64,000 nt of DNA, taken from contig NZ_JACSZW010000004.1 in the NCBI RefSeq assembly GCF_014472395.1, positions 372,001 through 436,000 on the forward strand. The letters run 5' to 3'. The position numbers and the translations under genes were made by a program. Each line of letters starts with the position of its first letter. Positions within the stretch are counted from its first letter, which is position 1. The stretch is from Pedobacter sp. N36a. Lineage in GTDB: Bacteria; Bacteroidota; Bacteroidia; Sphingobacteriales; Sphingobacteriaceae. Below the pieces are notes generated by a model, which ran no database searches, was not told the origin of the DNA, and saw only the letters and a list, made by a program, of their open reading frames with translations. This document shows positions 1-64,000 of the stretch, piece by piece.

Positions 1-1155
1 TGCCTGTCGACAAGATTGATTGCTTTTTTCCAACTGGGTTTTCAATTCCGAGGCAGACAAAGCGGCCATTAATGCTTTTTCGGTCGAGTGGTTCCAGTGG
101 ATAATGATCTTCTTTATGTGTTCCTTTAGTTCGACAATAAAATTTTCAGGTCCAGCAACCATATTGGTTTTATGAAGAATAGGATAAACTTTGCTGTATG
201 GCGCAATGTAAATTACGTTTCCGCCGCCTAAGGAAAGTCCTGGCCCGGTAGTTTCTTTGTCGCGAAATTCATAATCGTCATCCAGCACGATGAGGCAAAA
301 CCCAAAACGCTCCGATAAATGCATCAGTTGATTCCATCGTTTTTCCGCCATGCGGAGTGGGACAGGGAAACCAGCTTCCAAACGTACAAATACCACCTTG
401 ACAACTTTCTGCATACAAATTTCTTTGAGCTTTCTTGCCGACATTCCCTGTTCATCTGAACCGCTGAAATCAACCCTTAACCGGAGCTGTCCGGCCGTTT
501 CTAGTAGAGCGGCATCGTTTCTGGAGTTGATGACCAGCACATCCCCCGGACTAGTTATCGTTTTCAACACTTTATACACGGCCTTGCCATCTGGAATCAT
601 ACAAAACTGCCAATGACTGTTGATCAGTTTTTTACTTCTGAGTACCTTTAAAGCATCTTTAGCAACCCAGTCCCCAGCATTCAGTGCTGCAGCATTGGAA
701 TTTCCAGACCTCCTGCTGCCCCTTAAATCCATCACATTTACCAGTTGTACAGGATAAGCGCTGCCCAGATTGAGGATGTTCATCAGCTCAGGTTCGGCAG
801 TTTTTGAATAACCCGTTAATTTCTTGTTGAAGGAAAACCTTGCAAGGCGAGCCACATCGGCAACGGGAAGGCTGATCGAAGGTTCAAACATAAATGTACC
901 TATCCGATGCTGAGTATAAAGAATCTCCTCCCTTTTAACCCAATGGCGATATGCCCGCTCCACAAAATGCCGTTTCACGCCCAGAAACATGGATAGGCTT
1001 CTCACAGAGGGCATCATGAAATCATCCGGATAGTTTTCCCTGCTGTATTCCTGAGCAATCAGGTCGATCAGCTGCTCAGAACTACTTTCCCCATTTGGAT
1101 CAAGACCCGACTTCAAACTCATGGACCAGCTGTCTTGAAAATTATGCTTTATCAT
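1..1155 (-). CDS. MocR/PdxR-type GntR-aminotransferase regulator (partial, 3' end beyond window)
   Basis: The minus strand is open for 385 codons from an ATG at 1155 to the window edge, with an in-frame TAA just upstream (1165-1167). The N-terminal ~85 residues resemble a GntR winged helix (MPSVRSLSMFLGVKRHFVERAYRHW). The rest resembles the fold-type I aminotransferase domain of MocR regulators: LDDDYEFRD corresponds to the usual EDDYDSEFR segment, and APYSKVYPIL to the PLP-lysine segment GTFSKxLxPxLR, so the Schiff-base lysine is kept. Family knowledge: MocR proteins are PLP-sensing regulators that bind direct repeats. The target here is unknown. The C-terminus is missing. The family call is firm; the ligand and regulon are not known. 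Confidence 0.72.
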   Translation of the reverse strand, partial: MIKHNFQDSWSMSLKSGLDPNGESSSEQLIDLIAQEYSRENYPDDFMMPSVRSLSMFLGVKRHFVERAYRHWVKREEILYTQHRIGTFMFEPSISLPVADVARLARFSFNKKLTGYSKTAEPELMNILNLGSAYPVQLVNVMDLRGSRRSGNSNAAALNAGDWVAKDALKVLRSKKLINSHWQFCMIPDGKAVYKVLKTITSPGDVLVINSRNDAALLETAGQLRLRVDFSGSDEQGMSARKLKEICMQKVVKVVFVRLEAGFPVPLRMAEKRWNQLMHLSERFGFCLIVLDDDYEFRDKETTGPGLSLGGGNVIYIAPYSKVYPILHKTNMVAGPENFIVELKEHIKKIIIHWNHSTEKALMAALSASELKTQLEKSNQSCRQA

Positions 1156-1593
1156 AATGACGATTTAAGTAACTTGATAAATAAATTATTGCCAATACAA
1201 ATAATCGTCTATAATTATCAAATTCCTAATAAAAATATCTGTCTATAGAAATACGCTACATCTGTCTGAAAATTGATTCAAATATTCGCAAATACGAGAC
1301 AAGTAGTCCAAATCAGCACATGGCCGCTTCTGATATTAATTACTGGTAAAATAATTTGGAGAGCAGAATTGGTTATTTAGGATTAAAATGCAGTAGTTAG
1401 ACTTGATAAAACTAAGGTGAAATCCTATAAAAACAGGTTAAATGAGCCGAAGCGCAGCGCATCAGCGGATTTAAATTTAGAGAAGCCAAAGCTGCAAGTC
1501 CTGCTTAAAAAACATTAAAAGAAATACTTAACCGCTAAAATGTTGTTTTAGTTAATTTATTGGGTGATATTCGATAGATAAGCTGTAAATGAT
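1156..1593. other. Intergenic region with three GTCT-containing repeats
   Basis: AT-rich spacer between the divergent MocR regulator and the Rpn gene. The word GTCTATA occurs at 1207-1213 and 1241-1247, and TCTGTCT at 1238-1244 and 1261-1267, upstream of the regulator start. MocR regulators often bind spaced direct repeats upstream of their own or a divergent gene, so these are candidate autoregulatory sites. No ORF or RNA gene was recognised. Confidence 0.3.
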
Positions 1594-2391
1594 ATGGAAT
1601 TCAAAAACCCAAGGCAGGGGAGCGAGTATGATAAGATATTTAAAGAGAATATGGAAGCCAATCTGGAGGGGATTGTTGAACAAGTATTGAGCATGAAAAT
1701 TTTTATTACGGAAGAACTGCCTGATGATTTACAGCATACGAAAGAAAGAAAGCCGGATCTGCTGAAGAAGGTGCAGGATGAAGATGGTCAGGTGTTCATT
1801 TTACACATTGAATATCAGCGCAGTAATGACCAGAACATGGCCTACCGGATGGCAGAGTATAGTATTATGCTGCAAAGGAAATATAGGCTCCCGGTAAGTC
1901 AGTATATGATCTATCTGGGGCAGGAAAAGTTAAACATGCCTACAGAAATTGAGAGTACAAATTTTAAGTTTAAATATGAAGTAAAAGCGATCAGTACGAT
2001 AGATTACAGGCTCTTTTTAAACCATGAGGTGACTGAGATGAAATTGCTGGCTGTGCTGGCAAATTTATCGGCTGTAGATCCAAAAGAGATCATAAGAGAA
2101 CTGATCCTGGAAATTAAAGAAATCGTAACTGAAGAGCTTAAGCTTGATAAGTATATGAACCAGTTAAAAATCTTTGCCCAATTAAGGGACTTAGAACAAA
2201 TACTAAAAGACGTTATGGATGAAGTATCAAATTGGTATGTAAAAGAAAGAGACCCTTATTACATCATTGGAATAACTGATGAAAAATTATCTAATGCAAA
2301 AAAAATGAAGAAGGAAGGCTTACCAATCCCTTTAATAGCCAAAATAACTGGCTTAAATCAGGAAGAAATCCTTGATTTAGAAACGAATTAA
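1594..2391 (+). CDS. Rpn-family recombination-promoting nuclease / PD-(D/E)XK putative transposase
   Basis: 265 residues with the PD-(D/E)XK signature of the Rpn (transposase_31-like / PDDEXK_2) family: PD around Asp55 (RKPDLL), then the strand ILHIEYQ with Glu73 and Gln75 forming the E-x-Q half of the active site. The C-terminal KKEGLPIPLIAKITGLNQEEI is the short helical tail often seen in these proteins. Family knowledge: Rpn proteins cut DNA and promote RecA-independent recombination; many copies are mobile or act in phage defence. It stands alone, with no recognisable inverted ends, and converges on the PepSY gene. The length is near normal, so it is probably intact. Confidence 0.8.
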   Translation: MEFKNPRQGSEYDKIFKENMEANLEGIVEQVLSMKIFITEELPDDLQHTKERKPDLLKKVQDEDGQVFILHIEYQRSNDQNMAYRMAEYSIMLQRKYRLPVSQYMIYLGQEKLNMPTEIESTNFKFKYEVKAISTIDYRLFLNHEVTEMKLLAVLANLSAVDPKEIIRELILEIKEIVTEELKLDKYMNQLKIFAQLRDLEQILKDVMDEVSNWYVKERDPYYIIGITDEKLSNAKKMKKEGLPIPLIAKITGLNQEEILDLETN

Positions 2392-2427
2392 AAGCGCAAT
2401 TTATCAGAACAACTTATAGACAAACTA

Positions 2428-3585
2428 TCAAATTGGTACCCGGACCTTTTGTTTTTTCCTTTTCCGAAGCCATATTAAAAACCCGCTAACCGGCAAAGTC
2501 GCGCAGATCAGGCTGGCAATAAACGCAAGCGCTTGCGTTGGCCAGCCATATATTTTCCCGGTATGAATCGCTTCATTAGAGTTCCGCCATTTCATGGCCG
2601 TACCTTTGTCCTGATGAATGATCTGGTCAAAGATTGCTCCGGAATTGTGATCAATAGAGAAATAGCTCATGCCCAGCCAGGCATCTCCGCTATCCTGCAT
2701 CGTCATATACGCTGAGGCAGATTTTTTTGTTGCTGCAGGAATCGTGAAACCAATCATTTCATAATTCCTATTCGCGCGTTGCTGCAAAGCAGAAAAAGCC
2801 TGATCTAATGCAGCGCCATGCAATGGCACCGCGGCGGGGGCAGGCTGCACATTGGCCAGCAAAACCCGTTTATTGCCACCCATGGCCTTCAACATCCCCG
2901 ACTCCCACCACTTAAATGACCAGCTGAGTCCGGTAAAAATAATAACCAGTGCCACAGGCAGCACATACATACCTAAAACTGTATGCAGCTGATGGTTCAG
3001 CTTTTTAAACTTGCTCTTAAGGTTAATTTTCAGCTTCTTACTGACGTTTTTAAACTTTTTAGGAAGCCAGATGACCAGGCCACTGATCAGCATCAGCAGA
3101 AATATAAGCACCGTAATTCCGGTAACCAGGCTACCCACCTCCTTTTTCAACAGCAGATATCTGTGCAGTTGCAATACCACATTAAAGAACTCGTACTTCA
3201 TGTCCAGCTGTCCGAGTACAGCACCTGTATATGGATTTACGAATACTTTTTTAAAGTATTTAACCTGGTCGAAATAAGTCAGGCCTTTCGCCTTCTTTTT
3301 CGCTTCCTGGGCGATGAACACATAACTTTTCTCCCCTGCTGGAATTTCGATTTTACTGATCTTATTCCCTTCCGGTAAGGCCGAGGCTGCTTTTTCTGTA
3401 AGTACAGAAAGGCTTAAAGGTGTTTTCCCTGCTGATTTTGCCGATACCAGGTCCTTGTGAAAAACATCAAACAACTCCTCACTGAACACCGTGATACAGC
3501 CGGTGATCGAAATCACTACAATCAGGGAACCGATTAGCAAACCACCCCAAAGGTGCATAAAAGCGGCGAAACGTTTAAAAAGCAT
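2428..3585 (-). CDS. PepSY-associated TM helix (PiuB-like) iron-related membrane protein
   Basis: 385 residues with four clear membrane segments: near the N-terminus (HLWGGLLIGSLIVVISITG), around 150-175 (VTGITVLIFLLMLISGLVIW), around 205-225 (MYVLPVALVIIFTGLSWSF), and near the C-terminus (ALAFIASLICATLPVSGFLIW). PepSY-like periplasmic parts lie between them. His residues sit beside the helices (HLWGG, LHRY, NHQLH), as in members proposed to bind heme. Its start overlaps the end of the TonB receptor gene by 11 bp, so the two are translationally coupled. Known members often accompany siderophore receptors and are thought to reduce or release iron in the periplasm; that role is inferred here. 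Confidence 0.85.
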   Translation of the reverse strand: MLFKRFAAFMHLWGGLLIGSLIVVISITGCITVFSEELFDVFHKDLVSAKSAGKTPLSLSVLTEKAASALPEGNKISKIEIPAGEKSYVFIAQEAKKKAKGLTYFDQVKYFKKVFVNPYTGAVLGQLDMKYEFFNVVLQLHRYLLLKKEVGSLVTGITVLIFLLMLISGLVIWLPKKFKNVSKKLKINLKSKFKKLNHQLHTVLGMYVLPVALVIIFTGLSWSFKWWESGMLKAMGGNKRVLLANVQPAPAAVPLHGAALDQAFSALQQRANRNYEMIGFTIPAATKKSASAYMTMQDSGDAWLGMSYFSIDHNSGAIFDQIIHQDKGTAMKWRNSNEAIHTGKIYGWPTQALAFIASLICATLPVSGFLIWLRKRKKQKVRVPI

Positions 3586-5884
3586 AAGCCATCGTCAGGT
3601 TATAGCGTGCGCCATTCGCTTTGATATAAGATTCTGTACGCACCTTTCCCTGCGACAATACCGGGTAATAATCTGCATTCAGCACATTATCAATTCCCAA
3701 TTTCAGCGTGGCTTTAGGTGTAAAATGATAAGCGGTATACAGGTTGAAGAAATGAAATGAATTTACAGGTCCTTCACCAAGTGCATAATTCCCTTTGGCA
3801 TCCGGTAAAAACTCCTTTCTTGAACCGGAATAGATCCAGAACACACTCAGATCCCATGCTTTCAAAGGCGAATAGCTGACACTGCTGGTGAATTTATCCG
3901 GGCCAATTCTGGTCGTCGGTAAAGGTAATTTTTTACCATTCAGCTCCTTCGTACCCTGTAAATGAGCGTAGCCCACAGACATGGAAAGGTTGGGCAAGAA
4001 CGTATAGTTTGCAGTAGCTTCCAAGCCTGTTACCCGTTCTGGTGCTCTTTCAGGAACTGCTACACCGTTCACATCTTTTAAGCTGGACCCTAAAGCTGAA
4101 GTGCTCACATAATAAGCACCCGTTACATTTAACTGCTTCCAGCTGCTGCTAAAACCTAGTTCATAATTATTGGTAATGATGGCTTTCGTTTCAATTTTAC
4201 TGACATCATCTACTGCACTCAGGCGCAGTGTTCTGCCCAGGTCGTACAATGAAAAACTTTGAGAGAAACTCACAAAAGGATTGAACAAATTCCATTTACT
4301 ATATCTCAATCCAGCATTATAGACTAAAGTATGGTAACTGAGATCAGCCCCTTTAACCGCTACGCCGCCGGCATAATTTCCGAATGGAATGGTCGTATAA
4401 TCAGGTACGCCAAGTTGAATATTCTCATAGCGTGCTCCGGCCTTAAGCACCAGGTTTTCGAACAAGAAGGTACGAAGTTGCGCATAAGGCGCATAATTTT
4501 TCATGTTCATTTCCGGCACAAACTCCCTTCCATCGGTCAGGTTTTGCTTGGTGATGTCGTTCAGCACATCTAAGCCATAGGTCACATCCCCTTTTACCTG
4601 GTCTATAATATGGTATTGGGTATTAAAATTAAATCGCGCCCCTTTTTTCTTGGAGGCAATTGCCGAATTGCCGGCTGGCTTATAAAAGTCGGAATACTCA
4701 AAGATAGAGTAGAAATCCTGCAGGTACAGGTTGACATTCAGGGAAGTTCCCCTAAAAATTTCGGAATTGGTGTACTGAATATAGGCATTATGGTTATATG
4801 GCGTACCTTGTTTGTCGCCGATTGGTGTACCTGGTTTACCGGTAATCGGGCGTTCGCCATAAATTCCAGCAGCATCTACATAACTGCTATTTTGCAGCGT
4901 ATGGTAATAATTATACATCACCTCGATGCGGTTCTTCCGGTTAATGTTATAGCCCAGTTTGGCATAAATGTTCTTGCTATTGGTTTCACTCAGCGACTGA
5001 AAAGGGGAAACTACTTTTCCATCCGCATCTTTATTGACCCCGGTATGCTCGTAAGTACCGCTCAGCACGTAGTCCAGCTGCTTCACTTTTCCGGTAAACA
5101 GCTGTGAGAAACGCGTACCAATGGAATGCCTTGGACTCACCAGGGAACCCATAGCAGAAAGTTCAGAAAGGGAACTGAATTTTTTACTGGTATCGGCCTT
5201 CTTGGTAATATAGTTAATGATTCCACCGTCGGCACCATTGCCATAAATGGCGGTAGAACCTTCAATCACCTCGATCTTATCGATTACAAAAGGATCAATA
5301 CTTCTGAAATCACGCTCTCCATTTCTAAGCGGCGTAGATTGCGGAATTCCATCGATCATCACTAAGGCATTTCTACCTCTGAGGGTTTGCCCTTTGTTCA
5401 CTACCGTATTGGTTCCTAAGGTTAATGCGGGAATGTTATAGGTTAAAATCTGGTTCAGATCGGTAGAAATTCCCCTTTGCATCTCGATCTGTTTTGAGTT
5501 TAAAATCTTTACAGAAGAGGGTACATCTTTTAGCGTTTCCGCATTTCTGGAGGCCGTTACGATCACCTCATTTAGGTCGCCAGCATCGATAAAGATAGAG
5601 AAGTTAACCCTCTGCTCGTCTTTACCATTCAGTACTACAAATTTAGAAACCGGTTGATAGCCGACACCGGAGGCAGTTAATGTATACTTTCCACTGTCTA
5701 AACCATTAAACGCATAAAAACCAGTCAGATCTGTCTGACTGGTTTTATTTTTCCCTTGAAGGGTTATCATTAGATTGGAAACAGGCCTCCCTTTTTGGTC
5801 CGTCAATTGTCCTTTAATCACGCTTTGTGCAAAAACACCGATTGGCAAAACCAATAGGCTCAATAGTAAAACTCTTTTTATCAT
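3575..5884 (-). CDS. TonB-dependent siderophore-type outer membrane receptor
   Basis: About 769 residues from the ATG at 5884; a GTG at 5893 would add three residues but the ATG directly begins the signal peptide MIKRVLLLSLLVLPIGVFAQ. Next come a CarboxypepD_reg-like beta-sandwich (about 22-105), a TonB-box-like LNEVIVTAS, the plug domain (about 115-225, including GRNALVMIDGIPQ and IEVIEGSTAIYGNGADGGIINYITK), then the 22-strand barrel ending in the aromatic C-terminus YAF. The single-gene layout without SusD, and the coupled PepSY protein downstream, point to uptake of an iron chelate or similar small ligand rather than a glycan. The ligand cannot be read from sequence. Confidence 0.88.
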   Translation of the reverse strand: MIKRVLLLSLLVLPIGVFAQSVIKGQLTDQKGRPVSNLMITLQGKNKTSQTDLTGFYAFNGLDSGKYTLTASGVGYQPVSKFVVLNGKDEQRVNFSIFIDAGDLNEVIVTASRNAETLKDVPSSVKILNSKQIEMQRGISTDLNQILTYNIPALTLGTNTVVNKGQTLRGRNALVMIDGIPQSTPLRNGERDFRSIDPFVIDKIEVIEGSTAIYGNGADGGIINYITKKADTSKKFSSLSELSAMGSLVSPRHSIGTRFSQLFTGKVKQLDYVLSGTYEHTGVNKDADGKVVSPFQSLSETNSKNIYAKLGYNINRKNRIEVMYNYYHTLQNSSYVDAAGIYGERPITGKPGTPIGDKQGTPYNHNAYIQYTNSEIFRGTSLNVNLYLQDFYSIFEYSDFYKPAGNSAIASKKKGARFNFNTQYHIIDQVKGDVTYGLDVLNDITKQNLTDGREFVPEMNMKNYAPYAQLRTFLFENLVLKAGARYENIQLGVPDYTTIPFGNYAGGVAVKGADLSYHTLVYNAGLRYSKWNLFNPFVSFSQSFSLYDLGRTLRLSAVDDVSKIETKAIITNNYELGFSSSWKQLNVTGAYYVSTSALGSSLKDVNGVAVPERAPERVTGLEATANYTFLPNLSMSVGYAHLQGTKELNGKKLPLPTTRIGPDKFTSSVSYSPLKAWDLSVFWIYSGSRKEFLPDAKGNYALGEGPVNSFHFFNLYTAYHFTPKATLKLGIDNVLNADYYPVLSQGKVRTESYIKANGARYNLTMAYAF

Positions 5885-5940
5885 CCCCGGCACTCTATTT
5901 GAAATTAATCTAAATAAAGCGTAAAAGTATAAAATTAATT

Positions 5941-6642
5941 TTATTTATTACTTCCTAAATGAAAGCTTAGACCAACGGAAACAGGATTCAGTAAAAATTC
6001 TGATTTATTAGTTCTGGTAAAAGAGCGGATATTGTTCACATCTTCCGTTACCGCTTCTTGTCGCTCGTAAGAATAGAAGAAGTCCAGACTGCTTTCTACA
6101 AACAGGGTAAACTGCGGAGCCGGATGAAACTTAATACCTACTACCGGAGACAGCAGGAATCCATTTTTCGACGTTTCCATCTTATTAGGATACAGGGTAG
6201 CGTCGGCAATGGCCTGTGCTTTTAAAGGATTTGCATTCGCTGAAGTTCCCACAAATCGATTGGCTCTATAGCCTATATCTGCACCAATATATGGCTGAAC
6301 TCTGGAGAAGTTCATGTTCTTTTCAAAACCTACTTTAAACATATAATCGGTCACATCACCAGTTACAATCTCACAATTTTTACAGTTATTATAGAAGGTT
6401 TTTCCCTGTTTAATGTGACTTCCACTTAATCGGTAATTGATTTGGTTATCGTTAAATTTGATGGTGATCCCCGAGAAATAAGTGTTGATGAATTTCACCG
6501 GATCAGTCTCATTGAAGAGCTTCGGCATTTGCATTGACCCATAACCTCTTAAGGTGATCGAGTAATTGTAGTCTGCATTCATCTGAGAAAACGCGGTTCC
6601 TCCAGACAATAACAGGACTAAAATAAGTAAATGTTTTTTCAT
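5941..6642 (-). CDS. Outer membrane beta-barrel protein, unknown function
   Basis: Start taken at 6642, where ATG opens a clean signal peptide (MKKHLLILVLLLSGGTAFSQ) preceded by a purine-rich GGGGGAAAA; the frame is open for 15 codons further upstream. The mature part, about 213 residues, has alternating amphipathic strands with phrases such as VQPYIGADIGYRANRF and FLLSPVVGIKFHPAPQFTLFVESSLDFFYSYER, and ends NPVSVGLSFHLGSNK, typical of small 8-10 strand porin-like barrels of Bacteroidota. CNNCKNC lies around residues 83-89 of the mature region and could form a disulfide or bind metal. It precedes the TonB receptor on the same strand, so a shared iron-related role is possible but not shown. 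Confidence 0.72.
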   Translation of the reverse strand: MKKHLLILVLLLSGGTAFSQMNADYNYSITLRGYGSMQMPKLFNETDPVKFINTYFSGITIKFNDNQINYRLSGSHIKQGKTFYNNCKNCEIVTGDVTDYMFKVGFEKNMNFSRVQPYIGADIGYRANRFVGTSANANPLKAQAIADATLYPNKMETSKNGFLLSPVVGIKFHPAPQFTLFVESSLDFFYSYERQEAVTEDVNNIRSFTRTNKSEFLLNPVSVGLSFHLGSNK

Positions 6643-6888
6643 TAATTTTCCCCCACGGATTTTAATTGAGCTATAAAAATACAGCAATATTTAGGATAAG
6701 CAATAGATAAAAAATTGATTTCGTTATTCTGGGGACCTGAGTAGGATCCCTTGATGAATGAATTAGAAGAAACGTATTTCCGAAGGATAAACGGACAGAG
6801 CGCGTTGTAAAACATTGAATAATAATCTATTTTGATTCTAGTTAACTAAAAACGTGCCACGATATAAGAATTGTTGTTTTGTTTTTCG

Positions 6889-8178
6889 CTAAAGTCGCGC
6901 GTCAGTAAATTTGCGGTCAATAAATGATTTCGTATCAAAAATAATCGCCCCATTCCGCTGGTATTTCCCATAGTCGAAAGCTAAAAACTCCTGATGGGAA
7001 ACGGCCACAATAATGGCCTTATAGTTTTTATCTATTAAAGTTTTATCGAGTTGAAAACCGTATTCCTGCTGCACCAGCTCGGGATCTGCCCATGGATCAT
7101 AGACATTGATCTCCATTCCAAACTGCTGCAATTCCTCATAAATATCGATGACTCTTGTATTTCTGACATCCGGACAATTTTCTTTAAATGCAAAACCGAG
7201 GATCAGCACCTTCTCTCCTTTTACCGGATAGCCTTTGGCGATCATCAGTTTGACTACTTTATTGGCCACAAACATGCCCATATTGTCATTTACCCTTCTT
7301 CCCGACAGGATAACTTGCGGATGGTAGCCTAATGATTCGGCTTTATGGGCCAGGTAATAGGGATCTACCCCGATACAATGGCCGCCTACCAATCCGGGTT
7401 TATATTTCAGAAAGTTCCATTTTGTACCCGCAGCTTCGATCACATCCGTGGTATCGATGCCGATGCGGTCGAAAATCAGGGCCAGCTCATTGACAAAAGA
7501 AATGTTGACATCCCGCTGTGCATTTTCTATGGCCTTGGAGGCTTCGGCTACTTTGATACTTGGTGCTTTATGCGTACCGGCAGTGATGATCTGTCCATAC
7601 AGCTGGTCTATTTCTTCAGCAATTGCTGGCGTAGAGCCGGAAGTCACCTTTTTAATCTTTGTCAACGTATTGATGCGGTCTCCTGGATTGATCCTTTCCG
7701 GAGAATAACCGCAGAAGAAATCTTCATTGAACTTCAGTCCTGAGTACTGCTCCAGCACAGGTACACAGTCTTCTTCCGTACATCCGGGATAAACGGTAGA
7801 CTCATAAATGACGATGTCGCCCTTTTTTAACACCGCACCGATCATGGCAGAGGCTTTCAGCAATGGCTGTAGATCTGGTGCTTTAAATCGATTGATGGGC
7901 GTAGGAACGGTGACGATATAAATCTGGCATTGCTGTAAATCTGCTGTTGCAGCAGAAAACGCTAATCCTATTGGGCGATCGTCGGTATGGAGCACGGTTT
8001 TCAATGCTTCCAGGTCGGCCTCTCTAGTGCGGTCTTCCCCAGTAGAAAGCTCCTGAATCCGGACTTCGTCAATATCGAAACCGAGTACTTTATACTTTTT
8101 GGCGAATTCAATAGCGAGCGGCAACCCCACATACCCTAAACCTATAATTGCAATTTTATACGCTTTGTCCATATTCAT
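6889..8178 (-). CDS. Nucleotide-sugar 6-dehydrogenase (UDP-GlcNAc/GalNAc dehydrogenase, TviB/WbpA type)
   Basis: 429 residues in the UDP-glucose/GDP-mannose dehydrogenase family. The N-terminal Rossmann motif is GLGYVGLPLA (residues 13-22), and the catalytic cysteine is Cys268 in GGHCIGVDPYYLAHKAE, the variant typical of UDP-N-acetylhexosamine dehydrogenases such as TviB/VipA. The C-terminal domain has GFAFKENCPDVRNTR. It would oxidise C6 of a UDP-HexNAc to the uronic acid for O-antigen or capsule synthesis. An ATG two codons inside (8172) is an alternative start. No other sugar-pathway gene is adjacent, but it is divergent from an LCP-family gene that may attach polymers. Confidence 0.88.
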   Translation of the reverse strand: MNMDKAYKIAIIGLGYVGLPLAIEFAKKYKVLGFDIDEVRIQELSTGEDRTREADLEALKTVLHTDDRPIGLAFSAATADLQQCQIYIVTVPTPINRFKAPDLQPLLKASAMIGAVLKKGDIVIYESTVYPGCTEEDCVPVLEQYSGLKFNEDFFCGYSPERINPGDRINTLTKIKKVTSGSTPAIAEEIDQLYGQIITAGTHKAPSIKVAEASKAIENAQRDVNISFVNELALIFDRIGIDTTDVIEAAGTKWNFLKYKPGLVGGHCIGVDPYYLAHKAESLGYHPQVILSGRRVNDNMGMFVANKVVKLMIAKGYPVKGEKVLILGFAFKENCPDVRNTRVIDIYEELQQFGMEINVYDPWADPELVQQEYGFQLDKTLIDKNYKAIIVAVSHQEFLAFDYGKYQRNGAIIFDTKSFIDRKFTDARL

Positions 8179-8296
8179 TTTTCTTTTCCTTTAGCTCCGG
8201 TTCCCGCTCTTGCGACCGAAATTTCAAGAACGTTTTAAAGGTAGAAAGAATTTTAATTGTTCGTAGGTACGGTTATTGAATTATTAGTCATAGGTA

Positions 8297-9313
8297 ATGA
8301 AGATAATTAAAGCAAAAATGAGAATCCTAGTCTTATCGATCTTAGGGATCAGCTTGGGATTTTTCCAGCTGAAAGCACAAGACAGTACGGCCAATCGGGT
8401 CGACTTTATGGTTCCTCCTGCGGCAAAAAAAGTAGTGCAGCTGAACCGCTCTAATGCGGCATTGGGAATTTCGGCGAAGGCCCTGGCCAACCAGAAAAGC
8501 AAACAAAATCCGCCCATCAATATTGCTTTATTTGCGGTAGACCGGCGGACGGAAGCGGAGGCTGGAAACTCTGATGTGGTGATGGTGATCAGCATTGATC
8601 AGCTCAGCGGAAAGGTCAAAATGTTGTCCATTATGAGGGATACCTATGTGAATATCGAGGGTACAGGCATGAATAAGCTGAATGCAGCCTTCGCCATCGG
8701 CGGACCACAGCTGGCGATAAAAACCATCAATCAAAATTTCAACCTGGACATCAGGGACTATATCAACGTTGATTTTTATGGCGCAGCAAAGATTGTTGAT
8801 GCTTTAGGCGGAGTACAGATTCCGGTGAAAACCGAGGAGCTTCCTTACCTGAATAATTACCTGAATGAGCTGTCGATTTATGACAAAATCCCTGCTATAC
8901 CATTGACCCAGGCGGGCTTACAATTGCTGAGCGGAAAGCAGGCAGTTGCCTATACCCGGATCAGGGCTGTTGGTCATGGTGACGCCCAAAGAACAGAGCG
9001 TCAGCGCAGTGTACTCATTGCCATTTTCAATCAATTGAAACTAAAAGGTAAGGAAATTTTTCCCGTTTTTGCCACAGATGTCCTCCCTAACCTGGAAACG
9101 AGTATGAACAATTTCACACTTTTCAGCTTTGCCGGAAGTATTTTAAATTCAAAAAACAAGACCATAGAACAGGCCAGGTTTCCACTGGACAAAGAAAGCG
9201 TTGGAAAAAGAATTGATAACATTTGGTATTTAACCACCGACTTAAAAACGACTACAAATTCAATACATCAATTTATATATGGTTCAACAAACCTTGTAAA
9301 AACGAAACGGTAG
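8297..9313 (+). CDS. LytR-CpsA-Psr (LCP) family protein
   Basis: 338 residues with a signal sequence or N-terminal anchor (MRILVLSILGISLGFFQLKAQ from residue 8) followed by an LCP domain: PINIALFAVDRR, SDVVMVISIDQLSGKVKMLSIMRDTYVNI, NKLNAAFAIGG, DYINVDFYGAAKIVDALGGVQI and AYTRIRAVGHGDAQRTERQR, including the conserved Arg-rich strands that bind the polyprenyl pyrophosphate head group. Family knowledge: in Gram-positives, LCP proteins move glycopolymers from lipid carriers to the wall. Its job in this Gram-negative lineage is unclear. The divergent UDP-sugar dehydrogenase suggests a glycopolymer link. The start may be residue 1 or the Met at residue 8. Confidence 0.87.
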   Translation: MKIIKAKMRILVLSILGISLGFFQLKAQDSTANRVDFMVPPAAKKVVQLNRSNAALGISAKALANQKSKQNPPINIALFAVDRRTEAEAGNSDVVMVISIDQLSGKVKMLSIMRDTYVNIEGTGMNKLNAAFAIGGPQLAIKTINQNFNLDIRDYINVDFYGAAKIVDALGGVQIPVKTEELPYLNNYLNELSIYDKIPAIPLTQAGLQLLSGKQAVAYTRIRAVGHGDAQRTERQRSVLIAIFNQLKLKGKEIFPVFATDVLPNLETSMNNFTLFSFAGSILNSKNKTIEQARFPLDKESVGKRIDNIWYLTTDLKTTTNSIHQFIYGSTNLVKTKR

Positions 9314-9540
9314 TGATCAGGCTGGAAAAGCCAGTATATCATCGCCAATGTTCGTCTAAAACATCCGTTTTTCAACTTCTCATCGATTTTCCCAAAATAT
9401 CGAATTAAATTATTATGACCAAAATTTTATAAATTTTATAAAAAAACCCACATAATTATTTAAATATATCACATTTAGCTATAGTTTGATAACTTAACAT
9501 ATAAATTTCATCATTTGCACTCAACCTGACTTTTTTTATA

Positions 9541-9548
9541 TAGGTTTG
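9541..9548 (+). promoter_or_regulatory. Candidate Bacteroidota promoter, -7 box TAGGTTTG
   Basis: TAGGTTTG matches the Bacteroidota -7 consensus TAnnTTTG. A TTTG at 9514-9517 lies 23 bases upstream, slightly wide for the -33 element. It would give a leader of about 240 nt before the tail-collar gene, or drive the short ORF at 9590. Confidence 0.4.
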
Positions 9549-9589
9549 CATAAAGTACTGATAGTTAACGTCTCAACCCTAGTTGTTCA

Positions 9590-9733
9590 ATGAACATTTT
9601 CCTTTACATTAAAGGTATCTTAGTAAAAGATGAAATTTTTAATTTCTTTTTTTCCGCGCTAAACCACACTCAAAATCTTCGATTAAAATTTATTGATTAT
9701 GCTTTTGCAGGTATCCATGATCGTTATGGCTAG
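9590..9733 (+). CDS. Possible 47-residue ORF, unrecognised
   Basis: ATG to TAG encoding 47 residues (MNIFLYIKGILVKDEIF...), just downstream of the promoter-like element and 60 bp before the tail-collar gene. The product is hydrophobic and aromatic at its start, with no known motif. Length alone makes chance plausible in AT-rich DNA. Confidence 0.2.
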   Translation: MNIFLYIKGILVKDEIFNFFFSALNHTQNLRLKFIDYAFAGIHDRYG

Positions 9734-9793
9734 CTCAGAAAGCAATTTCGCTGCTCAAATCAAACAATTATTAACATAAAACACAATTTTATT

Positions 9794-10357
9794 ATGGAAG
9801 AATATCTAGGAATGATCAAAGCCTTTGCTGGAAATTTTGTACCAAGAGGTTTCCTGCCCTGCAATGGACAGTTAATCCCAATTCAACAAAATGCTGCTCT
9901 TTTTGCAATTTTAGGCACTACTTATGGTGGCGACGGACAAAATACTTTCGGCATTCCAGACTTTAGAGGCCGAGCTGCGATTGGAACAGGACAAGGGGCA
10001 GGTTTAGCTAATCACGTACTTGGTGAGAAGATAGGTGTAGAAACCGTTTCGATTTCAACCTCAAATATGCCGATACACACACATACCGCTACTACCACAA
10101 TAACCATGAACGTAAGCGCAGAAGATGCAACCCTGGCTGTTCCGGTAGCAAATAGTGCGATCGCAGTTTCCGTAGATGCAACAGGTGATCCAGCATTTGG
10201 GTTTAATTCAGAAGTACCTGAAGTTCCAATTGCCGGAGTCTCAGCGACCACTGTAAATGCAGCAGTAGGAGGTAGTTTACCAATATCGATCCAACAACCT
10301 ACACTAGCAATTAATTACCTCATTTGTACAGAAGGCCTATTTCCGAGCCGAAACTAA
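9794..10357 (+). CDS. Phage tail collar domain protein (MdpB / microcystin-dependent protein family)
   Basis: 187 residues. The N-terminal part has the collar signature: MIKAFAGNFVPRGFLPCNGQ, then LFAILGTTYGGDGQNTF and GIPDFRGRAAIGTGQG (about residues 7-72). The end, PTLAINYLICTEGLFPSR, is the usual C-terminal motif of the MdpB group. No signal peptide is visible. Family knowledge: these short collar proteins occur outside prophages in many environmental bacteria, often in small groups, with poorly known surface roles. There are no phage structural genes nearby. It sits 41 bp before the giant T9SS adhesin on the same strand, so co-expression is likely. Confidence 0.85.
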   Translation: MEEYLGMIKAFAGNFVPRGFLPCNGQLIPIQQNAALFAILGTTYGGDGQNTFGIPDFRGRAAIGTGQGAGLANHVLGEKIGVETVSISTSNMPIHTHTATTTITMNVSAEDATLAVPVANSAIAVSVDATGDPAFGFNSEVPEVPIAGVSATTVNAAVGGSLPISIQQPTLAINYLICTEGLFPSRN

Positions 10358-10398
10358 GTTAAACTAAACAAACGAATCTGATTAACACTCTCCTATCT

Positions 10399-13300
10399 AT
10401 GAAAAAATTATCTATAACAGGCATCGCTGCCTTATTTTTATTGATGCTGTGCTCCTTTATTCCAAAAAACAGCACAGCACAAATCACCGCTGGAGATTTT
10501 GCCATTGTGGGATTTAATCCACTAGGCCAAAAGGCTGAAATCTCCATCATGGCTTTAAAGGAAATCCCCGCAGGTACAGAAATTAAAATCACGGATAATG
10601 CTTATCAAGATGGTATTTTTAGGACGAATTCCACGGATGGAATCCTGACATGGACTAGCCCTGCTGCTGCTGTAGTTTCAGCAGGAACAGTGATCAGAAT
10701 AGAATTTAACAACACCAGCGCTACCATTACGCCTAATCTTGGAACAGCTTCCGTTACAACAGGCTGGATATTAGGAGATATTACCCCACTAGCCGGCGAC
10801 AGCTGGATCATTTATACAGACATTGCTGGGGTTAAAACATACATTTATGCATTAGGAAACTGGTCGACCACCGCAGCTCAGTTTATACTTGATCCCAACA
10901 CAGGCTGGGTGACCTCAGGTTTAAATACAGGATCAGGAACCTCGCAACTTCCTCCTGGCCTTGCATCAGCAAACGCTTATGTTACCATTACCAACAATCC
11001 TCCAGGAAAAACACACCAATCTTCTGCTTATAATTATTATAAAGGCACATTGATGGGCAACAAGACCACTTTATTGGCAGCCATCAATAATGCAGACAAC
11101 TGGATGAGTGACAAAACAACACTTACCCCCATCACTCCGGGTATAACAGGAGCCTTTCCTGGCGTACAACCTATTTTCACTATTGTTGACGGGCCATTCG
11201 TAACCAGTGTATCCACTACTGCCAGCGCAGGACTAAAACCATTCTTTACCACTATTCCTATTACGATCAGTTTCAGTGAAAATGTCACCGTAACCGGCTA
11301 CCCTCGATTAAAATTAAACGTGGGTAATAATTATGCCAATTATGTCTCAGGAACTGGCAGCCAAAATCTTCGATTTGAATATTTGGTATTCACTCTAGAC
11401 TCCAGTACCGACCTTGATTACGAAAACATCAATTCTCTATCTTTGAATAGCGGCACCATAATAGGTGCAGCGAGTAAAGCAGCTATACTTACGCTGCCTG
11501 CTCCAGGAACGCCCAACGCTTTAGGAGGCAGAGGGATTAGTGTAGACCTGCTCTCTCCTACTGTCAGCAGTGTAAATACGACCATTGCGAATGGCAGTTA
11601 TGCCACCGGAAAGGTCATTCCTGTAACTGTGAACTTCTCTGAAGCTGTAACAGTAACAGGTACACCAACACTGCTTTTAAATACGAGCGGCACGCCGCTC
11701 AATTACCTTTCAGGCAGCGGAACTTCAACTTTAACATTTGAATATACCGTACTGGCAGGACAAAGTACTGCCGCCCTAAATTATGCAAACACAGCCGCCT
11801 TTGCTTTAAACGGAGGAACCATTAGGGATGCTGCAGCAAATGTGGCCACACTTACACTTCCTAACCCGTCAATGGGTCTAACAGGACCTTCAGGCAAAGC
11901 CAACATTATCATAGACACGACAAGCCCAACTGTAACCAGCGTAAGCGGTACAAACGGGACTTATAAAATAGGATCAATTGTTCCAATCAGCTTAACTTTT
12001 TCGGAACCGATCACAGTTACAGGCACGCCATTATTAGCGCTGAATGTTGGTAGTCCAGCTGGGAATGCCAGCTATGCAAGTGGCAGTGGGACCAGCACTC
12101 TGACCTTTAATTACACAGTAGCTGAAGAGCAAAGTGCTACTGATCTGGACTATACCAGCACCACCGCCCTTTCCTTAAACGGAGGAACACTTAAAGATGC
12201 GGCAGGAAACAATGCGACATTAACACTGGCAAGTCCTGGGACAGCAGGCTCGCTGGCTGCAAACTCCAGCATTGTGATCAACGGTACCCCCCCAACAGTA
12301 AGCAGCATCAACAGAACTACGGCTGCCGTAACCAATGCCAGTTCAGTGAATTTCACGGTTACTTTTTCTGAAGCAATAAGCGGCATAGATATCACAGACT
12401 TCAGTCTTATTTCTACAGGTATCGTAAGCCCAAGCATAAACAGCCTTACTGGATCAGGAACTACTTATACGGTTACCGTAAATACAGGGACAGGAAATGG
12501 TACGCTGCGTCTGGATTTAAACGCCGCAGGTACGGGAATTGTCGGAACCTCCTCAGGGAATGCGATTCAAACTGGATATACTGCCGGTCAAACTTATACT
12601 ATAGACAAAACTCCACCAGTGGCTATGGCTGGACCAATCCTTACTGCTGGAGATCAGCAACTTGTATTGGATTGGACTGCCAGCCCCACTGCAAACTCCT
12701 ATAAGATCTATGGCGGAACCACTACCACTACAGCGACCGCCCTTTTTCAAACCCTAAGTGGTTCTACACTGAGCTATACCCACACTGGTTTGACGAATGG
12801 CAGCACCTATTATTATGCCATTTCAGCAGTTGATCAGGCAGGAAATGAATCTATGAAGAGTGTAACGACTTCTGGGACACCAAAAGCTTCTCAAACCATT
12901 ACTTTCAGTGCGCCAGCTCCTCAGGTTTATGGCAGTTCATTTGACCTGACTGCAAGCAGTACTTCTCTATTGCCAGTTACATTTAGCTCTAGTAATATTG
13001 CGATAGCCACGGTTTCTGGAAACACAGTTACCATTGTTGGCGTAGGAGCGGTAAATATCACAGCAAGCCAGGCAGGAAATGCTAATTTTGTAGCAGCGAC
13101 TCCAGTAATCCAGTCTTTGCAAATCACCCCACTGCCAGTTACTGTTACTGCTACGGCCAGTTCAAAAATATTTGGCAATCCGGAACCGCTGAGTTTCGGC
13201 TTTAGTATCAGCCCAGCGCTGATCGGTACTGACACAAAAACAGGAGCGCTGGCCAGAGTAGCTGGAGAAAATGCAGGCAGCTATGAAATTGGCATTGGTA

Positions 13301-16300
13301 CATTTGCATTGGATCCTTTAAAATATACCATAACTTATGCGCCTGCTAATTTCAGCATCAGCAAAAAAATAGTAACGATTAACCCAGTTGTGAATACTAA
13401 AGTATATAACCAGATTGATCCTAGGTTAAGCTTTCTCATTGACGTCCCTGCTGTTCCAGTTACAGGTGCACTAGCCAGAACTGCTGGAGAAGATGTAGGA
13501 TCATATGATTATGACATCAGTGGAATGACGGTAGGTTCCAACTATCAGCTGGCATTGACCCCAACACCTAAATTCAGCATTACTCCTTTAACCATCAATG
13601 TGACCGCCAGCGCGACCACTAAAGCGTATGGTGATGCAGATCCGATCCTGGCTTATACTGCTACTCCGGCATTAAAATCCGGCGATTCCTTTACCGGAGC
13701 ATTGGCAAGAGCAGCGGGAGAATCCGTAGGAGCTTATGCACTGAATCGGGGAGACCTTGCTTTAAGCAGTAACTACCTGCTGAATTTCATCACTCCGGTG
13801 AATACCTTCAGCATTACGAAAAAAACAATTACCGTAGTTCCTGTGGCTGTGGCTAAAGTTTATGGTGAGCCAATTGTGCCTGCGACTTACAACTACAGTC
13901 CGGCCTTAGCAATTGGTGATTCCTTTAACGGAAACCTGACTGTCCCAACTGCAGGCCCGGCCGGAGATCACGACTTTAACATCGGTACACTTACTTTATC
14001 TGGCAATTATACCCTTGTTTTTGCTCCTGCTGCAATTAAATACAGTATCTCTAAAAAACCATTGACCATTACCCCTGATGCCAATCAAGGCAGGGTATTC
14101 GGAGCAGCAGCTTTACCGATTACCTACAGCAATTCGGCACTGGCCAGCGGTGATGTGCTGACTGGTGAATTGGCTATCGCTGGCGGTACAAACGCTGGTG
14201 ATCATGCGATCACACTTGGTACACTGAGCATGGCGGATGGTAAAATCATCAATTATGAAGTTAGCCTGGCTCCGGAAAACTATAACATCAGTCAGAAAGC
14301 AATTGTGCTGACTGCGGCATCACTGTCAAAAACTTATGGTGAGGCAGATCCGACATTAACTTATACCAGCAGTGCAGCGCCAATTGCTCCGGATGCCTTT
14401 GCTGGTACCTTAGGACGAGCGCCAGGAACAAATGTGGGCAGCTACGCGATTAACCTGGGTAGTTTAGCACTAAACAATAACTATACGCTGACTTTAGCGC
14501 CTGGAGCATCATTGGAAATTGTCAAAAAAGACATCTCCGTATTGGCCGAAGCGAAATCTAAAGTTTATGGCGGTACTGATCCTGAGCTGACTTATACTTC
14601 CAGTCCGGCATTAGTGATTGGTGATACCTTTAGCGGTGCACTCTCACGTGCAGCTGGTGAAGAGGCAGGCGCATATGTGATTGGAAAAGGAGATCTTGCT
14701 TTAAGTTCAAACTATAACCTAAACTATAGCCCTGCCAATTTAACGATCGGCCTGCAAACCATCAACGTGACCGCAAAAGCGAAAGCGAAAATTTATGGTG
14801 AGGCAGATCCAGCATTGGAATATGACTTCACACCGGCCTTAAAATCTGGTGATACCTTTAGCGGTTCGCTATCCCGTACAGCTGGTGAAAATGTAGGATC
14901 ATATGTGATTGGAAAAGGAGATCTTGCTTTAAGTTCAAACTATACCCTGAACTATAGCCCGGCCAATTTAATAATCGGCCTGCAAACCATTAACGTAACT
15001 GCGAAAGCAAAAACTAAAATTTATGGTGAGGCAGATCCGGCATTAGATTATGAGTTCACACCGGCACTAAAATCTGGTGATGTATTTATTGGTGCATTAT
15101 CCCGCGCAGCCGGTGAAAATGTAAGCACTTATGCCATCGGAAAAGGAGATTTGGCTTTAAATTCAAACTACATCCTGAATTATACACCTGCCAATTTGAC
15201 GATCGGCCAGCAAACCATTAACGTAACCGCAAAAGCGAAAACTAAAGTTTATGGCGAAGCAGATCCGGCATTGGATTATGAGTTCAGCCCTGCACTAAAA
15301 TCAGGGGATGTATTTACAGGCAGCCTATCTCGTGCAGCTGGTGAAACCGTAAACACCTATGTCATCGGAAAAGGAGACCTGGCTTTAAATTCAAACTATA
15401 TCCTGAACTATACGCCTGCCAATTTAACGATCACCTTGAAAACCATTAACGTGACCGCGAAAGCGAAAACTAAAGTTTATGGCGGTACTGATCCTGAGCT
15501 GACTTATACTTCCAGTCCGGCATTAGTGATTGGTGATACCTTTAGCGGTGCACTCTCACGTGCAGCTGGTGAAGAGGCAGGCGCATATGTGATTGGAAAA
15601 GGAGATCTTGCTTTAAGTTCAAACTATAACCTAAACTATAGCCCTGCCAATTTAACGATCGGCCTGAAAACCATTGAGGTTACCGCGAAAGTGAAAACTA
15701 AAGTTTATGGCGAAGCGGATCCAGCATTAGAATATGATTTTACACCTGCTTTAAAATCAGGTGATGAGTTTACCGGCGCACTGTCCCGTGCAGCTGGTGA
15801 AGATGTAGGCACATATGCGATTGGAAAAGGAGATCTTGCTTTAAGTTCAAACTATACCTTGAATTATACACCTGCCAATTTAACGATCGGCCTGCAAACC
15901 ATTAACGTGACCGCAAAAGCGAAAGCGAAAATTTATGGTGAGGCAGATCCAGCATTGGAATATGACTTCACACCGGCCTTAACATCTGGTGATACCTTTA
16001 GCGGTACGCTATCCCGTGCAGCTGGTGAAAATGTAGGATCATATGTGATTGGAAAAGGAGATCTTGCTTTAAGTTCAAACTATACCCTGAACTATAGCCC
16101 GGCCAATTTAATAATCGGCCTGCAAACCATTAACGTAACTGCGAAAGCAAAAACTAAAATTTATGGTGAGGCAGATCCGGCATTCGATTATGATTTCACA
16201 CCTGCTTTAAAATCTGGTGATGTATTTACTGGTGCACTATCCCGCGCAGCCGGTGAAAATGTAAACACCTATGCCATCGGAAAAGGAGATCTGGCTTTAA

Positions 16301-18432
16301 ATTCAAACTATATCCTGAATTATACGCCTGCCAATTTAACGATCGGCCAGCAAACCATTGAGGTAAGCGCGAAAGCCAAAACTAAAGTTTATGGCGAAGC
16401 AGATCCGGCATTGGATTATGAGTTCAGCCCTGCACTAAAATCAGGGGATGTATTTACAGGCAGCCTATCTCGTGCAGCTGGTGAAACCGTAAACACCTAT
16501 GTCATCGGAAAAGGAGACCTGGCTTTAAATTCAAACTATATCCTGAACTATACGCCTGCCAATTTAACGATCACCTTGAAAACCATTAACGTGACCGCGA
16601 AAGCGAAAACTAAAGTTTATGGTGAGGCAGATCCTGCATTGGATTACGACTTTACGCCGGCATTAAAATCCGGTGATAGTTTTACCGGTTCACTATCCCG
16701 CACAGCAGGAACATCTATCGGCAACTATGTGATCGGACAAGGCAATCTGGCTTTAAATGCAAATTATACGCTTGCATATACCCCGGCAAACCTGAGCATT
16801 ACTGCCAAAGCAATTGCCGTTCAGGCAGTCGCAAAAAGTAAAACGTATGGCAATGCCGATCCATTATTAACGTATACTGTGACGCCAGCCCTGGTTAATG
16901 GTGATGCACTTAGTGGTACACTGTCCAGAGCAAGCGGAGAAAATAAAGGTACTTATGCGATTTCTAAAGGCAGCCTGGCTTCCAGTACAGATTATACGCT
17001 AAGCTTTACCAACGCAGATTTCACGATTAATGCTGCTCCTTTAACCATCACAGCAGAAGCAAAAGAGAAATTCACTGGTACTGCAAACCCAACATTTACT
17101 GCGCAGTATACGGGTTATGTAAATGGAGAAGACAATACGGTACTGACAAGCCCGGTAGTATTCAATACACCGGCAACCATCAACAGTCCAATTGGAACTT
17201 ATGACATCATTCCTTCAGGAGCAGCTGCTGTCAATTACAGCATCACTTTTGTTAAAGGTGTACTGACCGTAAAAGCGGGATCGCCAACAAACGTATTGCT
17301 GGCTGCAGCTACGCTATATGAAAATCAGGTTTCAGGAACTGCAGCAGGTAAATTAAGCAGTACCTCCGATGACCCACTGGCTACCTTTACTTATAGCCTG
17401 GTGAGTGGAACCGGCGACACAGACAATGCTGCTTTCCGCATTGCAGGTGATCAGCTGCTAACCGCAGCAAGTCTGGATTATGAAACTAAAAAAGTATACA
17501 GTGTAAAAGTTAAAAGCACCACCCAACATGGTTTCTCTCTTGACAAAACCTTCAGCATCAACCTGAGCGATGTCAATGAAATTCCTACATTGGATGCGAT
17601 TGCCAGCAAAACCATTTGCTATACGACCAATACACAAACTATTGATTTAACAGGCATCAGCGCTGGTCCGGAATCTGGACAAAATACTACAGTTACCGTA
17701 TCCGGCAGCAACGCTGCATTGTTACAAAGCTTAACAGTAGCACCTGGTTCTGGCGGCAAAGCGATCCTCAGCTACCGCGTTAAAAATGGTGCTTCAGGCA
17801 TCAGTACGATCACCGTTACCGTAAAAGACAATGGTGGAACAGACAATGGTGGTGTAGATACCTATAGCAGAACGTTTGTACTGACTGTAAATGCTTTACC
17901 GGTGATTGCCATTAATGCCAACATCGGCAGCAACAACAACAGCAGCAGCACGGAGGTCAGCAAAGGTGAAACCCTGGTATTAACCGCCAGCGGTGGCAGT
18001 ACTTATGTTTGGGCAGTTCACAACAGCATTATTAGCGGTCAGACAAGTGCCAGCCTTACGGTTAGACCTAGGGAAACGACTACTTACACGGTTACCGTGA
18101 CCAATGCCAATGGCTGTTCTGAGCAGAAAAGCTTTACCGTGAATGTACTGGACGATCTGGTGAAGATCAAAGCCACCAATATTTTAACGCCTAACGGTGA
18201 TGGTTACAACGACAAATGGATCATTGAGAACATTGACTTCTATCCGAACAATGAGGTGAAAATTTTCGATCAATCAGGAAGAATGGTTTACGGTAAGAGG
18301 AGCTATGACAACAGCTGGGACGGAATGCTGAATGGCATGCCACTCGCTGAAGGTACCTATTATTATGTCATCGATTTTGGTAAAGACAGACAGAAATTCA
18401 AAGGATTTATCACCATTGTAAGAGAGAACTAA
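10399..18432 (+). CDS. Giant MBG-repeat T9SS type B cargo / adhesin
   Basis: 2677 residues. Order: signal peptide (ending NSTAQ); a lamin-tail-like domain (about 29-260, GDFAIVGFNPLGQKAEISIMAL); four Ig-like domains with SFSENVTVTG-type motifs (about 265-735); a fibronectin-III-like domain (about 737-830); a BIG-type Ig domain (about 832-910); about 18 MBG domains of ~76 residues (about 912-2293) with the core KxYGxADPxLxY and SNYxLNYxPANLTI; a cadherin-like repeat (about 2295-2395, ending SLDYETKKVYSVKV and NLSDVNE); further Ig-like domains; and a C-terminal gliding-motility-associated domain (from TNILTPNGDGYNDKW). That last domain is the type B signal for secretion by the type IX system, so the protein should be exported and held on the surface. 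PorP/SprF follows with overlapping codons. The MBG core is nearly identical at DNA level. Confidence 0.9.
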   Translation: MKKLSITGIAALFLLMLCSFIPKNSTAQITAGDFAIVGFNPLGQKAEISIMALKEIPAGTEIKITDNAYQDGIFRTNSTDGILTWTSPAAAVVSAGTVIRIEFNNTSATITPNLGTASVTTGWILGDITPLAGDSWIIYTDIAGVKTYIYALGNWSTTAAQFILDPNTGWVTSGLNTGSGTSQLPPGLASANAYVTITNNPPGKTHQSSAYNYYKGTLMGNKTTLLAAINNADNWMSDKTTLTPITPGITGAFPGVQPIFTIVDGPFVTSVSTTASAGLKPFFTTIPITISFSENVTVTGYPRLKLNVGNNYANYVSGTGSQNLRFEYLVFTLDSSTDLDYENINSLSLNSGTIIGAASKAAILTLPAPGTPNALGGRGISVDLLSPTVSSVNTTIANGSYATGKVIPVTVNFSEAVTVTGTPTLLLNTSGTPLNYLSGSGTSTLTFEYTVLAGQSTAALNYANTAAFALNGGTIRDAAANVATLTLPNPSMGLTGPSGKANIIIDTTSPTVTSVSGTNGTYKIGSIVPISLTFSEPITVTGTPLLALNVGSPAGNASYASGSGTSTLTFNYTVAEEQSATDLDYTSTTALSLNGGTLKDAAGNNATLTLASPGTAGSLAANSSIVINGTPPTVSSINRTTAAVTNASSVNFTVTFSEAISGIDITDFSLISTGIVSPSINSLTGSGTTYTVTVNTGTGNGTLRLDLNAAGTGIVGTSSGNAIQTGYTAGQTYTIDKTPPVAMAGPILTAGDQQLVLDWTASPTANSYKIYGGTTTTTATALFQTLSGSTLSYTHTGLTNGSTYYYAISAVDQAGNESMKSVTTSGTPKASQTITFSAPAPQVYGSSFDLTASSTSLLPVTFSSSNIAIATVSGNTVTIVGVGAVNITASQAGNANFVAATPVIQSLQITPLPVTVTATASSKIFGNPEPLSFGFSISPALIGTDTKTGALARVAGENAGSYEIGIGTFALDPLKYTITYAPANFSISKKIVTINPVVNTKVYNQIDPRLSFLIDVPAVPVTGALARTAGEDVGSYDYDISGMTVGSNYQLALTPTPKFSITPLTINVTASATTKAYGDADPILAYTATPALKSGDSFTGALARAAGESVGAYALNRGDLALSSNYLLNFITPVNTFSITKKTITVVPVAVAKVYGEPIVPATYNYSPALAIGDSFNGNLTVPTAGPAGDHDFNIGTLTLSGNYTLVFAPAAIKYSISKKPLTITPDANQGRVFGAAALPITYSNSALASGDVLTGELAIAGGTNAGDHAITLGTLSMADGKIINYEVSLAPENYNISQKAIVLTAASLSKTYGEADPTLTYTSSAAPIAPDAFAGTLGRAPGTNVGSYAINLGSLALNNNYTLTLAPGASLEIVKKDISVLAEAKSKVYGGTDPELTYTSSPALVIGDTFSGALSRAAGEEAGAYVIGKGDLALSSNYNLNYSPANLTIGLQTINVTAKAKAKIYGEADPALEYDFTPALKSGDTFSGSLSRTAGENVGSYVIGKGDLALSSNYTLNYSPANLIIGLQTINVTAKAKTKIYGEADPALDYEFTPALKSGDVFIGALSRAAGENVSTYAIGKGDLALNSNYILNYTPANLTIGQQTINVTAKAKTKVYGEADPALDYEFSPALKSGDVFTGSLSRAAGETVNTYVIGKGDLALNSNYILNYTPANLTITLKTINVTAKAKTKVYGGTDPELTYTSSPALVIGDTFSGALSRAAGEEAGAYVIGKGDLALSSNYNLNYSPANLTIGLKTIEVTAKVKTKVYGEADPALEYDFTPALKSGDEFTGALSRAAGEDVGTYAIGKGDLALSSNYTLNYTPANLTIGLQTINVTAKAKAKIYGEADPALEYDFTPALTSGDTFSGTLSRAAGENVGSYVIGKGDLALSSNYTLNYSPANLIIGLQTINVTAKAKTKIYGEADPAFDYDFTPALKSGDVFTGALSRAAGENVNTYAIGKGDLALNSNYILNYTPANLTIGQQTIEVSAKAKTKVYGEADPALDYEFSPALKSGDVFTGSLSRAAGETVNTYVIGKGDLALNSNYILNYTPANLTITLKTINVTAKAKTKVYGEADPALDYDFTPALKSGDSFTGSLSRTAGTSIGNYVIGQGNLALNANYTLAYTPANLSITAKAIAVQAVAKSKTYGNADPLLTYTVTPALVNGDALSGTLSRASGENKGTYAISKGSLASSTDYTLSFTNADFTINAAPLTITAEAKEKFTGTANPTFTAQYTGYVNGEDNTVLTSPVVFNTPATINSPIGTYDIIPSGAAAVNYSITFVKGVLTVKAGSPTNVLLAAATLYENQVSGTAAGKLSSTSDDPLATFTYSLVSGTGDTDNAAFRIAGDQLLTAASLDYETKKVYSVKVKSTTQHGFSLDKTFSINLSDVNEIPTLDAIASKTICYTTNTQTIDLTGISAGPESGQNTTVTVSGSNAALLQSLTVAPGSGGKAILSYRVKNGASGISTITVTVKDNGGTDNGGVDTYSRTFVLTVNALPVIAINANIGSNNNSSSTEVSKGETLVLTASGGSTYVWAVHNSIISGQTSASLTVRPRETTTYTVTVTNANGCSEQKSFTVNVLDDLVKIKATNILTPNGDGYNDKWIIENIDFYPNNEVKIFDQSGRMVYGKRSYDNSWDGMLNGMPLAEGTYYYVIDFGKDRQKFKGFITIVREN
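14566..16800 (+). repeat. Near-identical 228-bp MBG tandem array with a higher-order duplication
   Basis: Ten consecutive units of exactly 76 codons. Calling the units 7-16 of the protein, unit 11 repeats unit 7 (identical over about 190 bp, offset 912 bp = 4 units), while units 13, 14 and 15 repeat 8, 9 and 10 at an offset of 1140 bp = 5 units. The longest exact pair seen is 15238-15482 with 16378-16622 (245 bp). Unit 12 is therefore an extra unit inserted in, or lost from, one block. This pattern shows recent segmental duplication by unequal recombination. Confidence 0.9.
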
Positions 18433-18476
18433 TGAACGCTTTAACTTTCAATTTCACCGACTCAAACATCTTCAAG

Positions 18477-19367
18477 ATGAACAAAATTTATAAATATGGG
18501 TTAGGTCTGCTGATGGTTTTCACCATCGGCAGCACTGCCAAAGCACAGCTGAATCCTTTAGCCGCACAATATTATACCAATCAGTATCTGATCAATCCGG
18601 CAATGGCGGGAGCTCATCAGGGACTGAGGTTTAATGCTGCTTATCGTAAATTATGGAGCAATGTACCAGGATCTCCACTGACCCAGAATGTTACTGCTGA
18701 CTATGGTTTTAATAAGGTGGGTCTGGGCTTAAATGTGTACAATGAAAGCGCTGGTCTGCAAAGACAAACACGGGTAGTGGGAACTTATGCCTATCACCTG
18801 AAAATGAACAATGAAGACAATCAGCTTCATTTCGGGGTCTCTTTCGGTTTTATGAGTCAGCGATTAGAAAACAGTGATATTTATGGCAATCCAAATGATC
18901 CAGGGGTTGGTCAGTATAATGACCGAAAAACTTACCTGGATGGTGATTTTGGAGCAGCTTATACCACAAAGAAACTGACGGTTCAGGCTTCCATTCCCAA
19001 TCTGAAAAGTGTGCTGAAGAAGGACGTGATTAAGCTGGCCGATGTGTCTACTTTCTATGCTGCCGCAAGTTACCGTGTGAATTTATCTGAAGGGGAAAAT
19101 GGGTTCGACCTGGAGCCTAAAGTAGCCTATAGAGGGGTTCAAGGTTATGATAACATCTGGGATGCCGGTGCACAGCTGGAAATTGCCAACAAACAGGTAT
19201 TCCTGACCGCCCTATACCACAGCACAGAAAATGCAACTTTTGGTTTAGGAATGGACTTTAGAAAGAAATACCTGATCTCTGGTCACTATACCACACAGAC
19301 TTCCGCATTGAGCAAGTATACCAATGGTAGTTTTGAGCTGAACCTCAGACTGAACCTTGGAAAATAA
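18477..19367 (+). CDS. Type IX secretion outer membrane protein, PorP/SprF family
   Basis: 296 residues from ATG 18477, which opens the signal peptide MNKIYKYGLGLLMVFTIGSTAKAQ. An in-frame ATG at 18432 overlaps the stop of the adhesin gene (TAATG) and would add 15 residues, so translation may be coupled there. The mature part begins LNPLAAQYYTNQYLINPAMAGAHQGLRFNAAYRKLW, the family hallmark, and continues as a beta-barrel to the end LNLRLNLGK. Family knowledge: PorP/SprF proteins pair with type B C-terminal-domain cargos and are needed for their secretion or surface attachment. Direct adjacency to such a cargo supports this. Confidence 0.93.
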   Translation: MNKIYKYGLGLLMVFTIGSTAKAQLNPLAAQYYTNQYLINPAMAGAHQGLRFNAAYRKLWSNVPGSPLTQNVTADYGFNKVGLGLNVYNESAGLQRQTRVVGTYAYHLKMNNEDNQLHFGVSFGFMSQRLENSDIYGNPNDPGVGQYNDRKTYLDGDFGAAYTTKKLTVQASIPNLKSVLKKDVIKLADVSTFYAAASYRVNLSEGENGFDLEPKVAYRGVQGYDNIWDAGAQLEIANKQVFLTALYHSTENATFGLGMDFRKKYLISGHYTTQTSALSKYTNGSFELNLRLNLGK

Positions 19368-19444
19368 ACGGAGCTGATAAAATACAGCTCAGCAAAGGCT
19401 ATATTGTGCTGTTCAGCATGAATTAACGTACATTTAAATGCATT

Positions 19445-19474
19445 AAAACAGGAGATTTTTTAATCTCCTGTTTT
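19445..19474 (+). terminator. Intrinsic terminator after PorP/SprF
   Basis: Perfect 13-bp stem (AAAACAGGAGATT with AATCTCCTGTTTT, loop TTTT) ending in a T tract, 78 bp after the PorP/SprF stop. It separates the surface locus from the following oxygenase/sulfotransferase operon and overlaps the TTG codon that would otherwise be the upstream start of the next gene. Confidence 0.88.
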
Positions 19475-19496
19475 GCGTCCATTAATCTTTGAAGTT

Positions 19497-20177
19497 ATGC
19501 CATTAACACATCTCAAATTTAACATTCATTACGACCATCTGCAGCTCCAGCAGGAATTGAAATATTGTCTGGAGCAGGAATGGCCAATGCATTTCAACAC
19601 CAACGATTTTAATGGGGATTGGAGAAGTATTTCGCTCCGTTCGGCCTCCGGTAAGAGTGAGGATATCTATGCCCATACCGGCAGTTATCAGGACACTCCA
19701 TTGCTGCAGGCATCGCCTTATATCAACAGCATTGTCCATTCCTGGCGCTGTGAAAAGGAGTCGATCCGATTACTGGCCCTTGCCCCTGGAAGCATCATTA
19801 AACCACATAAAGATCCTGGCTGCAGCTATATGGAAGGAAGTTTCAGGATTCATATCCCTGTAGTGACCAACCCTGGGGTTCATTTCATGATCAATGACCA
19901 GCGTCTGCAATTGAAAGCAGGGGAATGCTGGTACCTGGATTTTAATGAGTCGCACAGCATTGTTAATGAAGGGAAGGAAACAAGGGTTCACCTGATTATG
20001 GATGGGATCAGGAATGCCTGGACCGATGAGCTGTTCAGAGATCATGGTTTTCCTATCTATGAGGTACCTAAAGGTCCGTCCTATGATGAAGCGACTAAAC
20101 TGCTGATCATCGCCGAATTGGAACGCCTCGATACCGATACCGCAAGAAGTGTGATCCAAAAACTAAAAAATAATTGA
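19497..20177 (+). CDS. Aspartyl/asparaginyl beta-hydroxylase-like Fe(II)/2-oxoglutarate oxygenase
   Basis: 226 residues from ATG 19497; a TTG eight codons upstream lies in the terminator and is rejected. The fold matches the Asp/Asn beta-hydroxylase family: first iron ligand His104 in PGSIIKPHKDPG (Asp106 is also present), distal His153 in DFNESHSIVNEG, and the 2-oxoglutarate Arg163 ten residues later in ETRVHLIMDG, the same spacing as in animal AspH. It would hydroxylate a peptide, amino acid or related substrate; the real substrate is unknown. No signal peptide, so cytoplasmic. First gene of a tight operon (4 bp to the sulfotransferase gene) that also holds a second oxygenase and an APS kinase. 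Confidence 0.85.
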   Translation: MPLTHLKFNIHYDHLQLQQELKYCLEQEWPMHFNTNDFNGDWRSISLRSASGKSEDIYAHTGSYQDTPLLQASPYINSIVHSWRCEKESIRLLALAPGSIIKPHKDPGCSYMEGSFRIHIPVVTNPGVHFMINDQRLQLKAGECWYLDFNESHSIVNEGKETRVHLIMDGIRNAWTDELFRDHGFPIYEVPKGPSYDEATKLLIIAELERLDTDTARSVIQKLKNN

Positions 20178-20181
20178 GCGC

Positions 20182-21141
20182 ATGAGGCCTGATTCACCTT
20201 TAACAAATTGGGTACCCTACCAACTGTTTCGTTCTGAAGAAGAAGAATGGATGCTGCATTGGATGGATCTGGAAGATCGCCAGATGAAAGAACCTTTTTT
20301 TGATGATACCATTGCCATTTCCCACTTAAAAAGGAGGGAAAAGAAGCGATTGCCCAGTGTCAGTTCTCCGGATTTCCTGTTGGCAGCAGCAGCTGAAATT
20401 CCACATGTTCCAGCAAGTGCTTTTGTGTTTCATATTTCGCGATGCGGATCTACACTGCTGAGTCAGGCCTTTGGAGAGGAAGCCGAAAATATCATCATCG
20501 CAGAAGCTCCGTTGCTAGATGAGCTGCTGAGGGCTTCGGAAAGAGGAACAATTACTGACTCGGAAAGAAAACATTGGTTTATGGCTGCCCTCAGCTTATT
20601 AGGTCAGCGTAGAAATGGAACCGAGCAGACCTTGATCATTAAGCTCGACAGCTGGCACCTGCATTTTTATGATACCTTACGCAGCTGGTATCCTGACACG
20701 CCATTTTTCTTTCTATTGCGCAGACCAGATGAGGTATTGGCCTCTCATGGGAAACAGCCAGGAATACATACCGTTCCCGGAATGGTCAATAAACAACTGC
20801 TGAACATTGATCCGCTGAAAGATTATGGCGGCGATTTCAGACAATTTACAGCCGATGTTTTAAAAGGGTTTTATGAACAGGCATATCTGATTCAACAGCT
20901 GCAGCATTCGAAAAATGATTTCGCCGATTATGGAGATGGCATCTCTGAAATGATTGATCAGTTTTCAAGCTTCGCCAATATTCAGATTAAAGATCGGGAA
21001 CAGCTCAATAATCGCCTAAAATACCATAGTAAATCAACCACAACAGCCTTCCAGAAAGACCGTATACCGGAACCCAAATACCATTATGCAGCGTGTATGG
21101 AGGCCTATCAAAAATTAAAAAAATCAAATGAGAGATTGTAG
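20182..21141 (+). CDS. Sulfotransferase family protein
   Basis: 319 residues. The PAPS 5'-phosphosulfate loop is FVFHISRCGSTLLSQAF (residues 81-97) and the 3'-phosphate strand is FFFLLRRPDEVLASHG (Arg180/181, Ser188). A helical N-terminal section of 75 residues precedes the P-loop. Known relatives move sulfate from PAPS to hydroxyl or amino groups. The neighbours fit this: an APS kinase two genes downstream could supply PAPS, and two oxygenases could create the accepting hydroxyl. No signal peptide. The 3' end overlaps the next gene by 14 bp. The acceptor is unknown; a nucleotide-binding protein with a different role is less likely. Confidence 0.8.
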   Translation: MRPDSPLTNWVPYQLFRSEEEEWMLHWMDLEDRQMKEPFFDDTIAISHLKRREKKRLPSVSSPDFLLAAAAEIPHVPASAFVFHISRCGSTLLSQAFGEEAENIIIAEAPLLDELLRASERGTITDSERKHWFMAALSLLGQRRNGTEQTLIIKLDSWHLHFYDTLRSWYPDTPFFFLLRRPDEVLASHGKQPGIHTVPGMVNKQLLNIDPLKDYGGDFRQFTADVLKGFYEQAYLIQQLQHSKNDFADYGDGISEMIDQFSSFANIQIKDREQLNNRLKYHSKSTTTAFQKDRIPEPKYHYAACMEAYQKLKKSNERL

Positions 21142-22078
21142 TTTCAGCAGCCAGTTTTACGAAAATCATGAGCTTGTAAAAAGAGGAAAAGGTATTCCCC
21201 GTGATGCAGATTACCAACATACAGAAGAAATATGGATGAACATTTATGGCCTTGGCAAATTTGAAACTTATGCCTTCCTGTACCGGGATTGCCGGGATTA
21301 TGATCATTTTATAGAATGGGCAACGGCATTGAAAGGCGCTGATTTTTTAAAACGCGCCAGTCAGGATTTTCAGCAATGGCAGGAAAATAAGAACGCTGAT
21401 TGCCCAGCCGAGGATTATCCGAAGGTGTTAACAGCAGAACAACTGAGCTTCTGGGAGGAAAATGGCTACCTCAGAATTCCCCAGGCACTCGAAGCGGAAC
21501 ATTGCGACAAGTTGAAACAACGCATTTGCAGACACCTGAACCTGCACATGGATTACCCGGAAACCTGGTACATTCCACATCCAGACTGGCAAGGGATCAT
21601 GCTGCAGATGTATCAAAATGAAGATATTGAGGCCGTCAGACAGTCTCCAGCAATCAAACAGATTTTTGCGGAGCTTTACCAAAGCAATCAGCTCGTGGCC
21701 ATCCCGGAAAAATTAGGTTACCATCCGCCGCAGAATGAAAATTGGGCACCGCCGCAAACAAAATTGCACTGGGACCTGAACATAGACCGCCCAATAGGGT
21801 TTCATATTCAAGGACTGATCTATCTCAATGAGGTGCCTGAAAATCGTGGTCCGCTGCAAGTGGTGCCAGGATTTCACCTGCGCTTCGAAGAATGGATCAA
21901 AGATTTCTCGAGTCTGGATAGAGCACATGAGTTTCTTCGGATTACCGAAAAATCAGTACCAGTGCCAGGTGGTAAAGGTGACCTGATCCTGTGGCGTAAT
22001 ACTTGTCCGCATGCGGCAAGTGCCAACCTTTCTGAACTCCCTAGATTTGTACAGTATATTAGCTATCATAAGTTGTAA
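21128..22078 (+). CDS. Phytanoyl-CoA dioxygenase (PhyH) family oxygenase with novel N-terminal segment
   Basis: 316 residues. Residues about 100-316 are a PhyH-type double-stranded beta helix: iron ligands His214 and Asp216 in KLHWDLNID, His295 in NTCPHAASAN, and the 2-oxoglutarate Arg306 in LPRFVQYI. The segment QGLIYLNEVPENRGPLQVVPGFH is the family core. Residues 1-95 are an added helical region (Trp/Tyr-rich, HTEEIWMNIYGLGKFETYAFLYRDCRDYDHFIEW) that I do not recognise. It overlaps the sulfotransferase gene by 14 bp and is followed after one base by the APS kinase, so all are co-translated. Substrate unknown; small hydroxylated metabolites or lipids are typical for PhyH enzymes. Confidence 0.83.
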   Translation: MRDCSFSSQFYENHELVKRGKGIPRDADYQHTEEIWMNIYGLGKFETYAFLYRDCRDYDHFIEWATALKGADFLKRASQDFQQWQENKNADCPAEDYPKVLTAEQLSFWEENGYLRIPQALEAEHCDKLKQRICRHLNLHMDYPETWYIPHPDWQGIMLQMYQNEDIEAVRQSPAIKQIFAELYQSNQLVAIPEKLGYHPPQNENWAPPQTKLHWDLNIDRPIGFHIQGLIYLNEVPENRGPLQVVPGFHLRFEEWIKDFSSLDRAHEFLRITEKSVPVPGGKGDLILWRNTCPHAASANLSELPRFVQYISYHKL

Positions 22079-22079
22079 C

Positions 22080-22652
22080 ATGGGAATCCTCATTCAGTTT
22101 TGCGGGCTCTCCGGTGCCGGAAAAACAACATTGGCGAATGCCCTGGCAGAAAAATGGCGTCAGAATGGTCGGAAGGTGATGGTGATGGATGGCGACGATT
22201 ATAGGCAGTCGCTGTGTAAAGATCTGGGTTTTAGTAAAGCCGACAGACTGGAAAATGTTCGCAGAATTAAGGAAGAAGCGAAACGCATTAGCGCGGAGTA
22301 TGACCTGGTGCTGCTCTCCATTATCAACCCATTTGAAGCAGGAAGAAAACTGGTGTTTTCAAAAGAAGAGATGGAACTGGTATGGATTAAATGTGGCTTG
22401 TCGACATTGAGAGCAAGGGATACGAAAGGGCTGTACTTTAAAGCGCATTTGCCAGATGGACACCCGGATAAGATTTATAACCTGACCGGGGTTAATGATG
22501 CGTTTGAGGTTCCAGGAGCAGCAGCGCTGGTCATAGAAACGGATGTGCTGGGCTTTGAAGAAAGTTTGGAGTGTTTAAACAGGTATTTGGAAGGGAAAGA
22601 ATTGGAAGGGAAAGATTTGGAAAAAAAGAGGCAGGAACTACTCCAAGGCTGA
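22080..22652 (+). CDS. cysC: Adenylyl-sulfate kinase (APS kinase)-like
   Basis: 190 residues from ATG 22080, one base after the preceding stop; a longer reading frame extends upstream inside PhyH but the P-loop lies right after this ATG. Motifs: Walker A GLSGAGKTT (9-17), DGDDYRQSLCKDLGFSKADRLENVRRI (38-63, the APS-kinase signature), DTKGLYFKA (114-122) and NLTGVNDAFEVP (134-145). The usual phosphoacceptor segment ISPF is INPF here, so Ser is replaced by Asn83, and the following Arg by Glu. It would turn APS into PAPS for the sulfotransferase of the same operon. No ATP sulfurylase gene is present. A different phosphoryl acceptor remains possible. The tail (KELEGKDLEKKRQ) is low-complexity. 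Confidence 0.82.
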   Translation: MGILIQFCGLSGAGKTTLANALAEKWRQNGRKVMVMDGDDYRQSLCKDLGFSKADRLENVRRIKEEAKRISAEYDLVLLSIINPFEAGRKLVFSKEEMELVWIKCGLSTLRARDTKGLYFKAHLPDGHPDKIYNLTGVNDAFEVPGAAALVIETDVLGFEESLECLNRYLEGKELEGKDLEKKRQELLQG

Positions 22653-22974
22653 ATTATTCCAATGCTCCCTTGAGGGGAGGCATTGAAATCCTTCTAGGCC
22701 TTGTCCTAGCCTATCCTCTTTTTTTTAGCAACCGACAATATTCCAACCGGGTTAGGTTTTGCTAATGCTTTCTTTATGAAGCATGATTAGTTATGGTGGA
22801 TACGGAGCCTTTTTTTGAGGAGCCAAGAAACATGTAATAAAACCTGTTTATTCCAAAAAATTATATTTAATTGCGTTACATTTAACACGAACATTAATAT
22901 TTTACTGGATAAACGAGTGTATTAAATTTCCTGGTTTTTCCAGCAATAGGAATACCTCTTCCAAAATCTTTTTT
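22653..22974 (+). other. Intergenic region with structured repeat, AT-rich upstream of the formyltransferase
   Basis: 322 bp. The first third holds the hairpin repeat and T tract listed separately. A 7-bp inverted repeat (TTAGCAA at 22725-22731 with TTGCTAA at 22759-22765) follows. The remainder, AT-rich, should hold the promoter of the formyltransferase gene, but no clear TAnnTTTG box was seen. Confidence 0.45.
22661..22726 (+). repeat. Hairpin repeat element, copy A (also a likely terminator for the sulfotransferase operon)
   Basis: Hairpin AATGC-TCCC-(TTGAG)-GGGA-GGCATT at 22661-22684, followed by AAATCCTTCTAGG, a second short hairpin (CTAGG with CCTAG) and eight Ts (22719-22726). The segment 22662-22698 aligns with the reverse complement of 24254-24291, sharing TGCTCCCTT, AGGGGA, AAATCCT and CTAGG. 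The outer stem differs by paired changes (AATG/CATT here, ATTG/CAAT there), which argues for a conserved fold. Confidence 0.6.
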
Positions 22975-23913
22975 ATGAAAACCTTAATTTTTACAAATAG
23001 CGCTTTATACTTAAATACCGCTTTAAGCATTCACGAACATTGCGATGTTGCAGGACTTGTTGTTCCTGAAGAACTAAACTATGAGCTGTTGGGCACGATT
23101 GCTTATGCAGAAAGCAGAGGAATTCCTTTGTTAAAAATTGCTAAATCTGACCTTGAACAAGGTGGCAAAGTAGCCTCTTGGATACAAGAATTAAAGGTGG
23201 AAGCAGTACTTGTATTGACTTTCCCATGGATGATTCCGGAACACTTATTAAAATCAACGGAGAAAGGATTCTTCAATGTACATTTCAGCAAGCTTCCTTC
23301 TTATAAAGGATCAGCTCCATTGTTCTGGCAGCTGAAAAACGGCGAGAAAGAAACCGGTTTAACCGTTCATAGAATGACCAGCAATGTAGATAGCGGTCCG
23401 ATGGTGTTCAGACAGGAATTACAATTGTATCCTGGAGAAAATTATGGTCTTGCTAAAGCTCGTTTAACTGCTTTTCTTGCGGAAAGTATGCCTCAAATAT
23501 TAGAAAGAATTAAAGCAGAACAATACCTGTATGTTGGTGATGAAGACATCGAAAGTTCTTTCGGTATTCCTGAAGTAAAAGACCTGACCATCAATTGGGA
23601 TACGCATACGGCCGCAGAAATCGAAAACATGGTAAATGCAGCCAACCCGCTGTACCAAGGTGCTATCACCTATATCGGCGGACAACAGGTAAGAATTTTT
23701 GAAGTGACTTCCGTTACTGGCGAATTTGATCCGGGAACCGCAGCCGCAGGAACAGTTTTCCACATAGAACCAGAACATGGTCCGATGATATTAACTTCCG
23801 ACAAGTCATTGCTGCTATTGAATGTTGTAGGAACCATGGAAGGAATTTTCAGTGGAAAGAAAATGTGTGCAATCGGACTGAAAGTAGGTGATCAGTTCAT
23901 CACGCTAAGCTAA
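22975..23913 (+). CDS. Formyltransferase family protein (methionyl-tRNA formyltransferase-like)
   Basis: 312 residues with the N10-formyl-tetrahydrofolate-dependent formyltransferase fold. The catalytic triad is visible: Asn101 and His103 in FFNVHFSKLPSYKGSAPLFWQL, and Asp139 in MTSNVDSGPMVF. The C-terminal ~110 residues (from about DLTINWDTHTAAEIENMVNAANP) form an Fmt-like OB domain. It is not in the usual fmt/def context and is clearly diverged from standard Fmt, so a dedicated substrate such as an amino-sugar or amino acid derivative is more likely than initiator tRNA, though tRNA is not excluded. It stands alone between two structured intergenic regions carrying related hairpin repeats in opposite orientation. 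Confidence 0.82.
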   Translation: MKTLIFTNSALYLNTALSIHEHCDVAGLVVPEELNYELLGTIAYAESRGIPLLKIAKSDLEQGGKVASWIQELKVEAVLVLTFPWMIPEHLLKSTEKGFFNVHFSKLPSYKGSAPLFWQLKNGEKETGLTVHRMTSNVDSGPMVFRQELQLYPGENYGLAKARLTAFLAESMPQILERIKAEQYLYVGDEDIESSFGIPEVKDLTINWDTHTAAEIENMVNAANPLYQGAITYIGGQQVRIFEVTSVTGEFDPGTAAAGTVFHIEPEHGPMILTSDKSLLLLNVVGTMEGIFSGKKMCAIGLKVGDQFITLS

Positions 23914-24067
23914 AATAAAGTATTGAGTATAAAAATAACCAACTAGCGAGTAGGGACACTGTATTTAATCTTCAAAATGGAAGAAAACTCAGCATTCTCC
24001 ATTTGTTATTAACAGCAAAATAATCTCACAAAAAACTGAACTACTGAAAATTAACACCATTATCCTC

Positions 24068-24098
24068 ATAGTTATCCACAATATTTGTGGATAACTAT
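24068..24098. promoter_or_regulatory. Inverted pair of TTATCCACA (DnaA-box-like) sites
   Basis: A 14-bp perfect inverted repeat (ATAGTTATCCACAA and its complement) around a 3-nt spacer. Each arm contains TTATCCACA, the strongest E. coli DnaA box. It could bind DnaA or simply fold as a hairpin downstream of the formyltransferase gene. A second such pair lies in the HlyD gene (26135-26161). Confidence 0.5.
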
Positions 24099-24225
24099 AT
24101 TCAGTTCACAAACAGATCCGGCTTATCAACATTGAAACGGAATAGGGCTATTCAGCTCCCCCCATTTAAATTAAGCCGCAAATCTATCTCCAGCTTCCCG
24201 GTTTTGAAGCCAACCGGACCTTAAT

Positions 24226-24333
24226 TTAAAAACTCGTGTTAAGCCTGTAAATTCCTAGGAGGATTTTTATTGATCCCCTTAAAGGGAGCAATGAACATCT
24301 TCCAGAATGGAAGGGTTCAACACGAGTTTTTAA
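24226..24333. repeat. Inverted-repeat-bounded structured element containing hairpin repeat copy B
   Basis: TTAAAAACTCGTGTT (24226-24240) and its exact reverse complement (24319-24333) enclose 78 bp with a TCCTAGGA palindrome, a TCCC/GGGA hairpin (24274-24287) and a CTTCCA-GAA-TGGAAG hairpin (24298-24312 region). The inner part (24254-24291, minus strand) is related to the element at 22662-22698. The AAAAA-stem-TTTTT layout between convergent genes also suits a bidirectional terminator. Confidence 0.6.
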
Positions 24334-24361
24334 CGAAGAAAGCGGGTCAGAGGAAGAGAGA

Positions 24362-26008
24362 TTAAGGCGCGATCGCTCCAAGCATTTCTTCCTGGCGCTT
24401 CAACATCTCTTGTCCGCGGAACCGTCTCCTGATGTTCACTAACCTCCTAAAGTTGACCGGAACAAACCGATAACTCATCACGAATAACAATACGAGTCCT
24501 CCGCCAATCACAATCCATCCAAAAATCTCTTTGGCTGCAGCCATGGTCGCCTGCAATTGCACTGTGCCCCAAACACTGGAAACTGCCAGCGACTGTGCCG
24601 CTTCCACACTTCTCCCTTGCGACATTGCCCCTTGAACCAGCGGACTTAATCGTCCTGTGAGCAATGGATCATTCGCATCCATGTGCTGCACCAGAAAAGC
24701 GGTATGTTTCAGCTGACCGGCATACAGCTCATAAGCATACACGGAACTCCAGAAAGCGGGGCCGATAAATGACCTGAAAAGAATCAAGATAGAAACCGCA
24801 GCCAGCAGCTCTGTCAGCGATAACTTATCCGCGCAATACACCCCAATGGAAATGTATAAAATTGTCAGTCCTAATCCTTTTAAGAACAATGGAAAAGCCA
24901 GGTCATTGATTTCAATCACCGGACTAAAAAGAAAAAACAGGATCAGGTGGTAAAGGATAAAAGCAGTAAATCCGCAAAGCACCAATCCCTTCAGGCTCCA
25001 TTCTCTTTTGAACCAGATGAAGCAGAAGAAACCACCGGCAATAGCTCCTAATGCCATCATCAGGTTGATTTCCGCATTGCTGAGCGCGCTATATTTTAAC
25101 ACCCCGGTAGTAAAAGCACTTTGTATCCCACTGCTGGCAAAAAAAATCCCCATGAGAAATATAAATACCAGCGACATCCACACACTTTTTCTTTTGAAAA
25201 CCTCCAGACTCAGAAATGGTCTTTTCAGTAGCATCTGACGCTGAATAAACCAGGTGGTTAGTAAAACGGATCCAAAAAGAGCGTATTTAATACTTTGATT
25301 GTTCCACCAATCGAGGATTCTTCCATAGGAAAGCACGTAATTGAGCAGCATCATAGCACTAAGGATCAATACAAAACTCAGCCAATCGACTTGATAAAAA
25401 GGTACTTTTTTGGAGCCTCTGAAATTGTGCCCAAAGATCAGGACCAGGAGTAAGCAGCACAGCAAGATCGCGATCGTATAGTAATAAACGGCATGCCAGC
25501 TGTATTCAAATGATAGTTTGGTGGCAAAATAACTGGCTACTTGCGCCAGCGCAATCGACAGCGGATAAAATACGGAGTAAAACTTCGGCCTGTCGCCGCT
25601 GGGACTGATGATAAACATGATGGGCAGGATTACCTCCATCATGGCAAAGGCCTTAATCATCCCCATCACTGTATTTGCACCGATTAATACCCAGGCATGA
25701 TCTGTTGTCGCGCAGACGTAGCTCAGCAAAATCAGACTGCTGAGCGACCCGATTAAGAGGTGTCTGGATCTAAAAAATTGTTTTGTGCGCAAGGCCAGTG
25801 GAAACACGAGTGCCATTCCAATGGCAGAGGCATAACTGGCCATCATCAAGTCCTCGGTCAGCATCCCCTGACTGCCCAGCATATCTCCGATATTTGTACT
25901 GTATACCCCACTGATTCCGAGGATTGGAATGGTCAGTAAAATGATCAGTAACAGCTGCACCGGTTTGGGCACCCAATCATGAAATAATCCTAATTTATAG
26001 GTCTGCAT
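24362..26008 (-). CDS. MFS transporter, DHA2/EmrB-like efflux pump subunit
   Basis: 548 residues with about 14 hydrophobic segments, the DHA2 topology. The N-terminal part (VPKPVQLLLIILLTIPILGISGVYSTNIGDMLG, MASYASAIGMALVFPLALR) and the long loop near 430-485 (AYELYAGQLKHTAFLVQHMDANDPLLTGRLSPLVQGAMSQG) match Bacteroidota EmrB-type pumps. The motif A region LRTKQFFRSRHLL is degenerate. It starts one base after the HlyD stop and is last in the AraC-TolC-HlyD-MFS group, so it is the inner-membrane pump of a tripartite exporter. The substrate is unknown; lipophilic drugs or fatty acids are usual. Confidence 0.83.
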   Translation of the reverse strand: MQTYKLGLFHDWVPKPVQLLLIILLTIPILGISGVYSTNIGDMLGSQGMLTEDLMMASYASAIGMALVFPLALRTKQFFRSRHLLIGSLSSLILLSYVCATTDHAWVLIGANTVMGMIKAFAMMEVILPIMFIISPSGDRPKFYSVFYPLSIALAQVASYFATKLSFEYSWHAVYYYTIAILLCCLLLVLIFGHNFRGSKKVPFYQVDWLSFVLILSAMMLLNYVLSYGRILDWWNNQSIKYALFGSVLLTTWFIQRQMLLKRPFLSLEVFKRKSVWMSLVFIFLMGIFFASSGIQSAFTTGVLKYSALSNAEINLMMALGAIAGGFFCFIWFKREWSLKGLVLCGFTAFILYHLILFFLFSPVIEINDLAFPLFLKGLGLTILYISIGVYCADKLSLTELLAAVSILILFRSFIGPAFWSSVYAYELYAGQLKHTAFLVQHMDANDPLLTGRLSPLVQGAMSQGRSVEAAQSLAVSSVWGTVQLQATMAAAKEIFGWIVIGGGLVLLFVMSYRFVPVNFRRLVNIRRRFRGQEMLKRQEEMLGAIAP

Positions 26009-26009
26009 C

Positions 26010-27059
26010 TTAGATAGATTCTACTTCCACATTCATACCAGCTCTTAATAACTTTAGATCTTCCGGCTTGTTATCCACACTGAATTCAATTCGTATCGGT
26101 ATGCGCTGCTGCACTTTAACAAAGTTACCCGTAGAGTTATCCACAGGAACTGTGGATAACTTTGCGCCCGTAGCCTGAGAGATTGCAGTGATTTTTGCCT
26201 TATAAGATTTGCTGCCTAAAGCATCTACTTTCACCAAAACTTCTTGTCCGACATGGATGCCGTTGAGCTGTTTTTCGCGGTAATTGGCCACCACCCATTT
26301 CAGTTCTCCACTTACAAAGGAAAGCAGCGATTGTCCGGCCTGGATCAGCTGACCTTCCTGCAAAGTTCTTCTCGCCACTACCCCGTCATACGGTGCGGTA
26401 ATTACGGTGTAAGAAAGGTTGAGCTTTGCCATGTCTAAGGCTGCTTTGCTGCGTTTCAGCTCAGCTTCATTGACGCCAATTCTGGACCCTGCTTCTACTG
26501 CCGACAATTCCGTGGTTCCTTTTTGATGTTTTAAGGCCTGATATTGTGCTTTTAAGGCATCATATTCCGTTTGCACCTGCTCATATTGCTGCGGCGTCAC
26601 CACTTCATCTTTCAATAAGGCAGCATAACGTTTATAGTTTTTCTCTGCGTTTAGCAATCTTGCAGCAGTTGCTGCAAGATTAGATTCGGATACCGCGACG
26701 TTATTTCTCAGCGTATTTACCCCTGAAGAAGTTACATTTCTGGCCGCCTGCGCGTTCATATAAGCGGCTTCGGCCTGTGCCAGGGCTATTTTTAACTCCC
26801 TGTCGTCGATCACCACCAGGGTATCTCCCTTTTTTACAGATTGGTGTTCTATGAAATAGATCTTCTTGATGTAGCCAGCCACCCGCGTATTAATGGGCGT
26901 AATGAACTCTTCGATCTGTGCATCGTTTGTATATTCCGATTGGTCAAGTTTGAAATAGATGACGCCGGCCCAGATCAGTCCGCCGCTAACCATGAGGATA
27001 AGCAGGGCGTTAATGATGCTGAAATGTTTTTTATGTAATGGTTTCTTTTGATGTGACAT
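26010..27059 (-). CDS. HlyD/EmrA family periplasmic adaptor
   Basis: 349 residues. One N-terminal membrane helix (FSIINALLILMVSGGLIWAGVIYF), a biotinyl-lipoyl half (INTRVAGYIKKIYFIEHQSVKKGDTLVVIDD), a long alpha-helical hairpin (about 90-210, ALAQAEAAYMNAQAARNV through NEAELKRSKAALDMAKLNL), the second lipoyl half (VITAPYDGVVARRTLQEGQLIQAGQSLLSFV) and a beta-barrel (PIRIEFSVDNKPEDLKLLRAGMNVEVES). This is the order of EmrA-type adaptors. Located 17 bp after the TolC-like gene and 1 bp before the MFS gene, so all three form one export machine. Its coding DNA contains three TTATCCACA words. Confidence 0.88.
   Translation of the reverse strand: MSHQKKPLHKKHFSIINALLILMVSGGLIWAGVIYFKLDQSEYTNDAQIEEFITPINTRVAGYIKKIYFIEHQSVKKGDTLVVIDDRELKIALAQAEAAYMNAQAARNVTSSGVNTLRNNVAVSESNLAATAARLLNAEKNYKRYAALLKDEVVTPQQYEQVQTEYDALKAQYQALKHQKGTTELSAVEAGSRIGVNEAELKRSKAALDMAKLNLSYTVITAPYDGVVARRTLQEGQLIQAGQSLLSFVSGELKWVVANYREKQLNGIHVGQEVLVKVDALGSKSYKAKITAISQATGAKLSTVPVDNSTGNFVKVQQRIPIRIEFSVDNKPEDLKLLRAGMNVEVESI
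26135..26161. repeat. Second inverted pair of TTATCCACA inside the HlyD gene
   Basis: A 12-bp perfect inverted repeat (AGTTATCCACAG and its complement, spacer GAA); a further single TTATCCACA is at 26071-26079. On the coding strand one arm reads GTG GAT AAC (Val-Asp-Asn), a common codon run, so these may be partly coincidental. Confidence 0.4.
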
Positions 27060-27076
27060 GTGCTGATAAATGAGGA

Positions 27077-28399
27077 TTAATTTAAGCTTCCAGTTGTTTT
27101 TTGTAATTGGTAATAGGTGTAGATGATGCTGATTTCTGCATTTTTCTGCTGCAGCTCCGCTTCTAACCTCACATTTGTGGCATCCATCAGGTCTGTTAAC
27201 AAGGCCATCTGGTTCAGGTATTTCTTTTCGACAATCCTGAAGTTTTCCGTAGCGAGCTGCAGACTTTTCTCCGCCGATTGCAGGAGCTGTTTCGCCTCTC
27301 TATGTTTGATATAGGCCGCTTTGACAGAAATTTCCGTGTTTTGTCTCCACTGCTCTGCCATCGCCAATTGCTGCGCTTGCTGTGTTTTAGCCAGGCTGAT
27401 ATGCTTTGGCGCATTGTATAGGGAAGAAATATTGAAGGACACGCCCACCCCTGCTTGCCAGCCATTACTGTACATATCCCTTGCAGGCATGGAGGTGGTT
27501 AATGGTCTGACCATTGAATTTCCGGCGTTCAAATTTATGCTGGGTAAGCGATCTGCTTTTGCCAAAGCCACATTTCGCTCGGCAATGCGGTTGCTCAATT
27601 CTGCGGAACGCAATTCCGGGTACTGCTGATAAGCGAGGTCTAAATACTCCTGAAGCCCAGTTGCATTCGGCATATTATTTAAAATAGTGGTATCAGGCAG
27701 GATATAAGTCTGATCTGATAAGCCTAAAGCGATGCTGAGCTGCTGACTCAATATATCGATATTGTTGTTGAGCTGCTGTACTGCGGTACCTAAATTGGTG
27801 ATCAGTAATTCATTTCTAATGACATCATTTTTGGTCACCATTCCACTTTTATACATCTTATTGATATTGAAAAGTCTCAATTGGGCAAGTCTGATGTTTT
27901 CCTGATATACGCCACGCTGGTTGTACATCTTGAACAAGTCAAAATAGTTTCCAGCAAGCAGGATTTTTACGTCCAGGCTATTTTTTTCATACGCCAATCC
28001 GGCCAGCTGTTCTTGTAAGCCTGCAATGGCGATATTGTTATGGATGGCACCGCCTTTAAAGACCGTCTGACTGGCCTGTAAAGCAAAAGAGTTACCGAAA
28101 TGCGGCATGGGAACCGTTGTTTTTCCAGAGAAATCGTTGTTAAAAACCGTCACATCTCCGATGTAAGAAGCGGTTGCTGCTGCGGTCAATACTGGGTTTC
28201 TTTGCGTTTTAGCCACATCGAGGCGCTGCCCGGCGGCGGTCATCCCTATTCTGGAAATCTTTAACTGCTGGTTGTTAGTCTCCGCCATTTTAAACAGCTC
28301 AGGGATACTGATCTTTTGATAAAGTGTATCCTGTGCTGAGGCGATTTGAGAACTGAATACTGTAAATAAAGTACTCATAAAAATTATCATATTTTTCAC
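27077..28399 (-). CDS. TolC-family outer membrane efflux protein
   Basis: About 440 residues with signal peptide (MSTLFTVFSSQIASAQ) and two outer-membrane-factor repeats rich in long coiled helices (SIPELFKMAETNNQQLKISRIGM; LEYLDLAYQQYPELRSAELSNRIAERNVALAKADRLPSI), ending in a coiled-coil helix. The start is uncertain: GTG at 28399 gives MKNMIIF, with an ATG at 28390 and another at 28378, each leaving a usable signal peptide. If the promoter-like box at 28404-28411 is used, an internal ATG is more likely. It forms the outer duct for the HlyD and MFS subunits downstream and is probably activated by the AraC gene upstream. Confidence 0.87.
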   Translation of the reverse strand: MKNMIIFMSTLFTVFSSQIASAQDTLYQKISIPELFKMAETNNQQLKISRIGMTAAGQRLDVAKTQRNPVLTAAATASYIGDVTVFNNDFSGKTTVPMPHFGNSFALQASQTVFKGGAIHNNIAIAGLQEQLAGLAYEKNSLDVKILLAGNYFDLFKMYNQRGVYQENIRLAQLRLFNINKMYKSGMVTKNDVIRNELLITNLGTAVQQLNNNIDILSQQLSIALGLSDQTYILPDTTILNNMPNATGLQEYLDLAYQQYPELRSAELSNRIAERNVALAKADRLPSINLNAGNSMVRPLTTSMPARDMYSNGWQAGVGVSFNISSLYNAPKHISLAKTQQAQQLAMAEQWRQNTEISVKAAYIKHREAKQLLQSAEKSLQLATENFRIVEKKYLNQMALLTDLMDATNVRLEAELQQKNAEISIIYTYYQLQKTTGSLN

Positions 28400-28403
28400 C
28401 TTA

Positions 28404-28449
28404 CAAAGGTCGGCATAGCAGGAGTGCTACCCTATGTCCGTATAGCAGG
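28404..28449 (-). promoter_or_regulatory. Candidate AraC operator (direct repeat) and promoter of the efflux operon
   Basis: On the plus strand GTCGGCATAGCAGG (28409-28422) and GTCCGTATAGCAGG (28436-28449) match at 12 of 14 positions, 27 bp apart. On the minus strand GACCTTTG (28411-28404) resembles the -7 box TAnnTTTG, so the proximal copy abuts the promoter and the distal one covers the -33 region, as expected for an AraC-type activator. Confidence 0.5.
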
Positions 28450-28485
28450 GAAATATGTCAAGATGACGTATAATGAGGTTAAACT

Positions 28486-29370
28486 TTAAGCGGAATGTTC
28501 TGCGCGGAACTGCGAAGGAGTGATTCCGGTATGTTTTTTAAAATACTTTGCGAAGGTAAACTGGTCGGCGAAATTCAGCTCCTGTGCCACCTGGGCGATG
28601 TTTAAAGTAGGGTCTCGGAGTAATACTTTGGCGCCAACAATGACCGCACGGTCAATGAAAGAGCCGGTTGTACGCCCGGTGCCTTCTTTCAGCATTTGTG
28701 TGAGGTGTTTTGGCGTTACAAATAGGCGGTCGGCATAATACTTCACGCTCCTTTCCTCTTTATAATGTTTCGCCAGCAGCCTCAGAAAGCCGATTGTCAG
28801 CTCTTCCCTCCTGTTCAGCTTCACTTTATGAGAAACATTATATCGGGCATAAATGGAAGCCGCATGGTAAAATAAAGAAAGGAAGCTATGCTTTTTCATC
28901 TCCGGCAGGAAGGCCACAGCAGCATCTTCTGCCAATGCTTTTTTGAGGATCTCCTGGAGGTTTAGCAGCAGATCCCGCTCCTCTATATTGATCGCATAAT
29001 AAGGTTGATAAGCACCAGTCATCACCTCCACCACACTAGAAGTATTCAGAATGATCCCGCTCTGACTCATGTAATCCACGGAAAAAATACTGCCAACTAT
29101 GGAAAAATCGGGACTAATCTCCGTAAATTCATAAATAGTAGAAGGCATAATGAAAAACAATGAATTCTCTTTCACGAGATATTCCCGGAGGTTATGTTTC
29201 ACAAACATACTGCCTTTCTTAATGAGGAGAATGGCAAAATAACTGGCTTTATATACCTCTCCAACCACAATTCGGCTGGCAAAGTCCTCCTCAGTGAATA
29301 CCTTTAACATCAGTGGAATTTCTTCCTCCTTCCTACTTAATCCCTGATGATCGTTTGTAGACTGCTTCAT
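28486..29370 (-). CDS. AraC-family transcriptional regulator
   Basis: 294 residues from ATG 29370; a TTG six codons upstream is a weaker start. The N-terminal ~185 residues are a cupin-like sensor domain. The C-terminal ~100 residues hold the two helix-turn-helix motifs: RSVKYYADRLFVTPKHLTQMLKEGTGRTTGSFIDRAVIVGAKVLLRDP, then LNIAQVAQELNFADQFTFAKYFKKHTGITPSQFRA, the AraC signature. It lies 86 bp upstream of, and on the same strand as, the TolC-HlyD-MFS genes, the usual arrangement for Bacteroidota efflux operons, and is divergent from the aminopeptidase gene. Its inducer is unknown. Confidence 0.9.
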   Translation of the reverse strand: MKQSTNDHQGLSRKEEEIPLMLKVFTEEDFASRIVVGEVYKASYFAILLIKKGSMFVKHNLREYLVKENSLFFIMPSTIYEFTEISPDFSIVGSIFSVDYMSQSGIILNTSSVVEVMTGAYQPYYAINIEERDLLLNLQEILKKALAEDAAVAFLPEMKKHSFLSLFYHAASIYARYNVSHKVKLNRREELTIGFLRLLAKHYKEERSVKYYADRLFVTPKHLTQMLKEGTGRTTGSFIDRAVIVGAKVLLRDPTLNIAQVAQELNFADQFTFAKYFKKHTGITPSQFRAEHSA

Positions 29371-29444
29371 TTCAGGTAAAAATAACAACTATAATTAAAA
29401 TCCATAGATTTGCGTTTACTCGATAGATATAAAAAAGCTAAACC

Positions 29445-31226
29445 ATGACATATCAGGAAAAATTAAGCGCGATACGTTCTCAAATGAAAGCCGACAATGT
29501 AGAGGCCTATATCATTCCATCCGCAGATCCTCACATCAGTGAATACTTACCAGATCATTATAAATGCATCCCTTTTGCTTCCGGATTCACCGGATCGGCT
29601 GGAACATTGGTGATTACCCATGATTTCGCTGGTTTATGGACCGATTTCCGTTATTTTGAACAAGCAGCAGAACAACTGGAGAACAGTGGTTTTGAATTGG
29701 TAAAACAAAAGATACAGCATGCTCCAGAATACATTCAATGGCTAGGCAGCAAACTTGAAAAAGGTGCTATTGTAGCTAGTAATGAAAAACTGGTTTCCAT
29801 CCTTCTTGGAGATTTACTCAGTCAGCAATTATCTTTCAAAGGACTTATATTAACTGATAAAGACTACTTAAGCCCTATCTGGGAGAATAGACCAGCCCTG
29901 CCTGCAGAAAAAGCTTACCTGATTGATGAAAAACACATCGGACAATCCGTAGCTTCAAAACTTGCTGCAGTAAGAACTGAACTGAGCAATAAAGCGGCAA
30001 ACTATCATTTGATTTCTTCATTAGATGACATGGCCTGGTTGTTCAACATCCGCGGCAATGACGTCAGCTATAACCCTGTTGTATTGAGCTTTGCTTTAAT
30101 CGGGCAAGAAGAAGCGACCATTTTCATTCATCCTGAAAAACTAAGCGAAGCAGAAAAAGCAGCTTTATCAGCAAGCGGCGTACAGGTAAAACCTTATGAA
30201 GCAGTGGAAGCAGCATTAGCCGAAATCCCTGAAAACACCAGCATTTTTATTGACCCTAAACGCAATTGTTTCGCATTTGCCAAGCAATTACCGGCCTCAG
30301 TAAAGCTGATTAAAGATACCAATCCTTCAACCAGTCTAAAAGCAGTAAAAAACGCAACAGAACTGGCCAATACCCGCATTGCGATGACGAAAGACGGTGT
30401 AGCCATCACCCGATTCTTAAAATGGTTATCCGAAAATATTGGCAAAATCAAGATTACTGAGCTTTCTGCCGCAGCGGAACTACGTAAATTCAGAGCAGCC
30501 CAGGAAGGTTTTGTTGGTGATAGTTTCAATACCATCAGTGCTTATGCCGCCCATGGTGCCTTACCGCATTATGGCCCTACTGACGAGAGCGATGTAGCAA
30601 TAAAAGCACAGGGATTATTCCTGGTAGATTCCGGTGGTCAGTACAATTACGGAACCACCGACATCACGCGCACCATTCCGATGGGCAACAATACCGGAGA
30701 AGAAAAAACAGACTATACCTTAGTGTTAAAAGGCATGATTGACGGTTGTAAAAGCCGTTTCCCAAAAGGAACCTGTGGTTACCAGATCGACGCCATTACC
30801 CGTAAACCGTTATGGGATTACGCCATTAATTACGGTCATGGAACTGGTCACGGTGTAGGTTATTTCCTGAATGTTCATGAAGGTCCGCAAGTATTTAACC
30901 CTACTGCAACACCAGTAGCGATTGAATTGGGCATGATCACTTCTATTGAACCAGGCGTATACCGTCCGGGCAAACATGGTGTTAGAATCGAAAACCTGGT
31001 CAATACCATTACAGATGTAACCAATGAATTTAATGAATTCTACGCATTTGAGTCTTTAACCATTGCCCCGATCAGTACGGAAATCGTAAAAACGGAACTG
31101 TTAGAACAAGGACAAATTGACTGGCTGAACAGCTATAACGCGATGGTATTTGAAAGATTGAGCCCGATGCTGGATGCTGAGGAAGCAAAATGGCTGAAAG
31201 CTTATACTAAGCCGATTTACAAGTAA
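29445..31226 (+). CDS. Xaa-Pro aminopeptidase (M24B, three-domain cytosolic type)
   Basis: 593 residues, the length of three-domain APP1/XPNPEP1-like enzymes. Two creatinase-N-like domains (about 1-305) are followed by the pita-bread catalytic domain (about 310-540) and the C-terminal segment typical of the group. All five metal ligands are visible: Asp395 (FLVDSGGQY), Asp406 (TTDITRT), His469 (GHGTGHGVGYFLNVHEGP), Glu502 (SIEPGVY) and Glu516 (GVRIENL). It removes N-terminal residues preceding proline in peptides, in the cytoplasm (no signal peptide). Monocistronic, divergent from the AraC gene and closed by an intrinsic terminator. Confidence 0.95.
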   Translation: MTYQEKLSAIRSQMKADNVEAYIIPSADPHISEYLPDHYKCIPFASGFTGSAGTLVITHDFAGLWTDFRYFEQAAEQLENSGFELVKQKIQHAPEYIQWLGSKLEKGAIVASNEKLVSILLGDLLSQQLSFKGLILTDKDYLSPIWENRPALPAEKAYLIDEKHIGQSVASKLAAVRTELSNKAANYHLISSLDDMAWLFNIRGNDVSYNPVVLSFALIGQEEATIFIHPEKLSEAEKAALSASGVQVKPYEAVEAALAEIPENTSIFIDPKRNCFAFAKQLPASVKLIKDTNPSTSLKAVKNATELANTRIAMTKDGVAITRFLKWLSENIGKIKITELSAAAELRKFRAAQEGFVGDSFNTISAYAAHGALPHYGPTDESDVAIKAQGLFLVDSGGQYNYGTTDITRTIPMGNNTGEEKTDYTLVLKGMIDGCKSRFPKGTCGYQIDAITRKPLWDYAINYGHGTGHGVGYFLNVHEGPQVFNPTATPVAIELGMITSIEPGVYRPGKHGVRIENLVNTITDVTNEFNEFYAFESLTIAPISTEIVKTELLEQGQIDWLNSYNAMVFERLSPMLDAEEAKWLKAYTKPIYK

Positions 31227-31255
31227 TCAGTTGAGCTTGTTGAAAAATTGAATAG

Positions 31256-31287
31256 AAAAAAAGGAAGGGCGATTTTCCCTTCCTTTT
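31256..31287 (+). terminator. Intrinsic terminator after the aminopeptidase
   Basis: AAAAGGAAGGG (31259-31269) pairs with CCCTTCCTTTT (31277-31287) across a 7-nt loop, 30 bp past the stop codon, with A and T tracts on either side, so it could act in both directions. Confidence 0.85.
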
Positions 31288-31379
31288 ACCTCTTTCTTCT
31301 CTTTTCAAACCCCCAGCCTATTGGACGCTGACTATCTGTGGGCAATTCCGATACAAAAGAAATGTGCTTAGACGACATT

Positions 31380-31403
31380 CCAATGTTTCCTTCAAAACAT
31401 TGG
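31380..31403 (-). terminator. Hairpin downstream of the fucose operon
   Basis: CCAATGTTT pairs with AAACATTGG (9 bp, 6-nt loop) 22 bp after the last gene of the minus-strand operon. There is no strong T tract, so it may be a processing or stability hairpin rather than an efficient terminator. Confidence 0.45.
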
Positions 31404-31425
31404 AGGAGGAAAAGGACTTTCTTTT

Positions 31426-32214
31426 TTAAATTGGGCTAATAGAACGATCCAAATGCACATAACCGCCGTCGACGTAAACCAGTTGACCAGTGGTATGACT
31501 TGAGGCCCCAGACAGCAAAAACACCGTTGCATTCGCAATCTCTTCTGCCGTAGTCATTCTATTCTCAAAAGGGATTTTCGCTTTAATATCTGCCAGTTTC
31601 TCCTCCGAATTCGGGATTGAATTGATCCAGGTCTGATAAAGCGGCGTATAGCATTCCGCAACAATCACGGAATTCACTCTGATTCCATACGGCAATAATT
31701 CCACTGCCCATTCTCTGGTTAACGCGTTTCTAGCCCCATTTGAAGCGGCATACGCTGAGGTCCCGCCTTGCCCGGTATCCGCCACTTTAGAGCCGATATT
31801 GACAATTGCACCTTTTGATTTCTTCAATGCAGGCAAGGCATGGTGTGCCATCAGGTAATAATGGATGACGTTTTTATGCAGGCTTTCTAGGAAGCTTTCA
31901 TAGTTTCCGCTTTCCAGTCCGACGCCATCATTGACTCCTGCATTATTGACTAGACCATCAATTCTACCATATTTTTCCAGGACGGTTTGAATCGCCTTTT
32001 CACTGTCTGAGGGCTGAGTTAATTCGGCGACCAACTGAAACACCTTTCCCCCATCAGCAGCTATATCATCTGCCAGCCTTTGGTTATCGGCTGCATTTCT
32101 TCCAACGATTACGGGTATCGCCCCTTCATTTGCCAGCACTCTGACAATTGCTTCGCCGATACCTTTGGCTCCACCGGTTACGATGACTACCTTATCTTTT
32201 AATTGCAAATCCAT
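31426..32214 (-). CDS. SDR oxidoreductase, probable L-fucose dehydrogenase, catalytic Lys replaced by Asn
   Basis: 262 residues, short-chain dehydrogenase: cofactor motif TGGAKGIG (13-20), NNAG (90-93), Ser142 and Tyr155. The residue four after the tyrosine is Asn159 (SAYAASNGARNAL; codon AAT at 31738-31740) where most SDRs have the catalytic Lys. The overall sequence (NNAGVNDGVGLESG, ECYTPLYQTWI, VDGGYVHLDRSI) resembles L-fucose dehydrogenases of non-phosphorylating pathways, which have YxxxK. By context it oxidises L-fucose to the lactone. It is the last gene of the operon, 24 bp after the fuconolactonase. Whether the Asn form is active is not evident; close Bacteroidota relatives may share it. 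Confidence 0.78.
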   Translation of the reverse strand: MDLQLKDKVVIVTGGAKGIGEAIVRVLANEGAIPVIVGRNAADNQRLADDIAADGGKVFQLVAELTQPSDSEKAIQTVLEKYGRIDGLVNNAGVNDGVGLESGNYESFLESLHKNVIHYYLMAHHALPALKKSKGAIVNIGSKVADTGQGGTSAYAASNGARNALTREWAVELLPYGIRVNSVIVAECYTPLYQTWINSIPNSEEKLADIKAKIPFENRMTTAEEIANATVFLLSGASSHTTGQLVYVDGGYVHLDRSISPI

Positions 32215-32237
32215 TGATTGCTTAGTTTAGGTGATTA

Positions 32238-33068
32238 TTATAGGTTATAAAAGCGCTTTGCATTATTTCCCCAGAAGTCTTCCTGAGCTTCTTGCGGGAG
32301 TTTTTCGGTATAGTTACCGATTAGGCTGAGCACCCTTCCGTAGTCTGCAGCTAACAGGCATACTGGCCAATCAGAGCCATACATCACTCTTTTAGGGCCG
32401 AAAGCGTCGAATATTACATCCAGATAGGGGGTAAAATCTTTGTCTTTCCATTTTTTCCAATCGGCTTCAGTGACCATGCCAGACACCTTGCAGCTCACAT
32501 TCTCTTGTTTTGCGAGTTCGATGATGTCTTGTTTCCATTCTTCGATCAGGCCATCTTTGATATTGGGTTTGGCGAGGTGGTTTAATACGAATCGTTGATT
32601 TGGAAACTTTTTGGCTAGTTCTGAGGCATATTTCAACTGCTGAGGGAAAATGAGTATGTCGTAGGTAAAGCCGTAGGTACTGAGTTTACTGATCCCATTG
32701 ACAAATTCCGGTTTGAGCATTAAGGCAGGGTCAGGCGCTCCCTGGAGGATATGCCTGAACCCTTTTAACTTTTCATTTTTACTCAATTCCTTCAATTGAG
32801 CATCGATATCTGCTGCTTGAAGATCTACCCAGCCGACTACCCCTTTAATAAAGGGATGTGCTGCGGCATGTTTCAATTGAAAAACATTTTCTGCCGGACT
32901 TTGATCCGACTGTACCACTACACATCCATCGAAGCCATAGTACTCCAGAATAGACTTGAGGTGCTGCGGCAGGAAATCATCCCGAAGCACGTCCATATCG
33001 TCCCTGATCCAGCTGTCTCTTAGCTCATCATAATTCCAAAAATGCTGGTGTGAATCAATTTTTAACAT
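32238..33068 (-). CDS. Amidohydrolase-family L-fuconolactonase
   Basis: 276 residues in the amidohydrolase 2 / COG3618 family. The metal-site HxH is His7 and His9 in KIDSHQHFW, and RVMYGSDWPVC (about 240-250) holds the conserved Asp. GVVGWVDL and KGFRHILQG are typical of the fuconolactonase group. It should open L-fucono-lactone to L-fuconate, the second step of the pathway. Its first codons overlap the end of the FAH-hydrolase gene by 14 bp. A role on a related aldonolactone is possible, but the operon favours fucose. Confidence 0.84.
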   Translation of the reverse strand: MLKIDSHQHFWNYDELRDSWIRDDMDVLRDDFLPQHLKSILEYYGFDGCVVVQSDQSPAENVFQLKHAAAHPFIKGVVGWVDLQAADIDAQLKELSKNEKLKGFRHILQGAPDPALMLKPEFVNGISKLSTYGFTYDILIFPQQLKYASELAKKFPNQRFVLNHLAKPNIKDGLIEEWKQDIIELAKQENVSCKVSGMVTEADWKKWKDKDFTPYLDVIFDAFGPKRVMYGSDWPVCLLAADYGRVLSLIGNYTEKLPQEAQEDFWGNNAKRFYNL

Positions 33069-33912
33069 AGTCTACCAGCAGCTGTTTTGAAGTTCCAAGG
33101 CCGTCAATACCAAGCTCCACAACATCACCCGCTTTTAGATATACCGGAGGTTTAAAGCCTAAGCCAACCCCTGCAGGCGTACCTGTAGAAATCACATCGC
33201 CAGGTAGTAAAGTCATAAACTGACTCACATAAGCAATCACGAAAGGGATGTTAAAAATAAAGTTAGACGTATTTCCGTCCTGCATTTTCTCCCCGTTTAC
33301 GGTCAGCCACAGGCGAAGGTTGTTAAGGTCAGCGATCTCGTCGGGAGTGGCAAGGAATGGGCCTAAAGGGGCGAAAGTATCACAGCCTTTTCCTTTATCC
33401 CAGGTACCATTTCTTTCGATCTGGAACTCACGCTCTGACACGTCATTGTGCAGCACATAACCCGCTACATAATCCAGGGCATCTGCTTCATCTACATAAG
33501 ATGCTTTTTTGCTGATGACTACTGCCAATTCCACTTCCCAATCCGTCTTTACAGAGTTTTTAGGGATGATGATATGGTCGTTAGGACCTGTAAGCGCCGT
33601 TGTAGATTTCATAAAAATTACGGGTTCAGGCGGTATTGGTGCATTGGTTTCTTTCGCATGATCTGCGTAGTTTAAGCCGATACATACAATTTTTGAAGGC
33701 CGCGCTACAGGTGATCCCAGACGGGTATCTGCAGGAACGACAGGCAGTTTACCTTCATTTTCTTTTAGAAAAGCGGCCAGTTTTGTCAGGCCGTCATTTT
33801 GAAAAAACTGCTCGTTATAATCTGCTCCGAAAGCAGAAGTATCATACCAAATATCGTTTATAATTACACCGGTCTTTTCCTGATCGGCAAGTCCCCATCT
33901 GATTAATTTCAT
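33055..33912 (-). CDS. FAH-family 2,4-diketo-3-deoxy-L-fuconate hydrolase
   Basis: 285 residues of the fumarylacetoacetate hydrolase fold: CIGLNYADHAKETNAPIPPEPVIFMKSTTALTGPNDHIIIP, the metal-binding DWEVELAVVI (E-x-E) and STGTPAGVGLGFKPPVYLKAGDVVELGIDGLG. Hydrolases of this type split 2,4-diketo-3-deoxy-L-fuconate (or the rhamnonate analogue) into pyruvate and L-lactate, the last step of the non-phosphorylating route. All enzymes of that route are in this operon, which supports the assignment. A 119-bp gap without a gene precedes it, the largest inside the operon apart from that flanking the permease. Confidence 0.83.
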   Translation of the reverse strand: MKLIRWGLADQEKTGVIINDIWYDTSAFGADYNEQFFQNDGLTKLAAFLKENEGKLPVVPADTRLGSPVARPSKIVCIGLNYADHAKETNAPIPPEPVIFMKSTTALTGPNDHIIIPKNSVKTDWEVELAVVISKKASYVDEADALDYVAGYVLHNDVSEREFQIERNGTWDKGKGCDTFAPLGPFLATPDEIADLNNLRLWLTVNGEKMQDGNTSNFIFNIPFVIAYVSQFMTLLPGDVISTGTPAGVGLGFKPPVYLKAGDVVELGIDGLGTSKQLLVDYVKN

Positions 33913-34031
33913 TGTTAGTTAGCTAAATATTGTGTGTATTCAATTGTATATATCATTTCATCCCTACCGATGATAGGCTTGATCACTCCTGGTATGGATG
34001 AATTCGCATTCCTAAAATACGATGTGTTTTC

Positions 34032-34796
34032 TTAATTATTCAATTTAATGAAACCGCCATCGAGCGGATAATCATTACCGGTGATGAATCCTGCTTCTTC
34101 CGAGCACAGGTAAAGTGCTAATGAAGCCACCTCTTCTGGTTTCCCCATACGGCCTACTGGCTGACTTTTCGATAACTTCTCAAAAATCTCTGCTTCTTTT
34201 CCGGCGTAATTTTTAGCGATAAAGCCATCTACGAAAGGTGTGTGTACCCTTGCCGGTGAAATGCTGTTACAACGGATGCCCTCTGCCATATAATCGCGCG
34301 CTACTGAAAGCGTCATTGCGAAGATGGCACCTTTACTCATGGAGTAAGCAAAACGGTCTGTAATGCCTACTACAGCAGCAATAGAGGCCATATTTAGAAT
34401 TACTGCAGAACTGCTGTTCTTTAATGCCGGGATTCCTGCATATAAGCAATTGTAAGCACCTTTTACATTTACGTTGAATACTTTAGTGAAATCTTCTTCA
34501 GAAGTCGTGTCTGCTTTCCCGATATGTGCGATACCAGCGTTATTCACTAAGATATCAATTGCACCGATCTTTTGAAACACTTCCAGCACTGCTTCCTGAT
34601 TGCTCACATCGCAGCCGTAAGCATCAGCGGTACCCCCTGAGGCCTGTATTTCGGCTACCGCTTGTTCCGCTGCTGCGGCATTTAATTCAATGATGTGGAC
34701 ATTTGCCCCTTGTTTAGCAAAGAGCATGGAAATTGCTTTTCCTATTCCACTGCCTCCACCTGTTATAATTGCTGATTTTCCTTTTAAACTAAACAT
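34032..34796 (-). CDS. SDR oxidoreductase, probable 2-keto-3-deoxy-L-fuconate dehydrogenase
   Basis: 254 residues with a complete SDR active site: TGGGSGIG (12-19), NNAG (85-88), Ser138, Tyr151 and Lys155 (YSMSKGA), and a C-terminal GNDYPLDGGF. The acidic residue after the second strand (Glu38) suggests NAD preference. By family and position it would oxidise 2-keto-3-deoxy-L-fuconate at C4 to the 2,4-diketo acid cleaved by the FAH-type hydrolase. It follows the dehydratase gene by 27 bp. Unlike the other SDR of this operon, its catalytic lysine is intact. Confidence 0.82.
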   Translation of the reverse strand: MFSLKGKSAIITGGGSGIGKAISMLFAKQGANVHIIELNAAAAEQAVAEIQASGGTADAYGCDVSNQEAVLEVFQKIGAIDILVNNAGIAHIGKADTTSEEDFTKVFNVNVKGAYNCLYAGIPALKNSSSAVILNMASIAAVVGITDRFAYSMSKGAIFAMTLSVARDYMAEGIRCNSISPARVHTPFVDGFIAKNYAGKEAEIFEKLSKSQPVGRMGKPEEVASLALYLCSEEAGFITGNDYPLDGGFIKLNN

Positions 34797-34823
34797 AATA
34801 TGATTAAATAATGAAAATATTTT

Positions 34824-36482
34824 TTACAGTGATACCCCTCTTTTCCAAGGGATAAAGTCGTCCTGATTCAGTAATACTGCTTTCGGAGTGATTTCGCCAC
34901 TTGCCGCTTTGATACAGTATTCCAGGATCTCCACTCCCATTTCTTCAATTGTTTTCTCTCCGCGGATGATGGCCCCGGTGTCTATATCGATGATATCAGC
35001 CATTCTAGTGGCCAGAGCAGTATTTGTCGCAATTTTGATCACAGGACATACTGGATTTCCTGTCGGCGTTCCCAATCCGGTAGTAAATAAGATCAGTGTT
35101 GCACCGCTTGCTGCTTTTCCTGTGGTCGCTTCTACATCATTTCCAGGTGTACATACCAGGCTCAATCCTGGTTTCGTAACCGGATCTGTATAGTCCAGCA
35201 CATCCACTACTGGCGAAGTACCTGCTTTTTTTGCTGCTCCCGTACTTTTAATGGCATCGGTGATCAGGCCATCCTTAATATTTCCCGGGGAAGGGTTCAT
35301 GTGGAAACCGGAACCTACGGCATGTGCCTGCGCATCATATTCCTGCATCAGGCGAATAAACTTATCCGCGGTAGTTTTATCTACACACCTATCGATGATG
35401 TTCTGTTCTGCACCGCACAATTCCGGGAATTCTGCCAGCAGGACTTTTGCACCCAGCGCGACTAATAAATCTGAGGTATATCCTACAGAAGGATTTGCAG
35501 AAATACCGCTAAAACCATCGCTGCCACCGCATTTCACACCAACACACAATGCACTTAAAGGTGCAGGTGCACGTTCTATTTTATTGATTTCTGTCAGTCC
35601 GACAAAGGTTTTCAGAATCGCTGCTTTGATCAATTGTTCTTCACTCTGACTTTGCTGCTGTTCAAAGATCAGGATGTTTTTATCGAATGCTGGGTTTCTC
35701 TTTTTGACATCATTCAGTAGGTCCTGGGTTTGCAAATGCTGACAACCCAGGCTCAATACGGTAATTCCCGCCACATTTGGATGGTCTGCATATGCAGCCA
35801 GCAGATGGCTCAATAAGGTAGAATCTTGCCTTGTACCACCACAACCACCTTGATGGTTTAGGAATTTGATCCCGTCTACATTTTTAAACACCCTGTTTTT
35901 CACAGGTTCTGCAGCAGCGATATGGTCCAGCTGGAAAGATTCCAAAGCGGCACCTTCATGGAATGCAGTTAAGAGCTGATCGGTAAATGACCTGTATTTA
36001 TCTGTTACCGCGTAGCCTAAAGTATGGTATAAAGACTCTTTAATTACATCCAGGTTCCTATTTTCACAGAAAACGGTAGGAATGAACAGCCAGTAATTGG
36101 CCGTACCTACCCTGCCGTCTTTGCGGTGATAGCCATTGAATGTACGGTTGGCAAACCTGGATACATCCGGTTTCTGCCATTGATAATTCATGTCTCTGAA
36201 GCTATAATCCTGAGAAGCGTGGTGGATATTATCTGTAGTCATGAGTCCACCTTTTAAAATTGGGGTGGTTGCTTTTCCGACTAATACACCATACATCAAT
36301 ACTTCATCGTCCACGTTCATGTCCTGGATAAAGAATTTATGTTTTGCGCGGATCTCCTCCTGTAAGATAATCTGCGAATTGTTCCATTCGATGACCTGTC
36401 CTTTTGGTAAATCCTGTAGGGCTACCAGCACATTATCATCCGGATGGATTTGTAAAAAACTGTTGTTATTGCTTGCTGACAT
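34824..36482 (-). CDS. UxaA-family dehydratase, probable L-fuconate dehydratase
   Basis: 552 residues, the full altronate dehydratase architecture: an N-terminal SAF-like domain (about 10-90, HPDDNVLVALQDLPKGQVIEW) and the large UxaA domain with FLNHQGGCGGTRQDS, LSLGCQHLQT and CVGVKCGGSDGFSGISANPSVG, the metal/cysteine-bearing motifs. Known members dehydrate altronate or galactarate with iron. Here every neighbour is for fucose, so the inferred substrate is L-fuconate, replacing the unrelated enolase-superfamily fuconate dehydratase of other bacteria. It lies 6 bp after the mutarotase gene. Confidence 0.82.
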   Translation of the reverse strand: MSASNNNSFLQIHPDDNVLVALQDLPKGQVIEWNNSQIILQEEIRAKHKFFIQDMNVDDEVLMYGVLVGKATTPILKGGLMTTDNIHHASQDYSFRDMNYQWQKPDVSRFANRTFNGYHRKDGRVGTANYWLFIPTVFCENRNLDVIKESLYHTLGYAVTDKYRSFTDQLLTAFHEGAALESFQLDHIAAAEPVKNRVFKNVDGIKFLNHQGGCGGTRQDSTLLSHLLAAYADHPNVAGITVLSLGCQHLQTQDLLNDVKKRNPAFDKNILIFEQQQSQSEEQLIKAAILKTFVGLTEINKIERAPAPLSALCVGVKCGGSDGFSGISANPSVGYTSDLLVALGAKVLLAEFPELCGAEQNIIDRCVDKTTADKFIRLMQEYDAQAHAVGSGFHMNPSPGNIKDGLITDAIKSTGAAKKAGTSPVVDVLDYTDPVTKPGLSLVCTPGNDVEATTGKAASGATLILFTTGLGTPTGNPVCPVIKIATNTALATRMADIIDIDTGAIIRGEKTIEEMGVEILEYCIKAASGEITPKAVLLNQDDFIPWKRGVSL

Positions 36483-36488
36483 TGGCCT

Positions 36489-36821
36489 TTATAATTGAAA
36501 TATTCTATCCATCATCATCCATTTCTCTCCGGGTTTAGCACCCGGTAAGGCCTGTTGATATTTCCACATGAGGGTTTCCCAGTCCTGCACTTTTTCATTG
36601 CTGGCATCCATGGCCGCTTTTTGCTCAAAGCTAAAGTCGTCGCTCACCTCCATGATCATAAACAGGCGGTTTCCTACCCTGTAGATCTCCATATGCTGGA
36701 TCCCGGATGAAGTGATGCTTTCTATGATTTCCGGCCATACGGCCTTGTGCATTGCTTCATATTCTGCGATCAATTGATCGTCCGCTTTTAAATCCAGTGT
36801 TAAATAATACTTTTTACTCAT
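36489..36821 (-). CDS. L-rhamnose mutarotase-family protein, probable L-fucose mutarotase
   Basis: 110 residues, normal length for the RhaM (DUF718) family: LKADDQLIAEYEAMHKAVWPEIIESITSSGI, IYRVGNRLFMIMEV and the C-terminal GEKWMMMDRIFQL, with the His and Trp residues that line the sugar site. It interconverts alpha and beta anomers of a 6-deoxyhexose. In this operon the sugar is most likely L-fucose, feeding the anomer preferred by the dehydrogenase. Located between the permease (22 bp) and the dehydratase (6 bp). Confidence 0.85.
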   Translation of the reverse strand: MSKKYYLTLDLKADDQLIAEYEAMHKAVWPEIIESITSSGIQHMEIYRVGNRLFMIMEVSDDFSFEQKAAMDASNEKVQDWETLMWKYQQALPGAKPGEKWMMMDRIFQL

Positions 36822-36843
36822 AAAATTAATTTGACCTGCCTGA

Positions 36844-38106
36844 TTAATTTGAACTATTTAAGGTGATGGGCACCACTTTATGACCTTTGATTCCAAATAG
36901 GAATACCACGACAAAACATATTAAAGGAACGATGTAACCCAGTTGAATGTTGTCTGTTAGATCGGCAATATGCCCCATTCCTAAGGGAAGGATTGCACCA
37001 CCAACAATCGACATAATGATCAGACTGCTGCCAAATTTCGTGTCTTTACCAAGTTCTCTGATGCCCAGCGAGAAAATCGATGGAAACATAATTGACATAA
37101 AGAATGCGATTCCAATCACGATATAAATAGCCATCATACCGGTCACTGTCATTGCCGCTGCGGATAGCAGGATACAGATTGCCGCGTAAATCGACAGCAA
37201 TTTTGGCGGGGCGATAAACTTCATGAGGAATGTTCCAAAGAACCTGCCGATCATAAAGGCCATTCCTACACCTAATCCGGCATATTTTGCGGCCTCTTGT
37301 TCGTCAATTCCGGCAGCTTTAGTCGCATAAAGGATGAAAAGACTGAATACACATACTTGTGCACCTACGTAGAAAAATTGAGTGACTACCGCCCAGCTCA
37401 GGTGTTTATGTGCCAGTGCAGGAATGATCCCTGTTTTTTCTCCTTCCTTTTGCGCTGTTTCTTTAATTTCAGGAAGTTTCAGGAAGACAAATATGATGGC
37501 GATGACCAGGATGATACTGCCCAAAATGAAGTACGGCATTTTCACGCTGGAGGCTTCGGAAGCCAGGGCAATTTGTCTGGCCGACTCCGTCATCGCATTT
37601 AATTCTTCTTCTGTATTTCCTTTGGTCATGATAATTTTAGCACCGATAATTGGGGCTAAAGTTGCGGCCAGACCGTTGAAAGATTGTGCAAAGTTTAAAC
37701 GGAAAGTAGAAGTTTCCTCAGGTCCTAATAAAGAAGCATAAGGATTTGCTGCCGTCTCCAGGATGGTTAATCCGCAGGCAATGATAAAAAGTGCAATCAA
37801 AAAGAAAAAGTAAGATTGCGTATTTGCGGCTGGAATAAACAAAAATGAACCAATGGCGAATAAGATCAGACCAATAATGATCCCTGCTTTGTATCCGTAT
37901 TTTTTCATTAGAAACCCTGCCGGTAAAGCCATCAGGAAATAGGCGATAAACACCGCTGAATCCACCAATGAAGCTTGTAAAGTAGACAGGCTAAATGACT
38001 TCTTCAGGTGAGGGATTAAAATCGGATCAAGATTATGGACAAAGCCCCACATAAAAAAGAGGGACGTAATCATGATAAACGGAAACAGGTATTTATTCTT
38101 AGTCAT
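36844..38106 (-). CDS. fucP: L-fucose:H+ symporter
   Basis: 420 residues with 12 predicted membrane segments, of the FucP branch of the major facilitator superfamily: SLFFMWGFVHNLDPILIPHLKKSFSLSTLQASLVDSAVFIAYFLMALPAGFLMKKYGYK near the N-terminus, and TILETAANPYASLLGPEETSTFRLNFAQSFNGLA. FVHNLDPILIP contains the acidic residue that binds fucose and proton in E. coli FucP (Asp46 equivalent), and the N/E pair in ETAANPY matches Glu135. It imports the L-fucose released by the exported fucosidase encoded just upstream. Confidence 0.92.
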   Translation of the reverse strand: MTKNKYLFPFIMITSLFFMWGFVHNLDPILIPHLKKSFSLSTLQASLVDSAVFIAYFLMALPAGFLMKKYGYKAGIIIGLILFAIGSFLFIPAANTQSYFFFLIALFIIACGLTILETAANPYASLLGPEETSTFRLNFAQSFNGLAATLAPIIGAKIIMTKGNTEEELNAMTESARQIALASEASSVKMPYFILGSIILVIAIIFVFLKLPEIKETAQKEGEKTGIIPALAHKHLSWAVVTQFFYVGAQVCVFSLFILYATKAAGIDEQEAAKYAGLGVGMAFMIGRFFGTFLMKFIAPPKLLSIYAAICILLSAAAMTVTGMMAIYIVIGIAFFMSIMFPSIFSLGIRELGKDTKFGSSLIIMSIVGGAILPLGMGHIADLTDNIQLGYIVPLICFVVVFLFGIKGHKVVPITLNSSN

Positions 38107-38155
38107 CGGTTTAATTTATTTGGTTACCCAAAGGACGCGAATTCTCTTACATTTT

Positions 38156-38183
38156 ATTTAATGATATGATCATATCATTAAAT
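38156..38183. promoter_or_regulatory. Perfect 28-bp palindrome between fucosidase and fucP (candidate operator)
   Basis: Both 14-base halves are exact reverse complements (first half ATTTAATGATATGA), centred on TGATCA. It starts 8 bp beyond the fucosidase stop and lies 50 bp before the fucP start. The length and symmetry suit a dimeric GntR- or LacI-type operator; it could also fold as an RNA hairpin separating fucosidase and permease expression. No regulator gene is adjacent. Confidence 0.55.
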
Positions 38184-38192
38184 GATTTTGGC
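38177..38192. repeat. 16-bp direct repeat at the 3' border of the fucosidase gene
   Basis: ATTAAATGATTTTGGC, identical to 40499-40514. This copy overlaps the right arm of the palindrome and the last base of the fucosidase stop codon. Confidence 0.6.
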
Positions 38193-40387
38193 TAGTTTTC
38201 CAGCAAAACAAGGCTAACATTTGACAATCCAAGCGTACTATGCGGAGAATTCGGGTGATAGAGCTGCCAGCTGAAAGGATAATATTTTCCTTTTTCCAAG
38301 GAGATTGAAGGAAGCGCTTTTGAAAATAATTCCTGCGGCTGAGTCGTATCAATTCCAAGGTCTATTTTCTTTTGATAACCATTGTAAATCTTCAGGAGCA
38401 ACTGGTTTTTACCTTTTTTTAGTGAAAGTAAGATCAGGTCATTCAGCTGGTTTTCTTTGAAAGGGTTGTTATGGATGGCCAGAACCTCCCCATTGAGCAT
38501 CACTACCAAACCATCAGTGCTGGTGATACTGGCCAGGAAAGGCTGATCTTCCGTTGCTGTGATTTCCTGAAGTACATAAACTGCAGTGCTGCGATCTGCT
38601 GCCAGGGTATATTTCTGGTTGTTTTTCCAATCTGTTTTCTTAGTCCAGGTTAATTTACCCTTGCCCCATGTCTGGCTTGGATCTATATTTTTGACCTCCT
38701 CTGGAAAACCTTCAATCCCGGTCCATTGGGCATCAGAAAGATAAATTGGCCCCCACTGAAGTGTTCCCTGCTGTTTGATCGGCATGGTTTTACCATCGGC
38801 AAAAGTCAGCGGATTTACTTTTCGATTGATTTCCAGGTCTATCGTTTTTCCTTTTTCTTGGGCAGAATAATAGATGACTGGTGTATAATTTTCATTTTTC
38901 AAGGGCTGCAATGTCCAGGATTCTTTAACTGTACTTTGGAATCTGGTATTGTAATCTACGCCGGAACTGCTGTAATGTTTAAACGCGTTGTGGGAATTTA
39001 AGTCAATGCCGGGGGCGCTTTTAGGAGCGGCTGCATCTGCGTTTAACCCGTCCGCAGGCACTTTCATCACATTAGCCGGCGGTACACTGAACCCATTGGC
39101 AAAAGTAATCTTGATCACTTTGAATTCTTTATCTGGGTTGATACTTGCAGGAACACTGATTTTAAGCCCTTGATCGTTCTGCGTAAAACTGATCTTTTGA
39201 TTTTTTTCGCCCAATACGCCGATGCTTTTGATCTTGCCTTTAAGGCCTGGCAAAATGATCTGTCCGTTCTCCGGATGACTCATCACGTGTAAATAAAGCT
39301 GATTTGGTTTTGAGGTTAAGCTGCCCCATTTGAAGGAAACATGAAAAGGATCTGCTGCTGTACTGTAAATTGCTTCTCCATTTTTGTCGAGCCATTTTCC
39401 AATATTGAGTAAAATATCTTTTTCAAAACCGACTACTGATCCATCGCCTTTTGGGCCGATATTCAACAGGAAGTTTCCTCCTCTGCTCACTACACGGATC
39501 AGACTGGTTAACTTTTCTTTGGTTTTAACCGCTTCGCTGCCCCTGTCCTGCCATGACCTGTAACCCCAGGTGTCGTCGAAGAAAGAAGCTGGCGACTGCC
39601 AAGGTACGCCAATCGCATAATCCGGTTCCTGGTTGTCCCCCATTACATTGAAGTCGCCCATATCGTTTCCAATACGGCTGCCAATCATACAATCAGGCTG
39701 TAATTTATGTACTAAATCTCTCAGCTCTTTGCTTTCTGCAGCATTCTGAGAGCCCATATCGAACCACAATTCAGAGACTGGGCCATAATTGCTCAGCAGT
39801 TCTGTGATTTGTTTTTTATTGTATTGAACATGTTCTGGAGTAATGTAATCCGAGTTACTGCTGGAAATCGGAGAGGCCTGTGGATAATGCCAGTCGATCA
39901 GGGAAAAGTATAGTCCGAATCTTAAGCCGCCACGTTTACAGGCATCCGAAAGTTCTTTCAAAAGGTCTCTTTTAAAAGGTGTAGCATCCACCACATTGAA
40001 ATCAGTAGTTGCCGTTTTAAACATACAGAAACCATCATGGTGTTTAGAAGTGATCACAATGGAGCGCATTCCGGCTTTTTTAGCCAGTGAAACGATAGAA
40101 TCAGCATTCCAATCCTTAGGATTAAACCTTTTAGCAACACGGGCATAAGTATCACTATAAATCCCTGCATGCGCCTGAATCTGCTCGCTTAGGCCTTTGC
40201 TAATCTCTTTGCCTTCCCATACGCCACCCAATACGGAGTAAATCCCATAGTGGATAAACATGCTGTATTTCTGGTCCTGCCAGGCTTTTAACGCTTTAGG
40301 ATCATGCTGTTGCTGCTGTGAGAAACTAACGCTGCTGCATAAAAGGAGTAGAAGGAATAAAATTCCTGATTTCTGTTTCGTTGTCAT
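38192..40387 (-). CDS. Exported GH29 alpha-L-fucosidase
   Basis: 731 residues with a signal peptide (MTTKQKSGILFLLLLLCSSVSFSQ). The catalytic GH29 barrel covers about 30-370: MFIHYGIYSVLGGVWEGK, SIVITSKHHDGFCMF, FGLYFSLIDWHY and the nucleophile Asp210 in SELWFDMGS, followed by GGNFLLNIGPKGDGS. A C-terminal beta-sandwich region (about 375-731) includes DQPFLASITSTDGLVVMLNGEVL, resembling carbohydrate-binding modules. It removes fucose from glycans in the periplasm or at the surface, feeding FucP. It is the first gene of the fucose operon and is bordered by a 16-bp direct repeat. Confidence 0.92.
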   Translation of the reverse strand: MTTKQKSGILFLLLLLCSSVSFSQQQQHDPKALKAWQDQKYSMFIHYGIYSVLGGVWEGKEISKGLSEQIQAHAGIYSDTYARVAKRFNPKDWNADSIVSLAKKAGMRSIVITSKHHDGFCMFKTATTDFNVVDATPFKRDLLKELSDACKRGGLRFGLYFSLIDWHYPQASPISSSNSDYITPEHVQYNKKQITELLSNYGPVSELWFDMGSQNAAESKELRDLVHKLQPDCMIGSRIGNDMGDFNVMGDNQEPDYAIGVPWQSPASFFDDTWGYRSWQDRGSEAVKTKEKLTSLIRVVSRGGNFLLNIGPKGDGSVVGFEKDILLNIGKWLDKNGEAIYSTAADPFHVSFKWGSLTSKPNQLYLHVMSHPENGQIILPGLKGKIKSIGVLGEKNQKISFTQNDQGLKISVPASINPDKEFKVIKITFANGFSVPPANVMKVPADGLNADAAAPKSAPGIDLNSHNAFKHYSSSGVDYNTRFQSTVKESWTLQPLKNENYTPVIYYSAQEKGKTIDLEINRKVNPLTFADGKTMPIKQQGTLQWGPIYLSDAQWTGIEGFPEEVKNIDPSQTWGKGKLTWTKKTDWKNNQKYTLAADRSTAVYVLQEITATEDQPFLASITSTDGLVVMLNGEVLAIHNNPFKENQLNDLILLSLKKGKNQLLLKIYNGYQKKIDLGIDTTQPQELFSKALPSISLEKGKYYPFSWQLYHPNSPHSTLGLSNVSLVLLEN

Positions 40388-40498
40388 TGGAGTTTATATT
40401 TTGTTCTGAAGCCGTCTCAAGGGCTTAAGGTAATAAAAAGCAATAAACTCAAAGAAAGCAGATTAAACCGCGATATACGTTGTTGAAATTGTCAAAAG

Positions 40499-40514
40499 AT
40501 TAAATGATTTTGGC
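40499..40514. repeat. 16-bp direct repeat upstream of the fucosidase gene
   Basis: ATTAAATGATTTTGGC, exact copy of 38177-38192, 112 bp upstream of the fucosidase start. On the minus strand it is followed by TTTTGACA, so it may form part of the operon promoter or operator; the shared CATTTAAT also equals one arm of the 28-bp palindrome. Confidence 0.55.
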
Positions 40515-40571
40515 ATCAGCCTAATTGTTACTTTTTAAAAGAGACCAAATTAGGAAAGCCTTGCGCATAAA

Positions 40572-40596
40572 AAAACCCGGCGAATGGCCGGGTTTT
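40572..40596 (-). terminator. Intrinsic terminator after rfbA
   Basis: AAAACCCGGC pairs with GCCGGGTTTT (10 bp, 5-nt loop), 22 bp past the rfbA stop, followed on the minus strand by a run of Ts. A strong GC-rich stem. Confidence 0.9.
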
Positions 40597-40617
40597 CTAT
40601 GATTTATGATTTGAGTA

Positions 40618-41478
40618 TTACTTGATCATTTTCAACAAGTACGCGCCATAACCACTTTTTAGCAATGGTGTAGCGATTTTACGTAACTGTTCTTTATCGA
40701 TAAAGCCCATCCGGTAAGCGACTTCTTCGATACATCCGATTTTCAGTCCCTGGCGTTCTTCGATTACCTGAACAAATTGCCCGGCCTGCATTAAGGACGC
40801 AAAAGTTCCGGTATCCAACCAGGCTGTTCCTCTGCTCAATACCCCTACCTTAAGTTTCCCCTGCTCCAGGTATACCTTGTTCACATCAGTGATTTCATAT
40901 TCACCACGAGGCGAAGGTTTGATATTTTTAGCAATTTCTACTACGCTATTGTCGTAGAAATAAAGTCCAGGAACTGCATAGTCAGATTTCGGTGCTGCCG
41001 GTTTCTCTTCGATAGAGATGGCGCGGTTTTCGGCATCAAATTCTACTACCCCATAACGTTCCGGATCAGAAACGCGGTAGGCAAAAACTACTCCACCTTC
41101 AGGGTCTGAGCTTGCCTGTAATAGGTTAGACATCCCATCGCCATAGAAAATATTGTCGCCAAGCACTAAGGCTACCTTGTCTGTACCGATAAAATCAGCA
41201 CCGATCACAAAGGCTTGTGCCAGGCCATTCGGATCTGGTTGTTCTGCATACGAGAACTCACAGCCCAGCTCTTTTCCATCACCTAATAACTTCTTAAAGT
41301 TTGGCAAATCATGCGGCGTAGAGATGATCAGAATTTCTCTGATTCCTGCAAGCATTAAAGTCGACAGTGGGTAATAGATCATCGGTTTATCATAAACCGG
41401 CATCATTTGCTTGCTCATTACTAGAGTCAGAGGGTGCAGTCTTGTCCCGCTTCCTCCTGCTAAAATTATTCCTTTCAC
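40618..41478 (-). CDS. rfbA: Glucose-1-phosphate thymidylyltransferase
   Basis: 286 residues, typical length. Nucleotide-binding motif [17 protein letters not shown] (2-18), [36 protein letters not shown] and the C-terminal [20 protein letters not shown] are characteristic of RmlA/RfbA. It makes dTDP-glucose, the first step to dTDP-L-rhamnose and other deoxysugars. rfbB, rfbC and rfbD are not in this window, so it is an isolated copy at the end of an envelope-gene run, with its own terminator. Confidence 0.95.
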
Positions 41479-41564
41479 TTCCGTAGGTTGGTTTTTGTAA
41501 GTATATGTTTTGAATTCTGGTTCAAATTATTTTGGGTGTCAGGCTCCGGAATTTCCGCTATGCC

Positions 41565-42131
41565 TTACGGGTTTGTGGCCACACTGTTTTCCAGTTCTGC
41601 GTACCATTCCGCACCATACTTTCTAATCAGCGGACCTTTCAGAAACTGGTATACCGGTACTTTCAGCTCTCTTCCGAAGGAACAGGCATCATGGCAAATG
41701 TGCCATCTGTCGTAGTTTAACACTTCAAATTCCGGATATTGTGTGACTCTGATCGGATACAAATGGCAGGAGATTGGTTTTTGCCATTCTACCAGACCTT
41801 GTTCATACCCTTTTTCGATACCGCATTTGGTGATGCCATTTTCGAAAGTCACGTAGGCACATTCTTTATTTCCATCCACACAAGGCGTGGTCAGGTCGCC
41901 ATCCGCATCTACCACGGAAGTACCCTGTTCTTCGATGGCCTGAATCCCTTTTGCTTCCAGCAGGTGTTTAATTTTCGGATAAATATCCTTCAGGATCGCG
42001 GTTTCGGCGACATCCAAAGGGGCACCTGCATCACCTTCGACGCAGCAAATGCCTTTACACTTGTTTAAGTTACAGACGAAGCTTTCGCTGATCAGGTCCT
42101 CGTGAACGAGTGTATTTTGTACTTCTATCAT
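41565..42131 (-). CDS. DUF3109 family cysteine-rich protein
   Basis: 188 residues. The cysteine pattern is conspicuous: CNLNKCKGICCVEGDAGAPL near the N-terminus, then TPCVDGNKECAYV, ITKCGIE, ISCHLYPIRV and WHICHDACSFG. This matches DUF3109 (relatives of the YkgJ/zinc-iron-chelating Cys-cluster proteins). Such clusters likely bind iron-sulfur or zinc; no reaction is established. It lies 5 bp before (in transcription, after) the DUF3108 gene, so it is probably co-transcribed. Confidence 0.85.
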   Translation of the reverse strand: MIEVQNTLVHEDLISESFVCNLNKCKGICCVEGDAGAPLDVAETAILKDIYPKIKHLLEAKGIQAIEEQGTSVVDADGDLTTPCVDGNKECAYVTFENGITKCGIEKGYEQGLVEWQKPISCHLYPIRVTQYPEFEVLNYDRWHICHDACSFGRELKVPVYQFLKGPLIRKYGAEWYAELENSVATNP

Positions 42132-42136
42132 CTTAT

Positions 42137-42913
42137 TTATTTTACGATCGCCAGAGGATACTTCAATCCATCGGCTGATTTAATTTCCATTGTCACTGCG
42201 CCCACCAGGATCTCCACTTGCGCCTTTACAGGCACCCTGTTTCCATCATCTGTGATCCACAGGTATAATCTACTATCTTTTCTAAAGATCCTTCCAGACT
42301 TAATAGAAGGACTAAATTTCAAACACCTGATTTTGCCCATTTTCGTTTTCACCACTTCACGGCCGACAAACTGTATTTTCAGCTGGTTGATTTCATCCCC
42401 TAAAAAGTAATTCAGTTTGACTTCATCGCCGGGATTCAATTTTGAAATGTCCAGACTTCTGGCAAAATAGTAGGTAGATACCAGGTCGAATGTTTGTTTA
42501 TCCGGAGTTTTAAAAGTCCCTTTCGTGGCGACTACCTTTTGTTCGCCTTGATAAAATCTTGCTTTATCTTCTCTTCGGTAACTGCCTTCGCGGATGTTCT
42601 CCTGGTAGAAATAAGGTTTCAGGTTTACACGGTCTATATAAGAATCATAATGGTCTCTTATTTTATAAAAAACATCGAATGTACCAGATGTTTCTCCGTC
42701 TACCGACAGGCGATAGGTGGGTTTACCATCAAATTTAAGGTCAGTATCCAGCACTTTTAAGGTTCCTTCTGCTGCGGTGATGAAACCATACCTCAATTTA
42801 TATTTCAACACTTCCCCTACCTGAAAAACAGGTTCTTTAACAAAAGGAAGTTCTTGAGCCATGCCCCTGAAACTTAATAATGCAATAGTGATGATCAATA
42901 ATGATTTCTTCAT
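42137..42913 (-). CDS. DUF3108 domain-containing periplasmic protein
   Basis: 258 residues with signal peptide MKKSLLIITIALLSFRGMAQ. The body is beta-rich with GEVLKYKLRYGFITAAEGTLKVLD, GTFDVFYKIRDHYDSYID, YYFARSLDISKLNPGDEVKLNYFLGDE and LYLWITDDGNRVPVKAQVEILVGAVTMEIKS, the pattern of DUF3108, which is similar to LolA/LptC-like half-barrels. Family function is not established; an envelope role is likely. It sits 30 bp after DUF2480. Confidence 0.83.
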   Translation of the reverse strand: MKKSLLIITIALLSFRGMAQELPFVKEPVFQVGEVLKYKLRYGFITAAEGTLKVLDTDLKFDGKPTYRLSVDGETSGTFDVFYKIRDHYDSYIDRVNLKPYFYQENIREGSYRREDKARFYQGEQKVVATKGTFKTPDKQTFDLVSTYYFARSLDISKLNPGDEVKLNYFLGDEINQLKIQFVGREVVKTKMGKIRCLKFSPSIKSGRIFRKDSRLYLWITDDGNRVPVKAQVEILVGAVTMEIKSADGLKYPLAIVK

Positions 42914-42943
42914 ATCAGGGTTTAAACAAAAAACACTCCAAAC

Positions 42944-43459
42944 TTAATCCTTTCGCTTATAAATAGGCACGGTAGAACAAGGTTCACCGTACATCATGCT
43001 CTTTACCACAGGTGTGAGCAGGCTGGTAATCTCCACATAGGCAGAGATGGGCACGTCGATATCTGCGCATCCTTTTACCACCACGCGTTCTCCTGCGAAG
43101 GCATTCAGGTCTATTTTAGCCAATGCTTTGGTAAAAAGCACCGATTCCAGGGTTTCCAGGCTTCCGAATACCACTTCATGGGCATAAGGCTTTAATTTAT
43201 TGGCAAGCAGCATATAGGCCCAGGTAGGCACGATGGCATCGGCACTACAGATGACTGCGATATTTTTTCCGGTATAACTGGCCCAGTCGTGGGTTTTAAT
43301 AAACGCTCTAAAATCTTTCTCTCTCAGCATCAGGCCATGAAAAAGATTGTCTTTGATATCATAAACCACTCTTTCACCGGTATGGTAGTATTCTTCCAGA
43401 TTGAAAGTGATCAAGCCACTTGCAGCTACTTTATTAACGAAGTTTTCTTGAATGTCCAT
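42944..43459 (-). CDS. DUF2480 family protein
   Basis: 171 residues, a Bacteroidota-restricted family recognised by LITFNLEEYYHTGERVVYDIKDNLFHGLMLREKDFRAFIKTHDW, VICSADAIVPTWAYMLLANKLKPYA and the C-terminal VKGCADIDVPISAYVEITSLLTPVVKSMMYGEPCSTVPIYK. Cys152-like and CSTVP cysteines are conserved-looking. No signal peptide, cytoplasmic. Function unknown. It starts 17 bp beyond the terminator of the foldase gene. Confidence 0.8.
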   Translation of the reverse strand: MDIQENFVNKVAASGLITFNLEEYYHTGERVVYDIKDNLFHGLMLREKDFRAFIKTHDWASYTGKNIAVICSADAIVPTWAYMLLANKLKPYAHEVVFGSLETLESVLFTKALAKIDLNAFAGERVVVKGCADIDVPISAYVEITSLLTPVVKSMMYGEPCSTVPIYKRKD

Positions 43460-43476
43460 GCTTATAAAATAAAAAA

Positions 43477-43502
43477 ACCGGAAGCAAAAATACTTCCGGT
43501 TA
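43477..43502 (-). terminator. Intrinsic terminator after the PpiD-like gene
   Basis: AACCGGAAG pairs with CTTCCGGTT (9 bp, 8-nt loop) 20 bp after the stop codon, followed on the minus strand by TTTTT. It separates the foldase gene from the DUF2480-DUF3108-DUF3109 group. Confidence 0.87.
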
Positions 43503-43522
43503 CAAAATTACGTAAAATAAGA

Positions 43523-45619
43523 TTAATAGAATTTCACTCTATTGTCTTTTATCTTGGCTTTATCCTGTAAGGCTTGGAAAGCTGAACCTAAAGAGCGCTG
43601 TGCAATTGCCTGCATCATGGCTTCTTTTTGTTTATAGGTATTGGCTAAAGGCGCTGGATTCACGAAATTATCTACTGAGAACACGTACACACCACGCTCA
43701 CCGTCTACTGGCTGAGCAACTTTACCTGGCTGAGAACCGAATACGGAACCTACCAATTTATTTTCCTGAGCAGCACCTGGGATGATTGGGTTAGCAAACA
43801 CAATATTTTGAACTGGGTTTACTGGCTGGCCTAATTTCTTAGCTACCTGATCAATATTTCCAGCACCTTGTAAAGCTGCATTTGCTTTTTCTATCAATAG
43901 TTTTGCTTTAACAGCATTACGCACCAATGGCTCGATGTCTTTTTTAACTGCTTCCAGTGGTAAAGTACCTTTTGGATTTACACCAGTTACACGAGCAATT
44001 ACAAAAGCATTGTCCATCTGGTAGATTTCTTTCAGGATATCACCTTTTTCAGCAGCATACGCATCGCGTATCAACTGACGAGGGTTATCTAAACCTGGAG
44101 CGAAACCTTGAGAAGCAGTTACTTTATCAGCTACACCAACAGTGTAACCTTTTTTCTGTGCCAACTCACTAAAGTTATTGTCTTTCACTTCAGCTAGGAA
44201 GCTGCTTGCTTTTTTGTAAGCTGCATCTTTAGTTTTATTACTTGGAGAAAGGTTTTTCTCGATATAAGCCAGTTTGGCAACTTTAGAGTTACCAATTTGT
44301 TTTTCCACTTTGATCAAATGCACACCGAACTGAGAAGTAACCACTTTAAGATCGCCTGGTTTACCGTTGAAGGCCGCGTTCTCAAATTCTGGAACCATTT
44401 GTCCGCGGCTGAAAGTACCAAGGTCACCGCCTTTATCTTTCGAACCGTCTACACTGTATTGTTTTGCCAATACTGCGAAGTTCGCACCACCTTGAACCAA
44501 TCCTTTTAAGGAATCTGCTAATTTGATGGCTTTATCTACACCACCTAATTTCGCTGGGTCGATCAAGATATGGCTTGCTTTTACTGAATCCGGAGAGAAA
44601 CGAGTATCTACAACTTTCAGCAATTTGTAAGAGTTACCAGAGAATTTAGGGCCGTAATAGCTGCCTGCAGGAAGGTTAAATACTACTGAATCAACTGCAG
44701 GATCTAATTTACCTTTCGACATATATACGTAAGGAACTTTCACATCTGAGTTCAATGCAGCGAATAAAGAATCATTTACCGCAGTTTTGAAGTCTGCCGC
44801 TAATTTTTCTACTTGTGTTCTTACTGCAACAGAATCCTCTTTTGTTGGGTTAACGCTGAAAGTTACATACTCGAATGAACGGGTTTCTGCAGGGCTTTCA
44901 AAGCGTGCTTTGTTGGCATTGTAATAATCAGTGTAATCTGATTCTGTTAATTTTAATGTGGCATCAGCAATGGTTGCGTAATCAAGGGCTACATATTTAA
45001 AGTTCGCCAATTTATTACGGTTGATGTATTCATCATTTGCTTCAAGCGTCGTTACATATACTGAATTACGAACCAGGTTCGCATATTTTTGCTGTAAAGC
45101 TTGTTTTTCGATTTCCGCCTGCAGCATATCCCATTGTTGTTTCAACTGAGGGTTTTTTGCCTGCTGCTTTAATGAAGCGATCACTTCAGCGCGGTTTACC
45201 TGACCTGTTTGCGGATTACCGAAGTACTGAACGATCAGTGGGCTTGGGTTTTTACCTTGCAATAAATCAAATAATTCATCACCAGAGACGGTTAAACCTA
45301 GGCGACTGTATTCTTTACCTAAAAGAACCGTTGCAATTTCACCGTTCCAAACGTTGTCTACTGCCATTGCCTGCATTTGGGCATTGCCTGAGCCACCATA
45401 TTGTTGTTTAAACTGCGCTAAACTCTGGTCTACTTTAGGACCAAAAGTATCAATGCTAATATCTTCACCGTCAATCGATCCTACAACCTTTTGAGATTCG
45501 GCCCAGAAAGGCTTACCTACGTTAACTGCATCACCAACTAAAAATGCAACAATTGCAAAACCGATGGCACCGATCAAAATGTACCCTGCGCGATTCCGCA
45601 AAAATGTCATTAATCCCAT
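43523..45619 (-). CDS. SurA/PpiD-type peptidyl-prolyl isomerase, membrane-anchored
   Basis: 698 residues. One N-terminal helix (AGYILIGAIGFAIVAFLVGDAV) anchors it in the inner membrane; a SurA-N-like helical domain spans about 45-230; a parvulin domain at about 345-445 contains KASHILIDPAK, FAVLAKQYSVDGSKDKGGDLGTFSRGQMVPEFENAAF and TSQFGVHLIKVEKQ. A second, degenerate parvulin-like part precedes it (VPYVYMSKGKLDPAV). It folds outer-membrane proteins in the periplasm. It belongs to a conserved Bacteroidota neighbourhood with lptC and coaX. Confidence 0.9.
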   Translation of the reverse strand: MGLMTFLRNRAGYILIGAIGFAIVAFLVGDAVNVGKPFWAESQKVVGSIDGEDISIDTFGPKVDQSLAQFKQQYGGSGNAQMQAMAVDNVWNGEIATVLLGKEYSRLGLTVSGDELFDLLQGKNPSPLIVQYFGNPQTGQVNRAEVIASLKQQAKNPQLKQQWDMLQAEIEKQALQQKYANLVRNSVYVTTLEANDEYINRNKLANFKYVALDYATIADATLKLTESDYTDYYNANKARFESPAETRSFEYVTFSVNPTKEDSVAVRTQVEKLAADFKTAVNDSLFAALNSDVKVPYVYMSKGKLDPAVDSVVFNLPAGSYYGPKFSGNSYKLLKVVDTRFSPDSVKASHILIDPAKLGGVDKAIKLADSLKGLVQGGANFAVLAKQYSVDGSKDKGGDLGTFSRGQMVPEFENAAFNGKPGDLKVVTSQFGVHLIKVEKQIGNSKVAKLAYIEKNLSPSNKTKDAAYKKASSFLAEVKDNNFSELAQKKGYTVGVADKVTASQGFAPGLDNPRQLIRDAYAAEKGDILKEIYQMDNAFVIARVTGVNPKGTLPLEAVKKDIEPLVRNAVKAKLLIEKANAALQGAGNIDQVAKKLGQPVNPVQNIVFANPIIPGAAQENKLVGSVFGSQPGKVAQPVDGERGVYVFSVDNFVNPAPLANTYKQKEAMMQAIAQRSLGSAFQALQDKAKIKDNRVKFY

Positions 45620-45747
45620 AATATTCTTATTTATAAATCCTTTTTAAGAGGGCGCAAGATACAACTTTTGGGAAAAAAAGAAAATATAAAATTGTTTTTG
45701 ATTAAGTATTTAAAAATTAAGGAAATATGGGCTTTTAAAACCGCTGA

Positions 45748-46320
45748 TTATTCGCCGAAATTTTTGTCTACATAAGTCTCCCCAAAGCCCTGTTCGAAGT
45801 TGAAAACGCTGAAATCCTGCTTTGCGCTAAAGTTTACGGCATTGATTACGGTACCATCAGGCTTCGTGATGACGCCTTGCGGCGAATAGAACATCCGTTT
45901 ATTTTGATCCCAGGTTAATTCTTCTGTGTTGAAAGTCAGCTGTTCGTCTACAACGACCACATTTCGTTTAAAGATCACGATTTTTTCCGTGTCTTTGGAG
46001 ATGGCATAATCGGAAGTGATGGAGCCTTTGACCTTGAGGCTGTCGTTCATGAAGTTTATTTTCACTCCTTTTGGCATCTCCTGATAGGTGGCGCCGCTGG
46101 TTGGGGTGATTTTATCCATGATGGGTGCTTTACCGATCCCTTTCACCTTGGAGGAGTCACTGTAAGTGATCTCTACCTCAATGGTACGGTCGCGGTTGAG
46201 CACCAGGTCTTTTTTTGAAAGTGGGGCGGCTTTTTTCAAGTCGTCTTCCCCACAGGAACTCAAGCAAAGCTGGAATAAGCACAATATAGCCAGACCAGTA
46301 GGTATGCTCAAGGATTTCAT
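45748..46320 (-). CDS. lptC: LPS export ABC transporter periplasmic component LptC
   Basis: 190 residues from ATG 46320, chosen because it opens a lipoprotein signal (MKSLSIPTGLAILCLFQLCLSSC, lipobox LSSC with Cys23); the open frame runs 31 codons upstream into the neighbouring gene. The body has the LptC half-jellyroll pattern: NRDRTIEVEITYSDSSKVKGIGKAP, GVKINFMNDSLKVKGSITSDYAI, VVVVDEQLTFNTEELTWDQNKRMFYSPQGVITKPDGTVI. It hands LPS from LptBFG to LptA. Seven bp follow the upstream OMP gene. Confidence 0.85.
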   Translation of the reverse strand: MKSLSIPTGLAILCLFQLCLSSCGEDDLKKAAPLSKKDLVLNRDRTIEVEITYSDSSKVKGIGKAPIMDKITPTSGATYQEMPKGVKINFMNDSLKVKGSITSDYAISKDTEKIVIFKRNVVVVDEQLTFNTEELTWDQNKRMFYSPQGVITKPDGTVINAVNFSAKQDFSVFNFEQGFGETYVDKNFGE

Positions 46321-46327
46321 ACCTCGC

Positions 46328-47617
46328 TTAATAAAGCTTATTTTTAATGAACCAGGTATCATTAAGTGTAAATGAAAGGTGGAAATTGATATAATTTTCT
46401 TTGACCAATCCATTCATCAATGAACCTCTTTTTCCGATTTCCGTAGTAAAGTTCATTTTGTAAATCGAGTATCTGCTGGAAGCCAGCGGCAATCCTAAAC
46501 CGAAAGTAACGGCTTGCTGTTTAATGTCCTGACCACCTCTCTGGATGTATGTTTTATCGTAAGTATACCCTACACGGTAATCGATACGGTCGAAGTAGTT
46601 ATTGATCGAAGTGATATCAGGAGTGAACTGACCCCCTGCTGAGAAACCCCAGCTGTCTTGTAAACCTTGATTCACACCACCAATCGTTAATTTTTTCCAT
46701 CCACCCATTCTATAGTCCGCACCAATCAGCCATTTATTGTCTTTTTGAACAGTAAACCCGAAGTTATGTGTCAATGGAAGTTTTAAGCTTGATTTTCCGC
46801 CATCAATGAAGGTCGTGGTATCTGAAACACCGGTATCTTCACCTGTAGCTGTTCTGACGAACTGAGAAGCTACGTAAGTTTGGGTAGAATTGATGTTAGA
46901 AGAGGCAGATCCTGAGTACCCTAAGGTGATTCTCTTTTTGCCGCCTAATTTAATTTCATATTGAGCACCATAAGAGAAGCTTACGCCACCTACGCTATTT
47001 TTATCCTGAATTCTGGTATACAAGGCATTGACTCTCTGCAATTCGTAGGAGCTGCTGTTTTCTATATCTCCGAAGATGTATTCCACATTCGCACCAATCC
47101 TGAAATTGTCGCCAATTGCCTGACCAATACCTAAATAAGCTTTAGAAAGACCACCCTGACCGGTAAATCTATTGATGGCATTTGTGGTATCCACTCTGCT
47201 CACCGTCTGATAATCATAACCTACTTGTGTAAATGGCATTAAACCAAAACTCAAGCCTGTTTTTCCTTGAATCAGCGGGAATGCGAAAACGATATGATTT
47301 AAGGAACCGTTAAAATCTTTTTCTGAAAGGTCGCCTTTGCTCAGTTTAGTAAAGGTACCGGATAGGCCCATATCAGCAGTAGTCATGGAAATCCCTGCAT
47401 AAGAAGAGGGATTCTGCATGTTGACATTGTTGTAACCATTCGGTTTATATACACCGGCAGAAATTCCACCCATCGCCCTTAACTGAGGAAGCACTAATTC
47501 TTTCACATTTCCAAGGCCATATCTGGAATATGGGGACTGCAATGTAACCTGTGCCTGGGCAGTGATGCCGGTAAACAACACCAATACTGCTGCTATATAA
47601 TTAATTTTTTTGTACAT
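46328..47617 (-). CDS. Outer membrane protein (FadL/porin-like barrel), unknown ligand
   Basis: About 429 residues from ATG 47617, which begins the signal peptide MYKKINYIAAVLVLFTGITAQAQ; an ATG at 47638 adds seven residues. The mature start VTLQSPYSRYGLGNVKELVLPQLRAMGG is typical of a Bacteroidota outer-membrane family located between coaX and lptC. Many barrel strands follow (LSKAYLGIGQAIGDNFRIGANVEYIFGDIE; NNKWLIGADYRMG). It overlaps the coaX end by 17 bp. The location suggests a role in envelope assembly; function not established. Confidence 0.8.
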   Translation of the reverse strand: MYKKINYIAAVLVLFTGITAQAQVTLQSPYSRYGLGNVKELVLPQLRAMGGISAGVYKPNGYNNVNMQNPSSYAGISMTTADMGLSGTFTKLSKGDLSEKDFNGSLNHIVFAFPLIQGKTGLSFGLMPFTQVGYDYQTVSRVDTTNAINRFTGQGGLSKAYLGIGQAIGDNFRIGANVEYIFGDIENSSSYELQRVNALYTRIQDKNSVGGVSFSYGAQYEIKLGGKKRITLGYSGSASSNINSTQTYVASQFVRTATGEDTGVSDTTTFIDGGKSSLKLPLTHNFGFTVQKDNKWLIGADYRMGGWKKLTIGGVNQGLQDSWGFSAGGQFTPDITSINNYFDRIDYRVGYTYDKTYIQRGGQDIKQQAVTFGLGLPLASSRYSIYKMNFTTEIGKRGSLMNGLVKENYINFHLSFTLNDTWFIKNKLY

Positions 47618-48362
47618 ATTCGAAAGCAATGACTTCATTTAATCCTTTTATCACCAAATACGGATCGTGAATAATTTGAGGCGCAAAGATGCTGTTTTTT
47701 AATTGTTTCAGCAAAAATGCAGCATTACCTCCTGTTATCAGTACCGTAAGGTCATTATATTTATTATTCTGTAGAGCGATAAAGCCCTCCACTTCGTTAA
47801 TTACGCCTTGTAAAACTCCATTTTGAATGGCGGTGGTGGTATCAGTACCCTCCGGTACTGTTCCTTCTTCCCGGTCCCATGCAACCAATGGCAAACGCCC
47901 GGTATAATGGTTTAATGCCTGGAAACGCATGTCTATTCCTAAGCTGATGCTACCCCCAAAATATTCACTCTGGGCATTCAGGAGGTCATAAGTAATACAG
48001 GTACCTACATCTATTATGAAACAATTTTTGCCTTTATAGTAATGGTTCGCCGCAATAATTTTTGCCCATCGATCCAGTCCCAGTGTAGCTAAAGTTTGAT
48101 AATAATTCTTTATTCCGGTGTTTACAGCAGTCGAAAAAGGGATATAAACCGTATTCTTTTTCAACAGGGTGATGACCTCTTCTAATTCTGGTCCGACACT
48201 GGAGATGGTAGCGCAGCTGATCTGGTATTTCTCGATCAAATCCATCAATACCTCCGGATCAAGCTGTTTAAACACCTGGGTATGAACAATCGTTCTGTCG
48301 TCGAAAACAGCAATTTTGCTGTTTGTATTACCGATATCTATAACCAGATTATGCATCTCCAA
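47601..48362 (-). CDS. coaX: Type III pantothenate kinase
   Basis: 253 residues, standard size. The ASKHA-fold motifs are LVIDIGNTNSKIAVF (6-20, phosphate 1), LATLGLDRWAKIIAANHYY (pantothenate side), FIIDVGTCITYDLL (phosphate 2) and the C-terminal LITGGNAAFLL. It phosphorylates pantothenate, the first step of CoA synthesis, in the cytoplasm with a monovalent cation. The 3' end overlaps the following OMP gene, so expression is coupled. An ATG two codons inside (MHNLV) is an alternative start. Confidence 0.95.
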   Translation of the reverse strand: MEMHNLVIDIGNTNSKIAVFDDRTIVHTQVFKQLDPEVLMDLIEKYQISCATISSVGPELEEVITLLKKNTVYIPFSTAVNTGIKNYYQTLATLGLDRWAKIIAANHYYKGKNCFIIDVGTCITYDLLNAQSEYFGGSISLGIDMRFQALNHYTGRLPLVAWDREEGTVPEGTDTTTAIQNGVLQGVINEVEGFIALQNNKYNDLTVLITGGNAAFLLKQLKNSIFAPQIIHDPYLVIKGLNEVIAFEYVQKN

Positions 48363-48424
48363 CCCTCATGGCACAAAGCTATTAATCTTTAGCAAGTTTC
48401 AAGGGACCAAATTGTTAAAAAAAG

Positions 48425-49405
48425 TTAAACAAACAAAAAGTACTGGATGGCTAAAACCAGAATCAGGAATAAGCTTTCATAAAACCAGCGTTTTTTAGCA
48501 TTAGAAAAATAATAGGCCAGCAATACCGAACCTGGAGGCACACAGAGCAGGAAATGGTAAAGTCTGAAATCCGGTTTTGTATAAAAGCTGAGGATGGCCA
48601 CCACGAACATGATGAAGAGCATCTGGAAGGCCTTTCTGGTACTGATAAAGCTCCTGAAGAAGTTTTCCCGCAGCTGGATCATGGCCAATACCATCATCAC
48701 CAATACCGGCACCAATACCAGGTAATCGTTGTAATTGATCTTGAACACCGAAGGGAATTTATTGCCCAATGGCAGCCAGATTTTGTAGAACATCGAAAGG
48801 CTGTCGTTCCAGTAATAGAAGACCCAGACGAAGAAAAATATGGTTAAAAAGCCAACCAGACCAGCAATCCACTCTTTACCGTTAAAGGAACGGTACAACA
48901 AGAGTGTAAACCAGATCATCACCAGCATCACAATAAAAGGGAAGTAAATCAGGGTACCGATGGCGATCAGCATCCCAATATCAAACATGATCATCAGGGC
49001 ATTGGAGGACTTGCCAACTTTCAGTAATTTGTCCATGATCCAGATCAGTATAAAATTACAGATTAAGGTTGGGCTCAGGACCAGAAAGGGCATGAACAAG
49101 CCTGAGGCAGTCACATACATTAAAGCTGGCAGGAAATTCGGCTTGTTCAATAAGCCATGATTGTTGACTACCCTATTGAATAAAATCGCCTGAACATAAA
49201 TGATGATCGCGGCAAAAAATGCGTTTCCTATGGGTGAAAAGCTATTTTGAACTGGAATCTGAATAAAAAACTTGGTATAAGGTTCCAGGAATTCAAAATT
49301 CAGGTGTTCTGGCGGGTCTGCAAAAATCGCCATGCGCATAAAAAAAGTATATGCGAATAACAGGAGCAGGTTTATAGGGTTTAAATTTCTAAATTGATTG
49401 ATCAT
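48425..49405 (-). CDS. DUF6427 multi-pass membrane protein
   Basis: 326 residues with about 9-10 membrane helices (INLLLLFAYTFFMRMAIFA; GNAFFAAIIIYVQAILFNRVVN; FTLLLYRSFNGKEWIAGLVGFLTIFFFVWVFYYW; PGSVLLAYYFSNAKKRWFYESLFLILVLAIQYFLFV). The opening NQFRNLNPINLLLL and the FADPPEHLNFEFLEP segment are marks of the Bacteroidota DUF6427 family. No catalytic motif is visible and the function is unknown; the envelope-biogenesis neighbours are the only clue. Confidence 0.78.
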   Translation of the reverse strand: MINQFRNLNPINLLLLFAYTFFMRMAIFADPPEHLNFEFLEPYTKFFIQIPVQNSFSPIGNAFFAAIIIYVQAILFNRVVNNHGLLNKPNFLPALMYVTASGLFMPFLVLSPTLICNFILIWIMDKLLKVGKSSNALMIMFDIGMLIAIGTLIYFPFIVMLVMIWFTLLLYRSFNGKEWIAGLVGFLTIFFFVWVFYYWNDSLSMFYKIWLPLGNKFPSVFKINYNDYLVLVPVLVMMVLAMIQLRENFFRSFISTRKAFQMLFIMFVVAILSFYTKPDFRLYHFLLCVPPGSVLLAYYFSNAKKRWFYESLFLILVLAIQYFLFV

Positions 49406-49434
49406 GCCTGTATATTAAGGCAAAGTAAAGCAAA

Positions 49435-50421
49435 TTATCTGGCAAAATCCTTCACTACTTTCTCAATTACCGCAGCGGTTTCATCAGGGAAGTGGAACTG
49501 GTGTTCCTGAGGGTTCTGCACCCAGTCTTTGATGATGGGCAGCCAGTTCTTATTACTTGCCCAGATCACCGGGAGGCCGAATTTCTTCAATGCAAAGGCA
49601 TTACACTGCTGTTCGTACTGAAATTTCATCGGGGCTACCAGGAGTTTTTTTCCTAGGAATAATGCTTCAGCAGGACCTTCAAAGCCACCTCCGGTAAACA
49701 ATCCTTCGCAGGAAGCCAGGCTTTTATTAAACAGTTCGTTATTGATCGGACAGACTTCTACATTGCCATCCATATAGCTCAATTTGGTGTGTTTTGAAAA
49801 CACCTGCCATTTCACCTGTGGAATCTGTTTAAGAATAGGCACCAGGTATTTATCGTCAATTGCAGGCAGATAAACCGTATAATGGCCTAGATTGCTGACC
49901 TTCATATTGCGGATTTCCGAGCGGATCACCGGGGTATAGATAAAATCGTCGTATCGTTCAAAGTGGAAACCTACATAATGTGTGGCGGGCGCATAGTATT
50001 TCATCACCAGCTGTGCCCAGTCGATACTAATCGGTTTTGGCACCTTTCTGGATTGAAAAGAGGCCTGGTGACTTAAGCCTACGCTTTCCACTCCCTGCAT
50101 GCGGCAAGCCCATGCCGTTACTGGCTCAAAATCGTTCAGAATCAGGTTATATTCTTTTAAAGGAATGGTCTTCATGTCTTTGACAAAACGTGGAAGGTTC
50201 ATTGTTTTCCAGGTTTCATAGTGGTTTACGCCACCTTTTTTCCCAAAAACAAAACTAAATCCATGAAGCTGGTACTTGACTTGCTGCACCAATTGAACAT
50301 CTGCCTGCGTACCGCTGATCAGTAAATCTACGTCTCCATATTGCTGCAATAGTGGAACGATTTCCCTTGCTCTGCTAATATGTCCGTTTCCTGTACCCTG
50401 AATAGCGTATAGTATTTTCAT
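49435..50421 (-). CDS. MJ1255/VC2487-type glycosyltransferase (GT-B fold)
   Basis: 328 residues from ATG 50421; a GTG two codons upstream is less likely. It begins MKILYAIQGTGNGHISRAREIVPLL, the glycine-rich loop of GT-B transferases of the MurG/GT28-like MJ1255 family. The C-terminal ASCEGLFTGGGFEGPAEALFLGKKLLVAPMKFQYEQQCNAFAL is the nucleotide-sugar-binding region. No signal peptide; likely peripheral on the cytoplasmic membrane. Sugar and acceptor are unknown. It is next to an LpxH-like phosphoesterase on the same strand, consistent with lipid or LPS glycosylation. Confidence 0.82.
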   Translation of the reverse strand: MKILYAIQGTGNGHISRAREIVPLLQQYGDVDLLISGTQADVQLVQQVKYQLHGFSFVFGKKGGVNHYETWKTMNLPRFVKDMKTIPLKEYNLILNDFEPVTAWACRMQGVESVGLSHQASFQSRKVPKPISIDWAQLVMKYYAPATHYVGFHFERYDDFIYTPVIRSEIRNMKVSNLGHYTVYLPAIDDKYLVPILKQIPQVKWQVFSKHTKLSYMDGNVEVCPINNELFNKSLASCEGLFTGGGFEGPAEALFLGKKLLVAPMKFQYEQQCNAFALKKFGLPVIWASNKNWLPIIKDWVQNPQEHQFHFPDETAAVIEKVVKDFAR

Positions 50422-50450
50422 CCGCACCGAATATCTACAATTTTTACGCT

Positions 50451-51305
50451 TTAGACAATTTCTAATTTAATCTTTTGAAGCAGCACATTGATATCCAGTT
50501 TGCTGTGAAGGTCTTCGCTATCGGACAATTCACCCTCTTCGAGTTCTTCTTTTTCAAAATCTTTAGGGTCATATTTGAAGATCTTCCATGCTTTGTCCTG
50601 GTATTCCAAGGCGGTCAGATTTTCCACCCAATCCCCACTGTTCAAGTACAATACTTCGCCTCCATCATTGCTGATGATTCTCATTTCCGGTTGGTGGATG
50701 TGTCCGCAGATGACATATTGATAGCCATTTTCGATGGCAAGATCTGCGGCTGTATTTTCGAAGCTATTGATGAATTTAACGGCATCTTTAAAAGCTGCTT
50801 TAATTTTTTTGGAGAAGCTCATTTTCTCTTTTCCGAAAAGTCCGAGGAACCAATTGGCAAGACTGTTGATCAGAATGAGGGAATCGTAACCCACCGCACC
50901 TAATTTGGCCAGCCATTTGGAATGCTGCATCGTGACATCGAAAATATCGCCATGAAAGAACCATGCTTTTTTACCGTCCAGTTCTAAAACCAGCTTATTT
51001 TGGAGGTGGAAAGCGCCCATGTGCAGATCTGCAAACTTGCGCAGCAGCTCGTCATGGTTGCCGGTCAGGTAATACACCGGAACGCCTTCTACCACGAATT
51101 TCATGAGCTTACGCAATACTTTCATGTGTGTTTCCGGCCAGTAGCGCTTGCTGAACTGCCAGATGTCAATGATATCACCATTGAGAATAATCTGATTGGG
51201 TTTAATACTTTTCAGGTATTTTAAGAGTTCCTTGGCATGGCAGCCATAGGTTCCAAGGTGAACGTCGGAGATGACTACGATATCCACTGCTCTTTTAGAC
51301 ATCAT
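50451..51305 (-). CDS. LpxH-like metallophosphoesterase (UDP-2,3-diacylglucosamine diphosphatase type)
   Basis: 284 residues from the tandem ATGs at 51305/51302; the frame continues to a TTG at 51353 but that part is the coding region of an overlapping small ORF. A GGAGGAAG sequence just upstream is a rare good Shine-Dalgarno here. Calcineurin-like motifs: DVHLG (about 13), NGDIIDIW (about 43), TGNHDE (about 80), WFFHGDIFD (about 115) and CGHIHQPE (about 200). Bacteroidota members of this group are annotated as LpxH, the lipid A step cleaving UDP-diacylglucosamine. The acidic C-terminal tail is an addition. The precise substrate is inferred. Confidence 0.83.
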   Translation of the reverse strand: MMSKRAVDIVVISDVHLGTYGCHAKELLKYLKSIKPNQIILNGDIIDIWQFSKRYWPETHMKVLRKLMKFVVEGVPVYYLTGNHDELLRKFADLHMGAFHLQNKLVLELDGKKAWFFHGDIFDVTMQHSKWLAKLGAVGYDSLILINSLANWFLGLFGKEKMSFSKKIKAAFKDAVKFINSFENTAADLAIENGYQYVICGHIHQPEMRIISNDGGEVLYLNSGDWVENLTALEYQDKAWKIFKYDPKDFEKEELEEGELSDSEDLHSKLDINVLLQKIKLEIV

Positions 51306-51390
51306 CTTCCTCCAGCCAGAGTTCGTAAGGGCTGAAAAAGAAAGCGAGCCCAACGACTAAACAAATGATCAATAACAATTCCTGCATCAT
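51295..51390 (-). CDS. 31-residue single-helix membrane peptide overlapping the phosphoesterase start
   Basis: Starts with ATGATG at 51390/51387 and ends with TAA at 51295-51297. The product is one hydrophobic helix (LLLIICLVVGLAFFF, residues 5-19) followed by SPYELWLEEDDV, a short acidic tail. Its last codons contain both the Shine-Dalgarno and the start codons of the phosphoesterase (ATGATGTCTAA), the usual form of translational coupling. I do not recognise a family. It could be a membrane partner that recruits the phosphoesterase or only a leader peptide. Confidence 0.5.
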   Translation of the reverse strand: MMQELLLIICLVVGLAFFFSPYELWLEEDDV

Positions 51391-51466
51391 GTTTAACAGT
51401 TTATGATACAAAAATGCAATACTAAGATAAACAGCAGGTTAAGAAATCGTTATGATTGATGAAATA

Positions 51467-51502
51467 AGAAAGGCCTGATGCTTTTCAACATCAGGCCTTT
51501 CT
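51467..51502 (-). terminator. Strong intrinsic terminator after the YfhO gene
   Basis: Perfect 14-bp stem (AGAAAGGCCTGATG and its complement, 8-nt loop), 17 bp past the stop codon. It separates the YfhO transcript from the small-peptide/phosphoesterase/glycosyltransferase group. Confidence 0.9.
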
Positions 51503-51518
51503 ATTTATTTTAAAAGCA

Positions 51519-53999
51519 TTATGCTGCTTTTTTCTTTTTATTTTCTGAGTAGAGGGCAAAACCTAAACCTGCAATCAGTAAGATGGAACCTACTAAGGAG
51601 ATGTTTTCACCCGTATAGTAAGAAACCGGCTCAAACTTAAATTCTACTTTATGGTTTCCTGCTTCCAGCTGTGCCGCACGAAGTACGTAATCTGCTCTGA
51701 AATAAGGTTTTTTAACCCCATCCACATACATATTCCATCCTTTATCGTAATAGATTTCGGAGAATACAGCAATCACATCTCTTGGCGCACTATAAGAGTA
51801 AACCAGGTGATCCGGGTGGTAGCTATCTAATTTAATCAATGCGGATGGATCTGCACCCAGACGTTTGGTATCGATTAAATGTTTGTATTGTACATCTACA
51901 ATCGCTTCTTTCTTAGGATCGAAGCTGCTGATTGCTTTCATTTCCTCATCGGCATCTTTTGCAAACTGCACATTCTGAACGATCCAGGCATTACCTGCAG
52001 CTGTCGGATTGCGCTGCATTTTATAGGAACCATTTTTTGGATCCTGAGTGATGATATATTTCGTATTCAACATATCCAGCACATCCTGATTCACGCTCTT
52101 AGAGAGCTGGCTGTCAATCAATTCCTGGTAACGTTTCAATTTAGCGGCATGGTAACCACCGATAGTTTTGTGGAACTGTGAAGTACTTGCGTCAGAGAAA
52201 GTAGAGATCGAAAGATCCAGTACCCTATAATTAGGATCTTTATCTGACATGATGAACGTATCTACATCACGAGGCTGGAAATGGTTTGTTAAGTCACTTT
52301 TGCTGGCGAAATTGCTGTTGTTTAAATAACGGCGATCTACCTGCCAAAGGTCTATTAAGGTCGCTACGCCAAGGATAATGATGGCGGTTTGTGCGTTTAG
52401 TTTTTTATTGATGAATGCCCATACCAGTGCATAACCAATGGCGATGAACACTAAAGAACGTAAAGCATCTGCGCGAGCGATGTCTGCACGGTCGCTGATG
52501 AGGGCATTGGTAATACTTTGTGCCACACCGCTGTTATTGTCCAGCATTTGCGTCAATGCCTGCAGCATTTGAGGGTGCATAGATGAGGTAAAGCTAAAGA
52601 AAGCGGTAGGCATAACAGCCACCAATAAGCTAAGACCACCAGTAATTCCTGCTGCAATAGTTAACTTATTCGTCAGTGTTTTCTGGTCGTAACTACCTTC
52701 TTGTGCTTCTCTGATGGCAAGAACGGCCAATATTGGCACCATTAATCCCACTAGCGCCAGAATAGATTCTACTGCTCTGAACTTGTTGTACATTGGGAAA
52801 TATTCGAAGAACAGATCGGACACGAATGGTGCATTTTTACCGAAAGAGAGGAACATAAATAGCACTGTAGTACCTACGATCCACCATTTCAATCTGCTTC
52901 TCACGATCAAAAGACCGAAAACGAATAGGAAACAGATGATGGCACCGAAGTAATACGGACCTGAAGTTCCAGGTTTTTCACCCCAGTATTGCTGCAGACC
53001 GATTTGTCCGGCCAATTGCTGAATGGCCTGGGTAGGGTCACCACCGGTTACGGCCTGTAATGCTTTATAGGTATGACTTTCTGGTTTTACGATTTCGTCG
53101 ATACTTGTTGCACCGCCATAAAGGTTAGGAATCAGGAAGGTTAAACTTTCGCCAACACCCTGGCTCCATCCGTACGCATATTCTTTTGACAAGCCGTTTT
53201 TCTCTTCTGACTTATCGGTAGTGAGGTTAGATTTTCCACGGTTAGACTCTAATCCGTACTCATAAGTCGTCCATAGTTTACCGGCATTGACCATTAAAGA
53301 GACCAATAATGCCAATCCTAAGCAGGTCATTGACTTTCCGAAAGCAGCTAATTTCTTCTCTTTTACCGCATGATAAACTTCGATACCGATGAAAATCAAT
53401 AGCGCAATCATCAGGTAATAAGTCATCTGAATGTGGTTGGCTCTGATTTCCAGGGCCAGGAATAAAGCGGTTAGACTTCCTCCCAGCCAATATTTACCCC
53501 TTAGGCTGAGGATGACGCCTGCAATAATCGGGGCAATAAACGCAATGGCTAATGCCTTATTGCTGTGCCCGGCGGCGATAATAATAAAGTTATAGGAGGT
53601 AAAGGCGAATGCGATTGCGCCAACTGCGGCGAGCCATGGATTTACCCGAAGTACGCAAAACAGCAGGTATGCACCTACCAGATACAGTAATACTGCATCT
53701 ACAGGGTCAGGGAAAACTGCTTTAATTGTAGAGATTACATAAGTTCCTACATTCATTGGGTGCTGCACCCAGATTTGATATGCAGGCATACCGCCAAACA
53801 TTTGATTCGTCCAAAGAGGGCCTTTGCCGTCTTTAGCCTTGTAATCCATAATTTCTTTAGCAGTAGCTTTTGCCTGGATGACGTCACTTTGTGCAGGGGC
53901 TTTTCCTTGCATAACAGGACTGAAATAGACAAAACAGATGATCACAAAAAATCCAATGATGGCCAGGTGGATGCCATTCGCTTTTAACCAATTATTCAT
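51519..53999 (-). CDS. YfhO family multi-pass membrane protein (GT-C-like)
   Basis: 826 residues with about 13 membrane helices and a large periplasmic C-terminal domain before a final helix (ISLVGSILLIAGLGFALY). Features of YfhO: QSDVIQAKATAKEIMDYKAKDGKGPLWTNQMFGGMPAYQIW in the first loop (with an acidic residue as in GT-C catalytic loops), and C-terminal FSEIYYDKGWNMYVDGVKKPYFRADYVLRAAQLEAGNHKVEFKFEP. Family knowledge: YfhO/Csta-like proteins are implicated in glycosylating lipoteichoic acid or other envelope polymers in Gram-positives; the role in Bacteroidota is unknown. Confidence 0.87.
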   Translation of the reverse strand: MNNWLKANGIHLAIIGFFVIICFVYFSPVMQGKAPAQSDVIQAKATAKEIMDYKAKDGKGPLWTNQMFGGMPAYQIWVQHPMNVGTYVISTIKAVFPDPVDAVLLYLVGAYLLFCVLRVNPWLAAVGAIAFAFTSYNFIIIAAGHSNKALAIAFIAPIIAGVILSLRGKYWLGGSLTALFLALEIRANHIQMTYYLMIALLIFIGIEVYHAVKEKKLAAFGKSMTCLGLALLVSLMVNAGKLWTTYEYGLESNRGKSNLTTDKSEEKNGLSKEYAYGWSQGVGESLTFLIPNLYGGATSIDEIVKPESHTYKALQAVTGGDPTQAIQQLAGQIGLQQYWGEKPGTSGPYYFGAIICFLFVFGLLIVRSRLKWWIVGTTVLFMFLSFGKNAPFVSDLFFEYFPMYNKFRAVESILALVGLMVPILAVLAIREAQEGSYDQKTLTNKLTIAAGITGGLSLLVAVMPTAFFSFTSSMHPQMLQALTQMLDNNSGVAQSITNALISDRADIARADALRSLVFIAIGYALVWAFINKKLNAQTAIIILGVATLIDLWQVDRRYLNNSNFASKSDLTNHFQPRDVDTFIMSDKDPNYRVLDLSISTFSDASTSQFHKTIGGYHAAKLKRYQELIDSQLSKSVNQDVLDMLNTKYIITQDPKNGSYKMQRNPTAAGNAWIVQNVQFAKDADEEMKAISSFDPKKEAIVDVQYKHLIDTKRLGADPSALIKLDSYHPDHLVYSYSAPRDVIAVFSEIYYDKGWNMYVDGVKKPYFRADYVLRAAQLEAGNHKVEFKFEPVSYYTGENISLVGSILLIAGLGFALYSENKKKKAA

Positions 54000-54086
54000 T
54001 AAGGTTTGTTTAAGATTTAAACTAACCCCAAAAATATAAAATTGATACAGATTAGGAAGGAAATTTATCGATTAGCCTAAAATACT

Positions 54087-54356
54087 TTATTTTACCTCTT
54101 CGTAATCTACGAAATCGCCGAGTTTGTCTGTTTTACCACCTTTAGTCTGCGGCGGCATATAATCGATAGTAATCGCGCCCTCCGGTTTGCTGTCTTGCTG
54201 TCTGGCCTGGCCTTGAGCTTGTCTGGCTTGGTTTTCAGCCTGACGCTGAACCTTGCTAAACATACTTTTCAATACCATAGGAAATATCAGGCGCAAAATT
54301 AAGCGCAGGAGATACAGTACTAAAAAGGTGACTACAATAAATTTTAAAAATGCCAT
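54087..54356 (-). CDS. DUF4834 family small membrane protein
   Basis: 89 residues. One N-terminal hydrophobic helix (FLKFIVVTFLVLYLLRLILRLIFPMVL), a Gln/Ala-rich charged stretch (RQAENQARQAQGQARQQ) that should be helical, and a C-terminal segment GAITIDYMPPQTKGGKTDKLGDFVDYEEVK conserved in the Bacteroidota DUF4834 family. Function unknown. It lies between the YfhO gene (87 bp) and ywbE (92 bp), all on the minus strand. Confidence 0.75.
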   Translation of the reverse strand: MAFLKFIVVTFLVLYLLRLILRLIFPMVLKSMFSKVQRQAENQARQAQGQARQQDSKPEGAITIDYMPPQTKGGKTDKLGDFVDYEEVK

Positions 54357-54448
54357 TGTGTTAAATTAATGTTTACAAATATAGACGGAATTGGGATTTC
54401 ATTATTACAAAATTCCGTAGATTATTGCTTTTTCATTACAATAAGGGC

Positions 54449-54646
54449 TTAATCTTCTATGATCTCGGCTACACGACCTACCTGTCCATCTTCCAAACGC
54501 ACTTTTATTCCTCTGGAATGGAAGGCGGATGAAGTGAGCAGATTGGCTACAATTCCTCGCGTTAATTTTCCTGTTCTCTGGTCCTTTTTAAGGATAATCT
54601 CGACTTCCAATCCTGGATATATATCTTTTCTATTTTTTCCGTCCAT
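54449..54646 (-). CDS. ywbE: YwbE family protein
   Basis: 65 residues, standard for the YwbE (DUF2196) family: RKDIYPGLEVEIILKKDQRTGKLTRGIVANLLTSSAFHSRGIKVRLEDGQVGRVAEII. The basic beta-barrel look, similar to a KOW-like fold, suggests nucleic acid binding, but no function is proven. It begins 2 bp after the uvrB stop codon, so it is in the uvrB transcript. Confidence 0.88.
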   Translation of the reverse strand: MDGKNRKDIYPGLEVEIILKKDQRTGKLTRGIVANLLTSSAFHSRGIKVRLEDGQVGRVAEIIED

Positions 54647-54648
54647 TG

Positions 54649-56709
54649 TTATTTTAAATGATCAGCGGTTGCTGATTTACTAAATCTTTCTTCAAATACT
54701 TTTTCCATGGCAAACATCTCATCACGAAGCCTTGCAGCCATGAGGAAGTCCATTTCTTTGGCCGCTTTGGCCATATCTTTACGCGTTTTATCAATTGATT
54801 TCTGCATTTCCGCCTTGCTCATAAACTGAACAATCGGATCTGCGGCCATACTTACTTCGTCTACTTCCACATACGCTTTTGCTCTTGTCGCATTTCCGGA
54901 GAAGTCCAGTACGGAAGTTTGTTCGAGAATCGCCTCTCTGCTTTTGCCGACTGTTTTTGGCGTGATGCCATGCTCCAGGTTATAGGCAATTTGTCGGTCG
55001 CGGCGTCTGTTGGTTTCACTGATCGTTCTTTCCATGGAATCCGTGATTCTGTCTGCATACATGATTACCCTACCTCTGTCGTTACGTGCCGCCCTTCCAA
55101 TAGTCTGGATTAAAGCCCGATCAGAGCGTAAGAAACCTTCTTTATCGGCATCCAGGATCGCCACTAAAGAAACTTCTGGTAAGTCGAGTCCTTCTCTTAG
55201 TAAGTTGATCCCGATCAACACGTCGAATTCTCCAAGGCGAAGACCGCGAAGGATCTCTACCCTTTCCAAAGTTTTCACTTCGGAGTGGATGTAACGGCAT
55301 TTGATGTTCAGGCGGTCCATATATTTAGTAAGTTCCTCTGCCATTCTTTTGGTCAGGGTAGTCACTAAAACGCGATCGCCCATTTTAATGGTTTTATCGA
55401 TCTCGTCGAGCAGATCATCCACCTGGTTGACTGCCGGTTTCACTTGTATCAGTGGATCCAGTAGTCCTGTAGGACGAATTACCTGTTCAATGACTACCCC
55501 TTCCGTTTTCTGCAATTCATAATCTGCAGGGGTCGCACTTACGTAGATCGTTTGCGGTGCAAGGTTTTCAAATTCATCAAAATTCAGCGGTCTGTTGTCC
55601 AATGCGGATGGCAGGCGGAACCCATATTCTACCAGCGACATCTTACGGGACCTATCCCCGCCATACATGGCGCGAATTTGAGGGACCGTCACATGGCTTT
55701 CATCGATCACCATTAAGTAATCATCGGCGAAATAATCCAGCAGGCAGAAGGGTCTCATACCTGGAGAACGTCCATCAAAGAATCTCGAATAATTTTCAAT
55801 TCCTGAACAGTAACCGAGTTCTTTCATCATTTCTATATCGAAAGTGACTCTTTCTTCCAGTCTTTTTGCTTCCAGCAGATGGCCATCATTGATTAGCTGC
55901 GTTTTTCGAACTTCCAGTTCTTCCTGAATCCCCCAGATGGAGGAAGTGAATCGGTCTTTTGGCGTCACGAAAAGATTGGCAGGATAAACGGCCATATCTT
56001 CCATCTTATCCAATGTTTTTCCGGTTACCGGATCAATCAGGCTCAATTCTTCAATGTCATCACCGAAAAAGGAAACGCGGTAGGCTTCATCCAGATAAGC
56101 AGGAAAAATGTCTACAGTATCCCCTTTTACGCGGAAGGTACCCCTTTTAAATTCGGTTGTTGTTCTGGCATACAAGATTTCCACCAGGCTGTGTAAAAAG
56201 CTGTTTCTGGAAATTCTGGTGCCTACAGAGAAGCGGAATACCGATCTAGAGAAATCTTCTGGATTCCCCATACCATAAATGCAGGAAATGGAGGAAACTA
56301 CGATCACATCCCTACGTCCGGACATTAAAGCGGAGGTGGTTCTTAATCTGAGTTTTTCTATTTCTTCATTGATACTCAGGTCTTTTTCTATATAGGTATT
56401 TGTGCTGGGCATAAATGCCTCAGGCTGGTAATAATCGTAATAGGAAACGAAGTAATTGACCGCATTTTCCGGGAAGAACTGTTTAAATTCTCCGTAAAGC
56501 TGCGCAGCCAATGTTTTATTATGACTTAAAATCAACGTTGGCTTTTGAGTTTGCTCGATCACATTGGCAATCGTAAAGGTTTTACCCGATCCTGTTACGC
56601 CCAAAAGTGTCTGATAATTTTCTTCGTTATTCACTCCATCTACCAATTGCTTAATGGCATTGGGCTGGTCTCCTGTTGGCTTATAGTCTGATACGAGCTG
56701 AAACTTCAT
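54649..56709 (-). CDS. uvrB: Excinuclease ABC subunit B
   Basis: 686 residues, full length. Walker A GVTGSGKT (37-44); the beta-hairpin region YYDYYQPEAFMPSTNTYIEKDLSINEEIE; DESH box in VIDESHVTVPQIRAMYGGDRSRK; helicase motifs V-VI in IGINLLREGLDLPEVSLVAILDADKEGFLRS and QTIGRAARN; and a C-terminal UVR motif (IDKTRKDMAKAAKEMDFLMAARLRDEMFAMEK) that contacts UvrC/UvrA. It locates and verifies lesions in nucleotide excision repair. The start ATG is unambiguous in the alignment MKFQLVSDYKPTGDQPNAI. Confidence 0.98.
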   Translation of the reverse strand: MKFQLVSDYKPTGDQPNAIKQLVDGVNNEENYQTLLGVTGSGKTFTIANVIEQTQKPTLILSHNKTLAAQLYGEFKQFFPENAVNYFVSYYDYYQPEAFMPSTNTYIEKDLSINEEIEKLRLRTTSALMSGRRDVIVVSSISCIYGMGNPEDFSRSVFRFSVGTRISRNSFLHSLVEILYARTTTEFKRGTFRVKGDTVDIFPAYLDEAYRVSFFGDDIEELSLIDPVTGKTLDKMEDMAVYPANLFVTPKDRFTSSIWGIQEELEVRKTQLINDGHLLEAKRLEERVTFDIEMMKELGYCSGIENYSRFFDGRSPGMRPFCLLDYFADDYLMVIDESHVTVPQIRAMYGGDRSRKMSLVEYGFRLPSALDNRPLNFDEFENLAPQTIYVSATPADYELQKTEGVVIEQVIRPTGLLDPLIQVKPAVNQVDDLLDEIDKTIKMGDRVLVTTLTKRMAEELTKYMDRLNIKCRYIHSEVKTLERVEILRGLRLGEFDVLIGINLLREGLDLPEVSLVAILDADKEGFLRSDRALIQTIGRAARNDRGRVIMYADRITDSMERTISETNRRRDRQIAYNLEHGITPKTVGKSREAILEQTSVLDFSGNATRAKAYVEVDEVSMAADPIVQFMSKAEMQKSIDKTRKDMAKAAKEMDFLMAARLRDEMFAMEKVFEERFSKSATADHLK

Positions 56710-57012
56710 GTGCAGATTCCTTATTTATCTTGATGTTGAGGTCGAAAGACGTAAAGATAAGGAATTATTTGCTTGGATAAGGGAAGCGATCGCTATTCCT
56801 ACAGAGATCGATCCTGATCTGCCAGCCTGGTTCCATCTGGCAGAAATTCAATTTAAGACATTATTTTACAGCAACATACACCTTACAAAAACACCAGCGC
56901 TCATCAAACAATTTGGAGGTTCAAGTGTATAAGTAATGTTAAAAGGTATTTGCCTGCTGCGGATTCCTGATGACCAGAATCCAGGTGATCAATTACTTTA
57001 AAATTACACCCT
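56710..57012. other. uvrB upstream region; a possible 74-residue plus-strand ORF
   Basis: 303 bp between divergent uvrB and the DUF7033-like gene. An ORF on the plus strand at 56708-56932 (74 codons, beginning MCRFLIYLDVEVERRKDKELF) overlaps the uvrB start by two bases. Its composition is protein-like (IPTEIDPDLPAWFHLAEIQF) but it matches nothing I know, and the region must also hold the uvrB promoter. I treat it as doubtful. An AGCGATCGCT palindrome lies at 56785-56794. Confidence 0.25.
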
Positions 57013-58056
57013 ATGAAGCTCCAGGTTTATGCACCATTGATCAGCCCTCGCATCAAATACATTTTTAACTTCATGTTTGCCGGGATTTTAGGGCTGGAGT
57101 TGGAATACCCTAAAAATTTAGCAGAATTTACACAGGCGGAGGATCCTAAACTTTGTTATGGGAAGCATCCTATTTCAAACAGCCTATTTTTTAAGAGCTC
57201 AGGTTTATTGACCGACCGCTCCATCAGGCGTCAAAAGATTAAAACCACGGTCTTTGGAGCGCATCAGGTACCCTTTGCCGTAGAAGGCAGCACCCTACCT
57301 TTCGATCCTTTTGCTGCTGCTTTTTATTTTTTGAGCAGATATGAGGAGTACCTGCCCTTTGAGGACCGGAAAGAGCAGGGTTATCGGGCGCGTTTAAGTC
57401 TGCAGTATAAACTCGGACTCTTAGAAATCCCGGTCATTGATGAATGGGCAATCATTTTAAAAAACATCTTACACCAGCATTTCCCATCACTTAAATTTCC
57501 AAAAAGGGATTTTAGCTTTAAAGTCGCTTATTCGCTGAACCCGGAACACCAATCTTTGGCGAAACCAATGAGAAGGGCCTTTAATTTCATGAATCAGATG
57601 ATCACAGCGCAATTTGGTGGAAAAAGAAAAGAAGAACAGATGTCCAGGATCCGTCAGCTGATCGAAAGGATGGAGAAAGACGGCCATGCTGCTCCGCCAG
57701 AGTTTCTCTTGCCAAATACACAGCTGCACACCAACTGGCAGGAGAAATTGAACCTGCCGAAAAGTTATATCCAGCTTTCCGCAAAGCATATAGCCTGCGA
57801 TTACAGCATGTATTATCCAGATACACCAGGTTTTAGAGCAGGAACCTGCAGCCCTTTTTATTGGTATGATTTACAAATAGAGAAACAGTCGCAATTGAAA
57901 ATATTTCCTTTTGCAGTGAGTTATGCTGGAATTGTGACTGGAAAGAAAACTAATAAAGACCCCTTGCTGTTACTTAATGAACTGATGGACCATGTAAAAT
58001 TTGTAGATGGCAGTTTTTACAGCCTTTGGCAGCACAAGGTCATCGCCCTTGCGTAG
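57013..58056 (+). CDS. DUF7033 / polysaccharide-deacetylase-like protein, shortened core
   Basis: 347 residues. The N-terminal part (YIFNFMFAGILGLELEYPKNLAEFTQAEDPKLCYGKHPI, FDPFAAAFYFLSRYEEYLPF, GLLEIPVIDEWAIIL) matches the DUF7033 module that precedes NodB-type deacetylases in Bacteroidota. The end (DYSMYYPDTPGFRAGTCSPFYWYDLQIEKQSQLKIFPFAVS) matches the usual C-terminal part. In between, the Asp-Asp/HxxxH metal motifs expected of a deacetylase are not visible, and the protein is shorter than the roughly 430 residues I expect. It may be a non-catalytic paralogue or a slowly decaying gene. Monocistronic upstream of upp. Confidence 0.62.
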   Translation: MKLQVYAPLISPRIKYIFNFMFAGILGLELEYPKNLAEFTQAEDPKLCYGKHPISNSLFFKSSGLLTDRSIRRQKIKTTVFGAHQVPFAVEGSTLPFDPFAAAFYFLSRYEEYLPFEDRKEQGYRARLSLQYKLGLLEIPVIDEWAIILKNILHQHFPSLKFPKRDFSFKVAYSLNPEHQSLAKPMRRAFNFMNQMITAQFGGKRKEEQMSRIRQLIERMEKDGHAAPPEFLLPNTQLHTNWQEKLNLPKSYIQLSAKHIACDYSMYYPDTPGFRAGTCSPFYWYDLQIEKQSQLKIFPFAVSYAGIVTGKKTNKDPLLLLNELMDHVKFVDGSFYSLWQHKVIALA

Positions 58057-58194
58057 TTGATAGTTTTCAATTTTCGTTGTATCTTTTCATGCGGAGCAAT
58101 TTTTCATACTTAATGCTGCTCATTTCAGTTCTTTTTATTCTCCTAGCCGTTTATTCCCTTATTTTTTATTCTCCTAATTTTAATTCCCAGTCCG

Positions 58195-58839
58195 ATGATT
58201 TTTAACCTAGACAAAACCGACTCCATTGCTAATGTTTTCCTTGCCGAACTTCGTGATGAAAATATTCAGAAAGACACCATGCGTTTCCGTAAAAATATGG
58301 AGCGAATGGGTGAATTTTTCGCTTATGAAATCAGCAAAACGCTGGAGTATGAAAGAAAAGAAACACAAACACCGCTTGGAATGGCAAAAACTGCCTCCCT
58401 GGTGGATCAGCCTGTATTAGCGGCTATTTTAAGGGCAGGAATCCCTTTACATCAAGGTTTATTGAATGTTTTTGACCAGGCGGAATCTGCTTTTATCACC
58501 GCTTACCGAAAAGTTCATAAAAACGGCAATTTTATAGTAGAAGTGGAGAATATCTATTCGCCGGATCTGAACGACAAAGTAGTAATTATAGCAGATCCAA
58601 TGTTGGCGACAGGCATGAGTATGGTACTTTGCTGTAAGGAATTGTTAAACCGGTACCGCATTAAAGAGTTGCATATTGTGTGCGCCATTGCCAGCACAGA
58701 AGGCATTAACCACCTGAGGGCCAACCTCCCGAAGGCAAAATTATGGTTTGGTGCTATTGATGAAGAAATGACTAGTAAGTCTTATATTGTACCTGGATTA
58801 GGCGACGCAGGAGATCTTGCTTATGGCATAAAACAGTAA
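58195..58839 (+). CDS. upp: Uracil phosphoribosyltransferase
   Basis: 214 residues, normal length. The PRPP-binding motif is VVIIADPMLATGMSMV (about 129-144); AAILRAGIPLHQGLL is the PPi loop; and the C-terminal YIVPGLGDAGDLAYG is the uracil-binding signature of UPRTases. It salvages uracil to UMP in the cytoplasm. The 5' neighbourhood is pyrimidine-rich with two copies of TTTTTATTCTCCTA (about 58131 and 58164). Its stop is followed immediately by a broken DUF1648 gene. Confidence 0.95.
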   Translation: MIFNLDKTDSIANVFLAELRDENIQKDTMRFRKNMERMGEFFAYEISKTLEYERKETQTPLGMAKTASLVDQPVLAAILRAGIPLHQGLLNVFDQAESAFITAYRKVHKNGNFIVEVENIYSPDLNDKVVIIADPMLATGMSMVLCCKELLNRYRIKELHIVCAIASTEGINHLRANLPKAKLWFGAIDEEMTSKSYIVPGLGDAGDLAYGIKQ

Positions 58840-58841
58840 TC

Positions 58842-59184
58842 CGCTTTAAAATAATTGAAGGAATTGGCCTTTTTCTGCTGATGGGTCTATGGTTATGTGT
58901 GTATTTTCAATATGCAGGACATTCCTGTTCATTTTAATTTTTCGGGCACGACCGATAGTTTTGGCCATCGTTCTGATATTTATAGCCTGCCAATGGTGGC
59001 CACTGCCTTTTATATTTTGCTGACGATGGTCAACAATTTCCCTCATTATTTCAATTATTTAACCCCTATTACCCCAGAAAATGCACATCGACAGTACACA
59101 TTGGCTACAAAATTACTTAGATACTTAAAAGTTCTGGTTGTTGTTATCTTTGCAACGCTCATCAGCATAACCATACATTATTGA
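58842..59184 (+). pseudogene. DUF1648 membrane protein, frameshifted and without start codon
   Basis: Two reading frames together make one DUF1648 protein. The first, right after the upp stop, reads RFKIIEGIGLFLLMGLWLCVYFQYA (helix 1) and then hits TAA. The second reads DIPVHFNFSGTTDSFGHRSDIYSLPMV and continues through FPHYFNYLTPITPENAHRQYTLATKLLRYLKV to HY. Removing one G from GCAGGAC at 58914-58920 would join them as QYADIPVHFN. No ATG lies ahead of helix 1 in frame, so the N-terminus is also damaged. A GTG at 58897 could start a 95-residue remnant. Confidence 0.65.
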
Positions 59185-59208
59185 TGATTAGGATAAAGGA
59201 ACAGCAGC

Positions 59209-59898
59209 ATGATTAAACATATTTTCTTCGATTTAGACCATACGATTTGGGATTTTGATAAAAACGCAGAGGAGACCCTTATGGAATTGTACCATCAGTA
59301 TAAACTTGCCGCATTGGGGCTCACTTCTCCGGAAGCCTTCATTGCAACTTACACTGAGAACAACCATTTGTTATGGGCTGAATATCATTTAGGAAAGATT
59401 ACTAAAGAAGCCTTAAGGTCTGAACGTTTCAGTAAGACTTTTACGCAGCTGGGTGTCTCCCCGGAATTGATTCCTCTGCAGTTTGAAGACGATTACGTAC
59501 GCCTTACCCCCATTAGAACCCACCTGTTTGAAGGTTCGAAAAAGGTATTGACCTATCTGAAAGAGAAATACACGCTACATATCATTTCTAACGGATTTAA
59601 AGAGAGTACCCTGACGAAAATGGACAAATCCGGTTTAAATCCATACTTTTCAAATGTGATCATTTCTGAAGATGTAGGTGTGAATAAACCCGACAAAGCC
59701 ATTTTTGAATATGCCCTAGCCAAGGCAAAAGCGACAAAACCGGAAAGTATCATGATTGGCGACAGTCTGGAGGCGGATATTCGCGGAGCACAGGACTTCG
59801 GGATTCAGGCCATCTTTTTTAATCCACTGCATAAGGAAAAGCCACAGGATGTAGCCTGGCAAATTAATCATTTGGAAGATTTGTTAAATCATTTTTAA
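59209..59898 (+). CDS. yjjG: YjjG family noncanonical pyrimidine nucleotidase (HAD superfamily)
   Basis: 229 residues. HAD motif I is FFDLDHTIWDFDKN (6-19, Asp8 nucleophile), motif II lies in HIISNGFKESTLTKMDKSGL, motif III lysine in NVIISEDVGVNKPDKAIFEYAL, and motif IV in MIGDSLEADIRGAQDFGIQAIFFNP. The DHTIWDFDKNAEETL start and the cap helices match YjjG, which dephosphorylates dUMP, dTMP and mutagenic analogues. Cytoplasmic. It may share a transcript with the following DUF4476 gene (49 bp). Confidence 0.9.
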   Translation: MIKHIFFDLDHTIWDFDKNAEETLMELYHQYKLAALGLTSPEAFIATYTENNHLLWAEYHLGKITKEALRSERFSKTFTQLGVSPELIPLQFEDDYVRLTPIRTHLFEGSKKVLTYLKEKYTLHIISNGFKESTLTKMDKSGLNPYFSNVIISEDVGVNKPDKAIFEYALAKAKATKPESIMIGDSLEADIRGAQDFGIQAIFFNPLHKEKPQDVAWQINHLEDLLNHF

Positions 59899-59947
59899 TT
59901 GCTTATTCTTATCAGAACAAGTCCTGAAACCTATTGCTCAAAACCCT

Positions 59948-60643
59948 ATGAGAAAACTATTGTTCCTCCTTGTGCTGCTCTTGCAGAGCGATTTTATCTT
60001 TGCACAACATACCCGCAGTACTGCTGAATTATTTATAGAAATCCCGGAACGTGGAAATTACGTTGTGTATGTAGATGATGAATTTGCCGGATCCTCAAAA
60101 GGGCGATTCCGTTTTTATGAAATCCGCAATAGCGCTCCTACGGTAGTCGTGATGAAAGACAATGCGGAGGTATTCCGCAGACGCATCAATTTACCGATGA
60201 ATGCCCGTTTATTGGCCGGTTATAGTAGTCGTGGGGGTTGGAGAAACATCAGTACCTTAAATTTATACGACCGTGGTCAGTATGCATTGGACAACTGGGA
60301 CCGCGCAATTTTCAGTGACCGACCTGGTCCAGGGCAAATCGAGGACAGGCCTGAGGTGATGACTGCTGATGAATTCAAGCAATTATTATCTATGATAAAT
60401 AGGGAAAGCTGGGCTGATGGCCAAGTGAAATTAGTAAAAATAGCTTTGAAGAGCTCTTGGATAACTGCAGATCAGGCTTATGAATTACTGAGGTTATTGA
60501 AATTTGGCGGAGATCAACTGGCCTTTGCAAAATATATTTATCCTTTCATTGCTGATAAAAAAAATGCCATGAGAATGGCGAATCTTTTTCGCTTCCCGAC
60601 AGACAAATCAGCATTCATTGACTATATCGCTACACAAAATTAG
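59948..60643 (+). CDS. DUF4476 domain-containing secreted protein
   Basis: 231 residues. Signal peptide MRKLLFLLVLLLQSDFIFAQ, then a beta-sandwich-like part (AELFIEIPERGNYVVYVDDEFAGSSKGRFRFYEI) and a C-terminal helical DUF4476 module (about 135-231, MTADEFKQLLSMINRESWADGQVKLVKIALKSSWITADQAYELLRLLKFGGDQLAFAKYIYPFI). The module is common in Bacteroidota and of unknown function. The DinB-like gene starts 6 bp after its stop. Confidence 0.85.
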   Translation: MRKLLFLLVLLLQSDFIFAQHTRSTAELFIEIPERGNYVVYVDDEFAGSSKGRFRFYEIRNSAPTVVVMKDNAEVFRRRINLPMNARLLAGYSSRGGWRNISTLNLYDRGQYALDNWDRAIFSDRPGPGQIEDRPEVMTADEFKQLLSMINRESWADGQVKLVKIALKSSWITADQAYELLRLLKFGGDQLAFAKYIYPFIADKKNAMRMANLFRFPTDKSAFIDYIATQN

Positions 60644-60648
60644 AACAA

Positions 60649-61167
60649 ATGAGTACTGGCAGAGACTATAAAAAGATCCAGCAAATCGTGCTGGCTTATC
60701 AAAAGAAACTAAATGAGCTGGAGGAAGATCGTTTTCTCGAAACCCCTCCTATTGGCGGCTGGTCCTACAGTGAAGTATATTTTCATATTTTTGATTCCAG
60801 TATCCTTTCTTTAAAGCAACTGAGGGCTGCGATTACTGGTGAGGGGGAGCAAAAGCCTACCGCTTTTATGGTCAAGCTGATCTTATTTTTAGGCAGCCTT
60901 CCACCGGGAAGAAGGTATAAAGCACCGAAAAGACTGGCGGAAAGGCTGAAAAAAATCAGCAAGGCAGAGGCTACGTCCTTAATAGATGACTTCGTTCAAC
61001 AACTGGAGAAGGATACTTTACTGCTGCCAAATGCAAATAAAAACTTAAAAATGCCGCACCCAAGGTTTGGCTATCTGAATCCGTTTCATTGGCTGAGTTT
61101 TATTAAAATCCACCTGAACCACCATTTGCAACAATTACATAGGATTGATCAAAGCTACCTGCGATAA
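60649..61167 (+). CDS. DinB-like four-helix bundle protein
   Basis: 172 residues, all-alpha. GGWSYSEVYFHIFDSSILSLKQL carries His46 at the position of the first DinB metal ligand, and FHWLSFIKIHLNHHLQQLHRI supplies the C-terminal histidine cluster. These are the marks of the DinB / YfiT metal-binding superfamily, some of which are thiol-dependent transferases. Activity is unknown. It lies 6 bp after DUF4476 and 65 bp before the lipoprotein gene. Confidence 0.72.
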   Translation: MSTGRDYKKIQQIVLAYQKKLNELEEDRFLETPPIGGWSYSEVYFHIFDSSILSLKQLRAAITGEGEQKPTAFMVKLILFLGSLPPGRRYKAPKRLAERLKKISKAEATSLIDDFVQQLEKDTLLLPNANKNLKMPHPRFGYLNPFHWLSFIKIHLNHHLQQLHRIDQSYLR

Positions 61168-61231
61168 CCCAACAAATTTCACATCTTTGCTTATCTTTTA
61201 TCTCTATTAGAAGGTTAATAAATGTATAAAT

Positions 61232-61627
61232 ATGAAAAGGATCCTTTATATCAGTTGTTTTGTTCTGGCACTTTCCGCCTGTAACAGTGAACCTAAGCAA
61301 AGTCAGAATGTAGTAACTCCTACACCTGCTGGCCTTCCTTCGGCTAGTCCAACTATGGCTAGCGGAGAAAAACCAGCAAACAATCCAGCACATGGACAAC
61401 CTTTTCATGACTGTGCACTTCCAGTTGGAGCACCATTGAATGCCAGCGCATCAACAGCGCCAAGCACAGGAACAGCAGCTTCTGCACCAGTGGTTGTCCC
61501 ACAAACGGCAGCACCTGCAGCAACGCCTCCAAGTACTCCTGTCAACCAGAAAGAAGCGAAAATAAACCCGGCACATGGCCTGCCAGGTCATGATTGTGCG
61601 GTTCCTGTTGGAGCACCCTTAAGTTAA
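61232..61627 (+). CDS. Lipoprotein with two PAHGxPxHDC repeats
   Basis: 131 residues with a clear lipobox (LSAC, Cys17). The rest is low-complexity Ala/Pro/Thr/Ser linker carrying two copies of one motif: NPAHGQPFHDCALPVGAPL (about 51-69) and NPAHGLPGHDCAVPVGAPL (C-terminus). Each copy keeps two His and one Cys in H-G-x-P-x-H-x-C, which looks like a metal- or heme-binding knuckle on flexible tethers. I recall similar motifs in other Bacteroidota hypothetical proteins but no assigned function. It is followed after 21 bp by the flippase gene. Confidence 0.72.
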   Translation: MKRILYISCFVLALSACNSEPKQSQNVVTPTPAGLPSASPTMASGEKPANNPAHGQPFHDCALPVGAPLNASASTAPSTGTAASAPVVVPQTAAPAATPPSTPVNQKEAKINPAHGLPGHDCAVPVGAPLS

Positions 61628-61648
61628 TTTCAGCAAGAACAGGCGAGC

Positions 61649-62992
61649 ATGAAAATCCCAAGTATTCCTGGCTTTGACCAGGGAGCGATAGAGAAATACG
61701 CAAAAAATGCAGGCTGGCTGATGATTGCCCGAGTGGGCAGCATGGGCATAAAAATAGTGGCCAGTATCGCTGTTGGTAATTATTTAGGTCCAAAAGTATT
61801 CGGAGTTTATAATTACCCACTTGCATTTATTACGTTTTTTATTGCCGCAGCAGCTTTGGGATTAGATGGTTTTGTAACCAGGGAGCTCCTGCGTTTCCCG
61901 GAGAAGAAAAACGAATTACTCGGGACGGCTTTTACTTTAAAACTCATCGGCGGTATCGCTGTGCTCCCCCTGATTTATCTCGCTTACCATTTTGCGGTAG
62001 ACCTAACTACCGTAGACGCACCCTTGTCTTATATCATGGTGGTCAGTTTTACTGGGCTTGTTCAAGCATTTAATATCATTGATAGCTATTTTCAATCCAG
62101 GGCTCAAGGAAAATTTATAATGGCGGTGCAGGTGATGGGAAACCTATTGTCTGCTGCCTTCAAATTGCTATTGATTGTACTAGGCATGAGCCTGACTTGG
62201 TTTATCGCCGCCTTATTGTTTGATGTGATTGCCTTGGCACTTGGTTACGTTTATCTATACCAAAAAGAAGGAGGATCTATATTTGAATGGAAATTTGAAA
62301 GTCCTCTAGCACGTTTTCTATTAAAAAATTCCTGGCCAATGGCTTTTTCGGCCATCCTGATTTCTATCTATATGAAGATAGATACGCTGATGATTCAGGG
62401 ATATTTAGGTTCTGCACAGCAAGGGATTTATGCCACGGTAGCCCAATTTTCTGAAGCCTGGTATTTCATCCCTGTAGCCATTGTAACGGCTGTTTTTCCG
62501 GCCATTATGAATGCGAAAAGGGATGATCCGGAAAGGTATCAGCGCAGGATGCAGAACATGTACGACTTAATGGTCTGGATCAGTTTGAGCATTGCGCTTT
62601 TTATGACCTTTGCTTCACCTCTGATCTACAGAATATTGTATACTCCTGACTACTGGCCGGCAGCGCATGTATTGTCGGTCCATATCTGGGCAGGGGTTTT
62701 CACTTTTCTTGGCACTGCCAGCGGGCAATTCCTCATTGCGGAAGGTTACACTAAGCTTTCCATGCTCCGTACTGGCGCTGGCGCTATTATCAATATTGTT
62801 TTAAACATCTTGTGGATTCCAGAATATGGGATTATGGGTGCGGCAGTGGCTACATTAATTGCCTATGCGAGTTCCAATTTCATGATTTTATTTGTTCCGA
62901 AAACACGGCAGCAGGGCATCATGATGCTTAAATCTCTATTCCTCATTACCCTGTTTGAAAAGATCAAAAACAGGCCCGCTGCAATTAAGTAA
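61649..62992 (+). CDS. Wzx-type oligosaccharide flippase
   Basis: 447 residues with 12-14 membrane helices in the MOP/PST superfamily: AKNAGWLMIARVGSMGIKIVASIAVGNYLGPKVFGVYNYPLAFITFF at the N-terminus, DGFVTRELLRFPEKKNELLGTAF, LLKNSWPMAFSAILISIYMKIDTLMIQGYLG and AGAIINIVLNILWIPEYGIMGAAVATLIAYASSNFMI. It moves a lipid-linked O-antigen or exopolysaccharide unit across the inner membrane. It opens a polysaccharide cluster that continues beyond the window with methyltransferase-like genes. Confidence 0.88.
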   Translation: MKIPSIPGFDQGAIEKYAKNAGWLMIARVGSMGIKIVASIAVGNYLGPKVFGVYNYPLAFITFFIAAAALGLDGFVTRELLRFPEKKNELLGTAFTLKLIGGIAVLPLIYLAYHFAVDLTTVDAPLSYIMVVSFTGLVQAFNIIDSYFQSRAQGKFIMAVQVMGNLLSAAFKLLLIVLGMSLTWFIAALLFDVIALALGYVYLYQKEGGSIFEWKFESPLARFLLKNSWPMAFSAILISIYMKIDTLMIQGYLGSAQQGIYATVAQFSEAWYFIPVAIVTAVFPAIMNAKRDDPERYQRRMQNMYDLMVWISLSIALFMTFASPLIYRILYTPDYWPAAHVLSVHIWAGVFTFLGTASGQFLIAEGYTKLSMLRTGAGAIINIVLNILWIPEYGIMGAAVATLIAYASSNFMILFVPKTRQQGIMMLKSLFLITLFEKIKNRPAAIK

Positions 62993-63176
62993 GCTTAAGA
63001 AAATTATCTGATCCAATAATTATACGGATATATTAGCTTTTTGCGTTTAACATTTTAACTTTGACACTCAAATGACCTGCAACCTATCATTGAGCTGCAG
63101 GGACAAATTTAAGCCATACAGGTGAACCGACACATGATTTCATGACCGTTTCCTCTTACAAAAACACATTATACAG

Positions 63177-63803
63177 ATGAATTCCTTAAGAAAGGTAGTA
63201 AGATCAATCGTATTAAAACCAAAAAACATATTGGATCTCCTACAATTGAAGTCCAAAATCAAGAAATCGTCCGGCCCTTTGAACATCATCATAGGTTCAG
63301 AGAATACCGACTATGAAAACTGGTTACCGACTAATATTGAGAGTTTAAATTTATTAGAAAAGAGTTCCTTTGAAAATTTATTAGGCGAAAAGAAAGCTTC
63401 AAAATTCCTCGCAGAACATGTTTTTGAACACATCAGCTATGCGGATGCCCTGATCGCACTAAAAAACTGCTATACTTTTATGGAGAAAGGCGGCAGTATC
63501 AGGATCGCGGTTCCAGATGGTTTTCACCCTAATCCAGCTTATATCGAACAGGTAAAACCTGGCGGTCATGGTGAAGGTTCCCATGACCATAAGTTGTTAT
63601 ACGACTATAAGAAGCTGAGCAAAGTATTGGAAGATGCAGGTTTCCGTGTGAAACTTTTAGAATACTATGATGAGAACAAACAGTTTCATTTTGTAGACTG
63701 GAAAAGTGAAGACGGCCATATTCTAAGGTCCAGAAGGTTCGATAAGCGCTTTAATGAACCCCTGGGTTATTCTTCATTGATCATTGACGGTATAAAAGAC
63801 TAA
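63177..63803 (+). CDS. Class I methyltransferase-like protein, polysaccharide cluster
   Basis: 208 residues. FLAEHVFEHISYADALIALKNCYTFMEKGGSIRIAVPDGFHPNPAYI matches the post-I to motif III region of the SAM-dependent methyltransferase fold (short Methyltransf_11-like type). The usual motif I (GxGxG) is replaced by LNIIIGSENTDYENW, so SAM binding is uncertain. The C-terminal DYKKLSKVLEDAGFRVKLLEYYDENKQFHFVDW is typical of this group in LPS loci. It follows the flippase by 184 bp and precedes another methyltransferase by 4 bp. Confidence 0.7.
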   Translation: MNSLRKVVRSIVLKPKNILDLLQLKSKIKKSSGPLNIIIGSENTDYENWLPTNIESLNLLEKSSFENLLGEKKASKFLAEHVFEHISYADALIALKNCYTFMEKGGSIRIAVPDGFHPNPAYIEQVKPGGHGEGSHDHKLLYDYKKLSKVLEDAGFRVKLLEYYDENKQFHFVDWKSEDGHILRSRRFDKRFNEPLGYSSLIIDGIKD

Positions 63804-63807
63804 TCAA

Positions 63808-64000
63808 ATGGCCATCATCACAGAAGATATCGTAGCCTCATACAACGACTTTTACACGGGTAGCGATGTAGAATGGCGTATGCTTGGTGCAAAATCCAAA
63901 GCAAAAAACCTGATAGAGGTATGTCAGGGAATTCAGCCAAAGAAGATATTGGAAGTAGGCGCGGGAGATGGCAGTATTTTACATTACCTAAATGAGTGGA
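63808..64000 (+). CDS. SAM-dependent methyltransferase (partial, cut by right edge)
   Basis: ATG 63808, four bases after the preceding stop, then 64 codons to the edge. SYNDFYTGSDVEWRMLGAKSKAKNLIEVC is followed by motif I, KKILEVGAGDGSILHYL, a clear class I methyltransferase SAM loop. Together with the preceding gene it is likely to modify a sugar or peptide in polysaccharide synthesis. Confidence 0.75.
   Translation, partial: MAIITEDIVASYNDFYTGSDVEWRMLGAKSKAKNLIEVCQGIQPKKILEVGAGDGSILHYLNEW

Follow-up and report, generated by a model that had tools for sequence, protein, structure and literature searches.

A four-gene oxygenase, sulfotransferase and APS kinase module tied to Collar-domain proteins in Pedobacter sp. 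N36a, and a C-terminal asparagine as its candidate target

The locus and its enzymes

On what do two predicted oxygenases, a predicted sulfotransferase and an APS kinase act when their genes stand in one tight row? The question is raised by genes A to D of Pedobacter sp. N36a, located in the window (the whole stretch of DNA analysed, 64,000 nucleotides). The host is a soil bacterium. Features of the window are as follows.

UDP-sugar dehydrogenase, 6889-8178, some 10 kb upstream of A-D
LytR/CpsA/Psr gene, 8297-9313, some 10 kb upstream of A-D
Collar-domain protein, 9794-10357, + strand, 187 aa, phage-tail-fibre type (PF07484, 4.5e-26); proposed substrate
Giant secreted adhesin, 10399-18432, + strand, 2677 aa; MBG repeats, T9SS type B sorting domain
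PorP/SprF family protein, 18432-19367, + strand (PF11751, 3.2e-52); adjoins the adhesin
Hairpin, 19446-19473, + strand; strong, A/T-rich, separating PorP from A; terminator or attenuator
A, 19497-20177, + strand, 226 aa; predicted Fe(II)/2-oxoglutarate hydroxylase, AspH/L-proline-hydroxylase fold
B, 20182-21141, + strand, 319 aa; predicted PAPS-type sulfotransferase, phosphosulfate loop H84-x-SRCGSTL-92, 3'-phosphate pair R180...S188
C, 21128-22078, + strand, 316 aa; PhyH-family oxygenase (H214-W-D216, H295, R306)
D, 22080-22652, + strand, 190 aa; APS kinase, proposed PAPS source for B
E, 22975-23913, + strand; formyltransferase, Fmt/ArnA type (PF00551, 1.9e-20)

The four reading frames and their spacings (+4, -14 and +1) are as given in the preliminary description, which regarded them as an isolated operon between two hairpins. 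Isolation is not upheld. Genes A-D end a co-directional run of Collar, adhesin and PorP genes, a surface-protein system directly upstream that was overlooked in that account of the neighbours. Polysaccharide genes, reported there as lacking, are absent from the immediate neighbours, but the UDP-sugar dehydrogenase and LytR/CpsA/Psr genes are present farther upstream. The upstream hairpin is strong (-18.7 kcal/mol, z -6.6 against shuffles); the downstream one is no better than shuffles (z about -0.9). Neither hairpin is among the + strand hits of a terminator scan. Downstream of the module are genes of an efflux system (MFS-like, HlyD, outer-membrane efflux protein).

The Collar protein ends in FPSRN, with the codon of the C-terminal Asn at 10352-10354, and is the sole PF07484 match of its genome at E <= 0.001. 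Its scanned neighbours (adhesin, PorP, LytR/CpsA/Psr, UDP-sugar dehydrogenase and TonB-receptor genes) include no other phage structural gene, and a phage tail locus was rejected on this ground. The adhesin has 16 MBG_2 stretches in the scanned part and matches CHU_C (1.3e-27) and TIGR04131 (7.9e-20, over the cut-off). Type B sorting domain and adjacent PorP/SprF gene mark it as a T9SS type B adhesin; the PorP/SprF protein is probably its outer-membrane partner. Formyltransferase E, found in 22/55 B loci and in 12/20 Collar loci of B-negative genomes, is probably a further cassette component, recurrent beside Collar genes.

A is predicted, from sequence and a structure model, to be a Fe(II)/2OG hydroxylase of the AspH family (PF05118; E 1.3e-19, 71 bits against a Pfam cut-off of 22.6). 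H104-x-D106...H153 and R163 are invariant in 24 sequences and align with 4p7w; as in other members of the family, H104, D106 and H153 would be metal ligands and R163 would bind 2OG. Among solved structures, the closest in sequence are L-proline hydroxylases (4p7w, 4.9e-19). The model (pLDDT 83) matches proline hydroxylases and AspH, the latter a hydroxylase of proteins, by fold with Z 14.8-16.1 in a structure search.

The earlier family assignments, made by motif, are supported by Pfam for A, C and D; B itself lies below the PF13469 cut-off (E 0.047, 14.4 bits, cut-off 27), and its relatives match (23/24 family members at E <= 0.1, best 5.7e-7). B is predicted from its motifs to be a PAPS-dependent sulfotransferase. 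The columns SRCGSTL and R180...S188 are invariant in 24 sequences, and their spacing is presumably that of the SULT 5'-phosphosulfate loop and 3'-phosphate Arg/Ser motifs. Searched as a profile against PDB sequences, B gives nothing significant (best an anti-CRISPR protein, E 0.064; CurM sulfotransferase, 0.46). Its AlphaFold model (five sequences) is unusable, with pLDDT 39.6.

C matches PF05721 PhyH from residue 109 (E 4.4e-16). H214, D216, H295 and R306 are invariant in 23 sequences, and the N-terminal segment of about 95 residues is family-wide. D matches PF01583 APS kinase (E 9.6e-37, 126.8 bits, cut-off 21.1), is just short of NCBIfam apsK (136.9 against 138.7 bits) and matches solved APS kinases from 2.4e-25. 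P-loop, DGD, LGFS, DR-x-EN and KGLY motifs are kept in most of 28 sequences. D is the only full-length APS kinase found in its genome; the other match spans 44/152 positions at 21.7 bits.

Occurrence of the module and of the Collar C-terminal asparagine

A-D are a conserved module, as the check proposed in the preliminary description bears out: all four genes occur together in 23/55 fetched loci and A with B in 51/55, C and D each being absent from 21/55. A-B are fused in 2 loci, D-C in 4. Among 301 genomes of the same family, B is present in 55, A in 60 and Collar in 111. Occurrence is nested: all 55 B-positive genomes have A and also Collar, and all 60 A-positive genomes have Collar (Fisher p 2e-29 and 1e-32). 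In the phylum sample Collar is present in 23/24 A-positive genomes and in 103/395 overall (p 1e-13); G344, A-positive at only 104 bits, is without it. In genus g29 Collar is present in 15/15 A-positive genomes, on separate contigs from A or >1 Mb away at the listed places in 13/15. No B is found within about 1.5 kb of A in 8/15 A loci of this genus, within those stretches.

APS kinase is present in 54/55 B-positive family genomes, against 16/59 B-negative ones, a comparison set chosen and not random (5 with A and without B, 42 Collar-positive A-negative, 12 Collar-negative). It is found in 0/5 of the genomes with A and without B. The association is as PAPS supply to B requires, and stands together with four-gene co-occurrence as the part of the earlier interpretation that is retained.

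The Collar terminus covaries with A. Within the family, 107/118 Collars of A-positive genomes end in Asn, against 7/57 in the A-negative ones read; outside it the counts are 29/38 and 10/37, and pooled 136/156 and 17/94. The family set is without 4 truncated Collar ORFs, 19/51 Collar-positive A-negative genomes, A-positive G180 (only a truncated Collar) and some Collar copies of some genomes. The phylum set comprises 40 stretches from 38 of 103 Collar-positive genomes, its A-negative genomes being the highest-scoring ones for Collar and not a random draw; for A-positive G525, G582 and G628 it has no Collar stretch, for G636 and G575 no second place, and for G385 no complete Collar.

In 701 column-residue tests the C-terminal Asn ranks top at 1e-28, the runner-up column reaching 8e-9. 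Stratified by genus, the Mantel-Haenszel odds ratio is 157, with the signal upheld inside g1, g14 and g16 and short of significance in g4 and g29. Most members of A-positive Collar triplets carry it. In the 5 genomes with A and without B, Collars end in Asn (13/15) or Asp (2/15): the C-terminal Asn tracks A, not B. Asn without A frequently belongs to a single member of a Collar triplet, and is seen in several lineages. A phylogeny-controlled pair test is borderline: with 12 independent pairs across well-supported branches, 7.3 are in agreement and 0.7 in disagreement, median p 0.04.

In another phylum, two Pseudoalteromonas plasmid records carry a homologue of A and, 2-3 kb away, three Collars that each end in RN; this homologue has no match among phage records. 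Ten plasmid records whose stretch has no A contain 26 Collars, 4 of them ending in Asn. Relatives of B also occur on plasmids of Azospirillum, Tistrella and Agrobacterium, where the fetched stretches contain no A; the B family is therefore not restricted to Collars. The Azospirillum relative has a lasso-peptide-like neighbourhood, with Collars ending N, A and N, and the Agrobacterium one is near an NRPS. In Diaphorobacter and Asticcacaulis, A-like domains are fused to annotated sulfotransferases, with no Collar in the fetched stretch. A-like proteins are found on eight viral contigs, 0 with Collar in the fetched stretch. One of these, L218, encodes A, a small ORF (presumably Nif11-like) and B at the contig end. 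A scan of viral contigs with B returned no relative, and is not exhaustive, since it missed the B relative of L218, found via A.

Proposed role and alternative readings

We hold, with confidence evenly divided, that A-D may be an accessory maturation module of the Collar/giant-adhesin surface cassette, in which A would hydroxylate and B sulfate the Collar C-terminal Asn. A would act on the free C-terminal Asn (FPSRN in the window), most likely at the beta carbon; D would make PAPS from APS; B would move the sulfo group from PAPS onto the new hydroxyl; C could add a second, optional oxidation; the mature Collar would sit on a surface fibre. The complete outcome, hydroxylation followed by O-sulfation to a C-terminal sulfo-oxy-asparagine at a sulfated fibre tip, is put forward only tentatively. 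Co-occurrence and linkage of the genes, their fusions, the covariation of Asn with A and the association of B with APS kinase are measured; we infer that Asn is a substrate and not a docking signal, and likewise the step order, the carbon, the sulfation site and the place of Collar on a fibre. Counted against this reading are the borderline pair test, 17/94 Collars with Asn and no A, 20/156 in A-positive genomes without Asn, C and D each missing from 21/55 loci, the g29 loci with no B near A, and best solved relatives of A that act on free amino acids. In CurM-type sulfotransferase chemistry sulfate is a leaving group; by analogy, the Collar sulfate might serve a further reaction in this way.

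It is unlikely, though the best surviving alternative, that A-D modify another part of the cassette (adhesin side chains, glycan or lipid) and that the Collar Asn is a docking or recognition signal. Collar, adhesin and formyltransferase (GNAT in other phyla) recur together and with the module enzymes. PF05118 includes lipid hydroxylases, and A reaches the LpxO model with E 0.0027, well short of the cut-off. The UDP-sugar dehydrogenase and LytR/CpsA/Psr genes of the window also count in its favour. However, the large secreted proteins adjoining the module belong to several clusters, with A and the Collar Asn constant throughout, and the signal centres on the last residue, as expected for a modified or bound terminus.

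A small sulfated metabolite, the product first suggested, is improbable; the Collar link would then reflect shared ecology or co-transfer. It would suit the likeness of A to free L-proline hydroxylases, that of C to ectoine hydroxylase and other small-molecule oxygenases, and the efflux genes downstream. Neither A nor B occurs without Collar in the 301 family genomes, however, and Collar accompanies A (60/60 in the family, 23/24 in the phylum) often from afar, with a terminus that covaries with it. Gene clusters present in at least 3 of 56 loci, judged by eye and some by Pfam, include none that resembles a scaffold-making enzyme. Outside the larger genes of these 56 loci, no conserved small precursor is seen among ATG-start ORFs of 22-89 aa; recurring ones are fragments of, or opposite, A and its neighbours, or are common to 2-4 close loci. 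A RiPP cluster was rejected for want of a short precursor gene in the 56 loci.

Least probable is hitch-hiking of Asn-ending Collar lineages inherited along with the module, to which related sequences, the borderline pair test and Asn without A in several lineages lend something, against a signal seen within three genera (g1, g14, g16; without significance in g4 and g29), in most A-positive triplet members, in genomes with A and without B, beyond the family and in a second phylum, with no other column near.

If maturation of the Collar Asn is correct, it would be a new bacterial C-terminal protein modification, would give stray APS kinases and sulfotransferases a function, and would offer a way into a widespread surface system: Collar genes (103/395 phylum, 111/301 family genomes) are often beside giant adhesins. 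One C-terminal residue covarying with a hydroxylase is a sharp and cheap test of Collar identity and maturation. Residue-by-gene covariation at protein termini could expose other modifying enzymes.

Comparison with known systems

In the portions of the open-licence literature searched, neither the module nor such a C-terminal modification is reported, nor is a role for Collar genes of the phylum. A hydroxylated and sulfated C-terminal residue is, to our knowledge, an undescribed protein change. A shares its fold with AspH and bacterial L-proline hydroxylases, and with AspH also the Pfam family; AspH modifies residues within EGF domains, and the substrate of proline hydroxylases is free proline. 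A differs from both in its conserved H-x-D...H triad and its Collar association. RaxST of Xanthomonas, in the passages available on it, resembles B as a bacterial sulfotransferase with a ribosomal product, a tyrosine of the secreted peptide RaxX being the acceptor. An existing tyrosine is sulfated there, with no known hydroxylase step or Collar protein.

CanE of canucin A (Streptomyces canus), in the passages available, is a Fe/2OG beta-hydroxylase of the C-terminal Asp of a lasso precursor (PMC9266682). It is like the proposed A as an oxygenase whose target is the last residue of a ribosomal precursor, a likeness of reaction only. It differs in its substrate, a lasso precursor whose core has 14 residues and not a Collar, and in the help of leader-binding CanB1; the passages on CanE name no sulfotransferase (PMC9266682). 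Phage tail Collar proteins (PF07484) have their domain in common with the proposed substrate. Unlike these, and with no phage structural gene among the scanned neighbours, the Collar of the window is encoded on the chromosome, next to a T9SS adhesin.

The four genes and their conservation

The four genes of the module and the two neighbours discussed with it all run in the same direction:

9794–10357: Collar, a PF07484 phage-tail-fibre-like protein ending in FPSRN
19497–20177: A, an AspH-type Fe(II)/2OG hydroxylase
20182–21141: B, a PAPS-type sulfotransferase
21128–22078: C, a PhyH-family oxygenase
22080–22652: D, an APS kinase
22975–23913: formyltransferase

The four ORFs and their spacings were reproduced as given in the preliminary description. 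The hairpin upstream is strong (z −6.6); the one described downstream is not (z about −0.9). A, C and D match the PF05118, PhyH and APS kinase families. B on its own is marginal against Pfam (E 0.047), but among relatives 23 of 24 reach Sulfotransfer_3 at E ≤ 0.1. Neither the phosphosulfate loop (SRCGSTL) nor the R...S pair varies across 24 sequences.

Of 301 genomes in the same family, 55 carry B. A is found in 51 of the 55 B loci fetched (54 genomes and Pedobacter polysacchareus, L031), always on the strand of B and at a distance of up to 559 bases (tblastn matches); in the other four it is encoded elsewhere in the same genome. C and D are each found in 34 loci, on either strand, and the full set in 23. 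Two loci carry A-B fusions (L037, L046) and four carry D-C fusions (L074, L076, L077, L081). Gene order varies but the company is kept, which, with the fusions, argues for one shared function. The module is real. Genome G218 has B (L069) and a Collar that ends in Asn, yet its A is broken into two ORFs, either by a recent lesion or through an error in sequencing.

APS kinase is present in 54 of 55 B-positive genomes, adjoining B in 34 and elsewhere in the genome for 20 of the other 21; the locus of genome G004 reaches a contig end. It occurs in 16/59 B-negative genomes checked and in 0/5 of those with A. In the own genome D is the only full-length match, and two adjoining PF01507 genes are of CysD/CysH type.

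Diaphorobacter, next to an IPTL-CTERM surface protein, and Asticcacaulis encode proteins of about 600 aa in which an A-like domain is fused to an annotated sulfotransferase (L226:8995–10887; L229:7974–9764); the B profile matches only the one from Asticcacaulis, weakly. On an Azospirillum TSH100 plasmid (L227:8478–17559) a lasso-peptide-like cluster includes a B-like sulfotransferase whose annotation reads Asp/Asn hydroxylase; three Collar genes are nearby.

The Collar-adhesin cassette

Collar is the only PF07484 match in the genome. It is followed, all on the same strand, by an MBG adhesin of 2677 residues that bears a T9SS type B sorting domain, then by PorP/SprF, the A-D module and the formyltransferase. 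Type B adhesins are reported to bind PorP-like proteins (PMC9143113). Neighbours were clustered over 55 B loci and part of the window (n = 56); the counts are 38 for Collar-type proteins, 31 for a periplasmic-binding-type protein and 23 for the formyltransferase (22/55 by tblastn). Since the formyltransferase (12/20) and the binding protein (7/20) recur at Collar loci of B-negative genomes, the cassette is more widespread than A-D, which seem to be an accessory to it.

The Peripla_BP_6 protein (L035:7764–8912 and 30 other loci of 56) is often near Collar genes; no signal peptide is evident by eye. GNAT/N-acetyltransferase adjoins Collars in 7/8 plasmid Collar loci read outside Bacteroidota (within L232–L241); for three such proteins scanned, the best NCBIfam match is RimI, below cut-off. 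In Spirosoma (L238) and many Bacteroidota loci a formyltransferase sits at this position; the two enzymes may both acylate one target and stand in for each other. A small LHEAGH-motif protein (L058:3835–4326, L073:3696–4241 and ten others; 12/56), with no Pfam match in two members scanned, is possibly a metalloprotease of the system. A protein adjoining the module (L064:3821–4729 and 19 other loci; 20/56) begins, by eye, with a twin-arginine-like stretch and contains a region resembling 5'-nucleotidase/UshA (matches below cut-offs); it could clear PAP or another nucleotide.

The C-terminal asparagine of Collar

A occurs in 60/301 family genomes: the 55 with B and five without it. Collar is found in 111 of the 301, and these include every A-positive one (Fisher 1e-32). 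In a phylum sample of 395 genomes A is found in 24 and Collar in 103; 23 of the 24 have Collar, and the exception is the weakest A match. In genus g29 the order D-A-B is seen at 7/15 A loci, with no B within about 1.5 kb at the other 8; the Collar places listed sit on other contigs or >1 Mb off in 13/15.

Between B-positive and B-negative loci, the single outstanding difference in the Collar alignment is the last residue (Table).

Table. Collars ending in Asn
Set; Collars; genomes with at least one
Family, A-positive; 107/118 complete (others D 4, S 4, T 2, P 1); 59/59
Family, A-positive and B-negative (five genomes); 13 Asn, 2 Asp; –
Family, A-negative; 7/57; 6/32
Outside family, A-positive; 29/38; 18/18
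Outside family, A-negative; 10/37; 9/19
Pooled (250), with A vs without A; 136/156 vs 17/94; –

In 701 column-residue tests C-terminal Asn ranks first (1e-28; the strongest column outside the C-terminus reaches 8e-9). Pooling the comparisons made inside single genera gives an odds ratio of 157; taken one by one, g1, g14 and g16 reach significance and g4 and g29 do not. An independent-pairs test (12 pairs on supported branches; tree built without the last four Collar residues) is favourable, not decisive (agree 7.3, disagree 0.7, median p 0.04). Outside the phylum, two Pseudoalteromonas plasmid records encode a homologue of A close to three Collars, each of which ends in RN; ten plasmid records with no A in the stretch have Asn ends in 4/26 Collars.

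Proposed product and precedent

What goes beyond these measured associations we infer. The preliminary description is supported in part: the module holds, but a modified surface-fibre protein, rather than its small sulfated metabolite, is the most likely product. The Collar Asn could instead serve as a docking signal. The nearest structures to the A model (pLDDT 83) are a nucleoside-antibiotic-pathway hydroxylase, L-proline cis-4-/3-hydroxylases and AspH; A, from an enzyme line gripping the free amino acid carboxylate, could act on the free C-terminal residue. In the family Collar-Asn occurs without A, and A without B; B without A was not seen. This nesting suggests that A would act first and B second. 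The chemistry proposed for A has a precedent in CanE, reported to hydroxylate the C-terminal Asp of a lasso precursor (PMC9266682).
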